Origin: Brevibacillus massiliensis
GTDB lineage: Bacteria > Bacillota > Bacilli > Brevibacillales > Brevibacillaceae
Reading direction: 5' to 3'
NCBI RefSeq assembly: GCF_000311785.1
Contig: NZ_HE978541.1
Span: 173,895 to 237,894, forward strand
Length of the DNA: 64,000 bases
In this document: positions 1-64,000 of the stretch, piece by piece
Position numbering within the stretch: the stretch's first letter is position 1
Layout of the letters: every line of letters starts with the position of its first letter
Notes under the pieces: model-generated
The model's database searches: none
What the model saw: the letters and a program-made list of their open reading frames with translations, nothing else
Told to the model about the DNA's origin: nothing
Program-made: the position numbers and the translations under genes

Positions 1-782
1 GCTGCGGCCAGCTCAGCCGCTTTGGCAAACGCGACGATGCCGGCGACGTTGGGAGTCGCGGAGCGCATTCCCCGCTCCTGCCCGCCCCCGTGGAGAATCG
101 GGTCGATCCTCACACCCTTCCGCACGTACAGGGCAGCCACGCCTTTCGGACCGCCCAGCTTGTGGGCATTGATCGTCAACAGGTCCACCTGCATTCGCAC
201 AGCATCTACTTCTATCTTTCCGTAACTTTGCACCGCGTCCGAGTGGAACAAGATGTTTTTGCCGCGCAGAAAAGCTCCGATTTCCGCAATCGGCTGAATC
301 GTACCGACGACGTTATTCGCGTGCATGACGCTCACCAGCACCGTGTCCGGCGAAATGGCCTCGTACAACTTCTCCGGGATGATCCGCCCGTTTTCGTCCA
401 CCGGGACGTACGTCACCCGAAATCCTTCCGCTGCCAGCGCCCGGCAGGTTTCTCTTACCGCCGGATGCTCCACTGCGCTGGCAATCACGTGATTCCCTTT
501 TCCCAACCGGCGCATGCGCCGCGCCCCGCCGAGGATGGCGAGGTTATTGGATTCTGTGCCGCTGGCGGTAAAGATCAGCTCTTTGCCGTGAGCACCGATC
601 GTTTTGGCGATCGAGGCCCTGGCCACATCCAGGGCTTCCTTTGCCTGAAAGCCAAATGGATGGATGCTCCCCGGATTGCCGAAATATTCCATACAGTACG
701 GCGCCATTACTGCGAAAGCCTCCGGCCGCATCGGAGTGGCTGCAGCGTGATCGAAGTAGCGTGCAAGATCAAGTTGGGGCAT
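1..782 (-). CDS. nifS: Cysteine desulfurase, NifS family (3' end outside window)
   Basis: PLP-dependent enzyme that takes sulfur from L-cysteine as a persulfide. Next to the nad genes its usual job is to build the [4Fe-4S] cluster of quinolinate synthase NadA. The minus-strand frame starts at ATG 782-780 (MPQLDLARYFDHAAATPM) and stays open for 260 codons to the window edge; the family is about 380 residues, so roughly the last third is missing. Visible family marks are TASGTESNNLAI near residue 70, HSDAVQS, and the PLP lysine in NAHKLGGPKG (K208). It is divergent from nadB, as in Bacillus subtilis, and shares its control region. Recognition is firm; the exact biological partner is inferred from context. 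Confidence 0.93.
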   Translation of the reverse strand, partial: MPQLDLARYFDHAAATPMRPEAFAVMAPYCMEYFGNPGSIHPFGFQAKEALDVARASIAKTIGAHGKELIFTASGTESNNLAILGGARRMRRLGKGNHVIASAVEHPAVRETCRALAAEGFRVTYVPVDENGRIIPEKLYEAISPDTVLVSVMHANNVVGTIQPIAEIGAFLRGKNILFHSDAVQSYGKIEVDAVRMQVDLLTINAHKLGGPKGVAALYVRKGVRIDPILHGGGQERGMRSATPNVAGIVAFAKAAELAA

Positions 783-841
783 GGCAAACACCTCTCTGGA
801 ACGTATTGGGAGCAGGATTTGACATCGTAACTTTACAGTTA

Positions 842-884
842 ATTTTACACATGTCTTGACATAAATCAATAGCAGTCAAATAAT
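842..884. promoter_or_regulatory. Divergent nifS/nadB promoters with candidate NiaR operator
   Basis: For nadB, a perfect -35 TTGACA lies at 856-861, with a 17-base spacer and -10 AATAAT at 879-884. On the minus strand a weaker nifS pair can be read: TTGATT (869-864), 16 bases, TAAAAT (847-842). The inverted repeat ATGTC-TT-GACAT at 851-862 overlaps the nadB -35 and falls between the two nifS boxes. That is where a repressor would block both genes. The niacin-responsive repressor gene (4437-4949) is in the same cluster, so NiaR is the natural candidate, but the assignment is inferred from position only. Confidence 0.6.
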
Positions 885-928
885 AGAGTCGTAGATTTGG
901 ACATCAGCAAAGCGAAAGAAGGGTGGCC

Positions 929-2500
929 ATGGGAAATGACGTTGCGGCAGATTACGTTGTCATCGGTTCCGGAATAGCGGGTTTGACACTCGGTTTATTG
1001 GCATCCCGCCACGGCCGGGTCGCCCTCGTCACGAAGGGGAACGTCCGCGACTGCAACAGCAGCCTGGCACAAGGCGGAATCGCTGCGGCGCTGTCCGCAG
1101 ACGACAGCGCGAGCCTGCACGGCGAAGATACGCTTCGGACCGGTCAGGGCCTTTGCCACGCCGGGACGGTTGACACCTACGTTCGTCTGGCTCCGGATGC
1201 CGTCCGCTTCCTGCAGGAAGTCGGCGTCGCTTGGGACTGCGACCGCGACGGCAATCTGCTCCTCGGTAGAGAGGGCGCACACAGCAGAAAGCGAATCGTC
1301 CACGCAGGCGGTGATGCAACCGGACGGGCGATTGTCAAAACATTGGCCGGGCAGCTTTATGCCAATCCAAACATCAGCTTGTGGGAAAATACGGCGGTTG
1401 TGAAGCTTGCGGTGGAAGACGGGGAATGCACCGGAGCGGTAGGGCAAGACTCGTCCGGCCAGCTGATTCGCTTCCGGGCGAAAGCGGTTGTTCTCGCCAC
1501 CGGCGGGCTGGGCCAGCTGTACAAGTACACCACCAACACCGGCGGCAGCACCGGTGACGGGTACGCCTTGGCCTACCGGGCAGGGGCGCTTTTGCGCGAC
1601 ATGGAATTTGTGCAGTTTCATCCGACTGCTTTGAAGTGCGGAACCACTCCTCTTCCGCTCGTCTCCGAAGCCGTTCGGGGTGAAGGGGCGATCCTTGTCA
1701 ACTCCAGGAAGGAGGCTTTCATGCGCCGCTACCATGAGTGGGGCGAGCTGGCCTCGCGGGACATCGTCTCCAGGGCGATCTACGCCGAGATGCAGGCGGG
1801 CCGGGATGTATATCTGGACGCCCGCCCGATTTCCGGATTTGCCAAGAGGTTTCCCACTGTCTGGGCCTCCTGTCAAAGGATCGGGATTGATCCGGCTGTC
1901 GACTTGATTCCCGTCGTTCCGGCCGCCCACTACACAATGGGCGGAATCCAGACGGATGACCGGGGCCAGGCCTCCGTTCCGCGATTGTTTGCGATTGGCG
2001 AAGCGGCTTCCAGCGGGTTTCACGGGGCAAATCGTTTGGCCAGCAATTCCCTGCTCGAGGGGCTCGTCATGGCTTTTCGCACGGCAGAGGCTCTCGCCGA
2101 ACTGCCGCCGCCGGGGCGGTGCAGCTGGACGGATGCCGCTCTGCTTGCGGATGATGCTCGGGCACAGCCGCTGCATGCAAGCCCGGAACTGCTCCGGCAA
2201 GTCCAGGATGTGATGTGGACCCACGCCGGGATCGTCCGGGATGAGCGGCAACTGCAGCATGCCCGCGCCCTGCTTCAATCCTGGCTCGGTCAGTCTGCTC
2301 TTCGGCCGGGAGCCGACCAAAATCTCCTGACCGCCGCGCTTTTGGTCGTGCAGCCTGCCATCTGGCGCAAGGAGAGCAGAGGGGCCCATTACCGCCTGGA
2401 CTACCCTGGGACAGACCCGGAATATGACACTCATTCGATACAAGGAGGAAGCTATGAATCTATTGCTCGTACGCCAGCTGCTTCAGCAGGCGCTCATTGA
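929..2500 (+). CDS. nadB: L-aspartate oxidase
   Basis: FAD flavoprotein that oxidises L-aspartate to iminoaspartate, the first step of de novo NAD synthesis. The N-terminus carries the dinucleotide-binding motif VIGSGIAGLTLGLLA. Further motifs of the succinate dehydrogenase/aspartate oxidase family follow: SSLAQGGIAAA, a long FAD domain, HYTMGGI and GEAASSGFHGANRLASNSLLEG. It has about 523 residues, usual for the family. ATG 929 is chosen because GAAGG at 918-922 is six bases away; an in-frame GTG at 923 would touch that site. The 3' end overlaps nadC by 47 bases, which suggests translational coupling. First gene of the nadB-nadC-nadA-niaR operon. Confidence 0.95.
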   Translation: MGNDVAADYVVIGSGIAGLTLGLLASRHGRVALVTKGNVRDCNSSLAQGGIAAALSADDSASLHGEDTLRTGQGLCHAGTVDTYVRLAPDAVRFLQEVGVAWDCDRDGNLLLGREGAHSRKRIVHAGGDATGRAIVKTLAGQLYANPNISLWENTAVVKLAVEDGECTGAVGQDSSGQLIRFRAKAVVLATGGLGQLYKYTTNTGGSTGDGYALAYRAGALLRDMEFVQFHPTALKCGTTPLPLVSEAVRGEGAILVNSRKEAFMRRYHEWGELASRDIVSRAIYAEMQAGRDVYLDARPISGFAKRFPTVWASCQRIGIDPAVDLIPVVPAAHYTMGGIQTDDRGQASVPRLFAIGEAASSGFHGANRLASNSLLEGLVMAFRTAEALAELPPPGRCSWTDAALLADDARAQPLHASPELLRQVQDVMWTHAGIVRDERQLQHARALLQSWLGQSALRPGADQNLLTAALLVVQPAIWRKESRGAHYRLDYPGTDPEYDTHSIQGGSYESIARTPAASAGAH

Positions 2501-3284
2501 AGATATCGGCACTCGCGATCTGACGACGGAATTGTTGTTTGAACCAGGGGACATGCTGAGCGGCATGCTGCTGGCCAAAAAGGAAGGGAGAATTGCCGGT
2601 CTCTCCGTTGCCGAGGAGGTGTTTCGGCTCCTCGATCCCCAGATCCGTTTTGCCGGGCAGGCCGCGGACGGCACAGACGTAAAAGCGGGAGAGCGGATCG
2701 CGACGGTAACCGGAAGGGCCCGCGCCATCCTCTCCGGAGAGCGGATCGCCCTTAATTTTTTGCAGAGAATGTCGGGTATCGCCACCGCGACACGTGACGT
2801 CTGCCGCAGCGTGGCCGATTTGCCGGTGCGGATTGCCGATACCCGCAAGACGATGCCGGGACTCAGGCTGTTTGACAAACACGCGGTAGCCGTCGGCGGC
2901 GGAATCAATCACCGGTTTGGCCTGTACGATGCGGTCATGATCAAGGATAACCACATCGCCGCGTCTGGTTCGATCCGTGCAGCAGCAGCCAAGGTCAAGC
3001 GCGGAGCCGGCCATCTCGTCAAGATTGAAGTGGAGGCCGAAACCCTTGATCAGGTGAAAGAAGCGGTGGAAGCAGGCGTCGATGTGATCTTGCTGGACAA
3101 CATGTCGCCGGAGATGATGAGGGAAGCGGTGCAGATCGTGGGAGGACGTGCCGTCACCGAGGCTTCCGGAGGCATTACGCCAGAAACAGTGAGAGAGTAC
3201 GCTGTGACCGGAGTGGATGTCATTTCCCTCGGCTGGCTTACTCACTCGGTCAAGGCTTTGGATATAAGCCTTGACCTTACCTAG
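2454..3284 (+). CDS. nadC: Nicotinate-nucleotide pyrophosphorylase (quinolinate phosphoribosyltransferase)
   Basis: Converts quinolinate and PRPP to nicotinate mononucleotide, CO2 and pyrophosphate, the third step of de novo NAD synthesis. It has 276 residues, usual for NadC. Visible family motifs are GERIALNFLQRMSGIAT, the IADTRKTMPGLR phosphoribosyl-binding stretch, KDNHIAASGS, KIEVEAETLDQ and EASGGITPETV. ATG 2454 follows an AAGGAGG site at 2442-2448 that lies inside the end of nadB. The stop is 16 bases before the nadA start. No irregularities seen. Confidence 0.96.
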   Translation: MNLLLVRQLLQQALIEDIGTRDLTTELLFEPGDMLSGMLLAKKEGRIAGLSVAEEVFRLLDPQIRFAGQAADGTDVKAGERIATVTGRARAILSGERIALNFLQRMSGIATATRDVCRSVADLPVRIADTRKTMPGLRLFDKHAVAVGGGINHRFGLYDAVMIKDNHIAASGSIRAAAAKVKRGAGHLVKIEVEAETLDQVKEAVEAGVDVILLDNMSPEMMREAVQIVGGRAVTEASGGITPETVREYAVTGVDVISLGWLTHSVKALDISLDLT

Positions 3285-3300
3285 ACAGGAGGGTACAGAT

Positions 3301-4404
3301 ATGTCGGCAACAGATAGCCTGGCAACCGGGCCTACTTCACTAACCGAGTACAGGGCGCTGCCTTCAGAGGAGCTGGACCTGAGGATTCGCCGGGCCAAGG
3401 CGGCCCTGGGAAAAGATCTCGTGATCCTGGGACACCACTACCAGCGTGACGATGTCATCGCACATTCCGACTATCGGGGAGATTCCCTGCAGCTGGCCCG
3501 CATCGCCGCCAATCTGCGGGAGGCGAAGTACATCGTGTTTTGCGGCGTCCACTTTATGGCGGAGACGGCTGATATCTTGACGTCGGATGACCAAATGGTG
3601 ATTTTGCCCGATATGAATGCCGGCTGCTCGATGGCGGACATGGCAGATGAGCAGGAAGTGGAGGAGTGCTGGGAGATCATTACGGAGCGATTTGGCGAAT
3701 CGATCATTCCGGTCACATACGTCAATTCCGCCGCTGCCATCAAAGCGTTCGTTGGCAGCCGGGGAGGACTGACGATCACATCATCCAATGCGGCGCGCGT
3801 TTTTGCCCACGCCCTGGAAGCGAAGGAACGGATTCTGTTCTTGCCCGATCAGCACCTTGGCCGCAATACCGGGGCAGCATGCGGCATACCGCTATCCCGG
3901 ATGTGCGTCTACGATCCGAAAGAAATGCTGCTCGAGTATCCGCATGGAGAGGCAGACCCCCGCGTGATCCTGTGGAAGGGGCACTGCTCTGTTCACACCA
4001 AGTTTGAGCCTCGCCACGTGCGGCAGGCAAGAGAGGCCTACCCCGGCATCCGCGTGCTCGTCCACCCCGAATGCACCTATGAAACGGTGCAGCTGGCCGA
4101 TGAGAACGGATCGACCGACTACATCATCAGAGCTGTGCAAAACGCGCCCGCCGGCACCAAATGGGCGATCGGAACGGAACACAATCTGGTCAATCGGCTC
4201 GCACAGGAGCATCCCGAACAGTTTATCGTATCGCTCAATGAGATGATCTGCCCTTGTTTGACGATGAACCGAATTGACCGGCCGCATCTGCTCTGGTCGC
4301 TGGAGAACATCATCGCGGGTACGCCCCAAAATCAAATCAGGGTGTCCCCGAACATCGCTGGAGCGGCCAAGGTGGCTATTGAACGGATGCTAAACATTTC
4401 GTAG
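3301..4404 (+). CDS. nadA: Quinolinate synthase
   Basis: Iron-sulfur enzyme that condenses iminoaspartate (from NadB) with dihydroxyacetone phosphate to quinolinate. It has 367 residues, the longer Bacillus-type NadA. Visible motifs are LGHHYQRDDVI near the N-terminus, FCGVHFMAETA, NAGCSMADM, LFLPDQHLGRNT, HPECTYE and the late ICPCLTMNRI. These hold candidate cysteine ligands of the [4Fe-4S] cluster. ATG 3301 is chosen because AGGAGGG at 3287-3293 is well spaced; the open frame extends further upstream without a better site. The divergent NifS-type desulfurase probably supplies cluster sulfur. Confidence 0.96.
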   Translation: MSATDSLATGPTSLTEYRALPSEELDLRIRRAKAALGKDLVILGHHYQRDDVIAHSDYRGDSLQLARIAANLREAKYIVFCGVHFMAETADILTSDDQMVILPDMNAGCSMADMADEQEVEECWEIITERFGESIIPVTYVNSAAAIKAFVGSRGGLTITSSNAARVFAHALEAKERILFLPDQHLGRNTGAACGIPLSRMCVYDPKEMLLEYPHGEADPRVILWKGHCSVHTKFEPRHVRQAREAYPGIRVLVHPECTYETVQLADENGSTDYIIRAVQNAPAGTKWAIGTEHNLVNRLAQEHPEQFIVSLNEMICPCLTMNRIDRPHLLWSLENIIAGTPQNQIRVSPNIAGAAKVAIERMLNIS

Positions 4405-4436
4405 ACTGGAAGAAACAGCTTTCTTGGGGGGCTTGC

Positions 4437-4949
4437 ATGGAGCGCAGACAACAACTCTTGGAGATTCTGAGATCATCTCCCGAACCGGTCGCCGGTTCCC
4501 GGCTTGCAGGTATGCTGCAGGTCAGCCGGCAGACGATTGTGCAGGATATCGCCTTTCTGCGCAAGGATGGTTATCCGATCATCAGCACGACCCAGGGGTA
4601 TGTGCTGGAGGGCGGTACGAAAACGAGTTGCCGCGGGGTACTCGGTATTGTCCACACCCCCGAGCAGTTGAAACGGGAGCTGGAAATACTGGTGGCTCAT
4701 CATGTAGTGGTTGAGGATGTATTTATCGACCACCCTGTTTACGGGCGGATCATAGGCGTCCTGGACATCGCGACACCCAAGGATGTCAAGCAGTTTCTTG
4801 AGAAGCGGGCCAACTCCATGATTCCGCTGTTTTCGGAGGTAACAGGCGGGCTGCATTATCACACCTTGGCGGCGGAGGACCAAGAGACGATCGCCGATGC
4901 GAAGGCGGCGCTTCTTGCGGAAGGGTTTCAATTAGTGGATCCAAATTAG
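4437..4949 (+). CDS. niaR: Niacin-responsive transcriptional repressor of NAD synthesis (NiaR/YrxA, HTH plus 3H domain)
   Basis: A 170-residue regulator. The N-terminal winged helix (about residues 1-60; LQVSRQTIVQDIAFL is the recognition region) is followed by a 3H ligand-binding domain with its conserved histidines in VAHHVVVEDV, IDHPVYGR and GLHYHTLAAED. In B. subtilis and relatives this family binds niacin and represses nadBCA and nifS. In B. subtilis yrxA goes with nifS, but here it closes the nadBCA operon, 32 bases after nadA. Its TAG stop lies in the loop of the transcription terminator at 4929-4968. Function is well supported by family and context. Confidence 0.92.
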   Translation: MERRQQLLEILRSSPEPVAGSRLAGMLQVSRQTIVQDIAFLRKDGYPIISTTQGYVLEGGTKTSCRGVLGIVHTPEQLKRELEILVAHHVVVEDVFIDHPVYGRIIGVLDIATPKDVKQFLEKRANSMIPLFSEVTGGLHYHTLAAEDQETIADAKAALLAEGFQLVDPN

Positions 4950-4968
4950 GGATCCACTAATTGTTTTT
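4929..4968 (+). terminator. Rho-independent terminator of the nad operon, overlapping the niaR stop
   Basis: Perfect 14-bp stem: arm 4929-4942 pairs with 4950-4963, with a 7-base loop 4943-4949, followed by five T at 4964-4968. The last bases of niaR form the left arm, and the stop codon is the end of the loop. On the opposite strand there is no T tract. Confidence 0.9.
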
Positions 4969-4985
4969 GGAGGGAGGCAGGGGAG

Positions 4986-6302
4986 CTAAGCCAGATTTTC
5001 CAACAATTCTTCAGTGGTAAAGACATGCTGGGCAAAGCGGATCAGGTTGGCCAGCGACGAACGGCGAATCGACGGCTCGTCAAATTTTTCCGGTTTGGCG
5101 TTTGCTTCAAAAAACCAAAGTCTTCCTTGGGGGGTCAGCCCAAAATCCATCGACATCTCAGCCAGGCTTTCCACCTCTTCATTCAGCGAGTGGGCAATGA
5201 TCAGTGCAGCCTCTTCTATCCGTTCGCGGATCTCCTGGGCCTGCTCAGCAAAGACGTGCGTCAGGACAGCAGACGTGGACTGGATGGAACCGCCGCGCGG
5301 AACATGTGTCGTGATACTGTTGACTCCTGCCCGGCGGATGCCGATGCCGGTTACCCCCCATTTTCCGCTACCGTCTTTTTGCACCAGTACCCGCACGTCA
5401 AAGGGGCGCCCCTTGAAGCGGGCGAGGGGAATGCCCTGCTGGATGATGTACCCCTTGTTTTTGGTTTGCTCCTTGAGGTAATTCCACACCTCTTCCAGCC
5501 TTAAAAATCGGAGGGAGATGGAATTCTGCTGATGGACCTGCTGCAAAAACCACTTGTTGTTTTTGCGTTCCAGCCGCATGATCCCCTTGCCCGCCTTCCC
5601 GCTGACAGGTTTCAGATAGACGAAGGGGAACAGGCTGCAGAATAAGCGCAGTTGACTGTAGGTCTCCAGTTTTTTTGTGTATGGCAAAAAGGACGCAGCT
5701 TCCGGATGCTTTTCCAGCCTTTTAAACAGCAGATTCTTATTGAAGAAACGGCGGTTGAACAGGAGAATGTTGGGCGTGGCGGCAAGCTTGTCAAGGGTTT
5801 TGCTGACTTCGGCCATCTTCTCCAATTTGCGTGTCGGAATCCGGTTGTAGACGACGTGGGGAAAAGGCATTACGTGAGCATGCCATGCATCCAGCTTGTC
5901 GTCGTAAAGATACCCCTGAATCCGATTCTCTTTCCAGTCGATTCCCTTCGGAGTGAACACAAAGACAAGGGCGCCTAGTCGTTTGCCGGTGTTGAACAAA
6001 TCCTTGAAATTTTCCTTGTTTCCCTTAAAGCCCACCCCGTCCCCCGCAGTCAAGATACCGATCATGGGCCCGATGATTAGCCGATTGTCTGACCATACCC
6101 AGCGGATTTTGGTACGGATCCATCTGGGTTTTACCGGTGTTTGGACGATGTTGATCAGCTTTTTCATCATCAGCGGGCCGACGAATGTGACGGTTTTTTT
6201 TTGTCTTCTGAGCAAACTGGGCAAGGGCGACGATTTGGCCGATTGCAGACACCAACGCCCTGAAGGAGTAACAGTGAGCCAGCCTGGGTGCAATTTTTGC
6301 AT
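4986..6302 (-). CDS. YheC/YheD-family ATP-grasp protein, copy 4 of 4
   Basis: A 438-residue member of the YheC/YheD ATP-grasp family; in Bacillus these are reported as endospore coat-associated proteins, and their substrate is not known. The core begins at GPMIGILTAGDG. Family motifs follow: IDWKENRIQGYLYDD, VVYNRIPTRKLE, PVSGKAGKGIMRL (nucleotide-binding loop), RPFDVRVLVQKD and FFEANAKP near the C-terminus (metal/ATP ligands). The 90-residue N-terminal domain diverges from the other copies. ATG 6302 follows GGAGG with 8 bases between. Last gene of a four-gene minus-strand run; it converges on niaR, 17 bases from that gene's terminator. Confidence 0.85.
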   Translation of the reverse strand: MQKLHPGWLTVTPSGRWCLQSAKSSPLPSLLRRQKKTVTFVGPLMMKKLINIVQTPVKPRWIRTKIRWVWSDNRLIIGPMIGILTAGDGVGFKGNKENFKDLFNTGKRLGALVFVFTPKGIDWKENRIQGYLYDDKLDAWHAHVMPFPHVVYNRIPTRKLEKMAEVSKTLDKLAATPNILLFNRRFFNKNLLFKRLEKHPEAASFLPYTKKLETYSQLRLFCSLFPFVYLKPVSGKAGKGIMRLERKNNKWFLQQVHQQNSISLRFLRLEEVWNYLKEQTKNKGYIIQQGIPLARFKGRPFDVRVLVQKDGSGKWGVTGIGIRRAGVNSITTHVPRGGSIQSTSAVLTHVFAEQAQEIRERIEEAALIIAHSLNEEVESLAEMSMDFGLTPQGRLWFFEANAKPEKFDEPSIRRSSLANLIRFAQHVFTTEELLENLA

Positions 6303-6332
6303 GCAAATATCCTCCTTCCAGTCAGTCGGACG

Positions 6333-7709
6333 TTAAAAGTTGGCGAGGTAACAGCTGTAATCGACAAGTAGGTTGCGGGAGAATTCGTCCGCCTTCTTTA
6401 GACGGGAGTGTTTAAAGATGGAACGGCCCGGTTTGGAATTTGCCTCAAACATCCAGACATGCCCATGCTTGTCGATGCCCATATCGAGGCCCAACTCCCC
6501 GAGCGGAATGCCCATCGCCTCTTCAATGGCGGCGGCGATTCGCACTGCTGCACTGCTGATTCTCTCCTCGATCAGGTTCCTCCTGTTGCCGAAGATAGAC
6601 TGGAGCAGATCGCTGCCAGGTATGACCGTACCGCCTGTGCGCACATGGGTCGTGACGCTTCCGGAACCAGCCACCTTGGCTGCCATGCAGGAGACGACCC
6701 AATTGTTCTCCTGGTTTTTATGAAGGTGGACGCGAAAGTCAAAGGGGCGGCCGTGATAGGTGTGAAGATTGATGCCTTGCTGTACCAGGTAGGCACTCGG
6801 CTTGCGGCTGCGAAAAATGCGCTGGTACAGCGTCTGCGCACTGTTGAAAGTACGCTTGATGTTCCCGGAAGACGTATGGTAGGAAACTTCGTAAGAATGA
6901 TCGGCTGTTCGCATAACCTTCAGGATGCCGATTCCAAGGCTTCCGTTTTTTGGCTTCAAATAGACCATTCGGTATTTTCTCATCATCCGGCGGAGATTCT
7001 CGAGCGAAGCGTAGTTATGCGTCTCCGGAATAAACTCATTTACTTCATCCAGCGGATAGAGCAGTTTGTGAACGCCCCATTTGTTGAAAAAACCGCTGTT
7101 GAAAATGGGCAGGTTGATCTCGTTTTCCAATTTCTCTTTTACAAATCTTACCTTATCCTGCTTTTCTGCCGTCCTCGACGGGACGCGATCGTAAACGACA
7201 TCCGGCAGCGGCGCCGTGATGTTGCGCCAGACGTACTCTCCCTCTCTGGTCGGGCGGAGAAACCAGGCATTGACCAGGTTGCGGGTCCAATCGATGTCGT
7301 CGGGAGAAAAGATGTAGTAGTACACTCCCCTGCCCTTCTGGGCCTGAAGCAAATCGCGAAAGAAGGACGTGCGCATCCCGATCGGCCTTCTGGAATCGTA
7401 CCTGAGCCCGGTCGTGAGGATGCCGATGGCCGGTCCAATCCGCAGTACATCCCCTTCTTGCTTGAGGTGAATCAGGCCGGGGTGGGGAACAGACAGTTCT
7501 TTTCGCAAGGTGCTGGTCATTCTGATGACGTTGCCCTCCGGATTTTTTCTATCCTGAAAAACAATTGCTGACACTGCTCGCTTGCCGAGGGAGATAGTGA
7601 CCTGCTGCCGAGGTTCAAGCTGCAGCTTTTGGCATAGACCGAGCGGTATGACGATCCCTGGAACGTTTTGGTGGGTAAAGAAGCGGAGCCGCACTAATAT
7701 GGAGTCCAT
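6333..7709 (-). CDS. YheC/YheD-family ATP-grasp protein, copy 3 of 4
   Basis: A 458-residue relative of the flanking genes. An N-terminal beta-rich domain of about 100 residues (MDSILVRLRFF onward) is followed by the ATP-grasp core. Shared motifs are GPAIGILTTGLRYD, DDIDWTRNLVNAWF, VVYDRVPSRTAEK, PKNGSLGIGILKV, RPFDFRVHLHKN and MFEANSKPGR. ATG 7709 has an AGGAGGT site about 10 bases upstream, placed in the last codons of the preceding gene (stop 7712-7714), so the two are probably translated in turn from one message. Biochemical role unknown; spore coat or envelope ligase is a family-level guess. Confidence 0.86.
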   Translation of the reverse strand: MDSILVRLRFFTHQNVPGIVIPLGLCQKLQLEPRQQVTISLGKRAVSAIVFQDRKNPEGNVIRMTSTLRKELSVPHPGLIHLKQEGDVLRIGPAIGILTTGLRYDSRRPIGMRTSFFRDLLQAQKGRGVYYYIFSPDDIDWTRNLVNAWFLRPTREGEYVWRNITAPLPDVVYDRVPSRTAEKQDKVRFVKEKLENEINLPIFNSGFFNKWGVHKLLYPLDEVNEFIPETHNYASLENLRRMMRKYRMVYLKPKNGSLGIGILKVMRTADHSYEVSYHTSSGNIKRTFNSAQTLYQRIFRSRKPSAYLVQQGINLHTYHGRPFDFRVHLHKNQENNWVVSCMAAKVAGSGSVTTHVRTGGTVIPGSDLLQSIFGNRRNLIEERISSAAVRIAAAIEEAMGIPLGELGLDMGIDKHGHVWMFEANSKPGRSIFKHSRLKKADEFSRNLLVDYSCYLANF

Positions 7710-7711
7710 GC

Positions 7712-8809
7712 TTAGTAACCTCCTACGCGATCTTTCATCAGGTATTGGGCGTACTCGACAGGCTGTGTCAGGGAGCGAAGCCGTGCGGTTTGATCGTCAA
7801 TTTGGCGAAATACATAACGGCCCGGCCTGCTGTTTACCTCAATAATCCAGATCCGTCCCTCCTGGTCAACTCCAAGATCAATGCCAAGTTCGGCGAGGCG
7901 TCCGTGGTACGTCTCGAGAAAACCGGGCAGGAGCTCGGCAACCCGGTCAATTTCAGCCATGATTCGCACCTGCTGCTTCCGGGAAAAATACTTTTCCAAA
8001 AACGGCACGAAAGGCAAAGCTCTGCCGCCTCCGTGCAGGTTGGAAGTGATGGACTTCTTTTCGCCCATCCGAACAGCCTTACCGGTCGTTTGCCACTTTC
8101 CTTCTCCGTTTTTCTGCACGAGTACACGTACGTCAAAAGGGGCGCCATCTGGCGTGTTCAAATCCAGGTACGTTTGGAGGATAAAGGGACGATCGGCGAT
8201 AAAATGTATGAGAAACTCGTGAAGATTTTTCCAGCTATGGATCTTTTTTTGCATGGGACTGTTGTTTCGCTTTCTGCCGATCACCTCAAAACTTCCCTTT
8301 TTGCGGGTGATGCGAATAACGCCGTTGCCGTGGGTGCCAGAAGCTGGCTTTACGATAACGGCCTTCTCGCTGCGCAGCTTTGCAGCGAATGATTTCCATG
8401 TGAAGGGTTGGGTATCCGGCAACAGGCGGGACAGTTCCGGGGAGAGGGCAAGAATCTTGTATACCTGCCATTTTCCCGCGAGACCGTTGCTCATAAATGT
8501 GATTTGCGGATCGCTTTGCAACTTCTCGATAAATGGTTTATATTGACGGTATCCTGGACTGATAAAACAGCGATCGTAAATCACGTCGGGCAGCGGAAAG
8601 GATCCTTTCTGCCATTCATCGTGTTTTAGGAAATACCCGGTTACCGTCCGAGTGTTAAAATCTACCTGAAGCGGTGAAAAGACGAAGACGCCGATTCCCG
8701 ATCTGCGTCCAATCATGGATAGCTTTTTATAAAACTCCTTTTCCTGAAAAGTAGGAGCCAATCCGGAAAAATTGGACATTATCCCCAAGGTAGGAATTTT
8801 ATCGTACAT
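7712..8809 (-). CDS. YheC/YheD-family ATP-grasp protein, copy 2 of 4 (short form without N-terminal domain)
   Basis: About 365 residues. It starts almost directly with the core (YDKIPTLGIMSNF), so it lacks the N-terminal domain of its neighbours. Core motifs are retained: VDFNTRTVTGYFL, VIYDRCFISPGY, PASGTHGNGVIRI, APFDVRVLVQKN, LGIDLGVDQEG and IIEVNSRPGR. An in-frame GTG at 8818 overlaps the stop of the gene upstream. ATG 8809 is preferred because AGGTGA lies five bases before it, while the GTG is itself part of that site. Same direction and operon as the other three copies. Confidence 0.83.
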   Translation of the reverse strand: MYDKIPTLGIMSNFSGLAPTFQEKEFYKKLSMIGRRSGIGVFVFSPLQVDFNTRTVTGYFLKHDEWQKGSFPLPDVIYDRCFISPGYRQYKPFIEKLQSDPQITFMSNGLAGKWQVYKILALSPELSRLLPDTQPFTWKSFAAKLRSEKAVIVKPASGTHGNGVIRITRKKGSFEVIGRKRNNSPMQKKIHSWKNLHEFLIHFIADRPFILQTYLDLNTPDGAPFDVRVLVQKNGEGKWQTTGKAVRMGEKKSITSNLHGGGRALPFVPFLEKYFSRKQQVRIMAEIDRVAELLPGFLETYHGRLAELGIDLGVDQEGRIWIIEVNSRPGRYVFRQIDDQTARLRSLTQPVEYAQYLMKDRVGGY

Positions 8810-8814
8810 GGAGG

Positions 8815-10239
8815 TCACCTGCGGTTTTCTTTCTTTGATTTCACGTACAGTTGCTTTATGCTTTTTCCTGTCCGCTTCAGCGGCTTATACCCGCTGAGGT
8901 ACGCTGCGTAATCGAGCAGCCGGATGACGGAAGGACGCGGTCTGCGCGGCGACTGGGGCGCAACCGGCGAAGTGATCACGGTCTGATCAGACTTGGACGG
9001 TTTGCTGTTTACTTCCAGCAGCCAAATTCTGCCATGCACGTCTACCCCAAGGTCGATCCCGAATTCCGCGTAGTGGCCATCGAGCGAATGTTCCAATTCG
9101 CGGGCTACTTGCAATGCGGTTCGGCTGAGCGTATGGACCGAAGGGCGGCTGCTGTTTTGCCACGGGCCGCACATTTGCAGCGCTTGGGCTGCCGGGAACA
9201 TGCTGCCGCCGCGAGCTACATTTGACACGATGCGATTCTGGCCGATCCGGGCGACCAGCGACGTGACGGCCCATTCTCCTGACCGGTTCTTTTGGACCAG
9301 CACGCGAAAGTCGGCGGGCCGGGACTGAAATCCGATCAGGGATAACCCCCGCTGCAGCAGATACAGCTTGCCGGCACACTTTTTCTGCAAATGGCGATGC
9401 AGGGAAGAGAAGTCTTTCCATACGCGTGTTGATTGGCTGTTGGCTATCTGATAGCCGTTTGCCCCCGCCCTGATCCGATAGATTCCTTTGCCCATGCTGC
9501 CGTTTGCCGGTTTGGCGTAGACCGTCCGGAACTCTTGCAGCATTCGCTTTAAATCTTCGGAACTTTTAAAGCAGACGGTTTTCGGTAGAAAGGCCGGGGC
9601 AGCCGGCCTGTCAGCGAGTATTTTGTAGACGTTCCATTTGTTGAGAAACCGCTCATTAAAAAAGGGAATGCCGTTATCCTTGCAGTGTTGGATCAGTGAG
9701 TCGACCTGGTCGCTTTTTTCGGCATGCCGGGAGTGTACGCGGTTGTAGATGCATTGGGGAAGCGGCAGTGTGTGGAATTGCCAGCTGCCCTGTCTGCGGA
9801 TCATGCCGCGGACCGTGTTCGCATCCCAGTCAATGTCCGCAATCGTGAACACGGACACCAACCCGCCGCGTCTGTGGCAGATGTCTGCCACCTCGTCCAT
9901 AAACGGAGTTAGGCTGCCAAAAGGCTCACCTGTACTTTTTACATCCAGCAGCAGGATGCCGATATACGGACCCATGACAATCGTCTCTCTCGACGAATCA
10001 TACCGCAGGATCAGGGGAATTCCTTGCGGCAGATACAGTCTGCGGGCGAGTGCTGAGCTGATTCTGGCAGCGGCTGCATCAGCGCCCCTTACCTGGACAT
10101 GGGAAGAAGACGAGCCGAACCTGAGAGTCAAATCACCGACGGGAATTTTACATTTCCGAATGATTGAATGGGGAAGGCAAAGATCAGCTTGTTCCGCGTT
10201 AGCTTCGACTGTCTTGAGAATCGTCCGCACATATGACAT
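8815..10239 (-). CDS. YheC/YheD-family ATP-grasp protein, copy 1 of 4
   Basis: A 474-residue, promoter-proximal member of the four-gene run. The N-terminal domain (CLPHSIIRKCKIPVGDLTLRF region) is followed by the ATP-grasp core with GPYIGILLLDV, DIDWDANTVRGMI, CIYNRVHSRHAEK, PANGSMGKGIYRI, RPADFRVLVQKN and LLEVNSKPSK. The basic, lysine-rich C-terminus (KQLYVKSKKENRR) is not shared by the other copies. ATG 10239 follows AAAGGGGA. It is divergent from yheB; in B. subtilis yheB, yheC and yheD are also neighbours, which supports the assignment. Substrate unknown. Confidence 0.86.
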   Translation of the reverse strand: MSYVRTILKTVEANAEQADLCLPHSIIRKCKIPVGDLTLRFGSSSSHVQVRGADAAAARISSALARRLYLPQGIPLILRYDSSRETIVMGPYIGILLLDVKSTGEPFGSLTPFMDEVADICHRRGGLVSVFTIADIDWDANTVRGMIRRQGSWQFHTLPLPQCIYNRVHSRHAEKSDQVDSLIQHCKDNGIPFFNERFLNKWNVYKILADRPAAPAFLPKTVCFKSSEDLKRMLQEFRTVYAKPANGSMGKGIYRIRAGANGYQIANSQSTRVWKDFSSLHRHLQKKCAGKLYLLQRGLSLIGFQSRPADFRVLVQKNRSGEWAVTSLVARIGQNRIVSNVARGGSMFPAAQALQMCGPWQNSSRPSVHTLSRTALQVARELEHSLDGHYAEFGIDLGVDVHGRIWLLEVNSKPSKSDQTVITSPVAPQSPRRPRPSVIRLLDYAAYLSGYKPLKRTGKSIKQLYVKSKKENRR

Positions 10240-10329
10240 GGATATCCCCTTTCCAATGGCATTAGGTTAGTCTATCCTATGTCATTATTGATATTTTGGT
10301 TCCTTACCAGCTCTGGGGGTGGGATTGAC

Positions 10330-11484
10330 TTGAACGAATGGATTACACTACTGATAAACATTGTGATTGGCTCGGTGATCGGCGGAGTGACGAACGAATT
10401 GGCGATTCGCATGCTGTTTCGCCCCTACCGCCCGTGGATGATCGGCCAAGTTCGCGTGCCGTTTACACCCGGTTTGATTCCGCGGCGGCACAAAGAATTG
10501 GGCATGCAAATGGGCAAAGTGGTAGAGAATCATTTACTGACAAAGGATGCCGTTCGCCTGGCACTTGGCAGTGAGCGGACAGAACGAGCCTTGCGGACAT
10601 GGTTGACTGCCTTTGTGGAAAAATGGACATCCAGCCCGCAATCGATCCGCGATCTGCTGCAGGTGCTCGCGCCTGCTCTCCTTGCCGGTGACGGCGGCTG
10701 GAACCGCAATCTGAAGGATGCCGCCAAGCGCCACTGGGTCGAGCTTGTCAGCCGCTGGGTCGGGACGCTGGCGGACAAGTCGCTGCGCCAACTCATCGGC
10801 CCCGGCGCGGAAGATAGATTGAGGGCGGCAGTCCTCTCAAGCGGTCCAATCATTCTGGACAAGCTCCGCTCGTACCTGCGCACGCCGGAGGGTGTCCAAA
10901 CTGTCCACTCCATGCTGAGAAATCTGCTCGGCGGCGGAATGCTGGGCGGGTTGGTCGGCATGTTTTTGAACGACGAAAAGCTGACGGCAAAAGTACTGCC
11001 CTATCTGGATGAACTGCTGCAAAGCGAGGAACTGGCGGGGAAACTGTCTGCCGTCATCGAACAGGAGCTGGAGAAGCTGCTGGACAAACCGGGAAGGGAG
11101 CTGTTGGAATGGGCAGGGCCTGACCTCGTCCGCGACTGGTCGGGGCGCCTGTTTGACGTGATGGAGGCGGGCAGTCTTCGCTTCATCGACAAGCCGCTGG
11201 CCGAACTGGCCGGACCTTTTCGCCAAACCATTCTCGACGAGCTCGTCCCCCGCGCTGCCCGCTGGACTGTGACAGTGCTGGAGCAAAACGCGGAGCAGTT
11301 GTTTCAAAAACTGTCCGTTGCCGACATTGTCGCAAGGCAAGTGGAAGAGTTTCCATTGGAGCGCGTCGAAGAGATGATCATCGGGATATCCGGAAAAGAG
11401 TTTCGCATGATTACCGTCCTCGGATTTCTACTCGGCGGGATGATCGGCCTCATCCAGGGGGGGTTGAATCTGTTTGTTTACTAA
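10330..11484 (+). CDS. yheB: DUF445 membrane-associated protein YheB
   Basis: A 384-residue DUF445 protein. A hydrophobic N-terminal helix (LLINIVIGSVIGGVTNELAIRMLF) contains the conserved TNxxAIxMLF signature, followed by PFTPGLIPRRHKELG. A long, mostly helical middle region comes next, and a C-terminal membrane helix FLLGGMIGLIQGGLNLFVY. TTG 10330 is chosen: GGGGGTGGG at 10315-10323 is six bases upstream and the protein then starts like B. subtilis YheB. An ATG at 10279 in the same frame has no clear site. Molecular function unknown; the yhe genes are linked to the spore in Bacillus. Confidence 0.88.
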   Translation: MNEWITLLINIVIGSVIGGVTNELAIRMLFRPYRPWMIGQVRVPFTPGLIPRRHKELGMQMGKVVENHLLTKDAVRLALGSERTERALRTWLTAFVEKWTSSPQSIRDLLQVLAPALLAGDGGWNRNLKDAAKRHWVELVSRWVGTLADKSLRQLIGPGAEDRLRAAVLSSGPIILDKLRSYLRTPEGVQTVHSMLRNLLGGGMLGGLVGMFLNDEKLTAKVLPYLDELLQSEELAGKLSAVIEQELEKLLDKPGRELLEWAGPDLVRDWSGRLFDVMEAGSLRFIDKPLAELAGPFRQTILDELVPRAARWTVTVLEQNAEQLFQKLSVADIVARQVEEFPLERVEEMIIGISGKEFRMITVLGFLLGGMIGLIQGGLNLFVY

Positions 11485-11604
11485 AATGCGTGATTTCAGC
11501 ACAAAAGTGAAATGAAACTGTAAACCCGTTGTAATACTCCTGTAATAATAGAAGGGTAAGATAAAGACACGATGAAAACCCCCTTAATTGTATATACTTC
11601 ACAC

Positions 11605-11636
11605 GGTGCAGCATTTGTGGCTGCGCTCTTTTTTTT
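11605..11636 (+). terminator. Intrinsic terminator after yheB
   Basis: Arm 11605-11612 pairs with 11620-11627 (8 bp including two G-T pairs), loop of 7, then a run of eight T at 11629-11636. It is 120 bases downstream of the yheB stop. The rest of the 11485-11698 gap shows no gene. Confidence 0.75.
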
Positions 11637-11698
11637 GATTTTCCATAAGGTATATTGACATGAGAAGATAAAAAGCTGTGATGGAAGGTGGCGCGTAG

Positions 11699-13006
11699 AT
11701 GACGAAACACGAACTCATATTAGATTACATCGATCGCCTGCCAGTCGGAACGAAGATCTCCGTACGACAAATTGCCAAGGATCTTGATGTCAGCGAAGGA
11801 ACCGCATACCGAGCGATCAAGGAAGCAGAGGTACAGGGGTTCGTCAGCACGATCGAACGGGTAGGCACGGTGCGGATTGAGAAGAAACAGAAAGAAAACA
11901 TTGAGCGCCTCACCTTCGCCGAAGTAGTAAATATTGTCGATGGCCACGTCTTGGGGGGGAAGGAAGGTCTCCACAAGACCCTGAATAAGTTCGTCATCGG
12001 TGCGATGAAGCTGGAAGCCATGATGCGCTACGTCGATGCCGGCAGCCTCTTGATCGTGGGCAACCGCGACCAGGCCCACAAGCTCTCCCTGCAGCACGGG
12101 GCGGCGGTGCTGATCACCGGCGGCTTCGACACCAATGACGATGTCAAACAGCTGGCGGATCAACTGGCCCTGCCGATCATCTCCTCCAGTTATGACACAT
12201 TCACAGTGGCCTCCCTGATCAACCGGGCGATCTACGACCGCTTGATCAAAAAAGAGATCGTCATGGTGGAGGACATCCTCAAGCCGCTTTCGGAAACAGC
12301 CGTCCTGCGCCAAACCGATACAGTCGAGACCTGGCATCGCTTTACCGAGACCTACGGCGATACCCGGTTTGCGGTCGTGGACGACCAGATGCGCATCGTC
12401 GGGATTGTCACCTCCAAGGATATCATCGGCCACGGCGAGCAGGTTACGATCGACAAGGTGATGACCAAGAATCCGATTACCACATCACCCCGCGTCTCCG
12501 TCGCGTCTGCGGCCCAATTGATGGTGTGGGAAGGCATAGAATTGCTCCCGGTTGTAGACAATTATAAAAAACTGGTCGGAGTGCTGAGCCGCCAGGACGT
12601 CATCAAGGCTTTGCAGTACATGCAAAAACAGCCGCAGATGGGCGAGACCTTTACCAATCTGATCATGAGCAACTTCCGCGAAGAGAAGGAGGCCGAATCC
12701 GTCGTCTACCGGGGCAGGGTACTGCCGCAGATGACCAATCAGATCGGGACTGTCGCCAGCGGCGTCATGACGACGATCATGGTAGAGGCCGCCTGCAACG
12801 CGCTGCGGCAGCTGCGAAAAGGGGACATGATCCCGCAGAATATCACCATTTACTTTTTGAAGGCGATTCAGATGGAAAGCGAGATCACCGTTGTTCCGCA
12901 AGTGCTCGACATCAGCCGCCGGTTCGGGAAGGCCGAGGTGTCGGTCTATCACGAAGGCCAGATCGTGGGCAAAGCGATGATCACCACGCAGATTTTTGAT
13001 AGATGA
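11699..13006 (+). CDS. ytoI: YtoI-like regulator: HTH, DRTGG, two CBS domains and hotdog domain
   Basis: A 435-residue multidomain protein. The N-terminal helix-turn-helix (IAKDLDVSEGTAYRAIKEA, residues about 20-45) is followed by a DRTGG domain (residues about 70-185), a CBS pair (about 195-310; VMTKNPITTSPRVSVASAA and VVDNYKKLVGVLSRQDV) and a C-terminal hotdog-fold domain (about 335-435). The architecture equals B. subtilis YtoI. CBS domains usually bind adenine nucleotides and hotdog domains acyl-CoA, so a metabolite-sensing role is likely but the ligand is unknown. ATG 11699 follows GGAAGGTGG. Place beside ytpI and dnaE is conserved in Bacilli, though nrnA, normally between, is absent. 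Confidence 0.88.
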   Translation: MTKHELILDYIDRLPVGTKISVRQIAKDLDVSEGTAYRAIKEAEVQGFVSTIERVGTVRIEKKQKENIERLTFAEVVNIVDGHVLGGKEGLHKTLNKFVIGAMKLEAMMRYVDAGSLLIVGNRDQAHKLSLQHGAAVLITGGFDTNDDVKQLADQLALPIISSSYDTFTVASLINRAIYDRLIKKEIVMVEDILKPLSETAVLRQTDTVETWHRFTETYGDTRFAVVDDQMRIVGIVTSKDIIGHGEQVTIDKVMTKNPITTSPRVSVASAAQLMVWEGIELLPVVDNYKKLVGVLSRQDVIKALQYMQKQPQMGETFTNLIMSNFREEKEAESVVYRGRVLPQMTNQIGTVASGVMTTIMVEAACNALRQLRKGDMIPQNITIYFLKAIQMESEITVVPQVLDISRRFGKAEVSVYHEGQIVGKAMITTQIFDR

Positions 13007-13010
13007 GTGT

Positions 13011-13045
13011 AAAAAAAGACAACCACGGCATCGCAGATGGTTGTC
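13011..13045 (-). terminator. Intrinsic terminator for ytpI (minus strand)
   Basis: Read on the minus strand, GACAACCA (13045-13038) pairs with its complement 13025-13018, with a 12-base loop, and seven U follow (13017-13011). It lies 140 bases beyond the ytpI stop and directly behind the ytoI stop. The plus strand has no T tract, so it serves the minus-strand gene. Confidence 0.78.
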
Positions 13046-13185
13046 AAAGCTAGAATGTCACACGTTTGATTATATAAGATGACTGCGCATGTTGGTATCG
13101 AAAACAGTTGGCAATAGTGGCAATAATACCCGAGGATGCAAGGCGTTGAAACCTGCTCCTCGTTTTTGTTTGCAAACGGGAGCGC

Positions 13186-13497
13186 CTAGCTGTTCTTCTT
13201 CGCCAAATTGCGCCATTCCCTGCGGTACGACACGTAATTGCGCAGCCCCAGCACCAGGTTGACGCCGCCGACCAGAATAAAAACGATGCCGACAACGGCC
13301 CGCACGGTGGTAATTGTCTCAAACGTAAACTGGTTGATCCCCAGCAGCAGCAAAAGACAGCCCATGGCGGCGTTCATTTTCCCGAGGGTGAAACGCGATT
13401 CCAGCGGATGGATGCCGCTGCGTCGGGCATTGATGCTGAAGTAAACGCTGGCGATCAACGAAGCGAGCACACCTGTATAGTAAATGGCTAACCACAT
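13186..13497 (-). CDS. ytpI: YtpI-like small membrane protein
   Basis: 103 residues with three predicted membrane helices: WLAIYYTGVLASLIASVYFSI near the start, MNAAMGCLLLLLGINQFTF in the middle, and VVGIVFILVGGVNLVLGL. A basic cytosolic tail follows (YRREWRNLAKKNS). Size, helix pattern and position between ytoI and dnaE match YtpI of Bacillus. Function is not known. ATG 13497 follows GGAAGGGATG. Divergent from dnaE. Confidence 0.82.
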   Translation of the reverse strand: MWLAIYYTGVLASLIASVYFSINARRSGIHPLESRFTLGKMNAAMGCLLLLLGINQFTFETITTVRAVVGIVFILVGGVNLVLGLRNYVSYRREWRNLAKKNS

Positions 13498-13652
13498 GTC
13501 GAATCATCCCTTCCAGCCTCACTCTTTCCATCTTACAGGAGAAGAGTTGGCTTGGTCAATCAGAGGCGATTGTTTGTTCGCATCGTTCGTTTTATAATAG
13601 TATCGGAATATGAACATCGTAATGAAAAGCTATGCCAGAGGAGAGAAGTCTG

Positions 13653-16600
13653 ATGGGGACCCCATTTGTCCATCTGCATGTACACAGCGAATACAGCTTG
13701 CTCGACGGCGCCGCGCGGATCGAAGCGCTGGTAAAACAGGCGGCGGCGCTGGGAATGCAAGCGCTGGCGATCACAGACCACGCCAATCTCTACGGGGCGA
13801 TCCCGTTCTATAAAGCATGCCGCCAATCGGGGATCAAACCGATCATCGGCATGGAAGCGTACCTGATTGACGGCGATCTTAGCCAGCGGCAGCTTCGCAG
13901 CTCTCCTGCTCCTTTCCACCTGACTTTGCTGGCAAAAGATCAGACTGGTTACCGGAACCTGATGAAGCTGAGTACGATTGCCCACACACAGGGTCATTCA
14001 CTGGTGCCGCGCATCAATAAGGCGAGCCTGCGTCAGCACAGCGAGGGCTTGATCGGGCTCAGCGGCTGCCGACAGGGGGAAGTAGCCAGGCTGCTGGAGA
14101 ATAACGAGCCGGAGGCGGCCGAACGGGCGGCACTTTGGTATGATCAGGTGTTTGGCCGCGGCCAGTTTTTTCTGGAACTGCAGGATCATGGGCTGGTCGC
14201 GGAGCGCCGTTTGAACCAGCGGCTGCTGCGGCTGCATCAGGCCACGGGAATTCCTGTCGCGGCGACGAACAATGTCCATTACGCCCGGCAGCACGATGCC
14301 GGGCTTCACGACGTGCTGCTGGCGATCAAAGAAGGCAAGGTCGTCGACGAAGCGGATCGCATTCGTTACGAGACGGAAGAGTACTACCTGAAAAGCGGGG
14401 AGGAGATGGCCCGGCTGTTCGCCTATGCCCCGGACGCGATTGCCAATACGGTGAAGATCGCCGAACAGTGCCAGTTGGAGCTGACCTTTGGCGGCCATAT
14501 TTTGCCCCGCTTTCCGCTGCCGGAGGGAACAGATGCCGACCGGCTGCTGCGGGAGCTGTGCGAGCGGGGATGCCGCGACCGCTACGGAGAGATTTCTCCC
14601 GAAGTGCGGCAGCGGCTTGATTACGAGCTGGCGGTCATCACCAAAACCGGCTTTACCGATTATTTTCTGATCGTCTGGGACTTCATGCGCTACGCTCACG
14701 AACACGGCATCCCTACCGGACCGGGACGCGGCTCGGCTGCAGGCAGTCTGGTCGCTTACGCGCTGAAGATCACCAATGTCGATCCGCTCCGGTTTGACCT
14801 GCTGTTTGAGCGCTTCCTCAATCCCGAGCGGATCACCATGCCCGACATCGATATCGACTTTTCCGTCGAGCGGCGGGATGAGGTCATCCACTACGTCGCC
14901 GACAAATACGGGCACGACCGGGTGGCCCAGATCATCACCTTCGGAACGATGGCGGCCCGCGCCGTCGTCCGCGATGTCGGGAGGGCGCTGGGCATGTCGC
15001 TGGGTCTGGTGGACCGGGTGGCAAAAATGATTCCGCAATCGCACAGCATGACCATCGAAAAAGCGCTCCAGCTAAACCCCGACCTCGGCAAACTGATCGG
15101 CGAGAACCAACAGGTGGCGAAGTTGATCGACACGGCGCGGGGGTTGGAGGGATTGCCCAGGCACGCCTCGACCCATGCGGCCGGCGTGGTGATCTCGCGC
15201 GAACCGCTGACAGAGTACGTCCCGCTGCAGGAGGGAAATGACGGGCTCTGCTTGACGCAGTATCCGATGGATATTCTGGAAGAAGTCGGGCTGCTCAAGA
15301 TGGACTTTCTCGGGCTGCGCAACCTGACGATCATTCAAGAGACGCTACGCCAACTGGAACGCGAGGGGATTCACCTCGACCCGGGCAAGCTGCCGCCGGA
15401 TGATGAACCCACCTTTCGCATGCTGGCCCGCGGGGAGACGACCGGCATCTTCCAGTTGGAATCAGGCGGCATGCGCAATGTCCTCAAGGAACTTGGGCCC
15501 AGCTCACTGGACGACATCATCGCGGTGCTGGCTCTCTACCGGCCGGGACCGATGGAGATCATCCCGCAGTACATCAGGGCGAAGCACAAAGAACAGAAAG
15601 TCGCATATCCGCATCCGGACCTCGAGGCGATCTTGCGCGAGACCCACGGGTTTATCCTCTACCAGGAGCAGATCATGCAAATCTCCGCCAAGCTGGCCGG
15701 CTTTTCGCTGGGCGAGGCGGATATCCTGCGGCGGGCCGTTGGCAAAAAGAAGCGGGAGCTGCTTGCCGAGCAGCGGAGCCGGTTCGTCAGCGGCAGCGTT
15801 CGGCAGGGGTATTCGGAGAGCTTGGCCCACGAGGTGTACGACCTGATTGTCCGCTTTGCCGACTACGGCTTCAACAAGGCCCACTCCGTCGCGTATGCGA
15901 TGATCTCGTATCAAATGGCCTACCTGAAAGCCAACTATCCGCTCGCCTTTATGGCGTCGCTTTTGTCGCTGTCCATCGGCAGCCAGAATCGGATTGCCGA
16001 GTATACGGAGGAGGCGCGCCGTCTGAAGCTGAAAGTCCTGCCGCCCGACGTCAACGACAGCGAGGCGCTGTTCGCAGTCCGGAACGGAGCGATTCGCTTT
16101 GGCCTGGCAGCGATAAAAAATGTCGGGTACGGGGCGATCGAATCCATCATCAGAGAGCGGGAGAAAGCTCCCTTTCGCGATATCGTCGACTTTTGCGCAA
16201 GGGTAGACAGCCGGTTGGTAAACCGCCGCGTCATCGAATCGCTCATCCTCTCCGGAGCGATGGACGGATTGCCGGGGCACCGCTCGCAACTGCTCGCCCT
16301 GCTGGACGAAGCGCTGGACAAGGCGTCCACCCGCCGCGATGAACGGCAGGGCGGTCAGATCAATTTATTCGTCCTGGCCGATGAAGCGGCTATGGGGCTG
16401 GCAAATCCCGCGGACGAGACGCAGATCGACCCAAGGCTGTACCCCGACGTGCCCCCGTTTACCCGCGGGCAGCAGCTGAAGGAGGAGCGGGAACTGCTCG
16501 GCGTCTACCTGTCCGGCCACCCGCTCGACGAATACGCCTCGCTGACCAGCCGCCCCGGCGTTTTCTCGGTCGCCAGACTGGCAGAGGCGAAGCGGGGAGA

Positions 16601-17105
16601 TGTGGTGAAAATTGTCGGCATGGTGCTGGAAGCAAAACAAATTCAGACAAAAAAAGGCGAGCCGATGGCCTTTCTCACCGTGGAAGACAAGACTTCGACC
16701 GTAGAAGCCGTCGTCTTTCCCCAGGTGTATAAAAAGTACAGAGAGCTATGTCAGCGCGAGAGCCTGATCGTACTGGAAGGCAAGGTGGACGCCGGGGAGG
16801 AGGAGATCAAGCTGCTCGCCTCCAGGGTGTGGGATTTGGCCAGCCTGCCGAAACCCGCTACGGAAACCGTCCTGTTTGTGCGGATTTCACCGGAGCAGGA
16901 GCAGGGCCATACGCTAAAGAAGCTGCAGGAGCTGTTTGTCGAAAGAAAAGGAACGATTTCTGTGATTTTGTATTACGAGCGAAAAAAGCAGTCAGTCCGC
17001 CTGCCGGACGAGTTTCGCGTCCATGTCGATCCGTCGTTTTTGGAGCAAGCGAGAGCAATTGTGGGATATGACGGCGTAATTCAAAAAGAAATGACGATAA
17101 ATTAG
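13653..17105 (+). CDS. dnaE: DNA polymerase III subunit alpha DnaE
   Basis: Replicative polymerase; in Bacilli DnaE extends primers, mainly on the lagging strand, before handing over to PolC. 1150 residues, ordered as PHP domain (FVHLHVHSEYSLLDGA at the start), polymerase palm/thumb/fingers with PGRGSAAGSLVAY and the catalytic PDIDIDFS, the KKKREL region, then helix-hairpin-helix and an OB fold (VVKIVGMVLEAKQIQTKKG) before the tail. Length is typical of Bacillus DnaE. ATG 13653 is chosen because GGAG at 13640-13643 stands before it; the in-frame ATG at 13632 has no site. Confidence 0.97.
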   Translation: MGTPFVHLHVHSEYSLLDGAARIEALVKQAAALGMQALAITDHANLYGAIPFYKACRQSGIKPIIGMEAYLIDGDLSQRQLRSSPAPFHLTLLAKDQTGYRNLMKLSTIAHTQGHSLVPRINKASLRQHSEGLIGLSGCRQGEVARLLENNEPEAAERAALWYDQVFGRGQFFLELQDHGLVAERRLNQRLLRLHQATGIPVAATNNVHYARQHDAGLHDVLLAIKEGKVVDEADRIRYETEEYYLKSGEEMARLFAYAPDAIANTVKIAEQCQLELTFGGHILPRFPLPEGTDADRLLRELCERGCRDRYGEISPEVRQRLDYELAVITKTGFTDYFLIVWDFMRYAHEHGIPTGPGRGSAAGSLVAYALKITNVDPLRFDLLFERFLNPERITMPDIDIDFSVERRDEVIHYVADKYGHDRVAQIITFGTMAARAVVRDVGRALGMSLGLVDRVAKMIPQSHSMTIEKALQLNPDLGKLIGENQQVAKLIDTARGLEGLPRHASTHAAGVVISREPLTEYVPLQEGNDGLCLTQYPMDILEEVGLLKMDFLGLRNLTIIQETLRQLEREGIHLDPGKLPPDDEPTFRMLARGETTGIFQLESGGMRNVLKELGPSSLDDIIAVLALYRPGPMEIIPQYIRAKHKEQKVAYPHPDLEAILRETHGFILYQEQIMQISAKLAGFSLGEADILRRAVGKKKRELLAEQRSRFVSGSVRQGYSESLAHEVYDLIVRFADYGFNKAHSVAYAMISYQMAYLKANYPLAFMASLLSLSIGSQNRIAEYTEEARRLKLKVLPPDVNDSEALFAVRNGAIRFGLAAIKNVGYGAIESIIREREKAPFRDIVDFCARVDSRLVNRRVIESLILSGAMDGLPGHRSQLLALLDEALDKASTRRDERQGGQINLFVLADEAAMGLANPADETQIDPRLYPDVPPFTRGQQLKEERELLGVYLSGHPLDEYASLTSRPGVFSVARLAEAKRGDVVKIVGMVLEAKQIQTKKGEPMAFLTVEDKTSTVEAVVFPQVYKKYRELCQRESLIVLEGKVDAGEEEIKLLASRVWDLASLPKPATETVLFVRISPEQEQGHTLKKLQELFVERKGTISVILYYERKKQSVRLPDEFRVHVDPSFLEQARAIVGYDGVIQKEMTIN

Positions 17106-17132
17106 GGAGGATGGATGCTGTCCTCCTTTTTT
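17106..17132 (+). terminator. Intrinsic terminator after dnaE
   Basis: GGAGGA (17106-17111) begins right after the dnaE stop and pairs with TCCTCC (17121-17126). Six T follow (17127-17132). Confidence 0.85.
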
Positions 17133-17148
17133 GCATTATTTCCGCAGG

Positions 17149-17208
17149 TTTACAGGGTGGTGGGATTTGTTATAATGAGTACATGATTAAAACAGTGGTC
17201 TGACCACT
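17149..17208 (+). promoter_or_regulatory. ytsJ promoter with FadR-type operator palindrome
   Basis: -35 TTTACA (17149-17154), a 16-base spacer and an extended -10 TGtTATAAT (TATAAT at 17171-17176). About 18 bases after the -10 stands the perfect palindrome AGTGGTC-T-GACCACT (17194-17208). It fits the TNGTNNNACNA pattern known for FadR-subfamily GntR regulators. Such a regulator is encoded directly behind ytsJ (18557-19228). A second, wider pair TGGTC/GACCA (18513-18531) lies in front of that regulator gene. Binding is inferred. Confidence 0.72.
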
Positions 17209-17253
17209 TAAGTCATTGCAAAGAGAATAGGTCTTACATGGAGGGGAAGGACT

Positions 17254-18501
17254 GTGTCCAAGCTGACGAATTTGAGAGAAGAAGCATTAGAACTACATAA
17301 AAAAAGCCAAGGGAAATTGGAAACGGTGGCAAAAGTGCCGCTGCGTGACGCCCATGATCTGAGTTTGGCCTATTCGCCGGGTGTGGCTGAGCCGTGCAAG
17401 GAGATTTTCGATCATCCGGCAAAAGTGTACGATTACACGATGAAGAGCAATGTAGTCGCAGTCGTCAGCGATGGTACGGCTGTCCTGGGACTCGGCAACA
17501 TCGGTCCGGAAGCGGCAATGCCCGTCATGGAGGGAAAAGCGGTGCTGTTCAAGTCGTTTGCCGGAGTAGACGCTTTTCCGATCTGCCTTGGCACCAACGA
17601 TCCCGACAAAATCGTCGAAACCGTGAAGCTGCTGGAGCCGACCTTTGGCGGGGTAAACCTGGAGGATATCGCAGCGCCGGCTTGCTTTGAGATCGAGGAG
17701 CGGCTGAAAAAAGAGGCAGACATCCCTGTCTTCCACGACGATCAACACGGCACCGCAATCGTTACCGCCGCCGGGCTGATCAACGCCCTCAAAGTGACCA
17801 ACAAGCGTCTCGATGAGATTCGCGTCGTCGCCAACGGTGCAGGTGCGGCCGGGATCGCCATCATCAAGCTGCTGATCAAAATGGGCGTGAAAGAAGTCAT
17901 CATGTGCGATACGAAGGGAATCATCTACGAAGGCCGGACCTTCGGCATGAATCCGATCAAGGAAGAAGTGGCCAAAATTACCAACCGCTCCAAGCTGCAG
18001 GGTGACCTGGCCGATGCGATGAAAGGCGCGGACGTCTTTATCGGAGTCTCGGTGGCAGGGGCAGTCACGGTAGAGATGGTAGAGTCGATGAACCGCGATG
18101 CGATTATCTTTGCAATGGCCAACCCGGTTCCGGAGATCTTGCCGGAGGAAGCCAAGCAGGCAGGGGCAGCCGTCATTGGTACGGGGCGTTCTGACTTCCC
18201 GAACCAGGTGAATAACGTACTCGCCTTCCCGGGAATTTTCCGCGGCGCGCTGGACACGCATGCGACCAGCATCAATGAGGAGATGAAACTGGCAGCCGTC
18301 TACGCGATTGCCAATCTGGTAAGCGATGACGAACTGTCTGCAGACAAGGTGATTCCGGCGCCGTTTGACCCGAGAGTCGCACCTCATGTTGCGGCAGCGG
18401 TTGCCAAAGCGGCGATGGAAACAGGCGTTGCCCGCCATACGGTCGATCCGGAAGCGGTAAAAGAGAAGACATTTAGGCTCGCGTCTATTTCTCATCAATA
18501 A
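17254..18501 (+). CDS. ytsJ: NAD(P)-dependent malic enzyme (YtsJ type)
   Basis: Decarboxylates malate to pyruvate, linking the TCA cycle with pyruvate and NADPH supply. 415 residues, matching the short bacterial malic enzymes. N-terminal catalytic motif SLAYSPGVAEPCKEI, then TNDPDKIV and PVFHDDQHGTAIV (metal and substrate site). The nucleotide-binding stretch ANGAGAAGIAIIKLL follows near residue 190, then FAMANPVPEI and TGRSDFPNQVNNVLAFPGIFRGAL. GTG 17254 follows GAGGGGAAGGA; no in-frame ATG is near. Position between dnaE and accDA is conserved in Bacilli. Confidence 0.95.
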   Translation: MSKLTNLREEALELHKKSQGKLETVAKVPLRDAHDLSLAYSPGVAEPCKEIFDHPAKVYDYTMKSNVVAVVSDGTAVLGLGNIGPEAAMPVMEGKAVLFKSFAGVDAFPICLGTNDPDKIVETVKLLEPTFGGVNLEDIAAPACFEIEERLKKEADIPVFHDDQHGTAIVTAAGLINALKVTNKRLDEIRVVANGAGAAGIAIIKLLIKMGVKEVIMCDTKGIIYEGRTFGMNPIKEEVAKITNRSKLQGDLADAMKGADVFIGVSVAGAVTVEMVESMNRDAIIFAMANPVPEILPEEAKQAGAAVIGTGRSDFPNQVNNVLAFPGIFRGALDTHATSINEEMKLAAVYAIANLVSDDELSADKVIPAPFDPRVAPHVAAAVAKAAMETGVARHTVDPEAVKEKTFRLASISHQ

Positions 18502-18556
18502 ACCTGAGCGGTTGGTCAGCAAACAGGACCATGCCCGAGGGGGAGGAGTGGATGAC

Positions 18557-19228
18557 GTGCTCGACTCATCTCAAAATCGCAAGGTGTACGAGGGAATTCT
18601 TCTGCAAATCAATGAGATCGTAACGCGGGACAATTTACGGGTAGGCGACAAGCTGCCCTCAGAGCGGGAACTCTCCGAGCAGCTTGGCGTCGGCCGCTCT
18701 TCGGTCAGGGAGGCGCTAAGAGCGCTGGAACTGCTCGGTCTGATTGAAACGCGGCGGGGCGAGGGCACTTTCCTTAAAAACTATCGGCATAATCGTTTTA
18801 TCGACATCCTGGGCTACTTTTTATTGCGCGATGCCAAAACGAAAAAAGATCTGATCGAGATGAGGAAAATCCTTGAACTGGATGCGGTCCGCTTGGCCTG
18901 CCGGCGGGCGACCGCAAAACACTTTGAGGAGATGGAGCGAATTCTCGCCGCCTCATGGGAACGGCTGGCAAAAGGGGAAATCCCGACAGAAGAGGACTAC
19001 ATGTTTCACCGCGTCATCTGCCGTTCCAGCCGCAATTCAGTCCTGCATCGCATTTGGGCGCCGCTTGTCGAGTACAGCGAAAGCGCCCGCAGCAGTTCGC
19101 TGGCCCGGGAAGGACGGGCGAAAACGGCCTTGGAAGAACACGAACAAATCTTGGAGGCGATCCGCTCGGGAGACGAGGAAGCGGCTGCCGAAAAGATGAG
19201 GCTGCATCTGGAGAATAGCAAACTTTAG
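18557..19228 (+). CDS. GntR-family (FadR subfamily) transcriptional regulator
   Basis: 223 residues. Winged-helix N-terminus with LPSERELSEQLGVGRSSVREALRALE and IETRRGEGTFL, then an all-helical FadR-type (FCD) ligand domain with MRKILELDAVRLA, FHRVICRSSRNSVLHRIW and HEQILEAIRSGDEEAA. FCD domains usually bind a small carboxylate through a metal held by Asp/His residues. GTG 18557 is chosen because GGGAGG lies ten bases upstream; GTG 18548 would abut it. The gene is directly downstream of malic enzyme and candidate operators flank both genes, so control of malate/pyruvate metabolism is a reasonable inference. Confidence 0.88.
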   Translation: MLDSSQNRKVYEGILLQINEIVTRDNLRVGDKLPSERELSEQLGVGRSSVREALRALELLGLIETRRGEGTFLKNYRHNRFIDILGYFLLRDAKTKKDLIEMRKILELDAVRLACRRATAKHFEEMERILAASWERLAKGEIPTEEDYMFHRVICRSSRNSVLHRIWAPLVEYSESARSSSLAREGRAKTALEEHEQILEAIRSGDEEAAAEKMRLHLENSKL

Positions 19229-19302
19229 ATTTGCGGGAATGACAAGCGCTGTGATATGATGATGCAGGTTTGTTTTAAGCGGGTATGAGGAGGAAGTCAG
19301 CA

Positions 19303-19485
19303 ATGTGGACTGTCATCTACATCGCTCCCAGTGCAAGAATCGCCGAACGCATTCAACACCGTTTGACAGCTGAGGGATTTCTTGTGAAGGTTCGTGAGGC
19401 GAAAGTGTCCAAGCAGTACGAGATACTGGTGCCGGAAAGCGAGGTTCACGAAGTTCACGAGATTCTGGGCACGATTCTTCACTGA
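19303..19485 (+). CDS. Small conserved protein, possibly DUF2007-like
   Basis: 60 residues starting MWTVIYIAPSARIAERIQH, with an alternating beta-alpha-beta pattern (VIYIAPS, RIQHRLTAEG, FLVKVREA, QYEILVPESE, HEVHEILG). It resembles small putative signalling or regulatory domains of the DUF2007 type, but I cannot name it with certainty. Similar short genes lie upstream of accD in related Bacilli and are sometimes labelled glutamate decarboxylase, which this length cannot support. ATG 19303 follows GAGGAGGAA; ATG 19285 upstream sits before that site. The stop is 22 bases from accD. Confidence 0.7.
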   Translation: MWTVIYIAPSARIAERIQHRLTAEGFLVKVREAKVSKQYEILVPESEVHEVHEILGTILH

Positions 19486-19507
19486 ACCGTATTTGTGAGG
19501 TGTTACT

Positions 19508-20410
19508 GTGCTAAAAGATCTTTTTGGGAAAAAGAGGAAGTTCGCTACGGTCCCCACCCAGTCGCTGCGGCCAGCAGAACGCGAAACCGCCGTGGAGCAG
19601 AAAGAGGTACCGGAAGGATTAATGAATAAATGTCCCCGTTGCGGGGCGATTCACTACTCGAAGGACCTGGAGAAAAATCTGCGGGTCTGCCGCAGCTGCC
19701 AGTATCATTTTTCCCTGTCTGCTCCAGAGCGCTTGCAATCGCTCCTGGACGGCGGCGCGCTGACGGAAGAATTTGATGCTGCTCTGTGCTCCGACAATCC
19801 GCTCGGATTTCCGGGATATCTGGATAAATTGGAAAAAGACATGGAAGCGACCGGCCTGAAAGAGGCGGTCGTAACCGGTGAAGGATTATTAAACGGCAAC
19901 CCGATTGTGATCGGGGTGATGGACTCGCGTTTTCGCATGGGCAGCATGGGTTCGGTCGTAGGCGAAAAAATTGCGCGGGCGATTGAACGGGCGATCGAGC
20001 GGAGAAGGCCGTTTATTCTCTTTTCGGCATCCGGCGGAGCCCGCATGCAGGAAGGCGTGCTCAGCCTGATGCAGATGGCGAAGGCGAGTGCGGCTTTGGC
20101 CCGCCTTCGCGAAGAGCGGCTGCTGTTTATCTCCGTTCTGACCAACCCGACGACAGGCGGTGTTTCCGCCAGTTTTGCTTCCCTGGGTGACTACAACATC
20201 GCCGAACCGGGTGCGCTTATCGGGTTTGCCGGCCGGCGAATCATTGAACAGACGATCCGCCAGGAATTGCCGAAAGACTTCCAAACGGCGGAATTTCTGC
20301 TGAAACACGGCCAGTTGGACATGGTCGTTCATCGCAAAGACCTGCGCGAGACGCTGAGCAAGCTGGTCGAGATGCATACACAGCCGGGGGGTGGAAACGA
20401 TGGCCGGTGA
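19508..20410 (+). CDS. accD: Acetyl-CoA carboxylase carboxyltransferase subunit beta
   Basis: Forms with AccA the carboxyltransferase that makes malonyl-CoA for fatty acid synthesis. 300 residues. A four-cysteine zinc finger (C42, C45, C61, C64; CPRCGAIHY ... CRSC) is followed by the crotonase-like domain with [11 protein letters not shown] and [17 protein letters not shown] 19508 follows TGAGGTG. The 3' end overlaps the accA start by 11 bases in another frame, so the two subunits are probably coupled in translation. Confidence 0.96.
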
Positions 20411-21356
20411 ACTCCCTTTTGAAAAACCGCTGGTAGAACTTCATGAGAAGATAAAAGAGCTGCGCAGGTTTACAGAGGAGAAGGGGATCGACTTCTCGGA
20501 TGAAGTGGTGCGCCTGGAACAGAAGGCCAAGGACCTGGCAGAGCAGATATACGGGCAGTTGACGCCGTGGCATCGCGTCCAGATCGCCCGTCATCCGGAA
20601 CGTCCGACTACGCTTGATTACATTCGGTTTATTTTCACGGACTTTATGGAGCTGCACGGCGATCGGCTCTACGGGGACGATGCCGCAATCGTCGGCGGAA
20701 TCGCCAGATTAAACGGCCGTCCGGTTACCGTGATCGGACACCAAAAAGGAAAAGACACCAAGGACAACATCAACCGCAATTTTGGCATGCCGCATCCAGA
20801 GGGATACCGCAAGGCGCTGCGGCTGATGGAGCAGGCGGACAAATTTGGCCGCCCGATTATCTGCTTTATCAATACCTCTGGTGCCTATCCGGGAAAAGCG
20901 GCGGAGGAACGCGGACAAAGCGAGGCGATTGCCCGCAATCTGCGTGAAATGGCGCATTTCCGCGTACCGATTATTTGTGTTGTGACCGGGGAAGGCGGCA
21001 GCGGCGGTGCGCTGGCGATCGGGGTAGGAAATCTGATCTACATGCTGGAGAACTCTGTCTACTCCGTGATCTCGCCAGAGGGAGCAGCTGCTCTGCTGTG
21101 GAAGGATGCCAGCTTGGCGATGAGGGCGGCGGAGTCGATGAAAATCACTGCCGCAGACCTGCTTGAGCTGAACGTGATCGACGGTGTCATCGAAGAACCG
21201 TTTGGCGGCGCCCATCGCGATCCGGCGAAGCAGGCGGAACTGGTCAAACAGCAGCTGATCCTGGGACTGGAACAGTTGGATAAAATGACGCCCGATGAAC
21301 TGGTACAGCATCGCTACAGCAAGTTCAAACAAATCGGTTATTACGCTTCCCTGTAA
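20400..21356 (+). CDS. accA: Acetyl-CoA carboxylase carboxyltransferase subunit alpha
   Basis: Partner of AccD. 318 residues. N-terminal helical region ([19 protein letters not shown]), then [63 protein letters not shown] and [15 protein letters not shown], all carboxyltransferase alpha motifs. ATG 20400 follows GGGGGTGG inside accD; an in-frame GTG at 20391 is part of that site. The last codons form the left arm of a terminator. Confidence 0.96.
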
Positions 21357-21375
21357 AATCAGGGAGGCGTTTTTT
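21344..21375 (+). terminator. Intrinsic terminator of accDA
   Basis: Ten-bp stem: 21344-21353 pairs with 21360-21369 (one G-T pair), six-base loop, six T at 21370-21375. It overlaps the last accA codons. Confidence 0.9.
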
Positions 21376-21400
21376 ACTTTAAAATCAAGGTGAAATCTGA

Positions 21401-21510
21401 TACAATCGGAAGCGCAGTAATAAAGGCAATTTTTTCAACAGTATAACACATTGATTGTTATTGGTATAACAGATATCGTAAATGGACTATAACAGTACTG
21501 TTGAAGGAAG
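21401..21510 (+). promoter_or_regulatory. pfkA upstream region with phased repeats and palindrome
   Basis: TATAACA occurs three times with exact 23-base spacing (starts 21442, 21465, 21488). A perfect 10-base inverted repeat, TTCAACAGTA (21434-21443) and TACTGTTGAA (21496-21505), encloses them, and AACAGTACTGTT (21491-21502) is itself a palindrome. Possible promoter elements are TACAAT at 21401-21406 (with TTTAAA 17 bases before) and TTGATT (21451-21456) with TATCGT (21474-21479). The regulator is unknown. Confidence 0.5.
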
Positions 21511-21548
21511 CTTTTGTTACATACAGTAAACAAAACGAGCCATGCTAA

Positions 21549-22550
<1,002 letters not shown>

Positions 22551-22583
22551 CTGTGGAAACCATTTGGCAAGGGGGAGTCTGTT

Positions 22584-24341
22584 TTGTTGTTACGCAAAGC
22601 GAAAATTGTTTGCACCATCGGTCCGGCAAGCGAATCCGTAGAAACGCTGAAAAAAATGATCAATGCGGGTATGAATGTGGCGCGCCTCAACTTTTCACAC
22701 GGGTCGCACGAAGAGCATGCCGCCCGGATCGCCAACATTCGGCAAGCTGCCCGGGAGACTGGCAAGCACATCGGAATCCTGCTCGATACCAAAGGCCCTG
22801 AGATTCGCACAGGCAGCCTGGCTGTCGATAGTGTGGAACTGCGGGAGGGCAATACGATCACCCTGACGACGGAGGATGTGCCGGGCACGGAAGAACGGGT
22901 TTCGATTACATACAAAGATCTGCCCCGGGACGTTCAAGTCGGCAGCACAATTCTGATTGACGACGGCTTGATCGGCTTGACCGTCGAGAAACTGGAAGGT
23001 GGGGAGATCATCTGCCGGATTAAAAACGGCGGCACCTTGAAGAGCAAGAAAGGCGTAAACGTACCGGGAGTCAAGATCAATCTGCCAGGAATCACGGAAA
23101 AAGACGCCCAGGATATCGCCTTTGGCATCGAGCAGGGGATCGATTTTATTGCGGCGTCCTTTGTCCGCAAAGCGGCGGACATCCTGGAAATTCGCGAAAT
23201 TCTCGAGCGGTACGGAGCAGCGATAGACATCATCGCCAAGATTGAAAATGAAGAAGGCGTTCAGAACATCGATGAGATCCTCGCTGTCACCGACGGCCTG
23301 ATGGTGGCGCGCGGCGACCTCGGTGTGGAGATACCCGCCGAAGAGGTGCCGCTGGTGCAAAAAATGCTGATCGCCAAGTGCAATGAGCTGGGCAAGCCAG
23401 TCATCACCGCGACACAGATGCTGGATTCGATGCAGCGCAACCCCCGTCCGACCAGAGCGGAGGCAAGTGACGTGGCCAATGCGATTTTCGACGGGACAGA
23501 TGCAATCATGCTGTCAGGCGAGACGGCTGCCGGCAAGTATCCGGTAGAATCGGTCGAGACGATGAACCGGATCGCGCTGCGCACCGAACAGGAGTTGAAC
23601 TACCGCGAGATTTTATCGGCGCACAAGGCACAAGGGCGGGTAACGATCCCGGATGCGATCAGCCAGGCCGTAGCCAGCGCCGCCCTGGATCTGGAAGCGG
23701 CCGCGATCATTACCGCCACGGAGTCTGGTCACACGGCGCGGATGGTTTCCAAATACCGGCCCAAAGCGCCGATCATCGCCGTCACTCCGCACAAGGGCGT
23801 CCTGCGCCGCCTGTCTCTGACAAACGGCGTTTACCCGATCCTTGGGGCCATCGCCAATACGACGGACGACATGCTGGAGCAATCCGTTGAAGAGGCCGTG
23901 AAATCGGGATTGGCCCGCCGCGGCGACCTGGTCATCATCACAGCGGGAGTGCCCGTGCGGGAAACCGGGACAACCAATCTGATGAAGATCCACGTCATCG
24001 GCGACATCATCGCCAAAGGCCAGGGAATTGGCCGAAAAGTGGTGACAGGGAAAGTCGTCATCGCCCGCTCAGCCAAAGAGGCTTTGGAGCGGATCGAAGA
24101 CGGTGCGATCCTGGTCACGATCGGCACGGATTCCGACATGATCGAGGCGTTTAAGCGCGCAGGCGCGGTCATCACCGAGGAGGGCGGGTTGACGTCTCAC
24201 GCCGCGATCGTCGGCCTGAATCTCAACGTCCCGGTCATCGTTGGCGTAGACAATGCTACCGGGCTGTTGCACGACGGCGCGATCGTCACGGTCGATTCGG
24301 AGCGCGGCCACATCTATACAGGCATGACGCGCGTTTTGTAG
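22584..24341 (+). CDS. pyk: Pyruvate kinase
   Basis: Converts PEP and ADP to pyruvate and ATP. 585 residues, as in Bacillus. N-terminal [13 protein letters not shown], then [40 protein letters not shown] and the signature [10 protein letters not shown]. The additional C-terminal domain (about residues 485-585) carries [13 protein letters not shown], the PEP-utilising phosphohistidine-like domain typical of Bacillus enzymes. TTG 22584 is chosen: AAGGGGGAG is well placed, the protein begins like its relatives, and there is no ATG. Confidence 0.96.
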
Positions 24342-24356
24342 GCTCACCGGCAAAAA

Positions 24357-24396
24357 AACGGACAGGCAGGAAGGTTCCGCTGCCTGTCCGTTTTTT
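24357..24396. terminator. Terminator after pyk
   Basis: Twelve-bp stem 24357-24368 with 24381-24392, loop partly self-paired, six T at 24391-24396. A run of seven A at 24352-24358 gives the minus strand a U tract as well. Confidence 0.88.
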
Positions 24397-24408
24397 CCGT
24401 ACAGAAAA

Positions 24409-24798
24409 GTGAGACATTCATCATTCTCCAGCATACGACAGAACGCTGCAACTTCCTCTGCCGGAATAGGATATGCGGGCGGATTCATCGTTTTCAGCGG
24501 CGAAGGGGAGCGCAGGGCAAAGGCGCTGATCGCCGAGATGGAGTTTTTGCAAAGCCGGAAAAAGTGGGCGGAACCGATGCTGCAGCGGTCTTTGGACGAC
24601 AGGGATGCCAAGCTGGACGAGCGGATCGGTTACCTGCAGAAAAACGGCGTCCGTCTCTACGGAGCGGTCATCACCGGACCGACAAAAGAACTGCTGAAGC
24701 TGCAGAGAGAACCTTTGATCACCGACCCGTTCGTCGGCCAAACCGACTGGTGGAACTGGGATCAGGCAGAGGCAGGCGGGAGAGTATACAGCTGGTAG
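24409..24798 (+). pseudogene. Orphan C-terminal part of an anti-sigma-factor-like protein
   Basis: The frame gives up to 129 residues, but it begins just behind the pyk terminator with no ribosome binding site. The convincing part starts near 24469: EGERRAKALIAEMEFL, DDRDAKLDERIGYLQKNG, then YGAVITGPTKELLKLQ and WWNWD at the end. I read this as the C-terminal domain of an anti-sigma factor (Sigma_reg_C type). The N-terminal zinc finger and membrane helix of a complete protein are absent, and the first 20 residues look like noncoding translation. Most likely a remnant. A short independent protein cannot be excluded. Confidence 0.55.
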
Positions 24799-24840
24799 GA
24801 TGGCTGTCTTTCTCCGCTTTTATTGCCGCCGGGGATACGG

Positions 24841-24909
24841 TACAATAAAAGGACAGGAGCAGCCAGCATGGCAAGGATGACATCCGGGAACCCCCGGATT
24901 TTTTCGTAG
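24841..24909 (+). promoter_or_regulatory. Leader with short ORF overlapping a terminator upstream of the thioesterase
   Basis: A possible -10 TACAAT (24841-24846) precedes AGGAG (24855-24859) and ATG 24868. That start opens a 13-codon frame (MARMTSGNPRIFS) ending at TAG 24907-24909. Inside it lies a terminator: TCCGGG (24883-24888) pairs with CCCGGA (24893-24898), followed by six T (24899-24904). The terminator alone is well supported; the translated-leader reading is speculative. Confidence 0.5.
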
Positions 24910-24948
24910 CTGCCTATCATTTTGCCAAAAAAAAGGAGTGAAGCTTTT

Positions 24949-25395
24949 GTGAGTGCAGAGTTTTATCGTTCGGCTCGACTGCGGGTACGCTATAAAGAAA
25001 CGGATCAGATGGGCGTCGTCCACCATGCCAACTACTTGAGCTGGTTTGAAATGGGACGAACGGAGCTGATCAGGGAAGCGGGGTTAAGTTATCGGCAATT
25101 GGAAGAAAGGGGAATCCTCTTGCCTCTGACCGATACTTCCCTCTCGTTTAAATATCCGGCCCGATACGATGATGAGATCGAGGTTCGCACCTGGGTGGAA
25201 GAGATTTCTCCAGTGCGGATCGTATTTGCCTATGAAATTCGCCGGGCAGCCGATGAACAGCTGCTGGTAACCGGGAAGACCCATCACGCTTTTACCACTC
25301 CGGATTTCCGCCCGGTACGGGTAAACCGCCTGCAACCGGAAGTATTCGAGTGGCTCAAAGAGGAACATTTGAGGGCGTTTCCGCCTGTGATGTAG
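24949..25395 (+). CDS. Acyl-CoA thioesterase, YbgC/4HBT hotdog family
   Basis: 148 residues with the 4-hydroxybenzoyl-CoA thioesterase signature RYKETDQMGVVHHANYLSWFE, whose Asp is the catalytic residue, followed by the hotdog helix and sheets. It hydrolyses acyl-CoA, but the substrate cannot be told from sequence. GTG 24949 follows AAGGAG at 24933-24938. It is followed by fxsA in the same direction after a 57-base gap. Confidence 0.9.
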   Translation: MSAEFYRSARLRVRYKETDQMGVVHHANYLSWFEMGRTELIREAGLSYRQLEERGILLPLTDTSLSFKYPARYDDEIEVRTWVEEISPVRIVFAYEIRRAADEQLLVTGKTHHAFTTPDFRPVRVNRLQPEVFEWLKEEHLRAFPPVM

Positions 25396-25452
25396 TTGTC
25401 AGAAGGTCGCCGGCCCCTGTTCTTGCAATCTCCGCTTTAGGTGGTGTGACAG

Positions 25453-25848
25453 ATGTTCCGCATCCTGATCGTCCTGTTTATCTTCGTGCCGATAATTGAA
25501 CTGTGGGGCTTGATCGCCGTGGGCAAGGTGATCGGCGGCTGGCAGACCGTCGGCTTGGCCATCCTCATCAGCATCTTTGGAGCCTGGCTGGCGAAACAGC
25601 AGGGGCTGCAGGTGCTTCGCCTCGTCCAACTGCAGCTGTCCCGCGGCCAGATGCCGACAGACGCGCTGCTGGACGGCCTGTTGGTGCTGTTTGGCGGGCT
25701 GCTGCTGTTGGTGCCGGGATTTTTTACCGATCTGCTTGGCCTTCTCCTGCTGATTCCGTACACGCGGATGTTCGTTCATTTTTTCTTGAAAAAGTGGATT
25801 CAGTTCCTCATCGTCTCCGGAAAAATCCGCTTTTTGTTTCGCCGGTAG
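25453..25848 (+). CDS. fxsA: FxsA family membrane protein
   Basis: 131 residues. Hydrophobic segments ILIVLFIFVPIIELWGLI, VGLAILISIFGAWLA and LLVLFGGLLLLVPGFFTDLLGLLLLI hold the FxsA hallmarks: the PIIELW stretch and the GxLLLxPGFxTDxxG motif. It ends in a basic tail (KWIQFLIVSGKIRFLFRR). In E. coli FxsA suppresses F exclusion of phage T7; its normal function is unclear. It converges on the minus-strand ytvI gene 24 bases away. Confidence 0.9.
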   Translation: MFRILIVLFIFVPIIELWGLIAVGKVIGGWQTVGLAILISIFGAWLAKQQGLQVLRLVQLQLSRGQMPTDALLDGLLVLFGGLLLLVPGFFTDLLGLLLLIPYTRMFVHFFLKKWIQFLIVSGKIRFLFRR

Positions 25849-25872
25849 CAGGAGGCAGAGACGCCTGGGGCC

Positions 25873-27006
25873 TCATCCGGAAGGGGAACCCTTGATGTAG
25901 CCCCAGATATCCTGAAACACGTTGGCTCTGATGAGCGCGTTGAACACGACCAGGCTGACCGGTCCGATGATCAGGCCGAGAAATCCGAACAGCTTCAACC
26001 CGACAAACAAGGCGATCAGCGTCAGCAAGGGATCCAGACCGACGCTGTCGGCGAGCACCTTCGGCTCGACGATCTGTCGGAAGATCACGACAACGGCGTA
26101 GAGGATCGCCAGCCCGATCACCAGCCCGTACTGTCCCTTGAAGAACAGGTAGATGATCCAGGGGATAAACACGGTCCCCGTACCCAGGTAGGGCAAAAGG
26201 TCGACAAGTCCCGTCAACAGGCCGATCGTAATCGCATACGGCACCCGCAGGATCAAGAGTCCGATGATAACGATCGCAGCCGTAAGCGAGATAATGGTAA
26301 GCTGGGCCCGGACAAAGCCGACCAGGGCGTTGCGCAGATCGAGCAGAATCGCGTCCAGCCTGCTGTTGATTCCTCCCGGCAAAAGGCGGCGAAAGCGGTC
26401 CTTCCAGCGGTAAAAATCCTTGCTGATGAAAAACGCACCCAGCAGGGAGATGACGAGGATCGTCGCCAGGTTCGGCAGGGACATCAGCAGGTTGTACAAG
26501 CCGCCGAGGACCTGCAGCACCAGGTTTTGGCCTGCCAGGGACACGCTGCTCACGGCGGCGTTTATTTTATCGGATACCGCTTCCTGGTAGTTTTGATCCA
26601 GCTGGGTGAAGAAAAACTGCAGCCTGTTTTGCAGCCCGACGATGAAGTCATTGGAAATGATATTCTGGATCTGGCTTGTCAGCTCGCTGATAAAGGTCGG
26701 CATCTTGCTGATCAGCACGCCAAGTTCTCCCACCGTTTTCGTGATGATGAGCGTCAACAGTCCGCCGAGCACAGCAACCCCGAGCAGCAGCACCAGACAG
26801 ACCGACAGCCAGCGCGGTATTTTGGCATTCCTGGTCAGATAGGTAACGGGCCGGTTCATCAGCAAGGCAATGAGTAAGGAGATAATAAATGGGAAAAGTA
26901 AAGGTGTTGCGTATCGGAGAATAACGATACCGGCGACAATCAACAGGACGACCCAGTTAAATCGAATGATCTGGAATAATCGAGTAACCCAATTTTCCGG
27001 AGTCAG
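25873..27006 (-). CDS. ytvI: AI-2E/PerM-family transporter YtvI
   Basis: About 377 residues with eight or so membrane helices: paired helices at the N-terminus (VVLLIVAGIVILRYATPLLFPFI), a soluble middle part (ELTSQIQNIISN), then several helices ending in GLIIGPVSLVVFNAL. Family motif DLLPYLGTG is present. The start is uncertain. The open frame reaches TTG 27066, with GTG at 27030, but the only good ribosome site (AAGGGGAGA) precedes a CTG at 27006; that start also gives the family length. YtvI sits before citZ in B. subtilis too. Transported substrate unknown. Confidence 0.85.
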   Translation of the reverse strand: MTPENWVTRLFQIIRFNWVVLLIVAGIVILRYATPLLFPFIISLLIALLMNRPVTYLTRNAKIPRWLSVCLVLLLGVAVLGGLLTLIITKTVGELGVLISKMPTFISELTSQIQNIISNDFIVGLQNRLQFFFTQLDQNYQEAVSDKINAAVSSVSLAGQNLVLQVLGGLYNLLMSLPNLATILVISLLGAFFISKDFYRWKDRFRRLLPGGINSRLDAILLDLRNALVGFVRAQLTIISLTAAIVIIGLLILRVPYAITIGLLTGLVDLLPYLGTGTVFIPWIIYLFFKGQYGLVIGLAILYAVVVIFRQIVEPKVLADSVGLDPLLTLIALFVGLKLFGFLGLIIGPVSLVVFNALIRANVFQDIWGYIKGSPSG

Positions 27007-27127
27007 GATAAATCTCCCCTTTGCCAACACGCAGTAAATGCATATCTGATACCCATTATGCCGCAATCGGCGGGCAACGGCAAGCGAGCCGTTGGAGGCT
27101 CGTCAGACACAATTTGTACATTTTTCA

Positions 27128-27156
27128 TTCACAAAAATGCAATTATCTACTATAAT
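27128..27156 (+). promoter_or_regulatory. citZ promoter
   Basis: -35 TTCACA (27128-27133), 17-base spacer, -10 TATAAT (27151-27156). It would give an untranslated leader of roughly 230 bases before citZ. I could not find a clear CcpC (ATAA-N7-TTAT) or CcpA box. The rest of the 27067-27392 gap shows no supported gene. Confidence 0.7.
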
Positions 27157-27392
27157 TGTTGTCGGATTATGGTTTTCAATCTTTCTTTTCCTGCCATATA
27201 TGGAGAAGCTTCATGCGAACTTCTTCCCTTTTTGCGTAAAGGCGTCTCTCACCGTTCATCCAGGCCCTACATACAAACTGATGCAACCTTGACAGGCGCC
27301 TTTTACTTGCGACAGTTATACGAAATGGCAGTAAAAGGAAGATCGGCCAAATTGAATAGAGAGACCATTATGTTGGAAAAGGAGAGAGTTCG

Positions 27393-28505
27393 ATGACAGC
27401 AACAAAAGGTCTGGAAGGAATTATCGCAGCTCAATCATCCATCTGCTCGATCGTGGATGGCGTACTCTGTTACAGAGGCATCAATGTCGACGAACTCGCT
27501 GAAAAGGCGAGTTTCGAGGAAGTTGTCTACCTGCTCTGGAACGGCAAACTGCCGAACCGCAGCCAGTTGGATGAATTGAAAAAGAACCTGGGAGAGAATG
27601 CTGCTGTCCCTCAAGAAGTGATCGACAGCATCCGCTCTTATCCAAAAGGTGTTCACCCGATGGCGATCCTGCGGACAGCCGTCTCCTTGTTGGGATTGTA
27701 CGATCAAGAAGCGCAGGATATGTCTGCTGAAGCCAATTACCGCAAATCGGTTCGACTGATGGCCCAGACTCCGACGATCGTCGCGGCTTACGCCCGGATT
27801 CGCAAAGGATTGGAGCCGGTCGCCCCGGATCCGAAGATGTCTCTTGCGGAAAACTTTTTATACATGCTGTCCGGCGAAAAACCGTCGGAAACCGCCATCA
27901 AGGCTTTTAATACGGCGTTGATTCTGCACGCCGACCACGAATTGAACGCCTCTACGTTTGCCGCCCGCGTCACAGTAGCTACCTTGACAGACATCTACTC
28001 CGGCATCGTATCGGCGATCGGTACGCTCAAAGGGCCGCTTCACGGGGGTGCCAACGAGCAAGTGGCTGCCATGCTGGCCGAAATCGGCACGCTGGAAAAC
28101 GTCGAGCCATATATCCGCCGTGCCCTTGACAACAAGCAAAAAATCATGGGCTTTGGTCACCGCGTCTACAAGAACGGCGATCCGCGGGCAAAATGGCTGC
28201 GCGAAATGTCGAAAGCACTGACCAAACAGGTGGGCCGCGAAGAGCTGTACCAGATGTCTGTAAAGATTGAGGAAATGGTGACAAGCGAAAAGGGTCTGCT
28301 GCCGAACGTCGATTTCTATTCCGCTTCCGTCTACACTTCGCTCGGTTTGGAAAGCGATCTGTTTACCCCGATCTTCGCCATCAGCCGCATGTCCGGCTGG
28401 ACTGCCCATATCATGGAGCAGTATGAAAACAACCGACTGATCCGCCCGCGTGCCGAATATACGGGTCCGGTGAACCAGCATTACGTTCCGATCGACCAGC
28501 GCTGA
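27393..28505 (+). CDS. citZ: Citrate synthase
   Basis: Condenses oxaloacetate and acetyl-CoA, the entry to the TCA cycle. 370 residues, matching CitZ. Active-site motifs are HADHELNASTFAAR, GPLHGGANE and GFGHRVYKNGDPRAK (catalytic His), with the Asp in VDFYSASVY. ATG 27393 follows AAAGGAGAGAG. First gene of citZ-icd-mdh, the same operon as in B. subtilis. Confidence 0.97.
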   Translation: MTATKGLEGIIAAQSSICSIVDGVLCYRGINVDELAEKASFEEVVYLLWNGKLPNRSQLDELKKNLGENAAVPQEVIDSIRSYPKGVHPMAILRTAVSLLGLYDQEAQDMSAEANYRKSVRLMAQTPTIVAAYARIRKGLEPVAPDPKMSLAENFLYMLSGEKPSETAIKAFNTALILHADHELNASTFAARVTVATLTDIYSGIVSAIGTLKGPLHGGANEQVAAMLAEIGTLENVEPYIRRALDNKQKIMGFGHRVYKNGDPRAKWLREMSKALTKQVGREELYQMSVKIEEMVTSEKGLLPNVDFYSASVYTSLGLESDLFTPIFAISRMSGWTAHIMEQYENNRLIRPRAEYTGPVNQHYVPIDQR

Positions 28506-28532
28506 TTGGTCGACCGTGAAACCGCTAGCACG

Positions 28533-28577
28533 ACGCAGTAGGACTACCACATGGTTGTGGTAGTTCTCCTACTGTGT
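28533..28577 (+). other. Intercistronic stem-loop between citZ and icd
   Basis: Nineteen-base left arm (28533-28551) pairs with 28556-28564 and 28568-28577, interrupted only by a three-base bulge, around a four-base loop. No T tract of terminator quality follows. It probably marks a processing or stability element that lets citZ and icd-mdh be expressed at different levels (inference). Confidence 0.75.
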
Positions 28578-28612
28578 ATTACCTTTTGATAAATCAGGTT
28601 GGAGGGATATTC

Positions 28613-29896
28613 GTGTTCAAGAACTTGCAAAAGCCAGCTACAGGGGAAAAAATTACGGTCGACAACGGCAAATTGGTCGTTCCAAACAATCCAATTGTTC
28701 CGTTCATTGAGGGGGACGGCACCGGCCCGGACATTTGGAAGGCATCGGTCCGCGTATTGGATGCCGCTGTTGAGAAAGCTTACAAGGGCGAAAAGAAAAT
28801 CGCCTGGTTTGAAGTGTTTGCCGGTGAAAAAGCGTTCAATCAATTTGGCGAATGGCTGCCGGAAGATACGCTGACGGCAATTCGTGAATACCTGATTGCG
28901 ATCAAAGGTCCGCTGACTACTCCGGTCGGAGGCGGCATCCGCTCTATCAACGTAGCGCTGCGTCAGGAACTGGACCTTTACGCCTGTGTGCGCCCTGTTC
29001 AGTACTTTGAAGGCGTGCCGTCTCCGGTGAAACACCCTGAGTTGACCAACATGGTCATTTTCCGCGAAAACACGGAAGACATTTACGCAGGTGTCGAGTG
29101 GGCGGAAGGCACTCCGGAAGTGAAGAAAGTGATCGAATTCCTGCAAAAAGAGATGGGCGTTAAGAAAATCCGCTTCCCGGAAACGTCCGGTATCGGCATC
29201 AAGCCCGTATCCAAAGAGGGAACCGAGCGTCTGGTGCGGGCGGCGATTGACTATGCGCTGGCAAACAACCGCAAATCTGTCACGCTGGTTCACAAGGGCA
29301 ACATCATGAAGTTTACGGAAGGTGCCTTCAAAAACTGGGGATACGCCGTAGCAGAAGCTGAGTACGGCGACAAGGTGTTCACCTGGGCCCAGTACGACCG
29401 CATCAAGGCAGAGGGCGGTGATGCCGACAAAGCACAGAAAGAAGCGGAAGCCGCAGGCAAACTGATCGTGAAAGACGTCATCGCCGACGCTTTCCTGCAG
29501 CAAATCCTCACTCGTCCGGCAGAATACGATGTCGTAGCAACGCTCAACCTGAACGGCGACTACATCTCCGATGCTCTGGCAGCGCAAGTCGGCGGGATCG
29601 GTATCGCCCCTGGCGCCAACATCAACTACCTGACTGGCCATGCTGTATTTGAAGCAACGCACGGTACTGCTCCAAAATACGCCGGCTTGGACAAGGTCAA
29701 CCCGTCGTCTGTCATTCTTTCCGGGGAAATGCTGCTCCGTCACCTCGGCTGGAACGAAGCAGCTGACCTGTTGATCCGTACCATGGAGAAGACCATCTCG
29801 GCCAAAACGGTCACGTACGACTTTGCCCGCCTGATGGAGGGAGCTACGGAACTCAAGTGCTCCGAGTTTGCTGACGCCTTGATCAAAAACATGTAA
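28613..29896 (+). CDS. icd: Isocitrate dehydrogenase (NADP)
   Basis: Oxidatively decarboxylates isocitrate to 2-oxoglutarate. 427 residues, usual for the bacterial NADP enzyme. Motifs: [15 protein letters not shown], the phosphate/substrate loop [45 protein letters not shown] and [29 protein letters not shown] 28613 follows GGAGGG with seven bases between; the frame upstream has no better start. Confidence 0.97.
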
Positions 29897-29924
29897 GAGC
29901 GCGCAGATAAAAGGAGGAATTTCA

Positions 29925-30863
29925 ATGGCATTCCGACGCAAAAAAATCGCCGTTATCGGCAGCGGCTTTACTGGGGCGACCACCGCGTTTATTCTGGCGC
30001 AAAAAGAACTGGGAGACATTGTGCTCGTCGATATTCCGCAACTGGAAAATCCGACGAAGGGGAAAGCCCTCGATATGCTGGAGTCTTCCCCGGTGCTCGG
30101 TTTTGACGCTAATATCACAGGTACTGCCAACTACGCGGACATCAAGGACTCCGATCTGGTCATCATCACAGCCGGGATCGCCCGCAAGCCTGGGATGTCC
30201 CGCGACGATCTGGTCAACACCAACGCCGGCATCATGCGTTCGGTAGCAGAGCAGGTGAAGACGTATGCGCCTAACTCCATCGTCATCATCCTGTCCAACC
30301 CGGTAGATGCGATGACCTACACCTTCTTCAAGACCTCCGGGTTCCCCAAAGAGCGCGTCATCGGCCAGTCCGGAGTGCTGGATACCGCTCGCTTCCGCAC
30401 GTTCGTAGCCCAGGAACTGAACGTGTCGGTAGAAGATGTGACCGGCTTCGTTCTGGGCGGACACGGCGACGACATGGTTCCGCTCGTCCGTTACTCCTAT
30501 GCCGGCGGCATTCCGTTGGAAAAGCTGATTCCGAAAGACCGTCTCGACGCGATTGTCGAGCGTACGCGCAAAGGCGGCGGCGAAATTGTCAACCTCCTCG
30601 GCAACGGCTCTGCCTACTACGCACCAGCCGCCTCCCTGGTGCAAATGGCGGAGGCTATTCTGAAAGACAAGAAGCGCATTCTCCCGGCGATTGCTTACCT
30701 GGAGGGCGAGTACGGCTACAACAACCTGTACCTGGGCGTTCCGACGCTGCTCGGCGGTTCCGGTCTCGAGAAAGTATACGAACTGGAATTGACTGCCGAA
30801 GAGAAAGCGGCACTCGACAAGTCGGCTGAATCTGTCCGCAACGTCATGAGGGTATTGGAGTAG
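29925..30863 (+). CDS. mdh: Malate dehydrogenase
   Basis: NAD-dependent oxidation of malate to oxaloacetate. 312 residues of the LDH-like malate dehydrogenase type found in Bacilli. Rossmann motif [17 protein letters not shown], then [20 protein letters not shown] (R of the substrate loop), [22 protein letters not shown] and the catalytic [17 protein letters not shown] 29925 follows AAAAGGAGG. Last gene of the operon, closed by the terminator at 30904. Confidence 0.97.
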
Positions 30864-30903
30864 TTGCCCGATTAGACCATACTCGCAAAGAGTCGTAAAT
30901 CAC

Positions 30904-30945
30904 AAGGATGACACATATATGTTTTCATATGTGTCATCCTTTTTT
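30904..30945 (+). terminator. Intrinsic terminator of citZ-icd-mdh
   Basis: Perfect 15-bp stem 30904-30918 with 30927-30941 around an eight-base loop, continuing in T to 30945. Confidence 0.93.
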
Positions 30946-31029
30946 ATTGACGAAAAAGCGAGGCGAAGCGCCGTGGTTTACAATTTGGGTATATAATAAG
31001 AAGCAAAGAAAGGAGACGTACCAATACAA

Positions 31030-31969
31030 GTGGAACATCCCAAAAAAAGCATGTATGTTTTGCTGCTGCTGGTCCCTTTGTTTTGGGGAGGGGTTTTCGG
31101 GGCGGCGAAACATGTCATTACGGAAATTCCGCCGATTACAGCTGCCGCTTTGCGCTTTGGTTTGGCCGGCTTGCTCCTGTTGGCGCTGGCCCTTATCCGA
31201 CCTGAATGGAGCTTGGAGGCGCTGAAAAAACGCTGGTTGGCTCTATTGGCGATGTCTTTCATGGGGATATTTGCTTACAACGCGTTCTTTTTTTGGGGGG
31301 CTTGCCCATACGTCAGCCATTAACGGATCGTTGATCATGGCGACATCGCCCGTCTTCATTACGCTTGGGGCTGTTCTGTTCTTAAAGGAATCGTGGAATA
31401 GATGGCTCGCTTTCAGCCTGCTTTTGTCGCTGATCGGGGTTCTTTTCGTCATCACGCAGGGCTCGCTTGCAACCTTTGCTTCGCTCTCCTTCAATGTGGG
31501 GGATTTGCTGTTTATCGGGGCTTTATGCTGCTGGGTCGGTTATGGACTGATCGGCAAGGTCGTAATGCGAGGGGTTTCGCCGTTATTTACAACGGCCGTT
31601 ACGACAGTGATGGGTTTCTTTTTCCTGGCCATTTGCTCTTTTTTTGAACACGGGTGGGGCCAGGTGTCGGCCATGTCTCCCCAGTCGTGGCTTGAAATGG
31701 TCTACATGACTGTCTTCGCGACAGTGCTTGCCTTTTTTCTGTGGAATCAAGGGGTTTCTCAAATCGGGGCAAGCAATACAAGCATGTACATGAATCTGGT
31801 TCCGCTCAATGCTGCGTGGATCGCAGTGGTGTTTTACGGTTCAAGCATTTCCATGCAGCAGGTGTTCGGCATGGTGCTGGTCATCGCCGGCGTGTATTTG
31901 ATGACACGGGGAAATCGTTTGATGGCCGCGAAGCAAAAGCAGCCGGATGCAAATACGCTTGGCACTTGA
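31030..31969 (+). pseudogene. EamA/DMT-family transporter split by a frameshift
   Basis: Two overlapping frames together give one ten-helix drug/metabolite transporter of about 310 residues. The first (31030-31323) runs from MEHPKKSMYVLLLLVPLFWG through helix 3 and then ends in nonsense (CPYVSH). The second carries on without loss from GLAHTSAINGSLIMATSPVF to the C-terminus (stop 31967-31969). The switch falls at T7G6 (31288-31300); one G too many explains it. So it is either a true slipped-strand mutation (possibly phase variable) or a sequencing error. GTG 31030 is 14 bases from AGGAG; an ATA at 31024 would be better spaced. Substrate unknown. Confidence 0.85.
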
Positions 31970-32009
31970 GCAAGGGGCATTAAATCAAGGCGGCGCCAGG
32001 ACGGGGCCT

Positions 32010-32441
32010 TCACAATCCCGAGACGCGGACCAGTTTGCGCAGGATTGTTTCCTGTTCAATAGACCTTGCGGCGAGCGTTTCCCAGATGCCCTCCTGCCGC
32101 TGTTGCCCTTCCTTTAGGGAACCGGTGTCTTCTTTCAGGACGCTGACATCTTCTTTCAAGATACGGACGTCTTCTTTCAGGACGCTGACATCCTCTTTCA
32201 AGATACGGACGTCTTCTTTCAGGACACTGACTTCTTCTTTTAAGACGGACACATCTGATTTGAGTGCAGCAATATCCTCTTTCATGACGGTGATCTCTTC
32301 CTGGATGTGGGCCACGGTATTGGTGAGACTGCCCATTTCCGCCCTGAGTTCTTCCAAACCGTCACGAACCGAGTAAACCACCTGCTTTAATTCGTCAAGA
32401 ACCCCTAGTTTTTGCAAAATAAGATCCATGTTGCCGGCCAT
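32010..32441 (-). CDS. Heptad-repeat coiled-coil protein of unknown function
   Basis: 143 residues. After MDLILQKLGVLDELKQVV comes a long coiled coil of near-perfect heptads (VSVLKED/VRILKED repeated, residues about 50-112), then a tail RSIEQETILRKLVRVSGL. No signal peptide, membrane helix or enzymatic motif. The coil is encoded by 42-base (two-heptad) tandem DNA repeats at 32128-32253. ATG 32441 follows GGGGGAGG. Such proteins are scattered in Brevibacillus-like genomes without a known role. It lies alone between the broken transporter and phoP, on the opposite strand. Confidence 0.75.
   Translation of the reverse strand: MAGNMDLILQKLGVLDELKQVVYSVRDGLEELRAEMGSLTNTVAHIQEEITVMKEDIAALKSDVSVLKEEVSVLKEDVRILKEDVSVLKEDVRILKEDVSVLKEDTGSLKEGQQRQEGIWETLAARSIEQETILRKLVRVSGL
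32128..32253. repeat. 42-bp tandem repeat inside the coiled-coil gene
   Basis: Units start at 32128, 32170 and 32212. Units 1 and 2 differ by one base (T/C in the middle); unit 3 is degenerate in its second half. Each unit encodes two heptads, so copy number can change in frame. Confidence 0.85.
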
Positions 32442-32528
32442 TTTTTCCTCCCCCTTTTCCTATCTTCTCTAAAACTATCATAGCATGAGACAGGGGCAAG
32501 TACAGGATTTTTGGTGGGGCAAAAAGGT

Positions 32529-32545
32529 TTTACACAAACTTAACT
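32529..32545 (+). promoter_or_regulatory. Candidate PhoP box upstream of phoP
   Basis: TTTACA (32529-32534) and TTAACT (32540-32545) are separated by five bases, near the Bacillus PhoP pattern of TT(A/T/C)ACA repeats. It stands about 90 bases before phoP, consistent with autoregulation. No convincing -10 was found. Confidence 0.45.
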
Positions 32546-32636
32546 TGCCTGCCTTAGGCGTTTCTGTCAGACTAAGAATGAATGGCGACAACCGGAACAA
32601 AGCACCTTTGTTTCGATCACAAGGAGGAAACATCGC

Positions 32637-33332
32637 TTGACCAAAATACTCGTTGTTGACGACGAACCGTCGATCGCCAAACTGCTTCAGTTTAATTTAG
32701 AGAAAGCAGGCTACCAGGTCTTGATCGCCCTCGATGGGAAGCAGGGATTGGAGATGGCCCGTCAGGAGAAGCCCGATTTTATCGTACTTGACCTGATGCT
32801 GCCCAAGATGGACGGCATGGACGTCTGCAAAACACTGCGGCAAGAGCGTGTCAACACGCCAATTCTGATGCTGACGGCAAAAGACGACGAATTGGATAAA
32901 GTTCTCGGCTTGGAGCTTGGGGCTGACGATTATTTAACCAAGCCGTTTAGCCCAAGGGAAGTAGTCGCACGCGTCAAGGCGATTCTCCGGCGAACCCAGG
33001 TGAATTCCGAATCGGAAGAAAACAAGGATGACACCGTGCTTACGTTTGGTTCCGTTCGGATCTATCCTGAGCGGTACGAAGTGTATCGCGGCGAAGATAA
33101 AATAGAGCTGACACCGAAGGAATTTGAGCTGCTGCAGTACATGGCTGCCCACAACGGCCGGGTTTTGACCCGGGATCAACTGCTCAATGCCGTCTGGAAC
33201 TACGACTTCATCGGCGATTCGCGGATTGTCGACGTGCACATCAGCCATCTGCGGGAAAAACTAGAGGAAGATACGAAGAATCCCCGATTTATCAAGACAG
33301 TACGCGGTCTTGGATACAAGTTGGAAGGATGA
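32637..33332 (+). CDS. phoP: Phosphate-response regulator PhoP (OmpR type)
   Basis: 231 residues. Receiver domain (residues 1-120) with the acidic pocket D8/D9, phosphoacceptor D52 in LDLMLPKMDG and the lysine of DDYLTKPFSP; C-terminal winged helix with ELTPKEFELLQYMAAHNGRVLTRDQLL and VDVHISHLREKLE. It pairs with the kinase encoded next. Identification as PhoP rather than another OmpR regulator rests on position between mdh and a PhoR-like kinase, as in B. subtilis. TTG 32637 follows AAGGAGG with nine bases between. Confidence 0.92.
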   Translation: MTKILVVDDEPSIAKLLQFNLEKAGYQVLIALDGKQGLEMARQEKPDFIVLDLMLPKMDGMDVCKTLRQERVNTPILMLTAKDDELDKVLGLELGADDYLTKPFSPREVVARVKAILRRTQVNSESEENKDDTVLTFGSVRIYPERYEVYRGEDKIELTPKEFELLQYMAAHNGRVLTRDQLLNAVWNYDFIGDSRIVDVHISHLREKLEEDTKNPRFIKTVRGLGYKLEG

Positions 33333-33342
33333 AGGTGAGGCT

Positions 33343-35112
33343 GTGAATCGCTTTCGGTTGAAACTCACCTTAACCATATTGGCGCTGATTTCCGTCGTTA
33401 TCCTGCTCATGGGAGCTTTTTTTGCCAAAGTTTTGGAAAAATCTTATGTGGAAACCTTAACCGACCTGCTGGAAAAAGAGACGCTGCTCATATCGGAGAC
33501 GGTGCACAGTCCCGAGGTGTTCGGCGACTCCGCCGTCCTGGCAGACCGGGTTCAGCAGTTTGTACAGGCGCTGGACGGTCGGATCACGGTTGTAGACAAG
33601 CAAGGCAGGCTGCTGTTTGATTCCGAGGGGAATTCGGATGCGGACGGGACACTTGCCGACCTGCCGGAGTTTCGAGCAGCCTTGGCCGGACAGCAAGGGA
33701 TTTCACAAGGTTACAGCGAACCGGCAAAAGAGAAGCTGCTGTTCGTGGCTGTTCCGGTGGTGGACGGCGGGCAGGTGATCGGTGCCGTTCGTTCTGCGAT
33801 GTCGATGAAGAGCATCACAGACGTCATCCTAAACATGTGGTTCAGTCTCTTGACCGGACTCTTTATCGCGCTGGTCGGAGGTTCCATCCTGAGCGCGCGC
33901 CTCTCCTATGGCATTGTTCGGCCAATAGAAGAAATGACCAGGGTAGCGCGCAACATCACGCAGCGCGAATTTGAAGGCCGGGTGCGGATCAAGGCCAAAG
34001 ACGAAATCGGCCAGTTGGCTTCGGCCATTAACTTCATGGCGTCCAGCCTGGAACAGCAGATGTACGAAATTTCCGAGAACCAGCAGCGCCTGACTGGTGT
34101 GCTGACCAATATGACCAGCGGCGTGATGTTCGTCACCGAACAGCGGCGAATCATGCTGGTCAATCCGGCGGTGGAAAAGCTGCTTGGCCGGACCAGCAGC
34201 GAGCTGGTGGGAAAGCTTCACATCGAAGCGGGGAACAATTACGAGCTGAGCCGCTACATTGACAAATGCATTGCCATGGGAGAAAAAATCAGGGGAGAGA
34301 TCCACACCTATGATCCTGTTGAACGAATCCTCGATATTAACGTGGCGCCTTACATCAACGCCAAAGGGGAGGCCAAAGGGGCGGTCGTGGTGCTGCACGA
34401 CATCACGGAAATCCGCCGTTTGGAAAAGATGCGCAGCGAGTTTGTCGCCAACGTCTCACACGAGCTGCGCACGCCGGTCACGTCGATCAAGGGCTTTACG
34501 GAAACACTGCTGGATGGCGCCCTGCAGGATGAAGAAACCTGTCGCCAATTTTTGCAGATCATCGCTGATGAGAGCGAACGGCTTTTCCGCCTGATTACGG
34601 AAATCCTCGACTTGTCCAGAATCGAGCAGAAAAAGATTACGCTGCAGCTGGTAGAGGTCAACGTCCGCAAACTGATACACGAAACGGCCAAGATCGTGCA
34701 GGAGCAGGTTTCGCGAAAGCATTTGAAGTTGATTCTCCCGCCCGAGGAGGACGTTATGCTGACCACGGACAAAGACTGCCTGCGGCAAATTCTGCTCAAT
34801 CTGATGTCCAACGCCATCGCCTACACTCCGGAAGGCGGCACGATTACCTGGTCTGTCGAGCAAGCTGACGATCGGGTTCAGATCCGTGTGACCGACACGG
34901 GGATCGGGATACCGGAAAAAGACCTCGGCCGCGTGTTCGAACGCTTCTACCGGGTGGAGAAGGCGCGTTCGCGGGACACCGGGGGGACCGGGTTGGGACT
35001 GGCGATCGTGAAGCATCTGGTGGAAAGCTTGCACGGCACCATCACAGTGGAAAGCGAGGAGGGCGTCGGTTCCACGTTTTGCGTGACCCTTCCGCGGGAG
35101 GGGAAACCATGA
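33343..35112 (+). CDS. phoR: Phosphate-sensing histidine kinase PhoR
   Basis: 589 residues. TM helix 1 (about 8-28), extracellular sensor part (about 30-165), TM helix 2 (about 170-190), HAMP ([20 protein letters not shown]), PAS domain ([18 protein letters not shown]), then HisKA with H373 in [20 protein letters not shown] and the ATPase domain with [32 protein letters not shown] and [16 protein letters not shown] 33343 follows GAAGGTGAGG, 10 bases after the phoP stop. In Bacillus this kinase reads wall teichoic acid intermediates through its PAS domain. Confidence 0.93.
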
Positions 35113-35131
35113 TCGCATCGAGAAGGAAGCT

Positions 35132-35185
35132 TCCCGGAACGGGATTCGAACGCTTGGGTTCGGTCCCGCTGCCGGGACGTTTTTT
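35132..35185 (+). terminator. Intrinsic terminator of phoPR
   Basis: TCCCGG (35132-35137) pairs with CCGGGA (35172-35177); the interior also pairs (TTCGAAC/GGTTCG region), giving a long imperfect hairpin. Six T follow at 35180-35185. Confidence 0.8.
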
Positions 35186-35189
35186 CTTT

Positions 35190-35398
35190 GCTAAAAAGCT
35201 GTAACCTTTTTTCGTATCCGGCCGACTATCAGAGCGAACGCAACAATATATGATGGTGCGCCAGGGAGATACGCTGGCAGATTAGGGCTATAATACCGAC
35301 TTTGACTCGCTGACCGGAGAACGGGTTGAGTAAAACCCTCGTCTTTTAAGGCAAACTCCCTTGTTATCAGTCAAAACGCAGGGAGTTTGCCTTTTCCA
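35190..35398. other. Gap after phoPR: possible gene remnant and a hairpin
   Basis: In one plus frame 35240-35333 reads like protein (MMVRQGDTLAD, stop TAG, GYNTDFDSLTGERVE, stop). It may be a decayed 3' end, but no family was recognised. At 35348-35393 a perfect 14-bp inverted repeat (35348-35361 with 35380-35393) is followed by TTTT on the plus strand, only four bases from the stop of the convergent flavoprotein gene. Confidence 0.35.
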
Positions 35399-37360
35399 CT
35401 ATATTTCCAATGCTGCCATCATTCCTTCAAAAGTCGCTTCCTCCAAAGTACGCGGTGCAAGACAATCCCCAATCTGGCGGACGACGGGTGCTGAGCCTTT
35501 TACCTCCTCATAGAGTTCGGTGTTGGGTACACGTCCCATCGAGAGTACAATTGTATCCCAGTCCCCTATTTGCTCAGCTTCATGCGTAAAAAGATTTCGC
35601 AAAATCACACGTTCCTGAGTTATACCGCCAAAATCAAAGTGAGGAAGCAGCGTTACTTTCAACGTATACAGTTTTTTTAAGTATTCGTTTCTCAAGTATT
35701 GATGAACCTCCTCGCCGATGTAAAGCCTCGCTGATACGAGTGTCACATCATGTCCTTTTTCGGCCAGGAAAATGGCTGCCTCTACTCCTGGCCAGTCCCC
35801 GAAGTAATCGAATACCAGGACGCGCCGTCCCACAGTTCGCGGATTGGCTCCGAAAAGTTCGTCAACCAACATCAATCGCGGATGATCGATTCCTTCGACA
35901 TGTGGCAGGTATGGCCGTGCTCCTGCGGCACATATAACGACATCTGCTTCCAATTTACCTATTTCATGACGGGTTGCCCGCTGTCCCAATTGGACGTTCA
36001 CATTGCTTTGCGACAACTTGCGTGTATAGTTGTCGAGCATGGTCTCCGCGACTTCACGGCGCATCGGTGCACGACGCATTATGCGCAGCAATCCGCCAAT
36101 AGCGTTGGTCTGATCGATGAGCGTAACTTGATGCCCCAGATCCGATGCAGTGACCGCAGCTTGCAATCCTGCCGGTCCTGCTCCGATCACAACTACCCGC
36201 TTCCCCGTTCTGGAACGCTGTACAAGTGGCCGCAGCTTTTCTTCATTGCCCGCCATCGGATTCTGCACGCATCCAATGGCAAGACCCTTGTGGTAGTGGC
36301 CGATACAGGCTTGATTGCAGCCAAGACATGCTGTAATGGTTTGAAGTTCGCCGTTGATCGCCTTGTTTGGCATCTCTGGATCGACAATTGTAGCGCGAGT
36401 CATCCCCACAATATCTGCTTGGCCAGTGGAAACGATCCGCTCTGCCTCTGCCGGATCGAGAACCCTTGACCCTACGAAAACCGGAACAGCCCCGGCCATC
36501 CGAATTTTAAAGGCATAGGGGGCGTTATAACCGTGTGCCATGGGCGATGCTGGTGCGATGTGAGTCGAACCCGCATAAGTACTGGAATCTCCTGATGTAA
36601 CGTTGATGAAATCAAGACGAACCCGATCTACCAGGTATTTTACGATTTCCACTGAATCCTTCACGCCCAGGCCGTCCATGGTTTTTTCGTCTGCACTCAT
36701 GCGAATTCCAACGGTGAAGTCCTCGCCGACTGATTTCCATACCCTCTCCATGACCTCGACGATAAAGCGCATGCGGTTTTCGAAGGAGCCTCCGTAGTGA
36801 TCTTTACGGTGATTGGTAAGTCCCGACCAGAATTGTGCGGGGAGGTAGCCGTGAGAACAGCAGATTTCTACACCATCCAGTCCGCTCTCTTTTGCCAGCT
36901 TTGCCGATAAGGCAAATCCGTCGATAACCTGATTGATTTCGTCCAGGCTCATTGGTTTTGGCATCACCGAGAACCGCAGGCTGGGCTCAGCCGATGGGGC
37001 CCATGCTGCGTTGCGGTAATCGCTGGAAACGACTTCCCGCCCGCCGTGAAACAACTGGGAAAAGACCTTTGTACCGTAGCGATGTACCTCTTTTGCCACC
37101 AATGAGTAGGCGGGTATTACCCGATGATCGTATCCGGCAATGGTCTGAGTGGTAAGCATGCCAGATGGGTGCACCGCCGCCGCTTCAAGTACGATCAGGC
37201 CGGCGCCGCCTTTGGCGCGGGCCGCATGATAGGCTGCCATGTCCGATGTCGGGATTCCATCTTTTACGTGGTTTGTCTGGTGAGCGGTAATCATGATTCT
37301 GTTTTTTATTACTATCTTGCCTATTTCGACACTGCTAAACAGGTTTTTGAAATGTGTCAT
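35399..37360 (-). CDS. Old-yellow-enzyme/2,4-dienoyl-CoA reductase-type iron-sulfur flavoprotein
   Basis: 653 residues. An FMN-binding TIM barrel (about 1-370; IKNRIMITAHQTNHV, FSQLFHGGRE, VEICCSHGYLPAQFWSG) is followed by a 4Fe-4S motif C-x2-C-x3-C-x11-C (CLGCNQAC ... GC) and FAD/NAD(P) domains with VVVIGAGPAGLQAAVTA. This is the layout of dienoyl-CoA reductase FadH and trimethylamine dehydrogenase, so electrons would pass from NAD(P)H via FAD and the cluster to FMN and an unsaturated substrate. ATG 37360 follows GAAGGAAC. Third gene of the hyuA-hyuB operon; substrate unknown. Confidence 0.88.
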   Translation of the reverse strand: MTHFKNLFSSVEIGKIVIKNRIMITAHQTNHVKDGIPTSDMAAYHAARAKGGAGLIVLEAAAVHPSGMLTTQTIAGYDHRVIPAYSLVAKEVHRYGTKVFSQLFHGGREVVSSDYRNAAWAPSAEPSLRFSVMPKPMSLDEINQVIDGFALSAKLAKESGLDGVEICCSHGYLPAQFWSGLTNHRKDHYGGSFENRMRFIVEVMERVWKSVGEDFTVGIRMSADEKTMDGLGVKDSVEIVKYLVDRVRLDFINVTSGDSSTYAGSTHIAPASPMAHGYNAPYAFKIRMAGAVPVFVGSRVLDPAEAERIVSTGQADIVGMTRATIVDPEMPNKAINGELQTITACLGCNQACIGHYHKGLAIGCVQNPMAGNEEKLRPLVQRSRTGKRVVVIGAGPAGLQAAVTASDLGHQVTLIDQTNAIGGLLRIMRRAPMRREVAETMLDNYTRKLSQSNVNVQLGQRATRHEIGKLEADVVICAAGARPYLPHVEGIDHPRLMLVDELFGANPRTVGRRVLVFDYFGDWPGVEAAIFLAEKGHDVTLVSARLYIGEEVHQYLRNEYLKKLYTLKVTLLPHFDFGGITQERVILRNLFTHEAEQIGDWDTIVLSMGRVPNTELYEEVKGSAPVVRQIGDCLAPRTLEEATFEGMMAALEI

Positions 37361-37393
37361 GTCGTTCCTTCTTTCTGTATAGATACAATAAGC

Positions 37394-37422
37394 GAGGAAG
37401 CAGGGGCTCAGCCCGCTTCCTC
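37394..37422 (-). other. Stem-loop between hyuB and the flavoprotein gene
   Basis: GAGGAAGC (37394-37401) pairs with GCTTCCTC (37415-37422), with further GGG/CCC pairing inside. No T tract on either side, so a processing or stability element is more likely than a terminator. Confidence 0.6.
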
Positions 37423-37429
37423 CTTCTGC

Positions 37430-39190
37430 TCACGATTCGTTACGGGCTTTTGCACGTCTCGCTCTGGTGGCCAATTGATCGACCGCAAGATCCGCAGTCA
37501 GGACAACACCGTAGAGAAGGTATGCTTGCTCCTTGGAAACGATGTCATCCCGTACATCTTGGGCGACGAGTTGCGGATCACGGGTCAGTGGGTCGCCCCA
37601 ACCGCCGCCGCCTGTACTTTCGAAGACGAACGATTCTCCTGGTTGGAAGTGAATTCCCCCCAGCATTTGTGGACGCCAAGTGCCATCGTCTGCCAAGCCG
37701 CCGATTGATTCCAACAGGCCGTCGCGAGTTTTGCGCAGTTGTCGCTGCCGTGCTGAGTGCAGCCCTCCGTTTACCCCCGGAGATCCTTCGCGCGTCCTTG
37801 AACACTCCATCCAAATTATCTCGCCGCGTCCGAGAAACTCTACTTCGAGGCGTACGCCGGCGCCGCCGCGGTACCGTCCAGCCCCCGCCGAATCTGTACG
37901 CATTTCGTAGGAGTTGTAACGAACGGGGAAAAGAAGTTCGGCAATTTCGGCAGGAAGGTTTTGGCAGTTGCCAAGCGGGTCCATAGTCACATGCATTCCG
38001 TCGTGAGTAGGTGTACCCCCCCACCCGCCGGCAGGCAAGTCAGTGAAGACATGCAGTTCACCGGTAGCCGGATCAGTACTGCTTGCAACGAACCAGTTGC
38101 ACTCGGCGCAGGTCGGTGCGACAATACGGTCGGGAATTGCCTGAGAGAGAGCCATCCAGATTGCTGCGGTAATCTTGGAAGAGGCAGCGGTCGTGCATCC
38201 AAGGGTCGGAGCCGGCCAGCGCGGATTAAGCCAAGTGTTCTCCGGAATTGTCAGATCGACTTGGCGGTACATCCCGGCATTTGGCGGTGCATCGGGATTG
38301 AGAAAAAACTTTAAGGAATAGTAGGCGGCTGAAGCCGTGTTAGCGTAAGGCGAGTTAATCGGACCGATGGCGACGGGATCGCTTCCGGTAAAATCCACAC
38401 CGATCCGATCACCGGCTACCGTAAGCTTGACATGCAGCCGGACAGGATCATCGGTAAACCCGTCGCTGTCAACGTAATCACTCGCTTCGTAGACGCCGTC
38501 GGGGATTCTGCTAATGGCTTCTTTGGTCATCTGCTGGGTGTAGTCGAGGACTTCGCGCATGCCCTGCCGGACGATATCGGCACCGTACTTATCGGCGAGC
38601 CGGGTAAATTCATCGCGAGCCGCGCGAAGGGCACCCAGTTGTGCCTGGATGTCACCTTCAACGTATTGAGGCGTACGCGAACTGTTTTTAATAATGTTAA
38701 TCAAATCGGTATTTGTTTTGCCTTCTTTGTAGAGCATCATTGGCGGCAGGCGCAAGCCTTCGCCAGCGATGTGGGTGTCAAAGCCGCTGCCCACGTCGGT
38801 CCAGTGCGCCCGGCTGACCGCAAAACCGAGCAGAGTTCCGTCGTAAAATATCGGCATGGTCATGGTGACGTCGGGGGTGTGAGTGCCGCCATTGTATGGA
38901 TCGTTGAGGATGATGACGTCATCAGGGCCTAACTCTTCTATTGGGAAGCGCTCTATAGAGGCGTGCGCGCTGAAGTGCATGGCAGCTATATGAACCGGGC
39001 AGTTGGCCGTCTGGCCGATCAAGTCGACGTTGGGGTCGAATATGGCATTGGAGTAATCCACCATATCGTAAATAATTGGAGAGAATGATGCCTTTTGCAG
39101 CACCAGGCTCATTCGCTCGCACGTATACTCAAACGAACGCCGAAGCACTTCAAATGTAATCGGATCAATTTGACGCTGACGCTGTGTCAT
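37430..39190 (-). CDS. hyuB: Hydantoinase B/oxoprolinase family subunit
   Basis: 586 residues with HyuB hallmarks: ITFEVLRRSFEYTCERM, DYSNAIFDPN, NDPYNGGTHTPDVTM, DFTGSDPVAIGPINSPYANTASAAYYSLK, GGWGGTPTHDGM, RYRGGAGVRLE and STGGGGWGDP. With HyuA it forms an ATP-dependent hydrolase of N-methylhydantoin, 5-oxoproline or related cyclic amides. Acetone carboxylase also uses related subunits, but its third subunit is missing here. ATG 39190 overlaps the hyuA stop in ATGA and follows GGAGGGTG. Confidence 0.92.
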   Translation of the reverse strand: MTQRQRQIDPITFEVLRRSFEYTCERMSLVLQKASFSPIIYDMVDYSNAIFDPNVDLIGQTANCPVHIAAMHFSAHASIERFPIEELGPDDVIILNDPYNGGTHTPDVTMTMPIFYDGTLLGFAVSRAHWTDVGSGFDTHIAGEGLRLPPMMLYKEGKTNTDLINIIKNSSRTPQYVEGDIQAQLGALRAARDEFTRLADKYGADIVRQGMREVLDYTQQMTKEAISRIPDGVYEASDYVDSDGFTDDPVRLHVKLTVAGDRIGVDFTGSDPVAIGPINSPYANTASAAYYSLKFFLNPDAPPNAGMYRQVDLTIPENTWLNPRWPAPTLGCTTAASSKITAAIWMALSQAIPDRIVAPTCAECNWFVASSTDPATGELHVFTDLPAGGWGGTPTHDGMHVTMDPLGNCQNLPAEIAELLFPVRYNSYEMRTDSAGAGRYRGGAGVRLEVEFLGRGEIIWMECSRTREGSPGVNGGLHSARQRQLRKTRDGLLESIGGLADDGTWRPQMLGGIHFQPGESFVFESTGGGGWGDPLTRDPQLVAQDVRDDIVSKEQAYLLYGVVLTADLAVDQLATRARRAKARNES

Positions 39191-41247
39191 CGTACACCCT
39201 CCTCGCCGGTGATAATGATATTGCCGTATTGGTCTATCTGTGCAAACGCATCAGGGGGGAGAACAACTTCACTGTCGGGCTGTTCAATGATCGCCGGGCC
39301 GTGAATTCGCTGTCCAGTGTTAAGCCGGGCGGCATCATGGACATCCACTTCATACTTCTGTCCACTAAAGTAAACCCTGCGCCTTTCCTTGACGGACGGT
39401 GTCTCATTCCGATCTCCTTGCCCCAGCGCTGCTGCCAAATCGCCGGCTTCCGGCTTGGTTATCTGTCCATATCCGGTGACGCGCAAGGTGACAAAAGCGA
39501 CGGGGAAGGATTCTGATGAGACGCCGTATTCCCGTTTGTGCTCCCGATGGAAGGCGGCAGCTATTTCGGCAACCGCAGCCGTATCAAGATTACCGCCGGG
39601 AACCGGCGTGGCCACTTCATATGACTGTCCGATGTAGCGCATGAGTGCGCTGCGCTCAAGCGTGATCTGTTCTGGGGTAATCCCATCTTTTTCTAGTAAA
39701 TGACAACACTCTTGTTCCAGCTTGGTGAAGGAATGCGTTAATGCATTCGGATCGAGATTCTCAACTGGCGCATAGAGAGTCGCTTCAAGGTCGTGGCGAA
39801 CCTCCATCGTTGTGGCTCCAAAGGCACATGCGACGCCGGCAAACGGGGGGATCAGGATACGGTTAATGCCGGCTGCCCGAGCAACGGTATAGGCATGCAG
39901 ACCACCTGCGCCTCCAAAGGCGACGAGGGTTTGATCGCGCGGATCGCGGCCGCGATCGGTCGAAACCATGCGGATTGCGCCTGCCATATTCTCGCAGACG
40001 ATCTCGATGATGCCTTCGGCGCAATCCAGGATAGATAGGCCGAGCGGTTCTGCAATGGTGCGAATAGCGGCTGCAGCGGCTTCGTAATCCAGTTGGAATT
40101 TTCCGCTTAAGGTGGTGTTTAGGCGTCCCAATACGAGGTTTGCGTCTGTCACAGTCGGGCGGGTACCGCCGCGGCCGTAGCAGGCCGGTCCAGGATCGGC
40201 CCCGGCGCTTTGCGGACCAACGCGCAGCGATCCTCCCTGGTCGATCCAGGCTATCGAGCCGCCGCCTGCTCCAATACTGCGGATGTCAAGCATCGGTGTG
40301 ATCAGCGGCATCTCCCATTCAAGTTCGTATTCGTCGATTACCAGGCCGCGGCCGTTTTCCATAAGACAGGCCTCAAAACTGGTGCCGCCTACGTCAGTAA
40401 TAATCATGCTCTTCGTGTCAAGCAGATTACTGAGAAAACTGCCTGCTGCTACGCCGCCCGCGGGTCCCGATTCAATCAGTTCTTCGGGCCGCTCTTTGGC
40501 GGTAGCGCTGCGCATCATGCCGCCGTTGCTTTTAACAATGAAGAGCGGCGCGTTCGAGCCGGCCGCGGCCAGGAGTCCCTCCAATCGGGTCAGGTAGTCG
40601 CCGACGACAGGGAACAATGCAGCGCGAATAGCCGTTGTAACGAAACGGCCAAGCTCGCGAATTTTGGGGCGTGTTTCCGAGGAAAGGGCGATACGCGCGT
40701 CCGGGATTGCTTCCAGGACGATCTCCCGCATCTCCCGTTCATGTCGGCCATCGACGTAGGAGTTGATAAAGGCAATGGCGACGTTCTTGGTACCGAGTGA
40801 AGCTATGTGTTCAGCCACTCGCCGCGCCTCGTCACGGTCGAGGGGTTTCACGGTCGTTCCGTCAGAGCCCAGCTTTTCACTTACCGTAAGGCGGTTTCTG
40901 CGGCTGATCAATGGGCGAGATTTGACTTGGTAGGGATCGTAAAGATGGCGGCGCCGTTGTCGGCCGATTTCGAGAGTATCGCGGAACCCGGCTGTCGTCA
41001 CCATTACCGGTTCAGGATATTTACGCTCAATCAAGGCGTTTGTTCCGATCGTCGTACCGTGAATGATCGTGCCAATCTCGGCAGGGGCAATACCTGCCGC
41101 TGAAAGCGCATTCATCACTCCAATCGCGGGATCAGCAGGTGTGGTGAGAACCTTTGCCGTGCGAACACGCGCAGATCCGTCGGCTCGAGCGTCCCATGCG
41201 AAGAGATCCGTAAAAGTTCCACCGACGTCAATTCCAACTCGCAGCAT
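39187..41247 (-). CDS. hyuA: Hydantoinase A/oxoprolinase family subunit
   Basis: 686 residues of the ASKHA ATPase-like HyuA family. N-terminal phosphate loop LRVGIDVGGTFTDLFAW, GTTIGTNALIERK, then the second nucleotide-binding region ITDVGGTSFEACL, IGAGGGSIAWID, GPQSAGADPGPACYGRGG and AFGGAGGLHAYTVA. It activates the substrate with ATP for hydrolysis by HyuB. ATG 41247 is chosen because AAGGAGG is close by; the open frame extends 16 codons further without a site. First gene of the operon, divergent from the PucR-type regulator. Confidence 0.93.
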   Translation of the reverse strand: MLRVGIDVGGTFTDLFAWDARADGSARVRTAKVLTTPADPAIGVMNALSAAGIAPAEIGTIIHGTTIGTNALIERKYPEPVMVTTAGFRDTLEIGRQRRRHLYDPYQVKSRPLISRRNRLTVSEKLGSDGTTVKPLDRDEARRVAEHIASLGTKNVAIAFINSYVDGRHEREMREIVLEAIPDARIALSSETRPKIRELGRFVTTAIRAALFPVVGDYLTRLEGLLAAAGSNAPLFIVKSNGGMMRSATAKERPEELIESGPAGGVAAGSFLSNLLDTKSMIITDVGGTSFEACLMENGRGLVIDEYELEWEMPLITPMLDIRSIGAGGGSIAWIDQGGSLRVGPQSAGADPGPACYGRGGTRPTVTDANLVLGRLNTTLSGKFQLDYEAAAAAIRTIAEPLGLSILDCAEGIIEIVCENMAGAIRMVSTDRGRDPRDQTLVAFGGAGGLHAYTVARAAGINRILIPPFAGVACAFGATTMEVRHDLEATLYAPVENLDPNALTHSFTKLEQECCHLLEKDGITPEQITLERSALMRYIGQSYEVATPVPGGNLDTAAVAEIAAAFHREHKREYGVSSESFPVAFVTLRVTGYGQITKPEAGDLAAALGQGDRNETPSVKERRRVYFSGQKYEVDVHDAARLNTGQRIHGPAIIEQPDSEVVLPPDAFAQIDQYGNIIITGEEGVR

Positions 41248-41321
41248 CTGGATTCCTCCTTTTTCGTTCATTCTGTTTTCTCTTCCGATGTTCATCTGAT
41301 ATACTGATTACACCTCTAACA

Positions 41322-41358
41322 TTGCGTATAGTCAGTAAATTCAGTAAATTCAGTATAA
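41322..41358. promoter_or_regulatory. hyuA/pucR intergenic region with three 9-bp direct repeats
   Basis: TCAGTAAAT, TCAGTAAAT and TCAGTATAA follow head to tail at 41332-41358. A weak plus-strand promoter can be read over them (TTGCGT 41322-41327, 17 bases, TAAATT 41345-41350). The location midway between the divergent operon and its regulator makes this the likely binding site of that regulator (inference). Confidence 0.45.
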
Positions 41359-41435
41359 CGATTCGCCCGTTTTCTCCACAATCCGTCTGGAAGGACTAAC
41401 TTTATGATTCGTTTCGTACGATGGGATGAATGTTT

Positions 41436-42953
41436 ATGACAATTACGATTCGTGAACTGGTCAGTATTCCGCACTTGCAAACGAAGATTCTCGCTGGTAC
41501 TGCCGGGTTGGAAAGGGAAATTACCTGGGCACATGTATGTGAACTTTCAGACCCTACCCCGTGGCTGACCGGGGGCGAACTAATCATGACCACCGGTCTG
41601 GCAATTCCCCGGATTGCACAGGAGCAGGAGGAATACCTACAGCGTCTGGTGAAGGCAGGGGTGAGCGGGATCGCCATTGCCGAAGGGATGTATGCGCCGG
41701 AGTTGAGCAATCCTCTACTGGCGGCGGCTGACCGCAGCGCTTTTCCCATTTTGCTGACGGCTTACGAGGTTCCCTGGCTTGCACTATCGCGCGCCGTAGC
41801 AAATGCCAACTCGTACAAGGAACACGCGCGGATGGTTCAGACGTTGCGTGTGTACGAGTTGGCACGGCAGGTTATTCATCACAGTTCTCCGGCGACAATC
41901 CTCAGTGGGCTTGGCGAGATTGTTGACTGTACACTCCATGTAGTAGATCCGGTTCAAAGGAAGACACTGTTCCATGACGCCGCGTTGCCGAGCCATATCA
42001 CTGAGCTGCTGGAGCGCATACGTCTCGACAGCACGCCTCCCATGCCTGCCGTGCGGCGAATGGAGTGGAGCGGGGTTACGGTACTGCAGCTGCCTGTTCC
42101 GGCTTCCCGACCGGCGGTTCTGCTTGCGGTTCCTCAGTCAACAACTGTTCCCGACAGCCTGGTACTGCGTCATATCGCAACGATAGTGGGGTTGGCAGTC
42201 GAGAAAGATACGGCGATGTATGAACGCCAGCGCCGGTTAGGCGCAGAGATTATGGCAGGCTTGATCGAAGGGCGGCTCTCAGGTGATGCCGCTTACCTCT
42301 TGCTGGCCGAACATGAATTGGGAGAAGAACCTCGGTGCATTGTTGCTTGCTCAGCGGAAGTGCAGCCTTTTGAGCACGAATGGCTGCATTTTCATCTGTA
42401 TGCTCGTGGCATTCCGCATCTGTTGACTCGGCGAGGAGAGATTCTCCTCGCCCTGTTGCCCGCTACTGATGCCGCAATTACTTGTTTACGTGCAGAATTG
42501 CCGCCTGATGTGCGATTGGGCATCAGTCATGTCCTGGGACGAGCTGCTCGTACGTCAGAGGCGTATCAAGAAGCGATGTGGGCATTGCGGGCGGCGGAAA
42601 CCCATGGAAAAAGCATGGTTTATTACAGTGAAGAGTCACCCCTCTCCCCCTTTTTGCCCAGAAGCAGAAGTGAAGCCCGCGAGCTGGTAGAGCAGGTTCT
42701 CGGTGACCTTTTGGCGTATGATGCCAGGCATAATAGCCAATTGACCATGACACTCTATGTCTATTTGCGTGAGAATCGCTCCTGGAAGGGGGCCGCGAAG
42801 TCGTTACATATTCATAAACAGACATTGGTCTACCGCATGAGCCGAATTGAGCAAATGACGGGGCGTCGCCTAGATGTTACCAGCAACGTCGCCGAACTCT
42901 GGCTCGCTTTGCAAGCAGCCATAATGCTTGGCTTGCTGCCGGATTTATCGTAA
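41436..42953 (+). CDS. PucR/CdaR-family transcriptional activator
   Basis: About 505 residues. N-terminal PucR domain (TITIRELVSIPHLQTKILAGTAGLEREITWAHVCEL, GELIMTTG, GISGIAIAEG-like stretch), a middle GGDEF-like CdaR region (LGISHVLGRAARTSEAYQEAMWALRAAE) and a C-terminal HTH_30 helix-turn-helix (TLYVYLRENRSWKGAAKSL and LHIHKQTLVYRMSRIEQMTG). In Bacillus PucR controls purine/allantoin use. Here the divergent hyu operon is the likely target. ATG 41436 is preferred; ATG 41430 is equally open and the ribosome site (GGGATG) is weak. Confidence 0.88.
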   Translation: MTITIRELVSIPHLQTKILAGTAGLEREITWAHVCELSDPTPWLTGGELIMTTGLAIPRIAQEQEEYLQRLVKAGVSGIAIAEGMYAPELSNPLLAAADRSAFPILLTAYEVPWLALSRAVANANSYKEHARMVQTLRVYELARQVIHHSSPATILSGLGEIVDCTLHVVDPVQRKTLFHDAALPSHITELLERIRLDSTPPMPAVRRMEWSGVTVLQLPVPASRPAVLLAVPQSTTVPDSLVLRHIATIVGLAVEKDTAMYERQRRLGAEIMAGLIEGRLSGDAAYLLLAEHELGEEPRCIVACSAEVQPFEHEWLHFHLYARGIPHLLTRRGEILLALLPATDAAITCLRAELPPDVRLGISHVLGRAARTSEAYQEAMWALRAAETHGKSMVYYSEESPLSPFLPRSRSEARELVEQVLGDLLAYDARHNSQLTMTLYVYLRENRSWKGAAKSLHIHKQTLVYRMSRIEQMTGRRLDVTSNVAELWLALQAAIMLGLLPDLS

Positions 42954-42956
42954 GCC

Positions 42957-43009
42957 AAACAAAGCGTGCAGACCCGCCCTCTTGGGCACTTGGCCTGCAC
43001 GCTTTGTTT
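42957..43009. terminator. Bidirectional terminator between pucR-type gene and DMT operon
   Basis: Fifteen-bp perfect stem: 42957-42971 with 42995-43009. The ends are AAAC and GTTT, so each strand has only a short U stretch, but the position between two convergent stops supports the role. It touches the stop codon of the small membrane gene. Confidence 0.65.
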
Positions 43010-43151
43010 ACCCCCGCAGCACGGTGCTGATCCAGTACACGATCCTGCCGACGATGTATCCGAGGACGATAACCCAAAAGATCTTGCCCCAGACGCTTAG
43101 TCCCTTGATGTACTCAGGCAAACTTTTGCGTTGATTCGGTGGTTTGCTCAT
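43008..43151 (-). CDS. Small single-helix membrane protein
   Basis: 47 residues: a basic start (MSKPPNQRKSLPEYIKGLSVWGK) and one membrane helix (IFWVIVLGYIVGRIVYWISTVL). ATG 43151 follows AAAGGAGA with a suitable gap, and the reading frame overlaps the end of the DMT gene by 38 bases, suggesting coupling. No family recognised; it could assist the transporter. Confidence 0.6.
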   Translation of the reverse strand: MSKPPNQRKSLPEYIKGLSVWGKIFWVIVLGYIVGRIVYWISTVLRG

Positions 43152-44046
43152 CGATTGCGTCTCCTTTGCTGATATGGTTGTGGCGCAAGAACAGATAGAT
43201 TCCAAACAGGATAATGGCGCCTCCGATCACCTGGGGCAGCGTAACGACTTCGCCCAGGATGAAGTACGCGAGAATGCAAGTGCCGATCGGCTCGCCCAGA
43301 ATGCTCATCGAGATGATCGACGTACTCAGCCACTTGATCACCCAGTTCAGGATGGAATGGCCGAGCAGGGTTGGCAGCAGGGCCAGACAGAAAAACCAGC
43401 CCCAATCAGACGGGGGGTAACCGATCAGCGGGTACTGCAAGGCCAGGTCGTACCCGATCAAAAAGAGGCTGCTGATCAAGTAGACGACGAATGTATAGGC
43501 CATCAACGAGAGAGCCTTGCGGGCGTATTGGCCGATCAGCCAGTATGCGGTGACCGTTCCGGCTCCCAACAGGGCCAGGATATCTCCCCACAAGGCGACG
43601 CCGCCAATGCGAAAATCCCCCCAGCCGATGACGAAACTGCCGAGAACCGCAATAAATCCGCCAGCCAGAGCCATCCGGCCAAGCCGCTCCGCAAATAAAA
43701 AATAGCCCCCGACAAAGGCGAACAATGGCTGCAGGGTGACGAGGACGGTAGAGCTGGCGACAGAGGTGAATCGAAGCGACTCAAACCAAAGCAGAAAGTG
43801 AACCGCCAGAAACGCGCCTGACAGGACGCTCAGCAGCCATTGTTTTCGATTCATCGACAGGATTTCTCTCCAGACACCTTTCGCAAACAGCATCATCGGC
43901 AGCGTCAAGAGCGCCGAGAACAGCAGCCGATAGGTAGCGGTGACCGGCGGAGGCGCGGACGAGAGCTTGACGAAAATGGCAGATGTGGAGACGGCGGCAA
44001 CACCAATGACAAGCGCCAGGTAGGGCGGGAATGTAGGTCTGTCCAT
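43114..44046 (-). CDS. EamA/DMT-superfamily transporter
   Basis: 310 residues with ten predicted helices in two EamA repeats (YLALVIGVAAVSTSAIFVKLSS; STVLVTLQPLFAFVGGYFLFAERL in the first, ISMSILGEPIGTCILAYFILGEVV in the second), typical of metabolite exporters. Short basic/acidic tail. ATG 44046 follows a GGAGG on the minus strand. This copy is intact, unlike the EamA gene at 31 kb. Substrate unknown. Confidence 0.88.
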   Translation of the reverse strand: MDRPTFPPYLALVIGVAAVSTSAIFVKLSSAPPPVTATYRLLFSALLTLPMMLFAKGVWREILSMNRKQWLLSVLSGAFLAVHFLLWFESLRFTSVASSTVLVTLQPLFAFVGGYFLFAERLGRMALAGGFIAVLGSFVIGWGDFRIGGVALWGDILALLGAGTVTAYWLIGQYARKALSLMAYTFVVYLISSLFLIGYDLALQYPLIGYPPSDWGWFFCLALLPTLLGHSILNWVIKWLSTSIISMSILGEPIGTCILAYFILGEVVTLPQVIGGAIILFGIYLFLRHNHISKGDAIDEQTTESTQKFA

Positions 44047-44274
44047 TTGGTATCCTCCAGATTGACCGAATGACTTATTGTTCCGTCTATCATGCTCACC
44101 GAAAGGACACCCTCCTCAAGCGACGTCAGAAGCCAAGGGGGGTGAATCGGTGACATTTTAGGAATACTCTTGCGCTTCGAACTTCACCAAGCTTCATACG
44201 GTCGAGCTAAAAAACTACTGCTTTCAAACAAAATTTGTTAAAATAAAGGGAACGTACGTTTGTGAAGGGGTGAA
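44047..44274. other. Gap between DMT gene and TnpB remnant
   Basis: No gene supported. Near the right end TGtTAAAAT (-10-like, around 44236-44244) and AAGGGGTG lie before the tnpB start, so the original expression signals of the insertion sequence may survive. No clear terminal hairpin of the element was found. Confidence 0.4.
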
Positions 44275-44657
44275 ATGATGTCAGATCACCATGCAAAACG
44301 TTTCAAATCTGCATCAAGAAAGGGCATCGCTTATTTCCTTGATTGGAAACAGATGTGCCAAAACGCCAAGCATTTATATAACACCACCAATTTTAATATC
44401 CGTCAAGTATCACCGCACTCCGACAACAAAACCCCTCAGCAAGAAATACTGTATACGATGCATCAATATATCGAAGCGATGAATGAACGGCAACGTCAGC
44501 TTATCGATCGAAAGGCCTATGTAAGAGCAGCAAAGTCTTGATCAATGCCGAGGTGAACGGTGCAGCCAATATCCTGCAAAAAGTACCTGTGATTCTTTTC
44601 ATTCCAGGCATGTCCCTTTTGCCTCCCCGGACAGGCTTATGGTATCATGAAACATAG
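44275..44657 (+). pseudogene. tnpB: TnpB (IS200/IS605 family) gene reduced to its two ends
   Basis: The first frame (44275-44541, 88 codons) gives WKQMCQNAKHLYNTTNFNIRQV, the N-terminal part of TnpB RNA-guided nucleases. From 44535 a second frame reads VLINAEVNGAANILQKV, which is the C-terminal RuvC stretch (usually INADVNGAxNILRK), and ends at TAG 44655. A complete TnpB has about 370-400 residues, so roughly 270 codons, including the RuvC I/II residues, are deleted with a frameshift at the join near 44535. The fragment cannot be active. It lies at the junction of the accessory block and polA. Confidence 0.82.
44619..44648 (+). promoter_or_regulatory. Candidate polA promoter
   Basis: TTGCCT (44619-44624), 18-base spacer, TATCAT (44643-44648). 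It lies in the last part of the tnpB remnant, 37 bases before the polA start. Moderate match only. Confidence 0.45.
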
Positions 44658-44684
44658 TGGAATTCGAGGAGAGGGGTCGGATAC

Positions 44685-47351
44685 ATGAGTCATTTGGTAC
44701 TCATAGATGGAAACAGTATCGCCAATCGAGCGTTTTACGCTCTGCCGCTGCTGTCTACCTCCAGCGGACTGCATACCAACGCTTTGCTTGGTTTTACCAC
44801 GATGCTGCTCAAAGTGCTGGACGAGATGAAGCCGACCCATTTGTTGGTTGCATTTGACGCAGGTAAAGTGGTGTTTCGCCACAGTGAATATACAGAGTAC
44901 AAGGGCGGACGGGCGAAGACTCCGCCTGAATTGTCCGAGCAGTTTCCGCTGATTCGCGAACTCTTGGATGCGTTTTCGATCAAGCGCTTCGAGCTGGAAG
45001 GGTATGAAGCGGATGACATCATCGGCACGATGACCCGGCGGGCGGATCAAAACGGTTGGAAAACAACGGTGATCACAGGCGACAAAGACATGCTGCAGCT
45101 CGTCTCCGACTGCGTTTCGGTCGCTTTGACGAGAAAGGGCGTCAGTGAAATCGAACTGTACACCGCAAAAGAAATCGAAGAAAAATACGGGCTTGCCCCT
45201 GCCCAAATCATCGATTTAAAAGGGTTGATGGGCGATTCCTCCGACAATATCCCGGGCGTGCCGGGCGTCGGCGAAAAGACGGCGTTAAAGCTCTTGCACC
45301 AGTACGGCAGCGTGGAAGAGGTGCTCGCCAACATCGACCACATCTCCGGGAAAAAGCTGCAGGAGAATCTGCGCAACAATGTGGAGCAGGCCAAGATGAG
45401 CAAGTCGCTCGCGACGATCATGCGGGAAGCGCCTGTAGATTTGCAGCTTGACGACGTGTCGTTTAACGGTTACGATGCGCCGACGTTGATCGAGTTTTTT
45501 AAGCGGATGGAATTCAAATCGCTGATTCCGAAGGTAAAAGAAGCCGGAGACGCCGGTTATGGCGATGCCGAATCCGCCGATGCCGCCTCGGGCAGCCAGA
45601 CGTTCTCCTTTGAAGTAGTGGAGCCTGAAGGATTCGCCCGCTATTCCGCGCTGCTGACATCGCCGATGGCGCTCTGCGTCGAATTTGACGGCGACAACTA
45701 CCATTACGCTCCGCTGCTCGGGTTCGGGCTGGCCGCAGACGGAGTGTCGCTGTTCGTTCCGGCAGATACGGCGATGGAATGGACGGAGTTTCGCCAGTGG
45801 CTCGCCGATGAGAGCAAGGAAAAATGGGTGTTTGACGGCAAGCGGGACCTGGCCGGGCTGGCCTGGAACGAACTGGAGCTGAAAGGGGTCGGATTCGACT
45901 TGTACCTGGCCGCCTATCTGCTCAACGCATCGGAGAGCAATCCGGTGCTCGCCGACACGGTCAACCAGTATGCCGAGATACAGGTTGCCGCCGACGACGA
46001 CATCTATGGCAAGGGAGCCAAGCGCTCCATTCCGGAACAGCCGATCATAAGTGAACACATCGCCAGGAAAGCGGCGGCTATCTGGCAGAGCGTTCCCCAG
46101 GCCAGAGCGCAGATCGCCGAGCACCAGCTGGACGAGCTGCTCGGCAGCATCGAAAGTCCCCTGAGTATGGTTTTGGCTAAAATGGAAATTACTGGAGTTA
46201 AGATCGACAGTGAACGCCTGGTTCAAATGGGGCAAGACCTCGACAGGCAGCTGGGCGAGCTGACGGAACAGATCTACGAACTGGCCGGGCAGTCGTTCAA
46301 CATCAACTCGCCGAAACAATTGGGCGAGATCCTGTACGACAAGTTGGATTTGCCCGTTCTGAAGAAGACCAAGACGGGCCCGTCGACGAGCGCCGATGTA
46401 TTGGAGAAGCTGGCGCCGTATCATCCGATTATCGAGACGATTCTGCATTTCCGCCAGCTGGGCAAGCTGCGTTCCACATACATTGAAGGGCTGCTGAAGG
46501 AAATCCATCCGAAATCGAACAAGATTCACACCCGCTTCAATCAGGCGACGACGGCGACGGGACGGCTCAGCAGCACAGAGCCCAACCTGCAAAACATCCC
46601 GATTCGCCTGGAAGAAGGGCGCAAGATACGGGAGGCGTTCGTCCCTTCGGAGGAAGGCTGGTACATGCTGGCGGCAGACTACTCGCAGATTGAGTTGCGG
46701 GTGCTGGCCCACATCGCGCAAGACGCCAACCTGATCGATGCCTTCCGCCAGGGGATGGACATTCACACCCGCACGGCCATGGACGTATTTGGGGTGCCTG
46801 CGGAAGAAGTGACTTCCAACATGCGGCGGCAGGCGAAAGCTGTCAATTTTGGCATCGTATACGGCATCAGCGATTACGGGCTGTCGCAAAACCTGAATAT
46901 CACCCGCAAGGAAGCAGCCGATTTTATTGAGCGCTACTTCTCCGTTTTCCCCGGCGTCAAGACGTATATGGAAGAGATCGTCCGGCAGGGCAAGCGGGAC
47001 GGCTACGTGACCACACTGCTGAACCGCAGGCGCTATCTGCCTGATATCAAGAGCAGCAATTACAACATTCGGTCCTTTGCCGAGCGGATGGCGATGAACA
47101 CCCCGATACAGGGAACTGCGGCCGACATCATTAAATTGGCGATGATCCGGATGGAAGAACAGCTCAGAGCAAACGGTCTCAAGAGCCGGATGCTGCTGCA
47201 GGTGCACGACGAATTGGTGTTCGAAGTGCCGGAGGCGGAAATCGGCGCCATGCAGAAGCTGGTTCCTGAAGTGATGGAGGGGGCCATTGCGCTGGACGTT
47301 CCGCTCAAGGTGGACGTCCATTACGGCCGGACTTGGTATGAAGCAAAATAG
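44685..47351 (+). CDS. polA: DNA polymerase I
   Basis: 888 residues. N-terminal 5'-3' exonuclease (LIDGNSIANRAFYAL, GYEADDIIGTM, DLKGLMGDSSDNIPGVPGVGEKTALKLL), a middle 3'-5' exonuclease-like domain in which the usual DxE motif is not present (CVEFDGDNYHYAP), and the polymerase domain with TATGRLSS, ADYSQIELRVLAHIA, RRQAKAVNFGIVYGIS and LLQVHDELVFE. The gene repairs DNA and removes RNA primers. ATG 44685 follows GGAGAGGGG. It leads the conserved polA-mutM-coaE group. Confidence 0.97.
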   Translation: MSHLVLIDGNSIANRAFYALPLLSTSSGLHTNALLGFTTMLLKVLDEMKPTHLLVAFDAGKVVFRHSEYTEYKGGRAKTPPELSEQFPLIRELLDAFSIKRFELEGYEADDIIGTMTRRADQNGWKTTVITGDKDMLQLVSDCVSVALTRKGVSEIELYTAKEIEEKYGLAPAQIIDLKGLMGDSSDNIPGVPGVGEKTALKLLHQYGSVEEVLANIDHISGKKLQENLRNNVEQAKMSKSLATIMREAPVDLQLDDVSFNGYDAPTLIEFFKRMEFKSLIPKVKEAGDAGYGDAESADAASGSQTFSFEVVEPEGFARYSALLTSPMALCVEFDGDNYHYAPLLGFGLAADGVSLFVPADTAMEWTEFRQWLADESKEKWVFDGKRDLAGLAWNELELKGVGFDLYLAAYLLNASESNPVLADTVNQYAEIQVAADDDIYGKGAKRSIPEQPIISEHIARKAAAIWQSVPQARAQIAEHQLDELLGSIESPLSMVLAKMEITGVKIDSERLVQMGQDLDRQLGELTEQIYELAGQSFNINSPKQLGEILYDKLDLPVLKKTKTGPSTSADVLEKLAPYHPIIETILHFRQLGKLRSTYIEGLLKEIHPKSNKIHTRFNQATTATGRLSSTEPNLQNIPIRLEEGRKIREAFVPSEEGWYMLAADYSQIELRVLAHIAQDANLIDAFRQGMDIHTRTAMDVFGVPAEEVTSNMRRQAKAVNFGIVYGISDYGLSQNLNITRKEAADFIERYFSVFPGVKTYMEEIVRQGKRDGYVTTLLNRRRYLPDIKSSNYNIRSFAERMAMNTPIQGTAADIIKLAMIRMEEQLRANGLKSRMLLQVHDELVFEVPEAEIGAMQKLVPEVMEGAIALDVPLKVDVHYGRTWYEAK

Positions 47352-47362
47352 GGAGGATGCAT

Positions 47363-48187
47363 ATGCCGGAATTGCCCGAGGTAGAGACTGTCGTCCGGAC
47401 ACTGCGCAAACTGGTGCTGGAAAAGGTAATCGCCAGCGTCACCGTCACGCTCCCGCGCATTGTCAGAAGGCCTGATGACGTGGAAGCGTTCAAGGCACAG
47501 CTATCGGGACAGATGATTCGCCATATCGACCGGCGGGCCAAATTTATCAAGTTTATCCTGGACCGCGACGTCCTGATCTCCCATCTGCGGATGGAAGGAC
47601 GATACGGCCTGTACCAGGCTGACGATCCCGTTGAAAAGCATACCCACGTCATTTTTCACTTTACCGACGGGACCGAATTGCGGTATCGGGACGTGCGCCA
47701 GTTTGGCACGATGGATTTGATCCCGCTGGGGATGGAACTGAAAATGGAACCCTTGGCAAAATTGGGGCCGGAGCCGTTGGATGAACAGTTCACGCTGCCG
47801 GTCTTTCGCACGATGTTAAAAGGTCGGACGACCAAAATCAAACCGCTCTTGTTAAACCAGGAATTTCTCGTCGGTCTCGGGAATATCTATGTGGACGAGG
47901 CCTTATTCCGAGCTGGCATACACCCCGAGCGCCCTGCTGGCAAACTCACCCGCGGGCAGGTTGCAAAACTGTATGACAGCATTATCGCGACGCTGACCGA
48001 AGCAATCGAGCAAGGCGGCAGTTCGATTAAATCGTACGTAAACGGACAGGGAGAAATGGGGATGTTTCAGCAGTCCCTTCATGTATACGGGCGGGCAGAT
48101 GAACCGTGCAACGTCTGTTCCACACCGATCGTTCGCATGGTTGTAGGCGGACGCGGGACACACATCTGCCCCAAGTGCCAAAAATAG
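47363..48187 (+). CDS. mutM: Formamidopyrimidine-DNA glycosylase
   Basis: Removes 8-oxoguanine and formamidopyrimidines from DNA. 274 residues. The catalytic N-terminus MPELPEVETVVRTL (Pro2 nucleophile, Glu3) is intact; the helix-two-turn-helix part contains NIYVDEALFRAGIHP, and the zinc finger has four cysteines in CNVCSTPIVRMV and THICPKCQK. ATG 47363 follows GGGAGGATG, 11 bases after polA. Confidence 0.96.
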   Translation: MPELPEVETVVRTLRKLVLEKVIASVTVTLPRIVRRPDDVEAFKAQLSGQMIRHIDRRAKFIKFILDRDVLISHLRMEGRYGLYQADDPVEKHTHVIFHFTDGTELRYRDVRQFGTMDLIPLGMELKMEPLAKLGPEPLDEQFTLPVFRTMLKGRTTKIKPLLLNQEFLVGLGNIYVDEALFRAGIHPERPAGKLTRGQVAKLYDSIIATLTEAIEQGGSSIKSYVNGQGEMGMFQQSLHVYGRADEPCNVCSTPIVRMVVGGRGTHICPKCQK

Positions 48188-48213
48188 AACCCCTAGATGG
48201 AGGTGTGGAGCAG

Positions 48214-48816
48214 ATGATCCTTGGACTAACCGGCGGCATTGCCAGCGGGAAGAGCACGGTGGCAGCGATGCTGCGGCAGCGGGGGATTCCCGTAGTGGAT
48301 GCAGACCTGATCGCCCGGCAGGTGGTAGAGCCTGGATTGCCGGCCTACCAGGCAATCGTCAGCCACTTTGGACAAGGCGTGCTGTTCCCCGACGGGCAAT
48401 TGAACCGGAAGGCTTTGGGCGAGATCGTCTTTTCCAATGAAGAGCAGCGGCAAATCTTGAACGGAATCGTACATCCCGAAGTTCGCAGGGAGATGCGCCA
48501 ACAGACGGAAGCTGCACTCAAGAGAGGGGAAAAAATCGTCTTTCTGGACATTCCCCTGCTGTTTGAAAGCCGCTTGCAGCATACGGTGGATAAGATCGTG
48601 GTAGTGTACGTACCGGCCTCGCTGCAGTTGTCGCGTCTGATGCAGCGGGATGACATTGGCGAGGAGCAGGCGTTGAAGCGGCTTCAGGCGCAGCTTCCGA
48701 TCGAACAAAAGAAGGAGCAGGCAGATTTTGTGATCGACAACCAGGGGACGCGAGAAGAGACAGAGCGCCAGGTTGAAAAACTGCTTGCCACACTTGCTGC
48801 GGAGTCGAGTCCATGA
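48214..48816 (+). CDS. coaE: Dephospho-CoA kinase
   Basis: Last step of coenzyme A synthesis. 200 residues with P-loop LTGGIASGKSTVAAML at the start, DADLIARQVVEPG, FLDIPLLFES and the lid region QRDDIGEEQALKRLQAQ. ATG 48214 follows GGAGGTG. Its stop overlaps the next start in ATGA. Confidence 0.95.
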   Translation: MILGLTGGIASGKSTVAAMLRQRGIPVVDADLIARQVVEPGLPAYQAIVSHFGQGVLFPDGQLNRKALGEIVFSNEEQRQILNGIVHPEVRREMRQQTEAALKRGEKIVFLDIPLLFESRLQHTVDKIVVVYVPASLQLSRLMQRDDIGEEQALKRLQAQLPIEQKKEQADFVIDNQGTREETERQVEKLLATLAAESSP

Positions 48817-49376
48817 GAAGAAAGAGGACGGCTGCCGTACTCCTTCTTTTGTTGATGGGGGTCTTTTTGTTAATCAACACGCCGTTTATCTGGAAGTGGA
48901 TGTATCCGGTCAAGTATCAACCGGAAATCAAGCTGGCAGCGGAGCGCTTTAACGTTGACCCAATGCTCGTTCTCGCCGTGATCAGGACAGAAAGCGCCTT
49001 CGAACCGCGGCGAGTCTCCAAAAAAGGAGCAGTCGGACTGATGCAGTTGATGCCGGAGACGGCGAATTGGATCATCAAGCAGGCGAAGTTTCAGGGTCTT
49101 GCGATGGAGTACCTCGACGACCCAAAAGTAAACATCGATATCGGAACCTGGTACCTGTCCTATCTGTTAAAGCAGTTCAATGGGGACAAAGTGCTGGCGC
49201 TTGCCGCGTATAATGCCGGGCCGGGCAGTGTGAACAAATGGCTTGAGCAAGAGATTTGGGACGGTTCCAGGGAACGTGTCGAGGACATTCCCTACGGCGA
49301 GACGCGGCATTATGTACAGAAAGTGCTGTACTACCAGGAAAAGTATCAAAAAATATACCAGAATGATTTCAAATAG
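48813..49376 (+). CDS. Membrane-anchored lytic transglycosylase (SLT domain)
   Basis: 187 residues. One N-terminal membrane anchor (AAVLLLLLMGVFLLIN) is followed by an SLT domain: IRTESAFEP with the catalytic Glu, KGAVGLMQLMPETA, DIGTWYLSYLLKQF and ALAAYNAGPG. It cleaves peptidoglycan glycan strands outside the membrane. It overlaps coaE by four bases. In B. subtilis a similar gene stands in this region, so it belongs to the backbone. Confidence 0.92.
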   Translation: MRRKRTAAVLLLLLMGVFLLINTPFIWKWMYPVKYQPEIKLAAERFNVDPMLVLAVIRTESAFEPRRVSKKGAVGLMQLMPETANWIIKQAKFQGLAMEYLDDPKVNIDIGTWYLSYLLKQFNGDKVLALAAYNAGPGSVNKWLEQEIWDGSRERVEDIPYGETRHYVQKVLYYQEKYQKIYQNDFK

Positions 49377-49381
49377 GCCGA

Positions 49382-49430
49382 AAGAAGCCCGACCTCTGAT
49401 GGAACCCAGAGGGACAGGCTTCTTTTTTTG
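49382..49430 (+). terminator. Intrinsic terminator of the polA operon
   Basis: AAAGAAGCC (49382-49390) pairs with GGCTTCTTT (49418-49426), with an inner CTCTG/CAGAG stem. The T run reaches 49430. Confidence 0.9.
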
Positions 49431-49469
49431 GGGCCAAATGTACAAATTTTATTTTTTTAGTAAAACACA

Positions 49470-49497
49470 TTGATAAATGTGACATACTGATTATAAT
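49470..49497 (+). promoter_or_regulatory. gapB promoter with CcpN-type operator
   Basis: -35 TTGATA (49470-49475), 16-base spacer, -10 TATAAT (49492-49497). Between them TGTGACATACT (49478-49488) fits the CcpN consensus TRTGHYATAYW reported for B. subtilis gapB and pckA. Repression in the presence of glucose would follow. The ccpN gene is not in the window. Confidence 0.72.
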
Positions 49498-49545
49498 AAA
49501 GATAGCAGAAAAAGTGTAACTCATAAGGTGGAGGGGAGTCCCAAT

Positions 49546-50589
49546 ATGACGATTAAAATTGGTATTAACGGATTCGGTCGCATTGGACGCATGGTGTTCC
49601 GCCGTGCCATCCAGAATCCTGAAATGGAAGTAGTTGCGATTAACGCAAGCTATCCCCCGGAAACGCTGGCACATCTGTTAAAATACGATTCGATTCACGG
49701 ACGAATTGACAATAAAATTGAGGTTAAGAATCATCAAATCATTGTGGACGGAAAACCGACCCTTGTTCTGTCAGACCGCGATCCGCTCAACCTGCCATGG
49801 GGCGAGCTCGGCGTGGAGATTGTCGTGGAAGCGACAGGCAAGTTTAAAGATCGCGAGGGCGCAGGCAAACACCTGCAAAGCGGAGCGAAAAAAGTGGTGA
49901 TCACCGCCCCTGGCAAAAACGAAGACGCCACGATCGTCATGGGCGTAAATGAGCATGTCTACCGGCACAATGAGCATCACATCGTCTCCAACGCTTCCTG
50001 TACGACCAACTGTCTGGCGCCGGTAGCAAAAGTGCTGCACGAAGCGTTCGGCATTGAGAGCGGACTGATGACGACGATACACTCCTACACCAACGACCAG
50101 GTAAACCTGGATAATCCCCATAAAGACCTGCGCCGGGCCCGGGCTTGCGGACAGTCGATCATTCCGACAAGTACGGGTGCTGCCCGCGCGGTTGGCAAAG
50201 TGCTGCCAGAGTTGAACGGCCGCCTGAACGGTTTTTCCCTGCGGGTGCCCACTCCTGACGTCTCCATCGTTGACCTGGTCGCAAACGTCAGCCGGGACGT
50301 GACGGCAGGCGAGGTGAACAGCGTTCTGAAGGAAGCGAGCCAGGGAGCGATGAAGGGTTACATCGAATTCTGCGAAGAACCGCTCGTCTCCGTCGATTTC
50401 ATCGGCAACGACCATTCTTCGATTGTTGACGGATTGTCAACGATGGTCATGGGCGGACGGCAGGTGAAGGTAATCGCCTGGTACGACAACGAGTGGGGCT
50501 ACTCCTGCCGCGTCGTCGACCTGGTGCGGCACGTCTCCCGGATGTACAATGAAGTGAGAGAGGTAGCGGCTGCAGGTGCCGCGCAATAA
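49546..50589 (+). CDS. gapB: Glyceraldehyde-3-phosphate dehydrogenase, gluconeogenic type
   Basis: 347 residues. Rossmann start IKIGINGFGRIGRMVFRR, catalytic C152 in SNASCTTNCLAP, and the substrate motif TPDVSIVDLV. Assigned to GapB rather than the glycolytic GapA from its place behind coaE and the CcpN-type promoter; GapB enzymes prefer NADP and run toward gluconeogenesis. ATG 49546 follows AAGGTGGAGGGG. The terminator follows directly. Confidence 0.92.
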   Translation: MTIKIGINGFGRIGRMVFRRAIQNPEMEVVAINASYPPETLAHLLKYDSIHGRIDNKIEVKNHQIIVDGKPTLVLSDRDPLNLPWGELGVEIVVEATGKFKDREGAGKHLQSGAKKVVITAPGKNEDATIVMGVNEHVYRHNEHHIVSNASCTTNCLAPVAKVLHEAFGIESGLMTTIHSYTNDQVNLDNPHKDLRRARACGQSIIPTSTGAARAVGKVLPELNGRLNGFSLRVPTPDVSIVDLVANVSRDVTAGEVNSVLKEASQGAMKGYIEFCEEPLVSVDFIGNDHSSIVDGLSTMVMGGRQVKVIAWYDNEWGYSCRVVDLVRHVSRMYNEVREVAAAGAAQ

Positions 50590-50600
50590 CAGGTAACAGG

Positions 50601-50630
50601 GACGAATCGCCAGTAGGTGATTCGTCTTTT
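50601..50630 (+). terminator. Intrinsic terminator of gapB
   Basis: GACGAATCGCC (50601-50611) pairs with GGTGATTCGTC (50616-50626) with one G-T pair, then TTTT. Confidence 0.82.
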
Positions 50631-51030
50631 ATTCTTATCGTCGTTTTATATAGTTGGCTGGCCTGGAGCATGGAAAAAGATTAACCCCGATTTCGCTCAA
50701 GAAAGCCATAAAGCGATCGAGCACCGCTTCATCTTCCAAGTTATGCATTAAATCCATCTTCCCTGCTCTGCATGCAGGGATCGACAAAAGATCTGTACAT
50801 TCGTCAAAGCGCTGGTTATGTTATCTCTTCAGAATATTCTGCAATTGTCATTGACAACTTTGAAAAATCAGTAAATAATGGAATGGCATAGGCATTCATT
50901 TCATCCGAAGGGGAGTTCATTGGATACGGCGAAGAAAGTAGGGTTAGTGACCCTTCAGAAGTGAAAGGTAAACAACTCGTTTTCTGGATCATTTGCTTGT
51001 TACATCTAAATAGGGAGGAAGGTGATAAAG
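50631..51030. other. A+T-richer gap at the left edge of the cox block, with possible gene debris
   Basis: No intact gene. One plus frame reads like protein across 50772-51000 (QSAGYVISSEYSAIVIDNFEKS, TAG at 50889, then FISSEGEFIGYGEESRV), interrupted by that single stop. On the minus strand a short frame near 50650-50760 reads MHNLEDEAVLDRFMAFLSEIG. Neither was recognised. Base composition changes here from the G+C-rich backbone. Confidence 0.35.
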
Positions 51031-51804
51031 ATGTTGAAAGTCGATCTGAGTTGCGATATGGGAGAAAGCTTTGGCTTATACCAATTGGGAAATGACGAAG
51101 AAATGATGCAATATATCACATCGGCCAATATTGCCTGCGGTTACCACGGTGGCGATCCTCACGTTATGCGGAAAACGGTGGAATTGGCCAAGAATTATGG
51201 GGTAGCCATCGGGGCTCATCCTGGTTTTCCTGATCTGATCGGGTTTGGACGCAGATACATGAATTGTACGCCTTCCGAGATTAAAGATTATGTGACGTAC
51301 CAAATGGGCGCACTGCGGGAATTTGCTTCCGCTTTCGGCATGAAACTTCAGCATTGCAAGCCTCATGGCGCCCTTTATATGATGGCGATGGAGGATGAAA
51401 AATTGGCTAGGGCGATCCTGGAGGCAATTGCCGAAGTTGATTCTACTACCATTGTGTATGCGATGAACCATTCGGCCGTTGTAGAAACAGGCCAAAAAAT
51501 GGGGATTCGCGTGGCTAAAGAAGTGTATTCGGACAGAGAGCATACAACAACTGGTTCAATCGTTCTTACGAGGAAAGGCCCTTCCATCCAGGATTACCGT
51601 CAAATGGCGAATCGGGTGGTTCGTATGGTGAAGGAAGGGAGAGTGGTTGCCCATACTGGCGAAGAAATATCGATCCAAGCGGAAACGGTATGTATCCATG
51701 GGGATACTCCCGGAGCGCCGCAACTGGCGAAAGCGATTGTTGAAGCGTTAAAAGAAAATGGGATTCAAATTGCTTCCATTGAAAATGTATTAGGAGTAGG
51801 CTGA
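51031..51804 (+). CDS. pxpA: LamB/YcsF family protein (5-oxoprolinase subunit A, PxpA type)
   Basis: 257 residues. Family motifs: VDLSCDMGESFG, ITSANIACGYHGGDP, GVAIGAHPGFPDLIGFGRR, KPHGALYMMA, EVYSDREHTTTGSIVLTRK and VCIHGDTPGAPQLA. PxpA acts with PxpB and PxpC to hydrolyse 5-oxoproline with ATP; no pxpBC is in the window, so it may work with subunits elsewhere or on another lactam. ATG 51031 is chosen behind GGAGGAAGG; GTG 51022 is too near. First gene of the low-G+C block. Confidence 0.88.
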   Translation: MLKVDLSCDMGESFGLYQLGNDEEMMQYITSANIACGYHGGDPHVMRKTVELAKNYGVAIGAHPGFPDLIGFGRRYMNCTPSEIKDYVTYQMGALREFASAFGMKLQHCKPHGALYMMAMEDEKLARAILEAIAEVDSTTIVYAMNHSAVVETGQKMGIRVAKEVYSDREHTTTGSIVLTRKGPSIQDYRQMANRVVRMVKEGRVVAHTGEEISIQAETVCIHGDTPGAPQLAKAIVEALKENGIQIASIENVLGVG

Positions 51805-51943
51805 ACAACGGGGTGCAACAGTATTATTCCGTCTGAGGGCGTCAAAGAAAGTGGAGAAGGCCGTGAAGGCTTAAAATATACAGTGGAAATCATGACAAAT
51901 GAAGTTAATCGAAATAAAAATGTATTTTGAGGGGGAAACAGAC

Positions 51944-52135
51944 ATGCCTGTATTAAGAATTGAGATGCTCGAAGGTAGAAGTGAAGAGATGAAGCTTTCT
52001 ATGATCCGCGAGGTAACCGATGCGATGGCTCGCTCTCTCAATATTGAGAAAGAGGAAGTAGACATTATCATAAAAGAAATTAAGAAGAAAGACTGGGCAA
52101 AGGGCGGAGTCACATGGCCATGGAATAAAGACTAG
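51944..52135 (+). CDS. 4-oxalocrotonate tautomerase family enzyme
   Basis: 63 residues, the length of classical 4-OT. After removal of Met the catalytic Pro1 starts PVLRIEMLEGRS, followed by the alpha helix EEMKLSMIREVTDAMARSL and the basic region KEIKKKDWAKGG. These enzymes use the terminal proline as a base in keto-enol tautomerisation. ATG 51944 follows GAGGGGG; the frame runs 15 codons further up without a site. Substrate unknown. Confidence 0.85.
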   Translation: MPVLRIEMLEGRSEEMKLSMIREVTDAMARSLNIEKEEVDIIIKEIKKKDWAKGGVTWPWNKD

Positions 52136-52532
52136 TTGTCCAGATTATCCTCTTCAATACAAGTTAACTCGTCGGAACGGCGGGTTTTTAAGTTAAAACT
52201 GCTTCATGCCTGGTACGTTTTCAATTGGTACGATAAGTATGTCACGCTATCAGGATTACCAGTACTTAAATAAGCTGTTTGAGGGTCACAGTTCCTTTAT
52301 ATTTTGAATATGTTATAATGATTACTATTAAAAGAATTTACTTAATATTATTTTAATTCTAATTATGGTCAATCGGCAGCTATTGTTGACGTACGGGTAT
52401 TTTAAGGGACGTTTGACGAGCCTCTTTATCAAATGGATGGAGGGACACAAAAAACCTCATGGCACAAAACCTTGAAGTTTCAATTTTCGGCTATTGCCGA
52501 GACCTATTTCATGAGTTTAGGAGGGAGTAATC
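52136..52532. other. Intergenic region before xdhC with an extended -10 promoter
   Basis: No gene supported. TGtTATAAT (52311-52319) is a strong extended -10, preceded only by a poor -35, and would start a leader of about 210 bases ahead of the xdhC-like gene. This is the best promoter seen for the cox block. Confidence 0.55.
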
Positions 52533-53582
52533 TTGTCGCGCATTCAAGAAGCACGAGATGTCATGCAAAAAATGAAACAGGCCTGGGAACGCAATCAAAA
52601 AACATCCTTATTAATGATTACTGAGGTGCGTGGGTCGTCTTACCGCCAACCTGGGGCCAAGATGATGATGGCAGCGGATGGAGAAATGTTTGGCACACTA
52701 AGTGGCGGTTGTTTGGAGAACGATTTGTTTGAATGGTCACAAGAAGCAATTAGTCAAAACACCCCTCTCACAAAACAATATGATCTTAGTGAAAATGATC
52801 TATGGTCTTTAGGAATCGGCTGCAAAGGAACATTGGATATCTCGATTATTCCTGTCGATTCTAACGATAGCTTCTGGCAAAGAGCCATCACACTCATACA
52901 AGAAGATCGTCCCGTTTCTCTGATCCTGGAAATTCCGACAGGCGTTCGAGTCCTGCTGGATCAGAATGGAAACGGCTGGGGAGATCTGGATCAGATCCCG
53001 GATGAGGTTCGGAAACAAGCATTGGATCGGACCTTCCACCGAACGCGTGCAGAAGTTATTTCTCTCGGAAATCGCCGGTTTGTTATTGATACCATGAGGC
53101 CCAGTGAACATTTGATTGTAGCGGGTGCCGGTCATGATGCAGTACCCCTTGTTTCTGTCGCTGCAAGTGTTGGATTTTCTGTAACCGTTTTAGATCCTCG
53201 CAAAGACTTTAATACCGCTTTTCGTTTTCCGTCCGTATCCCATCTGGTGGTTGAACCTGACAAAGCAGACCCTGTTGCTTTAAACGACAGCTGGTGGGTC
53301 ATCATGAATCATCAGCAAAGTCGAGATGAAGCTTCGATAGCGCTTGCATTAAAAAGCAACCCGCGCTTTATTGGTGTGTTAGGCCCCCTCTCCCGTACAC
53401 AAGAAATGCTGGCAAACATCGGAGCCAGCCCTACGAGCGGTCCTCTGCACGCACCAATCGGATTGGACTTGGGAGCGGAGACAATTGAAGAAGTAGCTGT
53501 AAGCATTATAGCTGAATTGATGATGGTGAGGAGCGGCAGCAGTGGCAAGCCTCTTTCCGGAAAAGCAAAAATCCATGCGTAA
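52533..53582 (+). CDS. XdhC/CoxI-family molybdenum-enzyme maturation protein
   Basis: 349 residues. N-terminal XdhC region (LLMITEVRGSSYRQPGAKMMMAADGEMFGTLSGGCLENDL), then a Rossmann-like C-terminal domain (LIVAGAGHDAVPLVSVAASVGFSVTVLDPR, IGVLGPLSRTQEM, HAPIGLDLGAETIEEVAVSIIAE). Proteins of this family bind the molybdenum cofactor, help its sulfuration and insert it into molybdenum hydroxylases such as xanthine or CO dehydrogenase. TTG 52533 follows GGAGGG. Overlaps the start of the mocA remnant by eight bases. Confidence 0.88.
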   Translation: MSRIQEARDVMQKMKQAWERNQKTSLLMITEVRGSSYRQPGAKMMMAADGEMFGTLSGGCLENDLFEWSQEAISQNTPLTKQYDLSENDLWSLGIGCKGTLDISIIPVDSNDSFWQRAITLIQEDRPVSLILEIPTGVRVLLDQNGNGWGDLDQIPDEVRKQALDRTFHRTRAEVISLGNRRFVIDTMRPSEHLIVAGAGHDAVPLVSVAASVGFSVTVLDPRKDFNTAFRFPSVSHLVVEPDKADPVALNDSWWVIMNHQQSRDEASIALALKSNPRFIGVLGPLSRTQEMLANIGASPTSGPLHAPIGLDLGAETIEEVAVSIIAELMMVRSGSSGKPLSGKAKIHA

Positions 53583-53797
53583 GTTCGGTGCGGTCATCTT
53601 GGCTGCAGGAATGTCCCGGCGAATGGGGGAACCAAAATTATTCCTGGATTTGAAGGGGGCGATTCATTATTGAGCGCCACGCAGAGAAATGAAAACGAAT
53701 TCCGGTTGAAAATCCCTTGTGGGGGATAGACATCGACACTCCAGAGGATCTGAAGAAATATTTAAATTATTTTTGCTTTGTGATATATTTAATTTGA
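53575..53797 (+). pseudogene. MocA/MobA-like molybdenum cofactor nucleotidyltransferase with internal deletion
   Basis: ATG 53575 opens MRKFGAVILAAGMSRRMGEPKLFL, the NTP-binding loop of MobA/MocA nucleotidyltransferases, but the frame stops at TGA 53671. From about 53699 another frame reads IPVENPLWGIDIDTPEDLKKY, the C-terminal end of the same family, stopping at 53795. Complete proteins are about 200 residues, so some 140 codons between are missing and the ends are in different frames. CO dehydrogenase needs molybdopterin cytosine dinucleotide, which MocA makes. A second copy elsewhere would be required. Confidence 0.8.
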
Positions 53798-53863
53798 TGA
53801 TTCATAACTATCAAAATTATTAGAATACGAGATGGTTAAAACAGGGAGGGGGATTTCAATTTT

Positions 53864-54730
53864 ATGATTCCGAATGCATTTGATTACTACTCACCGACGA
53901 CAGTGGAAGAAACGATTGGATTGCTGCAAAAATACGGTTACGAAGCGAAGATTTTGGCGGGCGGCCAGAGTTTGCTTCCCATGATGAAGTTGCGCGTTGC
54001 GATGCCGTCAGTTTTGGTTGATATCAATCATATTGACGATTTGCATGGCTGGCGTGAAGAGAATGGCTATTTGCGAATAGGGGCGTTGACAAGACATGTC
54101 GATCTCGAAAATGAACAACATTTGAAGGAGAGCTACCCGCTTTTATCGAAAACGGCGGAATGGATTGCGGACGTACCTGTTCGAAATCGGGGTACCATTT
54201 GCGGCTCTCTCGTCCATGCAGATCCGAGTTCTGACTGGGGAGCGGCAATGATTGCCCTGCATGCGGATGTTGAGGTAATCGGTCCATCAGGTATACGGCG
54301 TGTTTTTATCGATGATTTTTTTGTCGATACATTCACCGCGTCGCTTGAGATGGATGAGATTGCATCGGCCGTTTTGATCCCCTCCCCGATTGGCCGTGTT
54401 GGAGCGCGCTACATGAAATTAGAACGTAAAGCAGGAGATTTTGCGATTGTTGGAGTCGCGTTACATGTTATCAAAGCAAATGATGGAACCGTTCTTGATA
54501 GTGGCATTGGTTTGTGCGCATGTGGGGATGTTCCTGTTCGGGCGAAAAAGGCTGAGGAATGGCTAATTGGACGCCCCTTAGATAAGGAAACGATTAAACA
54601 GGCTTCGCTTCTGGCCCAAGAAGACGCGAATCCGGCTACGGATTTGCGCGGCAGTGCAGAGTACAAGCGAGATTTGGTCAGGGTCTTTGTAAAGCGAGGG
54701 CTTGAAGAAATTGCTGATGAACTCCGCTAG
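53864..54730 (+). CDS. coxM: Carbon monoxide dehydrogenase medium subunit (FAD)
   Basis: 288 residues of the FAD-binding subunit of molybdenum hydroxylases. FAD motifs AGGQSLLPMMKLR near residue 32 and NRGTICGSLVHADPSSDW in the middle. The C-terminal CO-dehydrogenase flavoprotein domain follows, with YMKLERKAGDFAIVGVA. It passes electrons from the iron-sulfur subunit to the acceptor (quinone side). ATG 53864 follows GGGAGGGGG at a wide spacing of about 11. It leads the order M-S-L typical of form I CO dehydrogenase. Confidence 0.93.
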   Translation: MIPNAFDYYSPTTVEETIGLLQKYGYEAKILAGGQSLLPMMKLRVAMPSVLVDINHIDDLHGWREENGYLRIGALTRHVDLENEQHLKESYPLLSKTAEWIADVPVRNRGTICGSLVHADPSSDWGAAMIALHADVEVIGPSGIRRVFIDDFFVDTFTASLEMDEIASAVLIPSPIGRVGARYMKLERKAGDFAIVGVALHVIKANDGTVLDSGIGLCACGDVPVRAKKAEEWLIGRPLDKETIKQASLLAQEDANPATDLRGSAEYKRDLVRVFVKRGLEEIADELR

Positions 54731-54778
54731 CATGGTTGTTTGTTACCGATACATGAAACAGGGAGGGACAATGATTTT

Positions 54779-55291
54779 ATGCAGATAAGTGTAACTGTAA
54801 ACGGACGTGTTTATGAATCGGATGTCGAGCCCCGCACGTTGCTTATCTATTACATCAGGGAACACCTGAGACTGACGGGTGCGCATGTCGGATGTGATAC
54901 GACAAGTTGCGGAGCGTGCACTGTATTACTAAACGGAAAGGCTGTCAAATCTTGTACCGTGTTGGCAGTACAAGCTAACGGACAAGAAATCATGACTGTA
55001 GAAGGACTCGAACGTGATGGTGAACTGCATCCTTTGCAAAAAGCATTTTGGGAAGAGCATGGTCTCCAATGCGGATATTGCACACCGGGAATGATCATGA
55101 CAGCATGTGAACTGTTAGAACGAAATCCTTTTCCTACAGAGGAGGAAGTTCGCAAAGGTATCTCTGGAAATGTATGTCGATGCACAGGTTATGTGAACAT
55201 CATAAAAGCAATCCAGTCAGCAGGACATATGATCGCACAGCAAGATAAGGAACCTAAGAATCAATCGGAGGTGGTTCCCAGTGGCAATTAA
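54779..55291 (+). CDS. coxS: Carbon monoxide dehydrogenase small subunit (two 2Fe-2S)
   Basis: 170 residues. The plant-ferredoxin-type cluster is held by [22 protein letters not shown]-like cysteines (about residues 40-62). The second cluster sits in [10 protein letters not shown] and [12 protein letters not shown]. It wires the molybdenum site to FAD. The start is uncertain; ATG 54779 fits the family N-terminus ([10 protein letters not shown]) and has GGGAGGG 11 bases before, like coxM. It overlaps coxL by 11 bases. Confidence 0.93.
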
Positions 55292-57632
55292 TCAAACTGA
55301 ACTTCGGCCGATGGGGAAATCGATTCATCGGAAAGAAGACCCCCGGTTTATTAGAGGTCAAGGTAAATATCTAGACGACATTGTATTGCCAAACATGTTG
55401 TATATGAGTATCGTACGCAGTCCCTATGCTCATGCAAAGATTAAAAGCATAAATACCGAAGCCGCTAAACAGGTTCCCGGAGTGAAATTAATCATCACCG
55501 GTGAAGATTTGGCAAAGATGAATCTTGCTTGGATGCCAACTATGAACGGGGATGTACAAATGGTACTGGCTACCAATAAGGTGCTTTTCCAGTATCAAGA
55601 AGTGGTGGCAGTAGTCGCTGAGACCCGTGGCGCAGCGGTGGATGCAGCTCAATTGGTTGAGGTTGAATATGAGGCGCTGCCTGTCATAGTTGACCCGTTC
55701 CGCGCGTTACAGCCGGATGCTCCTGTATTGCGGGATGATCGTGAAAAGAAAAGCAATCATATCTGGCACTGGGAAGCGGGAGATCAAGAAAGCACAGAAG
55801 AAATTTTCAAAAATGCTCCTGTGGTAGTCAGTCAAGACGTGCGTTTTCAACGAGTTCACCCGTCTCCGTTGGAACCATGTGGATGTATCGCTGATTACAA
55901 AAAGGGAACAGGCAGATTGACATGGTATGTCACTTCACAGGCACCACATGCGCATCGAACAATATTGGCTATGATAAGTGGTCTGCCTGAACATAAGATT
56001 CAAGTCATTTCTCCAGACGTTGGAGGAGGTTTCGGAAACAAAGTTCCTGTCTATCCGGGATATGTATGTGCCCTCGTTGCTTCCATACAATTGGGAATTC
56101 CGGTCAAATGGGTTGAAACCCGCACGGAAAACATTGCAAGCACTGGTTTCGCACGTGATTATCATATGACGTCTGAGATCGCTGCTGATGAAAACGGAAA
56201 GGTATTAGCATTACGAGTGAAAACGATTGCAGACCACGGCGCGTTTGACGCTGCGGCGGATCCTACCAAGTTTCCTGCCGGATTGTTCAGCATCGTAACC
56301 GGTTCCTATGATTTTAAGCAAGCGTTTGTTGAGGTGGACGGCGTTTATACCAATAAGGCACCGGGTGGAGTCGCCTATCGTTGTTCGTTTCGTGTCACGG
56401 AAGCAGCTTATTTAATCGAACGAACGATGGATATATTAGCACGAAAATTAGGCATGGATCCTGCCGAACTGAGATTGCTCAATTTTATCAGGAAAGATCA
56501 GTTTCCCTATCAGTCTCCGACAGGATGGACATATGACAGCGGAGATTATGAGAAGACATTTAGGCTGGCCCTGGAAAAAATCGGTTATCACGAATTGCGA
56601 AAAGAACAGGCGGAGAAACGCGCCCGCGGCGAATTAATGGGAATCGGTATCTCTACATTCACGGAAATTGTTGGTGCTGGTCCTTCCCATTCATTCGATA
56701 TCATGGGGATCAAAATGTTTGACAGTGCTGAAATTCGTGTGCATCCGACCGGAAAAGTGATTGCCCGATTGGGAGTGCGACATCAGGGACAAGGCCATGA
56801 AACGACTTTCGCGCAAATCATCGGAGAAGAACTGGGATTAACCGCAGATGACGTGTTGATTGAAGAAGGTGATACAGATACTGCTCCCTACGGCTTGGGG
56901 ACATATGCAAGCCGCAGTACACCAACAGCAGGAGGAGCTGCAGCACTATGTGCGCGGCGCATCCGGGACAAGGCAAGGAAAATTGCTGCTCACCTGCTGG
57001 AAGTGGGTGACGAGGATATTTCGTGGAATGGAGAGTCATTCGAAGTTAAGGGGACCCCGTCCCGAAAGGTTACGATGGGCGAAGTCGCGTTGGCTGCCTA
57101 TACGAATGTGCCGGAAGGCATGGAGCCTGGTCTGGAAGCTACTTATTATTACGATCCCCCCAATCTGACATTCCCACATGGGGCCTACATTGCGGTTGTG
57201 GATATTGATAAAGGTACCGGAGTTGTTAAAGTACGCCGTTTCCTGGCAGTCGATGACTGTGGAAACGTGATTAACCCTATGATCGTGGAAGGACAGATTC
57301 ATGGTGGTTTGACGGAAGGTTTTGCAATTGCGTTTATGCAAGACATTCCTTTTGACGAGGACGGAAACTGCTTGGCTCCTAACTGGATGGATTATCTTGT
57401 TCCGACTTCCCTTGATACGCCGAATTGGGAAACAGACCGAACGATTACCCCATCGCCACATCATCCAATCGGTGCAAAAGGAGTGGGAGAATCACCCAAT
57501 GTCGGTTCCCCGGCAGCCTTCGTCAATGCTGTTGTGGATGCTCTTGAACCGTTTGGTGTCGAACATATCGACATGCCGATTTTTCCTTGGAAAGTTTGGG
57601 AGATTTTGCGTCAGAACGGGGTAGCTGAATAA
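55281..57632 (+). CDS. coxL: Aerobic carbon monoxide dehydrogenase large subunit, form I
   Basis: 783 residues of molybdenum hydroxylase. The key diagnostic is the active-site loop AYRCSFR at residues 365-371, where C368 carries the copper of the Mo-S-Cu centre; form II (CoxL-like) enzymes do not have it. The active-site Glu is E737 in [12 protein letters not shown]. Start region [23 protein letters not shown] is typical. It oxidises CO with water to CO2, electrons going to CoxS. GTG 55281 follows GGAGGTGG inside coxS. Confidence 0.95.
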
Positions 57633-57660
57633 TTTAAAAGTAAGGAAGTTCTGTGTATGA

Positions 57661-57706
57661 GAGGAGGATGGTCTGACGGGGGACTCCCCGTCAGACACTC
57701 TATATG
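57661..57706 (+). promoter_or_regulatory. Ribosome site separated from coxF start by a perfect hairpin
   Basis: GAGGAGG (57661-57667) lies 36 bases before ATG 57704, beyond the working distance. Between them GTCTGACGGGG (57671-57681) pairs perfectly with CCCCGTCAGAC (57686-57696) around GACT. Folding removes 26 bases and leaves 10 between site and start, a normal distance. A frame ATG-GTC-TGA starts at 57668. No T tract follows. Confidence 0.65.
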
Positions 57707-58675
57707 GTTAATATCTGGAAAGAAGCAGCTCGATTAGAAGAAACACGGGAACCGTTTGCTGTTGTTACCGTTATTCGAAGCGTAAAACCCACTTCAGCTG
57801 TTGTCGGTGCAAAAGCGTTGATTAAATCATCGGGAGAGATGATAGGTTTTGTTGGCGGTCAATGTACACAATCCCTCGTAATTTCACAAGCATTGAAATG
57901 TATCGAAAAAGGGATCAGTCAGATTGTGCTGATCACGTCTGATACACCGCAGACCCGTACGGACGATATAATCGTTTTGCCGATGACCTGCCACTCGGAG
58001 GGGACAGTTGAATTGTTTATTGAGCCAAAGATTCCGGCGCCCGTTTTACTGATTATCGGTCATTCTCCAATTGCTGACTATTTGAAAAAAACAGCGGCTT
58101 ACCTGGATTTTCAAATTAGAACCGTGGGATTGGAAAATGTACATTCTGAAGGCACATCCAGCCTTTCCGGATTCACGGAAACCATTCAAGCGAATCTGTC
58201 ACCGGGAGCATTTGTAGTTGTCGCATCAATGGGTCTTTATGATGTTGAAAGCATTCGGGCGTTACAAGGCTTTGCGCTTTCTTATGTGGGTTTGGTTACA
58301 AGTCCCAAAAGACGAGAAGCAGTATTGAACGATTTGAAGAACCAGGGAGTTTCGGAAGAGTTTTGTTCCTTTATTTCTGCTCCGGTAGGATTAGATTTGG
58401 GTGCTGTTGACCCTGCCGAAATTGCGATTACGATATTGGCGGAAATAATCGAATACAGAAGGAAGAGACGTACTTTTGCTCCCTTTACGTCACATGTAAT
58501 AGAGAACAAGACGCGGCGGGAAGTGATCGATCCGATTTGTCATATGGTGGTGGATTTGAATACGACTCTCCATAAAGCGGAATACCAAGGCAAGGAATAT
58601 GGTTTTTGTTGTCCGCGTTGTCGCCAGGAATTTTTGAATAAACCAGAAAAATATGCATACACGGTAGAAGTGTAA
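57704..58675 (+). CDS. coxF: XdhC/CoxF-family maturation protein with C-terminal YHS domain
   Basis: 323 residues. XdhC N-terminus (REPFAVVTVIRSVKPTSAVVGAKALI, GFVGGQCTQSLV), a Rossmann-like part (VLLIIGHSPIADYLKKTAAYL, LVTSPKRREAV, APVGLDLGAVDPAEIAITILAEI) and an added YHS domain at residues about 278-323 (DPICHMVVDLNTTLHKAEYQGKEYGFCCPRCRQEF). YHS domains bind metal, often copper or heavy metals; here it might take part in copper handling for the Mo-Cu site (inference). No start upstream is possible because of TGA 57674 in frame. Confidence 0.87.
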   Translation: MVNIWKEAARLEETREPFAVVTVIRSVKPTSAVVGAKALIKSSGEMIGFVGGQCTQSLVISQALKCIEKGISQIVLITSDTPQTRTDDIIVLPMTCHSEGTVELFIEPKIPAPVLLIIGHSPIADYLKKTAAYLDFQIRTVGLENVHSEGTSSLSGFTETIQANLSPGAFVVVASMGLYDVESIRALQGFALSYVGLVTSPKRREAVLNDLKNQGVSEEFCSFISAPVGLDLGAVDPAEIAITILAEIIEYRRKRRTFAPFTSHVIENKTRREVIDPICHMVVDLNTTLHKAEYQGKEYGFCCPRCRQEFLNKPEKYAYTVEV

Positions 58676-58795
58676 CATTGCTTCGGTTGGAATACGTCAA
58701 ACATTTTCAAAACAAAAATCCAAAAGAGCAACTTCACCCTGGAATTGTCTGAACCAAATTGGTAGCTGCTCTTATTATACAAGGAGGAATTATCA

Positions 58796-59281
58796 TTGAA
58801 GAATTACAGTGGTGATTTTACAATTCCGGTGTCCCGCGAAATGGTATGGAATTTTATTATGGATCCGCACAAGGTGGGGCCATGTTTGCCAGATTTGTTA
58901 AAGATGGACGTATCTGACAACTTCAATTTTCGCGCAAAAGTGCGTGTTGGTCTAGGTCCAGTTCGTGGGTCATTTGATTTGGACACCGTTTTAACGGTAG
59001 AGGAACCGGAAAAGTCGGCTTCCATGTCGGTTAAGGGTGGAGGCATGGGAAGCGGGATCAATATGAGCGCAAAATTATTTTTGGAAGATCTGGAAGATCA
59101 GCAGGGTACTTTATTGAAATGGACTTGTGATGTTGTGGTCAGCGGTCCGATCGCCACTATTGGAGGACGTTTGATTGACGGGCAAGCTCGCAAGATTACG
59201 CAACAGGTGTTTGAGAACATTCAAAATGCGTTGGTCTCCTTGAAAAGCGAAGTTGCGGTAACAAAAGAGGAAACAGAATGA
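58796..59281 (+). CDS. coxG: CoxG-family carbon monoxide dehydrogenase accessory protein (SRPBCC fold)
   Basis: 161 residues, one SRPBCC/CoxG domain: GDFTIPVSREMVWNFIMDPHKVGPCLPDL, RVGLGPVRGSFDLD, GGMGSGINMSAKLFLED and GGRLIDGQARKITQQVFENI. CoxG is required in other carboxydotrophs for membrane attachment of the enzyme and electron flow to the quinone pool. TTG 58796 follows AAGGAGG. The stop overlaps coxD by four bases. Confidence 0.9.
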   Translation: MKNYSGDFTIPVSREMVWNFIMDPHKVGPCLPDLLKMDVSDNFNFRAKVRVGLGPVRGSFDLDTVLTVEEPEKSASMSVKGGGMGSGINMSAKLFLEDLEDQQGTLLKWTCDVVVSGPIATIGGRLIDGQARKITQQVFENIQNALVSLKSEVAVTKEETE

Positions 59282-60144
59282 ACGAAGAAATTAAGATTTT
59301 ACAAGAAGAAATGCGCCGAGCACGTTATGTAGCGGATCAGGCACTGACAACAGTACTGTATTTGGCGGAGCGTCTAGGGCGCTCCATTCTTATGGAAGGG
59401 CCTGCCGGCGTTGGAAAAACGGAATTGGCGAAAGTGATGGCGGAAATTCGCGGAGTTGAACTCATTCGATTGCAGTGTTATGAAGGATTGGATGCTGCCC
59501 ATGCTTTATATGATTGGGATTATCCAAAACAGTTGTTAACGGCACGTACTGTCATAGAAGGACAGGATCAAGGAAAGATCTCAACAGATATCTATACGGA
59601 GGAGTATTTGATAGAGCGTCCTCTTCTTAAAACATTGCGCAGAGAACCCTCGCCCGTTTTACTGATTGATGAGGTGGATCGGGCGGACGAGGAGTTTGAA
59701 GCGTTGCTATTGGAATTTTTGGCGGAATTTCAAATTACGATTCCGGAAATTGGTTCGTTCCGTGCTCAAAATCCACCTATGGTGATTCTGACTTCCAATC
59801 GTACCCGGGATCTTTCAGATGCTCTAAGAAGGCGTTGTCTATACTTTTGGCTTGACTATCCGAGCCTGGAACGCGAAGTAGAAATTATAAAATTGCGTGT
59901 GCCAGGATTAGCTGAAGAGTTGATCCGTCAAATTGTTCGGGCCGTGCGCCAAATGAGGCAGTGGTCTTTGTTAAAACCGCCTGGAATGGCCGAATCAATT
60001 GATTGGGCACAGGCATTAGAGGAGTTGGATACAGGTAAACTTGATGAAGAAATCATATCCCATACATTGGGGTGTGTTCTAAAGACGCAAGAAGATATGG
60101 AGTTTGTCTATCAGAAAGGTTTGACACTTCTATGGAAGTCCTAG
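59278..60144 (+). CDS. coxD: MoxR-type AAA+ ATPase CoxD
   Basis: 288 residues. Walker A EGPAGVGKTELAKVM, Walker B PVLLIDEVDRADEEFE, sensor 1 VILTSNRTRDLSDALRRRC. In Oligotropha CoxD builds the [CuSMoO2] centre by sulfuration and copper insertion into apo-CO dehydrogenase, with CoxE and CoxF. ATG 59278 overlaps coxG; the end overlaps coxE by 13 bases. Confidence 0.93.
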   Translation: MNEEIKILQEEMRRARYVADQALTTVLYLAERLGRSILMEGPAGVGKTELAKVMAEIRGVELIRLQCYEGLDAAHALYDWDYPKQLLTARTVIEGQDQGKISTDIYTEEYLIERPLLKTLRREPSPVLLIDEVDRADEEFEALLLEFLAEFQITIPEIGSFRAQNPPMVILTSNRTRDLSDALRRRCLYFWLDYPSLEREVEIIKLRVPGLAEELIRQIVRAVRQMRQWSLLKPPGMAESIDWAQALEELDTGKLDEEIISHTLGCVLKTQEDMEFVYQKGLTLLWKS

Positions 60145-61256
60145 ATGTTCTGCCAAGACAGGTTGGCCTTTTGTCTGGAAGGATCATAGAACAGGTACAA
60201 AGTTTTGCACCATTTCTAAGACAATACGGATTTCGGGTAGGAACTCCTGAAAGCCTGACGGCAATCGCCGCGTTATCGGCAATTGAGATCGAGTCGATGG
60301 AACAAGTTATGAATACAATGCGCTCCATCTATGTGAAAAATCCGGCAGAATGGGGGATATTTCCGAGCCTGTTCAAACGTCATTTCGGGATTTTACAGCA
60401 CCAATTGAAACAAACAACCGTTATGGAAGATGATACTGGACTACAACAATTGGGGAATTTCTCGGTTGAGACCTCTTCATCACTTCAGATTGAAGGAGCC
60501 ATGCTAAGAGCATACAATCCCGACCATGGTCAGCGTTACGCCCTTCAACTAATAAAAGAGGGTCAGTTAAGTCAAATCTTGTTTTGGACAAAGAAAGCTG
60601 CCCTTCAATTTGAAAGCCCGCGTAGCCGACGTTTACAAGCGGGCCGACGGGTTCAGATCGATTTTCGGCGAACATTGCGCAAAGCCATGAAAAATGGGGG
60701 AGATCCTTTTGTTATTTATCATCGCAAATATCGAAGGGCTCGCCCGAGAATTGTTATTGTGACAGATATTTCAGGGTCGATGAAAGAATATGCCAATTTT
60801 TTTACCACTATTGCCTGGGCATTTATGCACTCCAAGGCACGTGTGGAATCATTTGTGTTTAGTACAGATATAAAGCGTATCACACCGCTCTTATCACGTA
60901 AAATCGTCCAAGGCATTCCCTTTGAACAATTGATTGAGCTAAAAGGAGGTACACGTATTGGATTTTGTCTGTCACGTCTTGCCAATCGATATGGAAGTTT
61001 GTTACGGAGAAAGACATGCCTCATGATTGTTTCGGATGGATATGATACGGGAAATCCACAAATTTTAAAACGAGCGATGGAATCGCTTTCCGGGCAGGTA
61101 GGCAATATTGTATGGGTCAATCCGTTACTTGGGGAAGAAGGATATGAACCTGTGGCAACAGGAATGAGCACAGCTCTTCCTTATGTTGATCGATTTGTCG
61201 ATGTCCATGATCTGGAATCATGGATTGAGGCTGTTAGGCTGAATCTTTTTTCATAA
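60132..61256 (+). CDS. coxE: CoxE, VWA-domain partner of CoxD
   Basis: 374 residues. A helical N-terminal part precedes a DUF58/VWA-CoxE domain. The metal-ion-dependent adhesion motif is VIVTDISGSMKEY (DxSxS), followed by FVFSTDIKRITPLL, LKGGTRIGFCLSRL and IVSDGYDTGNP. MoxR/VWA pairs act as chaperones for metal-centre insertion. ATG 60132 is chosen from the family start MEVLDVLP; it overlaps the coxD stop. Confidence 0.9.
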   Translation: MEVLDVLPRQVGLLSGRIIEQVQSFAPFLRQYGFRVGTPESLTAIAALSAIEIESMEQVMNTMRSIYVKNPAEWGIFPSLFKRHFGILQHQLKQTTVMEDDTGLQQLGNFSVETSSSLQIEGAMLRAYNPDHGQRYALQLIKEGQLSQILFWTKKAALQFESPRSRRLQAGRRVQIDFRRTLRKAMKNGGDPFVIYHRKYRRARPRIVIVTDISGSMKEYANFFTTIAWAFMHSKARVESFVFSTDIKRITPLLSRKIVQGIPFEQLIELKGGTRIGFCLSRLANRYGSLLRRKTCLMIVSDGYDTGNPQILKRAMESLSGQVGNIVWVNPLLGEEGYEPVATGMSTALPYVDRFVDVHDLESWIEAVRLNLFS

Positions 61257-61272
61257 ATCGGAGGGATGAGTC

Positions 61273-62133
61273 ATGTCGTTCTTCCCATTCATCCTACAAT
61301 CCGACTCGGCATGGAACGTGGATTTGATATTTCTAATTTCATTCCTGTTCATAGGATATGTGTTGCTAACAGGAGATTGGCTTGGACGCTTAGTTCCTGG
61401 GGAAACCAAAGTCTCCTCGAAGCAAAAGGCATGCTTTGCGATCGGTTTGCTGCTGTTCTTGATTTGTTGGGCAAGTCCGCTGTATCTGTTAAGCCATGTG
61501 ATCTTCAGCATACACATGCTGCAGATGAGTATCCTTTACTTTTTTGCCACTCCGCTGCTGATTTTGGGGATTCCCGCAGGAATTCTGCAGCCTTTTCGAA
61601 AGTTCATTTTTTTTCAAAAAGTTTGGCGGTTTTTGACGCGCTCCGTAATAGCCCTCATAATGTTCAATGGGCTTTTTATTCTTTACCACATACCAGTGGT
61701 GATGGATGAAATCATGACGAACCGGATGTTACATACTGGATTTTATGGCCTACTCTTGGTCTCATCTGTCTGGTTATGGTGGCCCGTTGTCAATCCGATC
61801 ATGAAAAACCGATTGCAGGACAAACAAAGGAAAAAATTCGCTCGGGCAAACACTTTGGTGCTCATGCCGGCGTGTTTGCTTCTTCTATCTTCTTTTGTAA
61901 AATATGATGTATTTGTTCATGTGCAAACGCAAATGAACATGTTTGGACTATGCTATCCGCACCCGATCGATCTCGAGGATTTGTTGCAAGTTCATTATTT
62001 AACACCCGTTTATGATCAGAAATTGGGTGGTCTGATCATGATGGTTCTTCATAAGTTGTCCTTTATGGTAGTGGAAAGAACAAGCTCTTATCAAATACGA
62101 CAGGGGAAACGGTTGGAGGTCATTGTTGATTGA
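61273..62133 (+). CDS. ctaG: CtaG-type cytochrome c oxidase assembly protein
   Basis: 286 residues with seven or so membrane helices (LIFLISFLFIGYVLL, ACFAIGLLLFLICWASPLYLL, HVIFSIHMLQMSILYFFATPLLILGIPAG and more). The caa3_CtaG family helps assemble heme-copper oxidases, probably through copper at CuA/CuB. ATG 61273 follows GGAGGGATG, only 16 bases after coxE, so it belongs to the cox operon. The last 30 residues (VLHKLSFMVVERTSSYQIRQ) diverge from the usual helical end after DQKLGGLIM. Confidence 0.87.
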   Translation: MSFFPFILQSDSAWNVDLIFLISFLFIGYVLLTGDWLGRLVPGETKVSSKQKACFAIGLLLFLICWASPLYLLSHVIFSIHMLQMSILYFFATPLLILGIPAGILQPFRKFIFFQKVWRFLTRSVIALIMFNGLFILYHIPVVMDEIMTNRMLHTGFYGLLLVSSVWLWWPVVNPIMKNRLQDKQRKKFARANTLVLMPACLLLLSSFVKYDVFVHVQTQMNMFGLCYPHPIDLEDLLQVHYLTPVYDQKLGGLIMMVLHKLSFMVVERTSSYQIRQGKRLEVIVD

Positions 62134-62167
62134 AGTCATGTTTCGGGAATAGAGAAAATCAAAAACT

Positions 62168-62190
62168 GCTCTTCAAGAAGAGCCTTTTTT
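62168..62190 (+). terminator. Intrinsic terminator of the cox operon
   Basis: GCTCTTC (62168-62174) pairs with GAAGAGC (62177-62183), two bases between, then six T at 62185-62190. It is the first terminator seen after coxM. Confidence 0.8.
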
Positions 62191-62251
62191 AAAAATATTT
62201 GGTAAGATAGGGGGGATAAGGAAAGAAACCCACTTGTGAAGGAGGAAGATC

Positions 62252-64000
62252 ATGTTGAAACGGACAGGCATTTCACGCAAGTCGCGAATGGCCGGACTGG
62301 CGGTCTGTGCAGCGGTATTGGCAGCCATGCCCCCGGTGTCGGCGCCGGATGCCATTGCCGGGGCGAGCTTGGCCTATGCAGCCGAAAAGGATGCGGCTAT
62401 CAGCAAGGAGCAGGCGATTCAGATCGCGAAATCGCTGATCGACATTACGGATGGCTTTGTCAATGAATCAGCCCAATTGTTGTCGGAAGACAGATATCCC
62501 CTCAGTTCTACACCGGTCTGGGCATTGCACTGGCAGGAAAAAGGAAATGACCGGATGATCTCCGTGACCGTCGATGCTGTCACCGGCAAACTGCTGAATA
62601 TGTTCAGGTACGAGGTGGATCAGTGGGGCAGCGAAAGCGAAAAGTCGCTCAGCGAGGAGGAAGCGGAGAAAATCGCCGCAGATTTACTCAAAAAAGCAGC
62701 AGGCGAAGAAGTGTCGAAATTGTCCAAAGCGAATGAATACACTGGGGTAACCAACTACTACACCGGTGCAGACGAGTATTTGTTCGTCTATACGAGAGTA
62801 GAAAACGGGATACCGTTTCCGGAAAACGGGATTCAGATTGTGGTAAACAAGCAGGGACAAATCACGAACTACAATCGGAATTGGTATGAAGGCAGCATTC
62901 CCCAGGAGACGGTGAAAGATCTGACCGACAAATTAAAGGAAAGCATCAAACCCTCGCTGCAGTTCGTCAGCCTGTCAGCACGTGTCGGTGACTGGGGGGC
63001 CAAACCCTCCTATCGGTTGGTGTATCAATACTCGGAAAGCGACCCTGCCATGCTGGATGCGGTAACAGGGGAGGTGTTGACGCCTACCGGGAATCCTGCC
63101 GGAGAACAGAAGGAAATGACCCCTCTGGGCACCAAGATTCGGCAAGGCGACTCCCCCAAGAAGCTGATCGACGAGCAGGAAGCGGAGAATATCGCCAACC
63201 AGTGGATCAAAAAATTTCTCGGAGAAGAATACCAGAAGGGAACCAGCAGCGGCAGCGGTTCCAGCGTGGGAGCGGATGGAATCGTCGAGCGTCACTGGAG
63301 CTTTTCCTACGTACCTGCAAAGGCAGAGGGCGACACGGAGGAGATCAGGCTGGAGATCAACGACCGCGGCGAGTTAACAGGGTTTTCCACTGACGAAGCT
63401 TTTAGGCGCGGTGAAGAAAAGAAAGTAGACTCTCCTGTATCTTGGGAGGAAGCGAAAGAGAGCGCTGTAAACCTGGTAAAAACGGTCTACCCGGATCGCT
63501 TGGGTGAAATCTACCTGATCAATACTGAAGCGACGAAAAACCTCCAGACTTCATCACTGAAATACAACGGCAGCTACACCGTTACATTCGGCTGGTTGAA
63601 AGCGGGCGTTCCGGTGGAAAGCGCCCAGGTCTATGTCGATGTGGATGCTGAAACGGGCAAGGCAGTGCGCTTGTGGTCCGGCAATACAAGCCAATTGGCA
63701 GATGTCCCGGCGCTGACGGCAACAATCGATGCCAAGAAAGCGATAGAGGTGGAGGCGGAGCATAGAGAACCCGTGCTCAGTTATTTTATCTCACCGCTGT
63801 ACCAGTTTGCGAATGCCCAAGACAAGCAGCCCACACCCAAGCTCGTCTATCGCTATCTCGGGGAGCAGGGGTTTGTCGACGCCGTCAGCGGAGAGTGGAT
63901 CAGCCTTGACCAACTGCGCAAGCAGCGCCAGCCGCAGGATCTGGAAGGGCACCCTGCGGAAGCAGCGCTGCAAAAAGCGATTAAGGAAGGCTACTTTACG
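62252..64000 (+). CDS. Secreted YcdB/YcdC-domain (PepSY-like) protein, 3' end outside window
   Basis: 583 codons are open to the window edge. ATG 62252 follows AAGGAGGAAG. Signal peptide: MLKRTGISRKSRMAGLAVCA, hydrophobic core, cleavage probably after ASLAYA (about residue 43). Then come repeated YcdB/YcdC units of the PepSY type: ISKEQAIQIAKSLIDI, VTVDAVTGKLLNMFRYE, SEEEAEKIAADLL, EQEAENIANQWIKKFL, VYVDVDAETGKAVRLWS and LDAVTGEVL. Related proteins in Brevibacillus carry S-layer homology domains at the C-terminus, which cannot be seen here. Role unknown; exported, perhaps protease-inhibiting or wall-bound. Returns to backbone base composition. Confidence 0.85.
   Translation, partial: MLKRTGISRKSRMAGLAVCAAVLAAMPPVSAPDAIAGASLAYAAEKDAAISKEQAIQIAKSLIDITDGFVNESAQLLSEDRYPLSSTPVWALHWQEKGNDRMISVTVDAVTGKLLNMFRYEVDQWGSESEKSLSEEEAEKIAADLLKKAAGEEVSKLSKANEYTGVTNYYTGADEYLFVYTRVENGIPFPENGIQIVVNKQGQITNYNRNWYEGSIPQETVKDLTDKLKESIKPSLQFVSLSARVGDWGAKPSYRLVYQYSESDPAMLDAVTGEVLTPTGNPAGEQKEMTPLGTKIRQGDSPKKLIDEQEAENIANQWIKKFLGEEYQKGTSSGSGSSVGADGIVERHWSFSYVPAKAEGDTEEIRLEINDRGELTGFSTDEAFRRGEEKKVDSPVSWEEAKESAVNLVKTVYPDRLGEIYLINTEATKNLQTSSLKYNGSYTVTFGWLKAGVPVESAQVYVDVDAETGKAVRLWSGNTSQLADVPALTATIDAKKAIEVEAEHREPVLSYFISPLYQFANAQDKQPTPKLVYRYLGEQGFVDAVSGEWISLDQLRKQRQPQDLEGHPAEAALQKAIKEGYFT

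Follow-up and report, generated by a model that had tools for sequence, protein, structure and literature searches.

The window, the whole 64,000-nucleotide stretch of Brevibacillus massiliensis DNA analysed here, comes from a carbon-monoxide-oxidising bacterium and carries coxF as part of a form-I CO-dehydrogenase operon with the gene order coxMSLFGDE. The translation of coxL, which adjoins coxF upstream, contains the motif AYRCSFR (read directly), which we take to be the form-I CO dehydrogenase motif. The nearest relatives of the window coxF include those of Brevibacillus thermoruber 423 and Brevibacillus sp. SYP-B805. Downstream, coxG has an ordinary proximal Shine-Dalgarno (SD) sequence, aaggagg before TTG 58796. 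In Oligotropha, CoxF is a CO dehydrogenase maturation factor for which copper supply has been proposed (PMC4240915). The features of the operon and of the coxF start are these:

55281..57632, + strand: coxL, aerobic CO dehydrogenase large subunit (Pfam MoCoBD_1, MoCoBD_2 and Ald_Xan_dh_C)
57661..57667, + strand: GAGGAGG, distal SD of coxF (anti-SD pairing -12.0 kcal/mol)
57668..57676, + strand: mini-frame ATG GTC TGA, probably incidental (read directly)
57671..57696, + strand: spacer hairpin GTCTGACGGGG-GACT-CCCCGTCAGAC, 11 perfect bp and a 4-nt loop (from folding and covariation)
57697..57703, + strand: unpaired 7-nt link from stem to start codon (in relatives, the core stem ends about 5-9 nt before the ATG)
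57704..58675, + strand: coxF, 323 aa, start ATG 57704 (Pfam XdhC_CoxI, XdhC Rossmann and YHS)
58796..61256, + strand: coxG, coxD and coxE, the remainder of the operon (Pfam; gene order the same in relatives)

Read from its first GTG, the listed coxE frame shares about 70 nt with the end of coxD (window 60072-60144), and its true start may be internal. Upstream of coxM, window 53542-53862 holds a mocA-like (molybdenum-cofactor nucleotidyltransferase) remnant with the N-terminal GAVILAAGMSRRMGEPKLFLDLKG followed by stop codons. Since relatives carry coxI and mocA on the other strand (L099, L100), this segment seems to have been inverted and to have decayed.

The first-pass annotation had proposed that the perfect hairpin brings a distant ribosome site to the coxF start, and the coordinates bear out its geometry: the gap from SD to ATG 57704 is 36 nt in linear sequence and 10 nt once the hairpin is folded out. 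It was also right that no proximal site precedes the start, the best anti-SD pairing near the coxF ATG being +0.4 kcal/mol versus -12.0 kcal/mol for the distal site. The upstream in-frame TGA that it had cited against a longer protein is present (57674-57676), with no in-frame start codon between it and the ATG, so coxF starts at 57704 or later. Homologous proteins align with coxF from residue 1, and the predicted start of translation is ATG 57704 itself.

The isolated spacer folds at -23 kcal/mol, a value equalled by 0 of 500 shuffles, and the hairpin is still dominant when a longer context is folded, with 11.7 expected pairs within the spacer. In that longer fold the window SD is unpaired only to about one half, and the start codon is able to pair with its flanks; predicted longer folds in some homologues also pair part of the SD or AUG. 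Accessibility of the two elements in these predicted longer folds is therefore modelled as not ideal. In L006, L008, L056, L060 and L063 the SD is directly preceded by a weak, conserved motif (approximately gccAACCTGgat) that could pair with it.

We searched 1663 genomes for relatives, using protein searches plus one RNA-model search. Within the same class this gave 25 full-length coxF loci (the window included) from 25 species in eight families, with protein identity down to about 40-45%. The layout, a strong distal SD followed by a hairpin and then the ATG, is kept in all 25. A small hairpin occupies the spacer in 23 of them, where the linear SD-to-ATG distance of 36-40 nt falls to about 7-14 nt after folding, a range that counts the core stem only; seven loci leave 2-5 nt when outer minimum-energy pairs are counted as well. 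Values for G781, G717, G789 and G790, whose stems the contiguous-stem algorithm placed wrongly, come from the minimum-energy fold. Distal anti-SD pairing lies between -11.7 and -12.6 kcal/mol across loci, and among the 23 loci scored no proximal site pairs more strongly than -5.6 kcal/mol, the sites that reach this value falling inside the stem; proximal sites of G941 and G965, not among these 23, were judged by eye. The gap between the coxL stop and the coxF start varies from 62 to 205 nt in hairpin loci with the SD-hairpin-ATG unit unchanged, which ties the hairpin to coxF initiation and not to the end of coxL. Since the linear spacing hardly varies either, constant folded spacing is by itself no proof of looping. 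The annotation's further suggestion of coupling through the mini-frame M-V-stop was dropped: ATG GTC TGA occurs in only three of the 25 loci (G000, G005 and G027) and is absent from G011 and from all other families. In a relative of G078, genome G059 (L096), coxF matches only from about residue 95 on and coxM, coxS and coxL were not found in the fetched upstream stretch; its operon looks decayed.

The stem sequence has been largely replaced between families (GTCTGACGGGG in Brevibacillus, GGCCCGGCGGT in G078, GGCCCGGAGGC in G080 and GTTCCGGCAGGGG in G626). In an alignment of 20 homologues, 90% of stem cells pair, and the comparison for compensatory changes that the first-pass annotation had called for came out in its favour, with eight of the 11 stem pairs doubly changed (39 cells). 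The covariation score of 0.485 is about twice that of shuffled alignments (0.230, sd 0.026), none of 500 shuffles reaching it, and control stems with slid partners scored 0.06-0.195. Some stem columns keep their sequence, alignment pairs 17-41 and 19-39 being invariant. The loop is 3-6 nt long across loci and varies freely in sequence.

We compared these loci with the sister class, in which 15 coxF genes have an SD at the normal distance and no spacer hairpin. Several of these SDs overlap the coxL stop or come directly after it, and the SD is weak in a few loci (G895, G887). Relatives that have a normal site but lack the hairpin had been named beforehand as the pattern that would count against a structural bridge. 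Such relatives do occur, but the hairpin is missing precisely from those with a proximal SD, in keeping with the proposed bridge. One sister-class locus, G884, resembled a split site; its spacer, however, forms better pairing with sequence that lies upstream, and the locus was left as doubtful. The protein tree requires two state changes, the second of which is the doubtful G884; the tree omits the sister-class locus G917 (a near duplicate without a hairpin), and G878, G886 and G922, whose starts are ambiguous, were left unclassified. This comparison indicates that hairpin and distal SD were gained or lost together.

The two remaining loci of the 25, in G445 and G941 of the same genus, carry a 119-bp palindromic repeat of the GAGGCTGACTCA...TGAGTCAGCCTC type in place of the coxF spacer hairpin (L089, L195, L196), and the linear SD-to-ATG distance is 134 nt in G445 and 135 nt in G941. 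Their congener G965 keeps an ordinary small hairpin, AAGGAGGGGAAAG-CCCGGTGGCG-CTAA-CGCCGCCGGG-GTATACAAA-ATG. The flanks are near-identical in all three, so that the hairpin alone has been exchanged. The repeat has at least 40 copies in the G445 genome, and its outer arms are identical between G445 and G941. Compared with the other copies of the G445 genome, the one at coxF shows no better folding, so continued function of the repeat is plausible only and selection on it unproven. We hold it to be an even call whether a mobile-type palindrome replaced the native hairpin in this genus while the 30S subunit still initiates coxF across the 134-135-nt gap, in which case any hairpin would suffice, including one that is transposon-like and exceeds the native length about fourfold.

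The window hairpin itself is single-copy in the 5.06-Mb genome (at up to 3 mismatches). A REP-like repeat was rejected as an identity for it in the window genome, given the one copy; a repeat is found at the site only in G445 and G941. Rfam gave no relevant match within window 52000-62000. A strict scan for a strong SD, a stem of at least 9 bp and a start codon, run over 800 kb of the window genome and one relative, gave no ATG-started match; it gave two non-ATG matches, and the one in G078 falls within a reading frame that stays open further upstream. A covariance model built from the coxF loci and run over 398 class genomes found coxF starts in 20 genomes, most of them loci that had trained the model, so that the search speaks for absence elsewhere and not for independent recovery. 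Its two additional matches (G096, G721) are weak, and neither resembles a gene start.

Taken together, these observations make it very probable, as judged from sequence, that coxF, a cellular gene, has a split ribosome-binding site and initiates with the help of mRNA structure, in the manner of phage T4 genes 38 and 25. The claim is strongly supported by the layout in 25 species, the stem covariation, the fixed SD-to-ATG geometry and the lack of a hairpin where the SD is proximal. Several features of a split site of this T4 type are found here: a distant strong SD, no usable near SD, a stem that restores the spacing, and compensatory change. The 30S subunit would pair with the strong SD 36 nt upstream of the coxF AUG, and the GC-rich hairpin would remain folded, kept outside the mRNA path. 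The leftover single-stranded spacer (10 nt in the window, about 7-14 nt in relatives) would then set the AUG in the P site. Selection would act on the fold and not on the hairpin sequence. We infer that the hairpin stays intact while the distal SD serves initiation, and the split site may also tune how much CoxF is made, independently of coxL, the cistron upstream.

The most serious competitor, which we nonetheless consider unlikely, is that the hairpin is chiefly regulatory, a protein or a structural change switching coxF translation beyond any setting of distance. A split site offers an obvious place for control, and in several loci the SD is predicted to pair weakly with bases upstream of it. 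In Oligotropha, CoxD, CoxE and CoxF have been reported to depend on one another for protein appearance though their genes are transcribed (PMC4240915). The few invariant stem positions would also allow a protein ligand, but the free variation of the loop and the replacement of much of the stem between families argue against a specific ligand site, as does the unrelated palindromic repeat that takes the hairpin's place in two species. A thermosensor would need a less stable stem, since the model keeps this one folded even at 60 C.

Readings that make the position before coxF incidental fare worse. It is quite improbable that the hairpin is a REP-like 3' stabiliser of the coxMSL message, or a processing barrier that would leave less coxFGDE than coxMSL: such a role has no need for an SD on the far side or for loss of the hairpin wherever the SD is proximal, and the hairpin keeps its place relative to SD and ATG while its distance from the coxL stop varies. 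In its favour, the stem is GC-rich and stable and sits in a place typical of such elements, at the boundary of the structural and the maturation genes, and Thermomicrobium roseum has a large hairpin of about 17 bp directly after the coxL stop, before coxF and without a clear SD (L081 2865-2946). The same stability and intergenic position would suit a transcription terminator or attenuator stem, but no locus read has a T-run 3' of the stem and a terminator scan was silent; an intrinsic terminator was rejected, and we give this the lowest probability of all. Scarcely more credible is chance or an annotation artefact, with the true coxF start elsewhere and the hairpin incidental, given that homologues align from Met 57704 behind an in-frame stop and that conservation and covariation extend over eight families.

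A split, hairpin-bridged ribosome site in coxF would bear on how general this device may be. Hairpin looping between SD and start has been a textbook curiosity based mainly on two phage genes, and within the literature searched only these two T4 genes have experimental demonstration of it. Retention in eight families, compensatory evolution and a natural hairpin swap would instead point to a stable gene-expression design and not a phage oddity. The hairpins of the coxF loci, 9-14 bp long and in one case 118 nt, form a natural set for testing how much structure the 30S mRNA path holds. Start finders that rely on spacing would treat such genes as lacking a ribosome site.

The closest known systems are the T4 genes. 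Gene 38, correctly named as a precedent in the first-pass annotation, has an SD-AUG distance of 22 nt that a hairpin cuts to 5 nt, and in gene 25 a stem-loop cuts the spacing from 27 to 11 nt (PMC3014915). Both are supported by mutants and probing, gene 25 by reporters and DMS, and close relatives that form one clade share the gene 25 stem-loop, which more distant ones lack (PMC3014915). The coxF hairpin resembles that of gene 38 in shortening the SD-AUG distance, though gene 38 has a shorter spacing and is a single phage gene. It shares with gene 25 a stem-loop between a distal SD and the AUG; gene 25, however, is a phage gene with a shorter linear spacing and experimental support, whereas coxF is a chromosomal gene whose split site is predicted from sequence, has a linear spacing of 36-40 nt (134-135 nt in two species), and shows large-scale turnover of its stem sequence. 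In E. coli thrS, a hairpin lies between the SD, which remains beside the AUG, and a single-stranded domain further upstream that contacts the ribosome; in coxF, by contrast, the SD itself lies on the hairpin's far side. The thrS hairpin lies within the ribosome-binding region and is accommodated there in its folded state (PMC3936740). The principle is thus already known; the coxF instance is new as far as the open-licence literature was searched, and its depth of conservation is unusual for a cellular gene.
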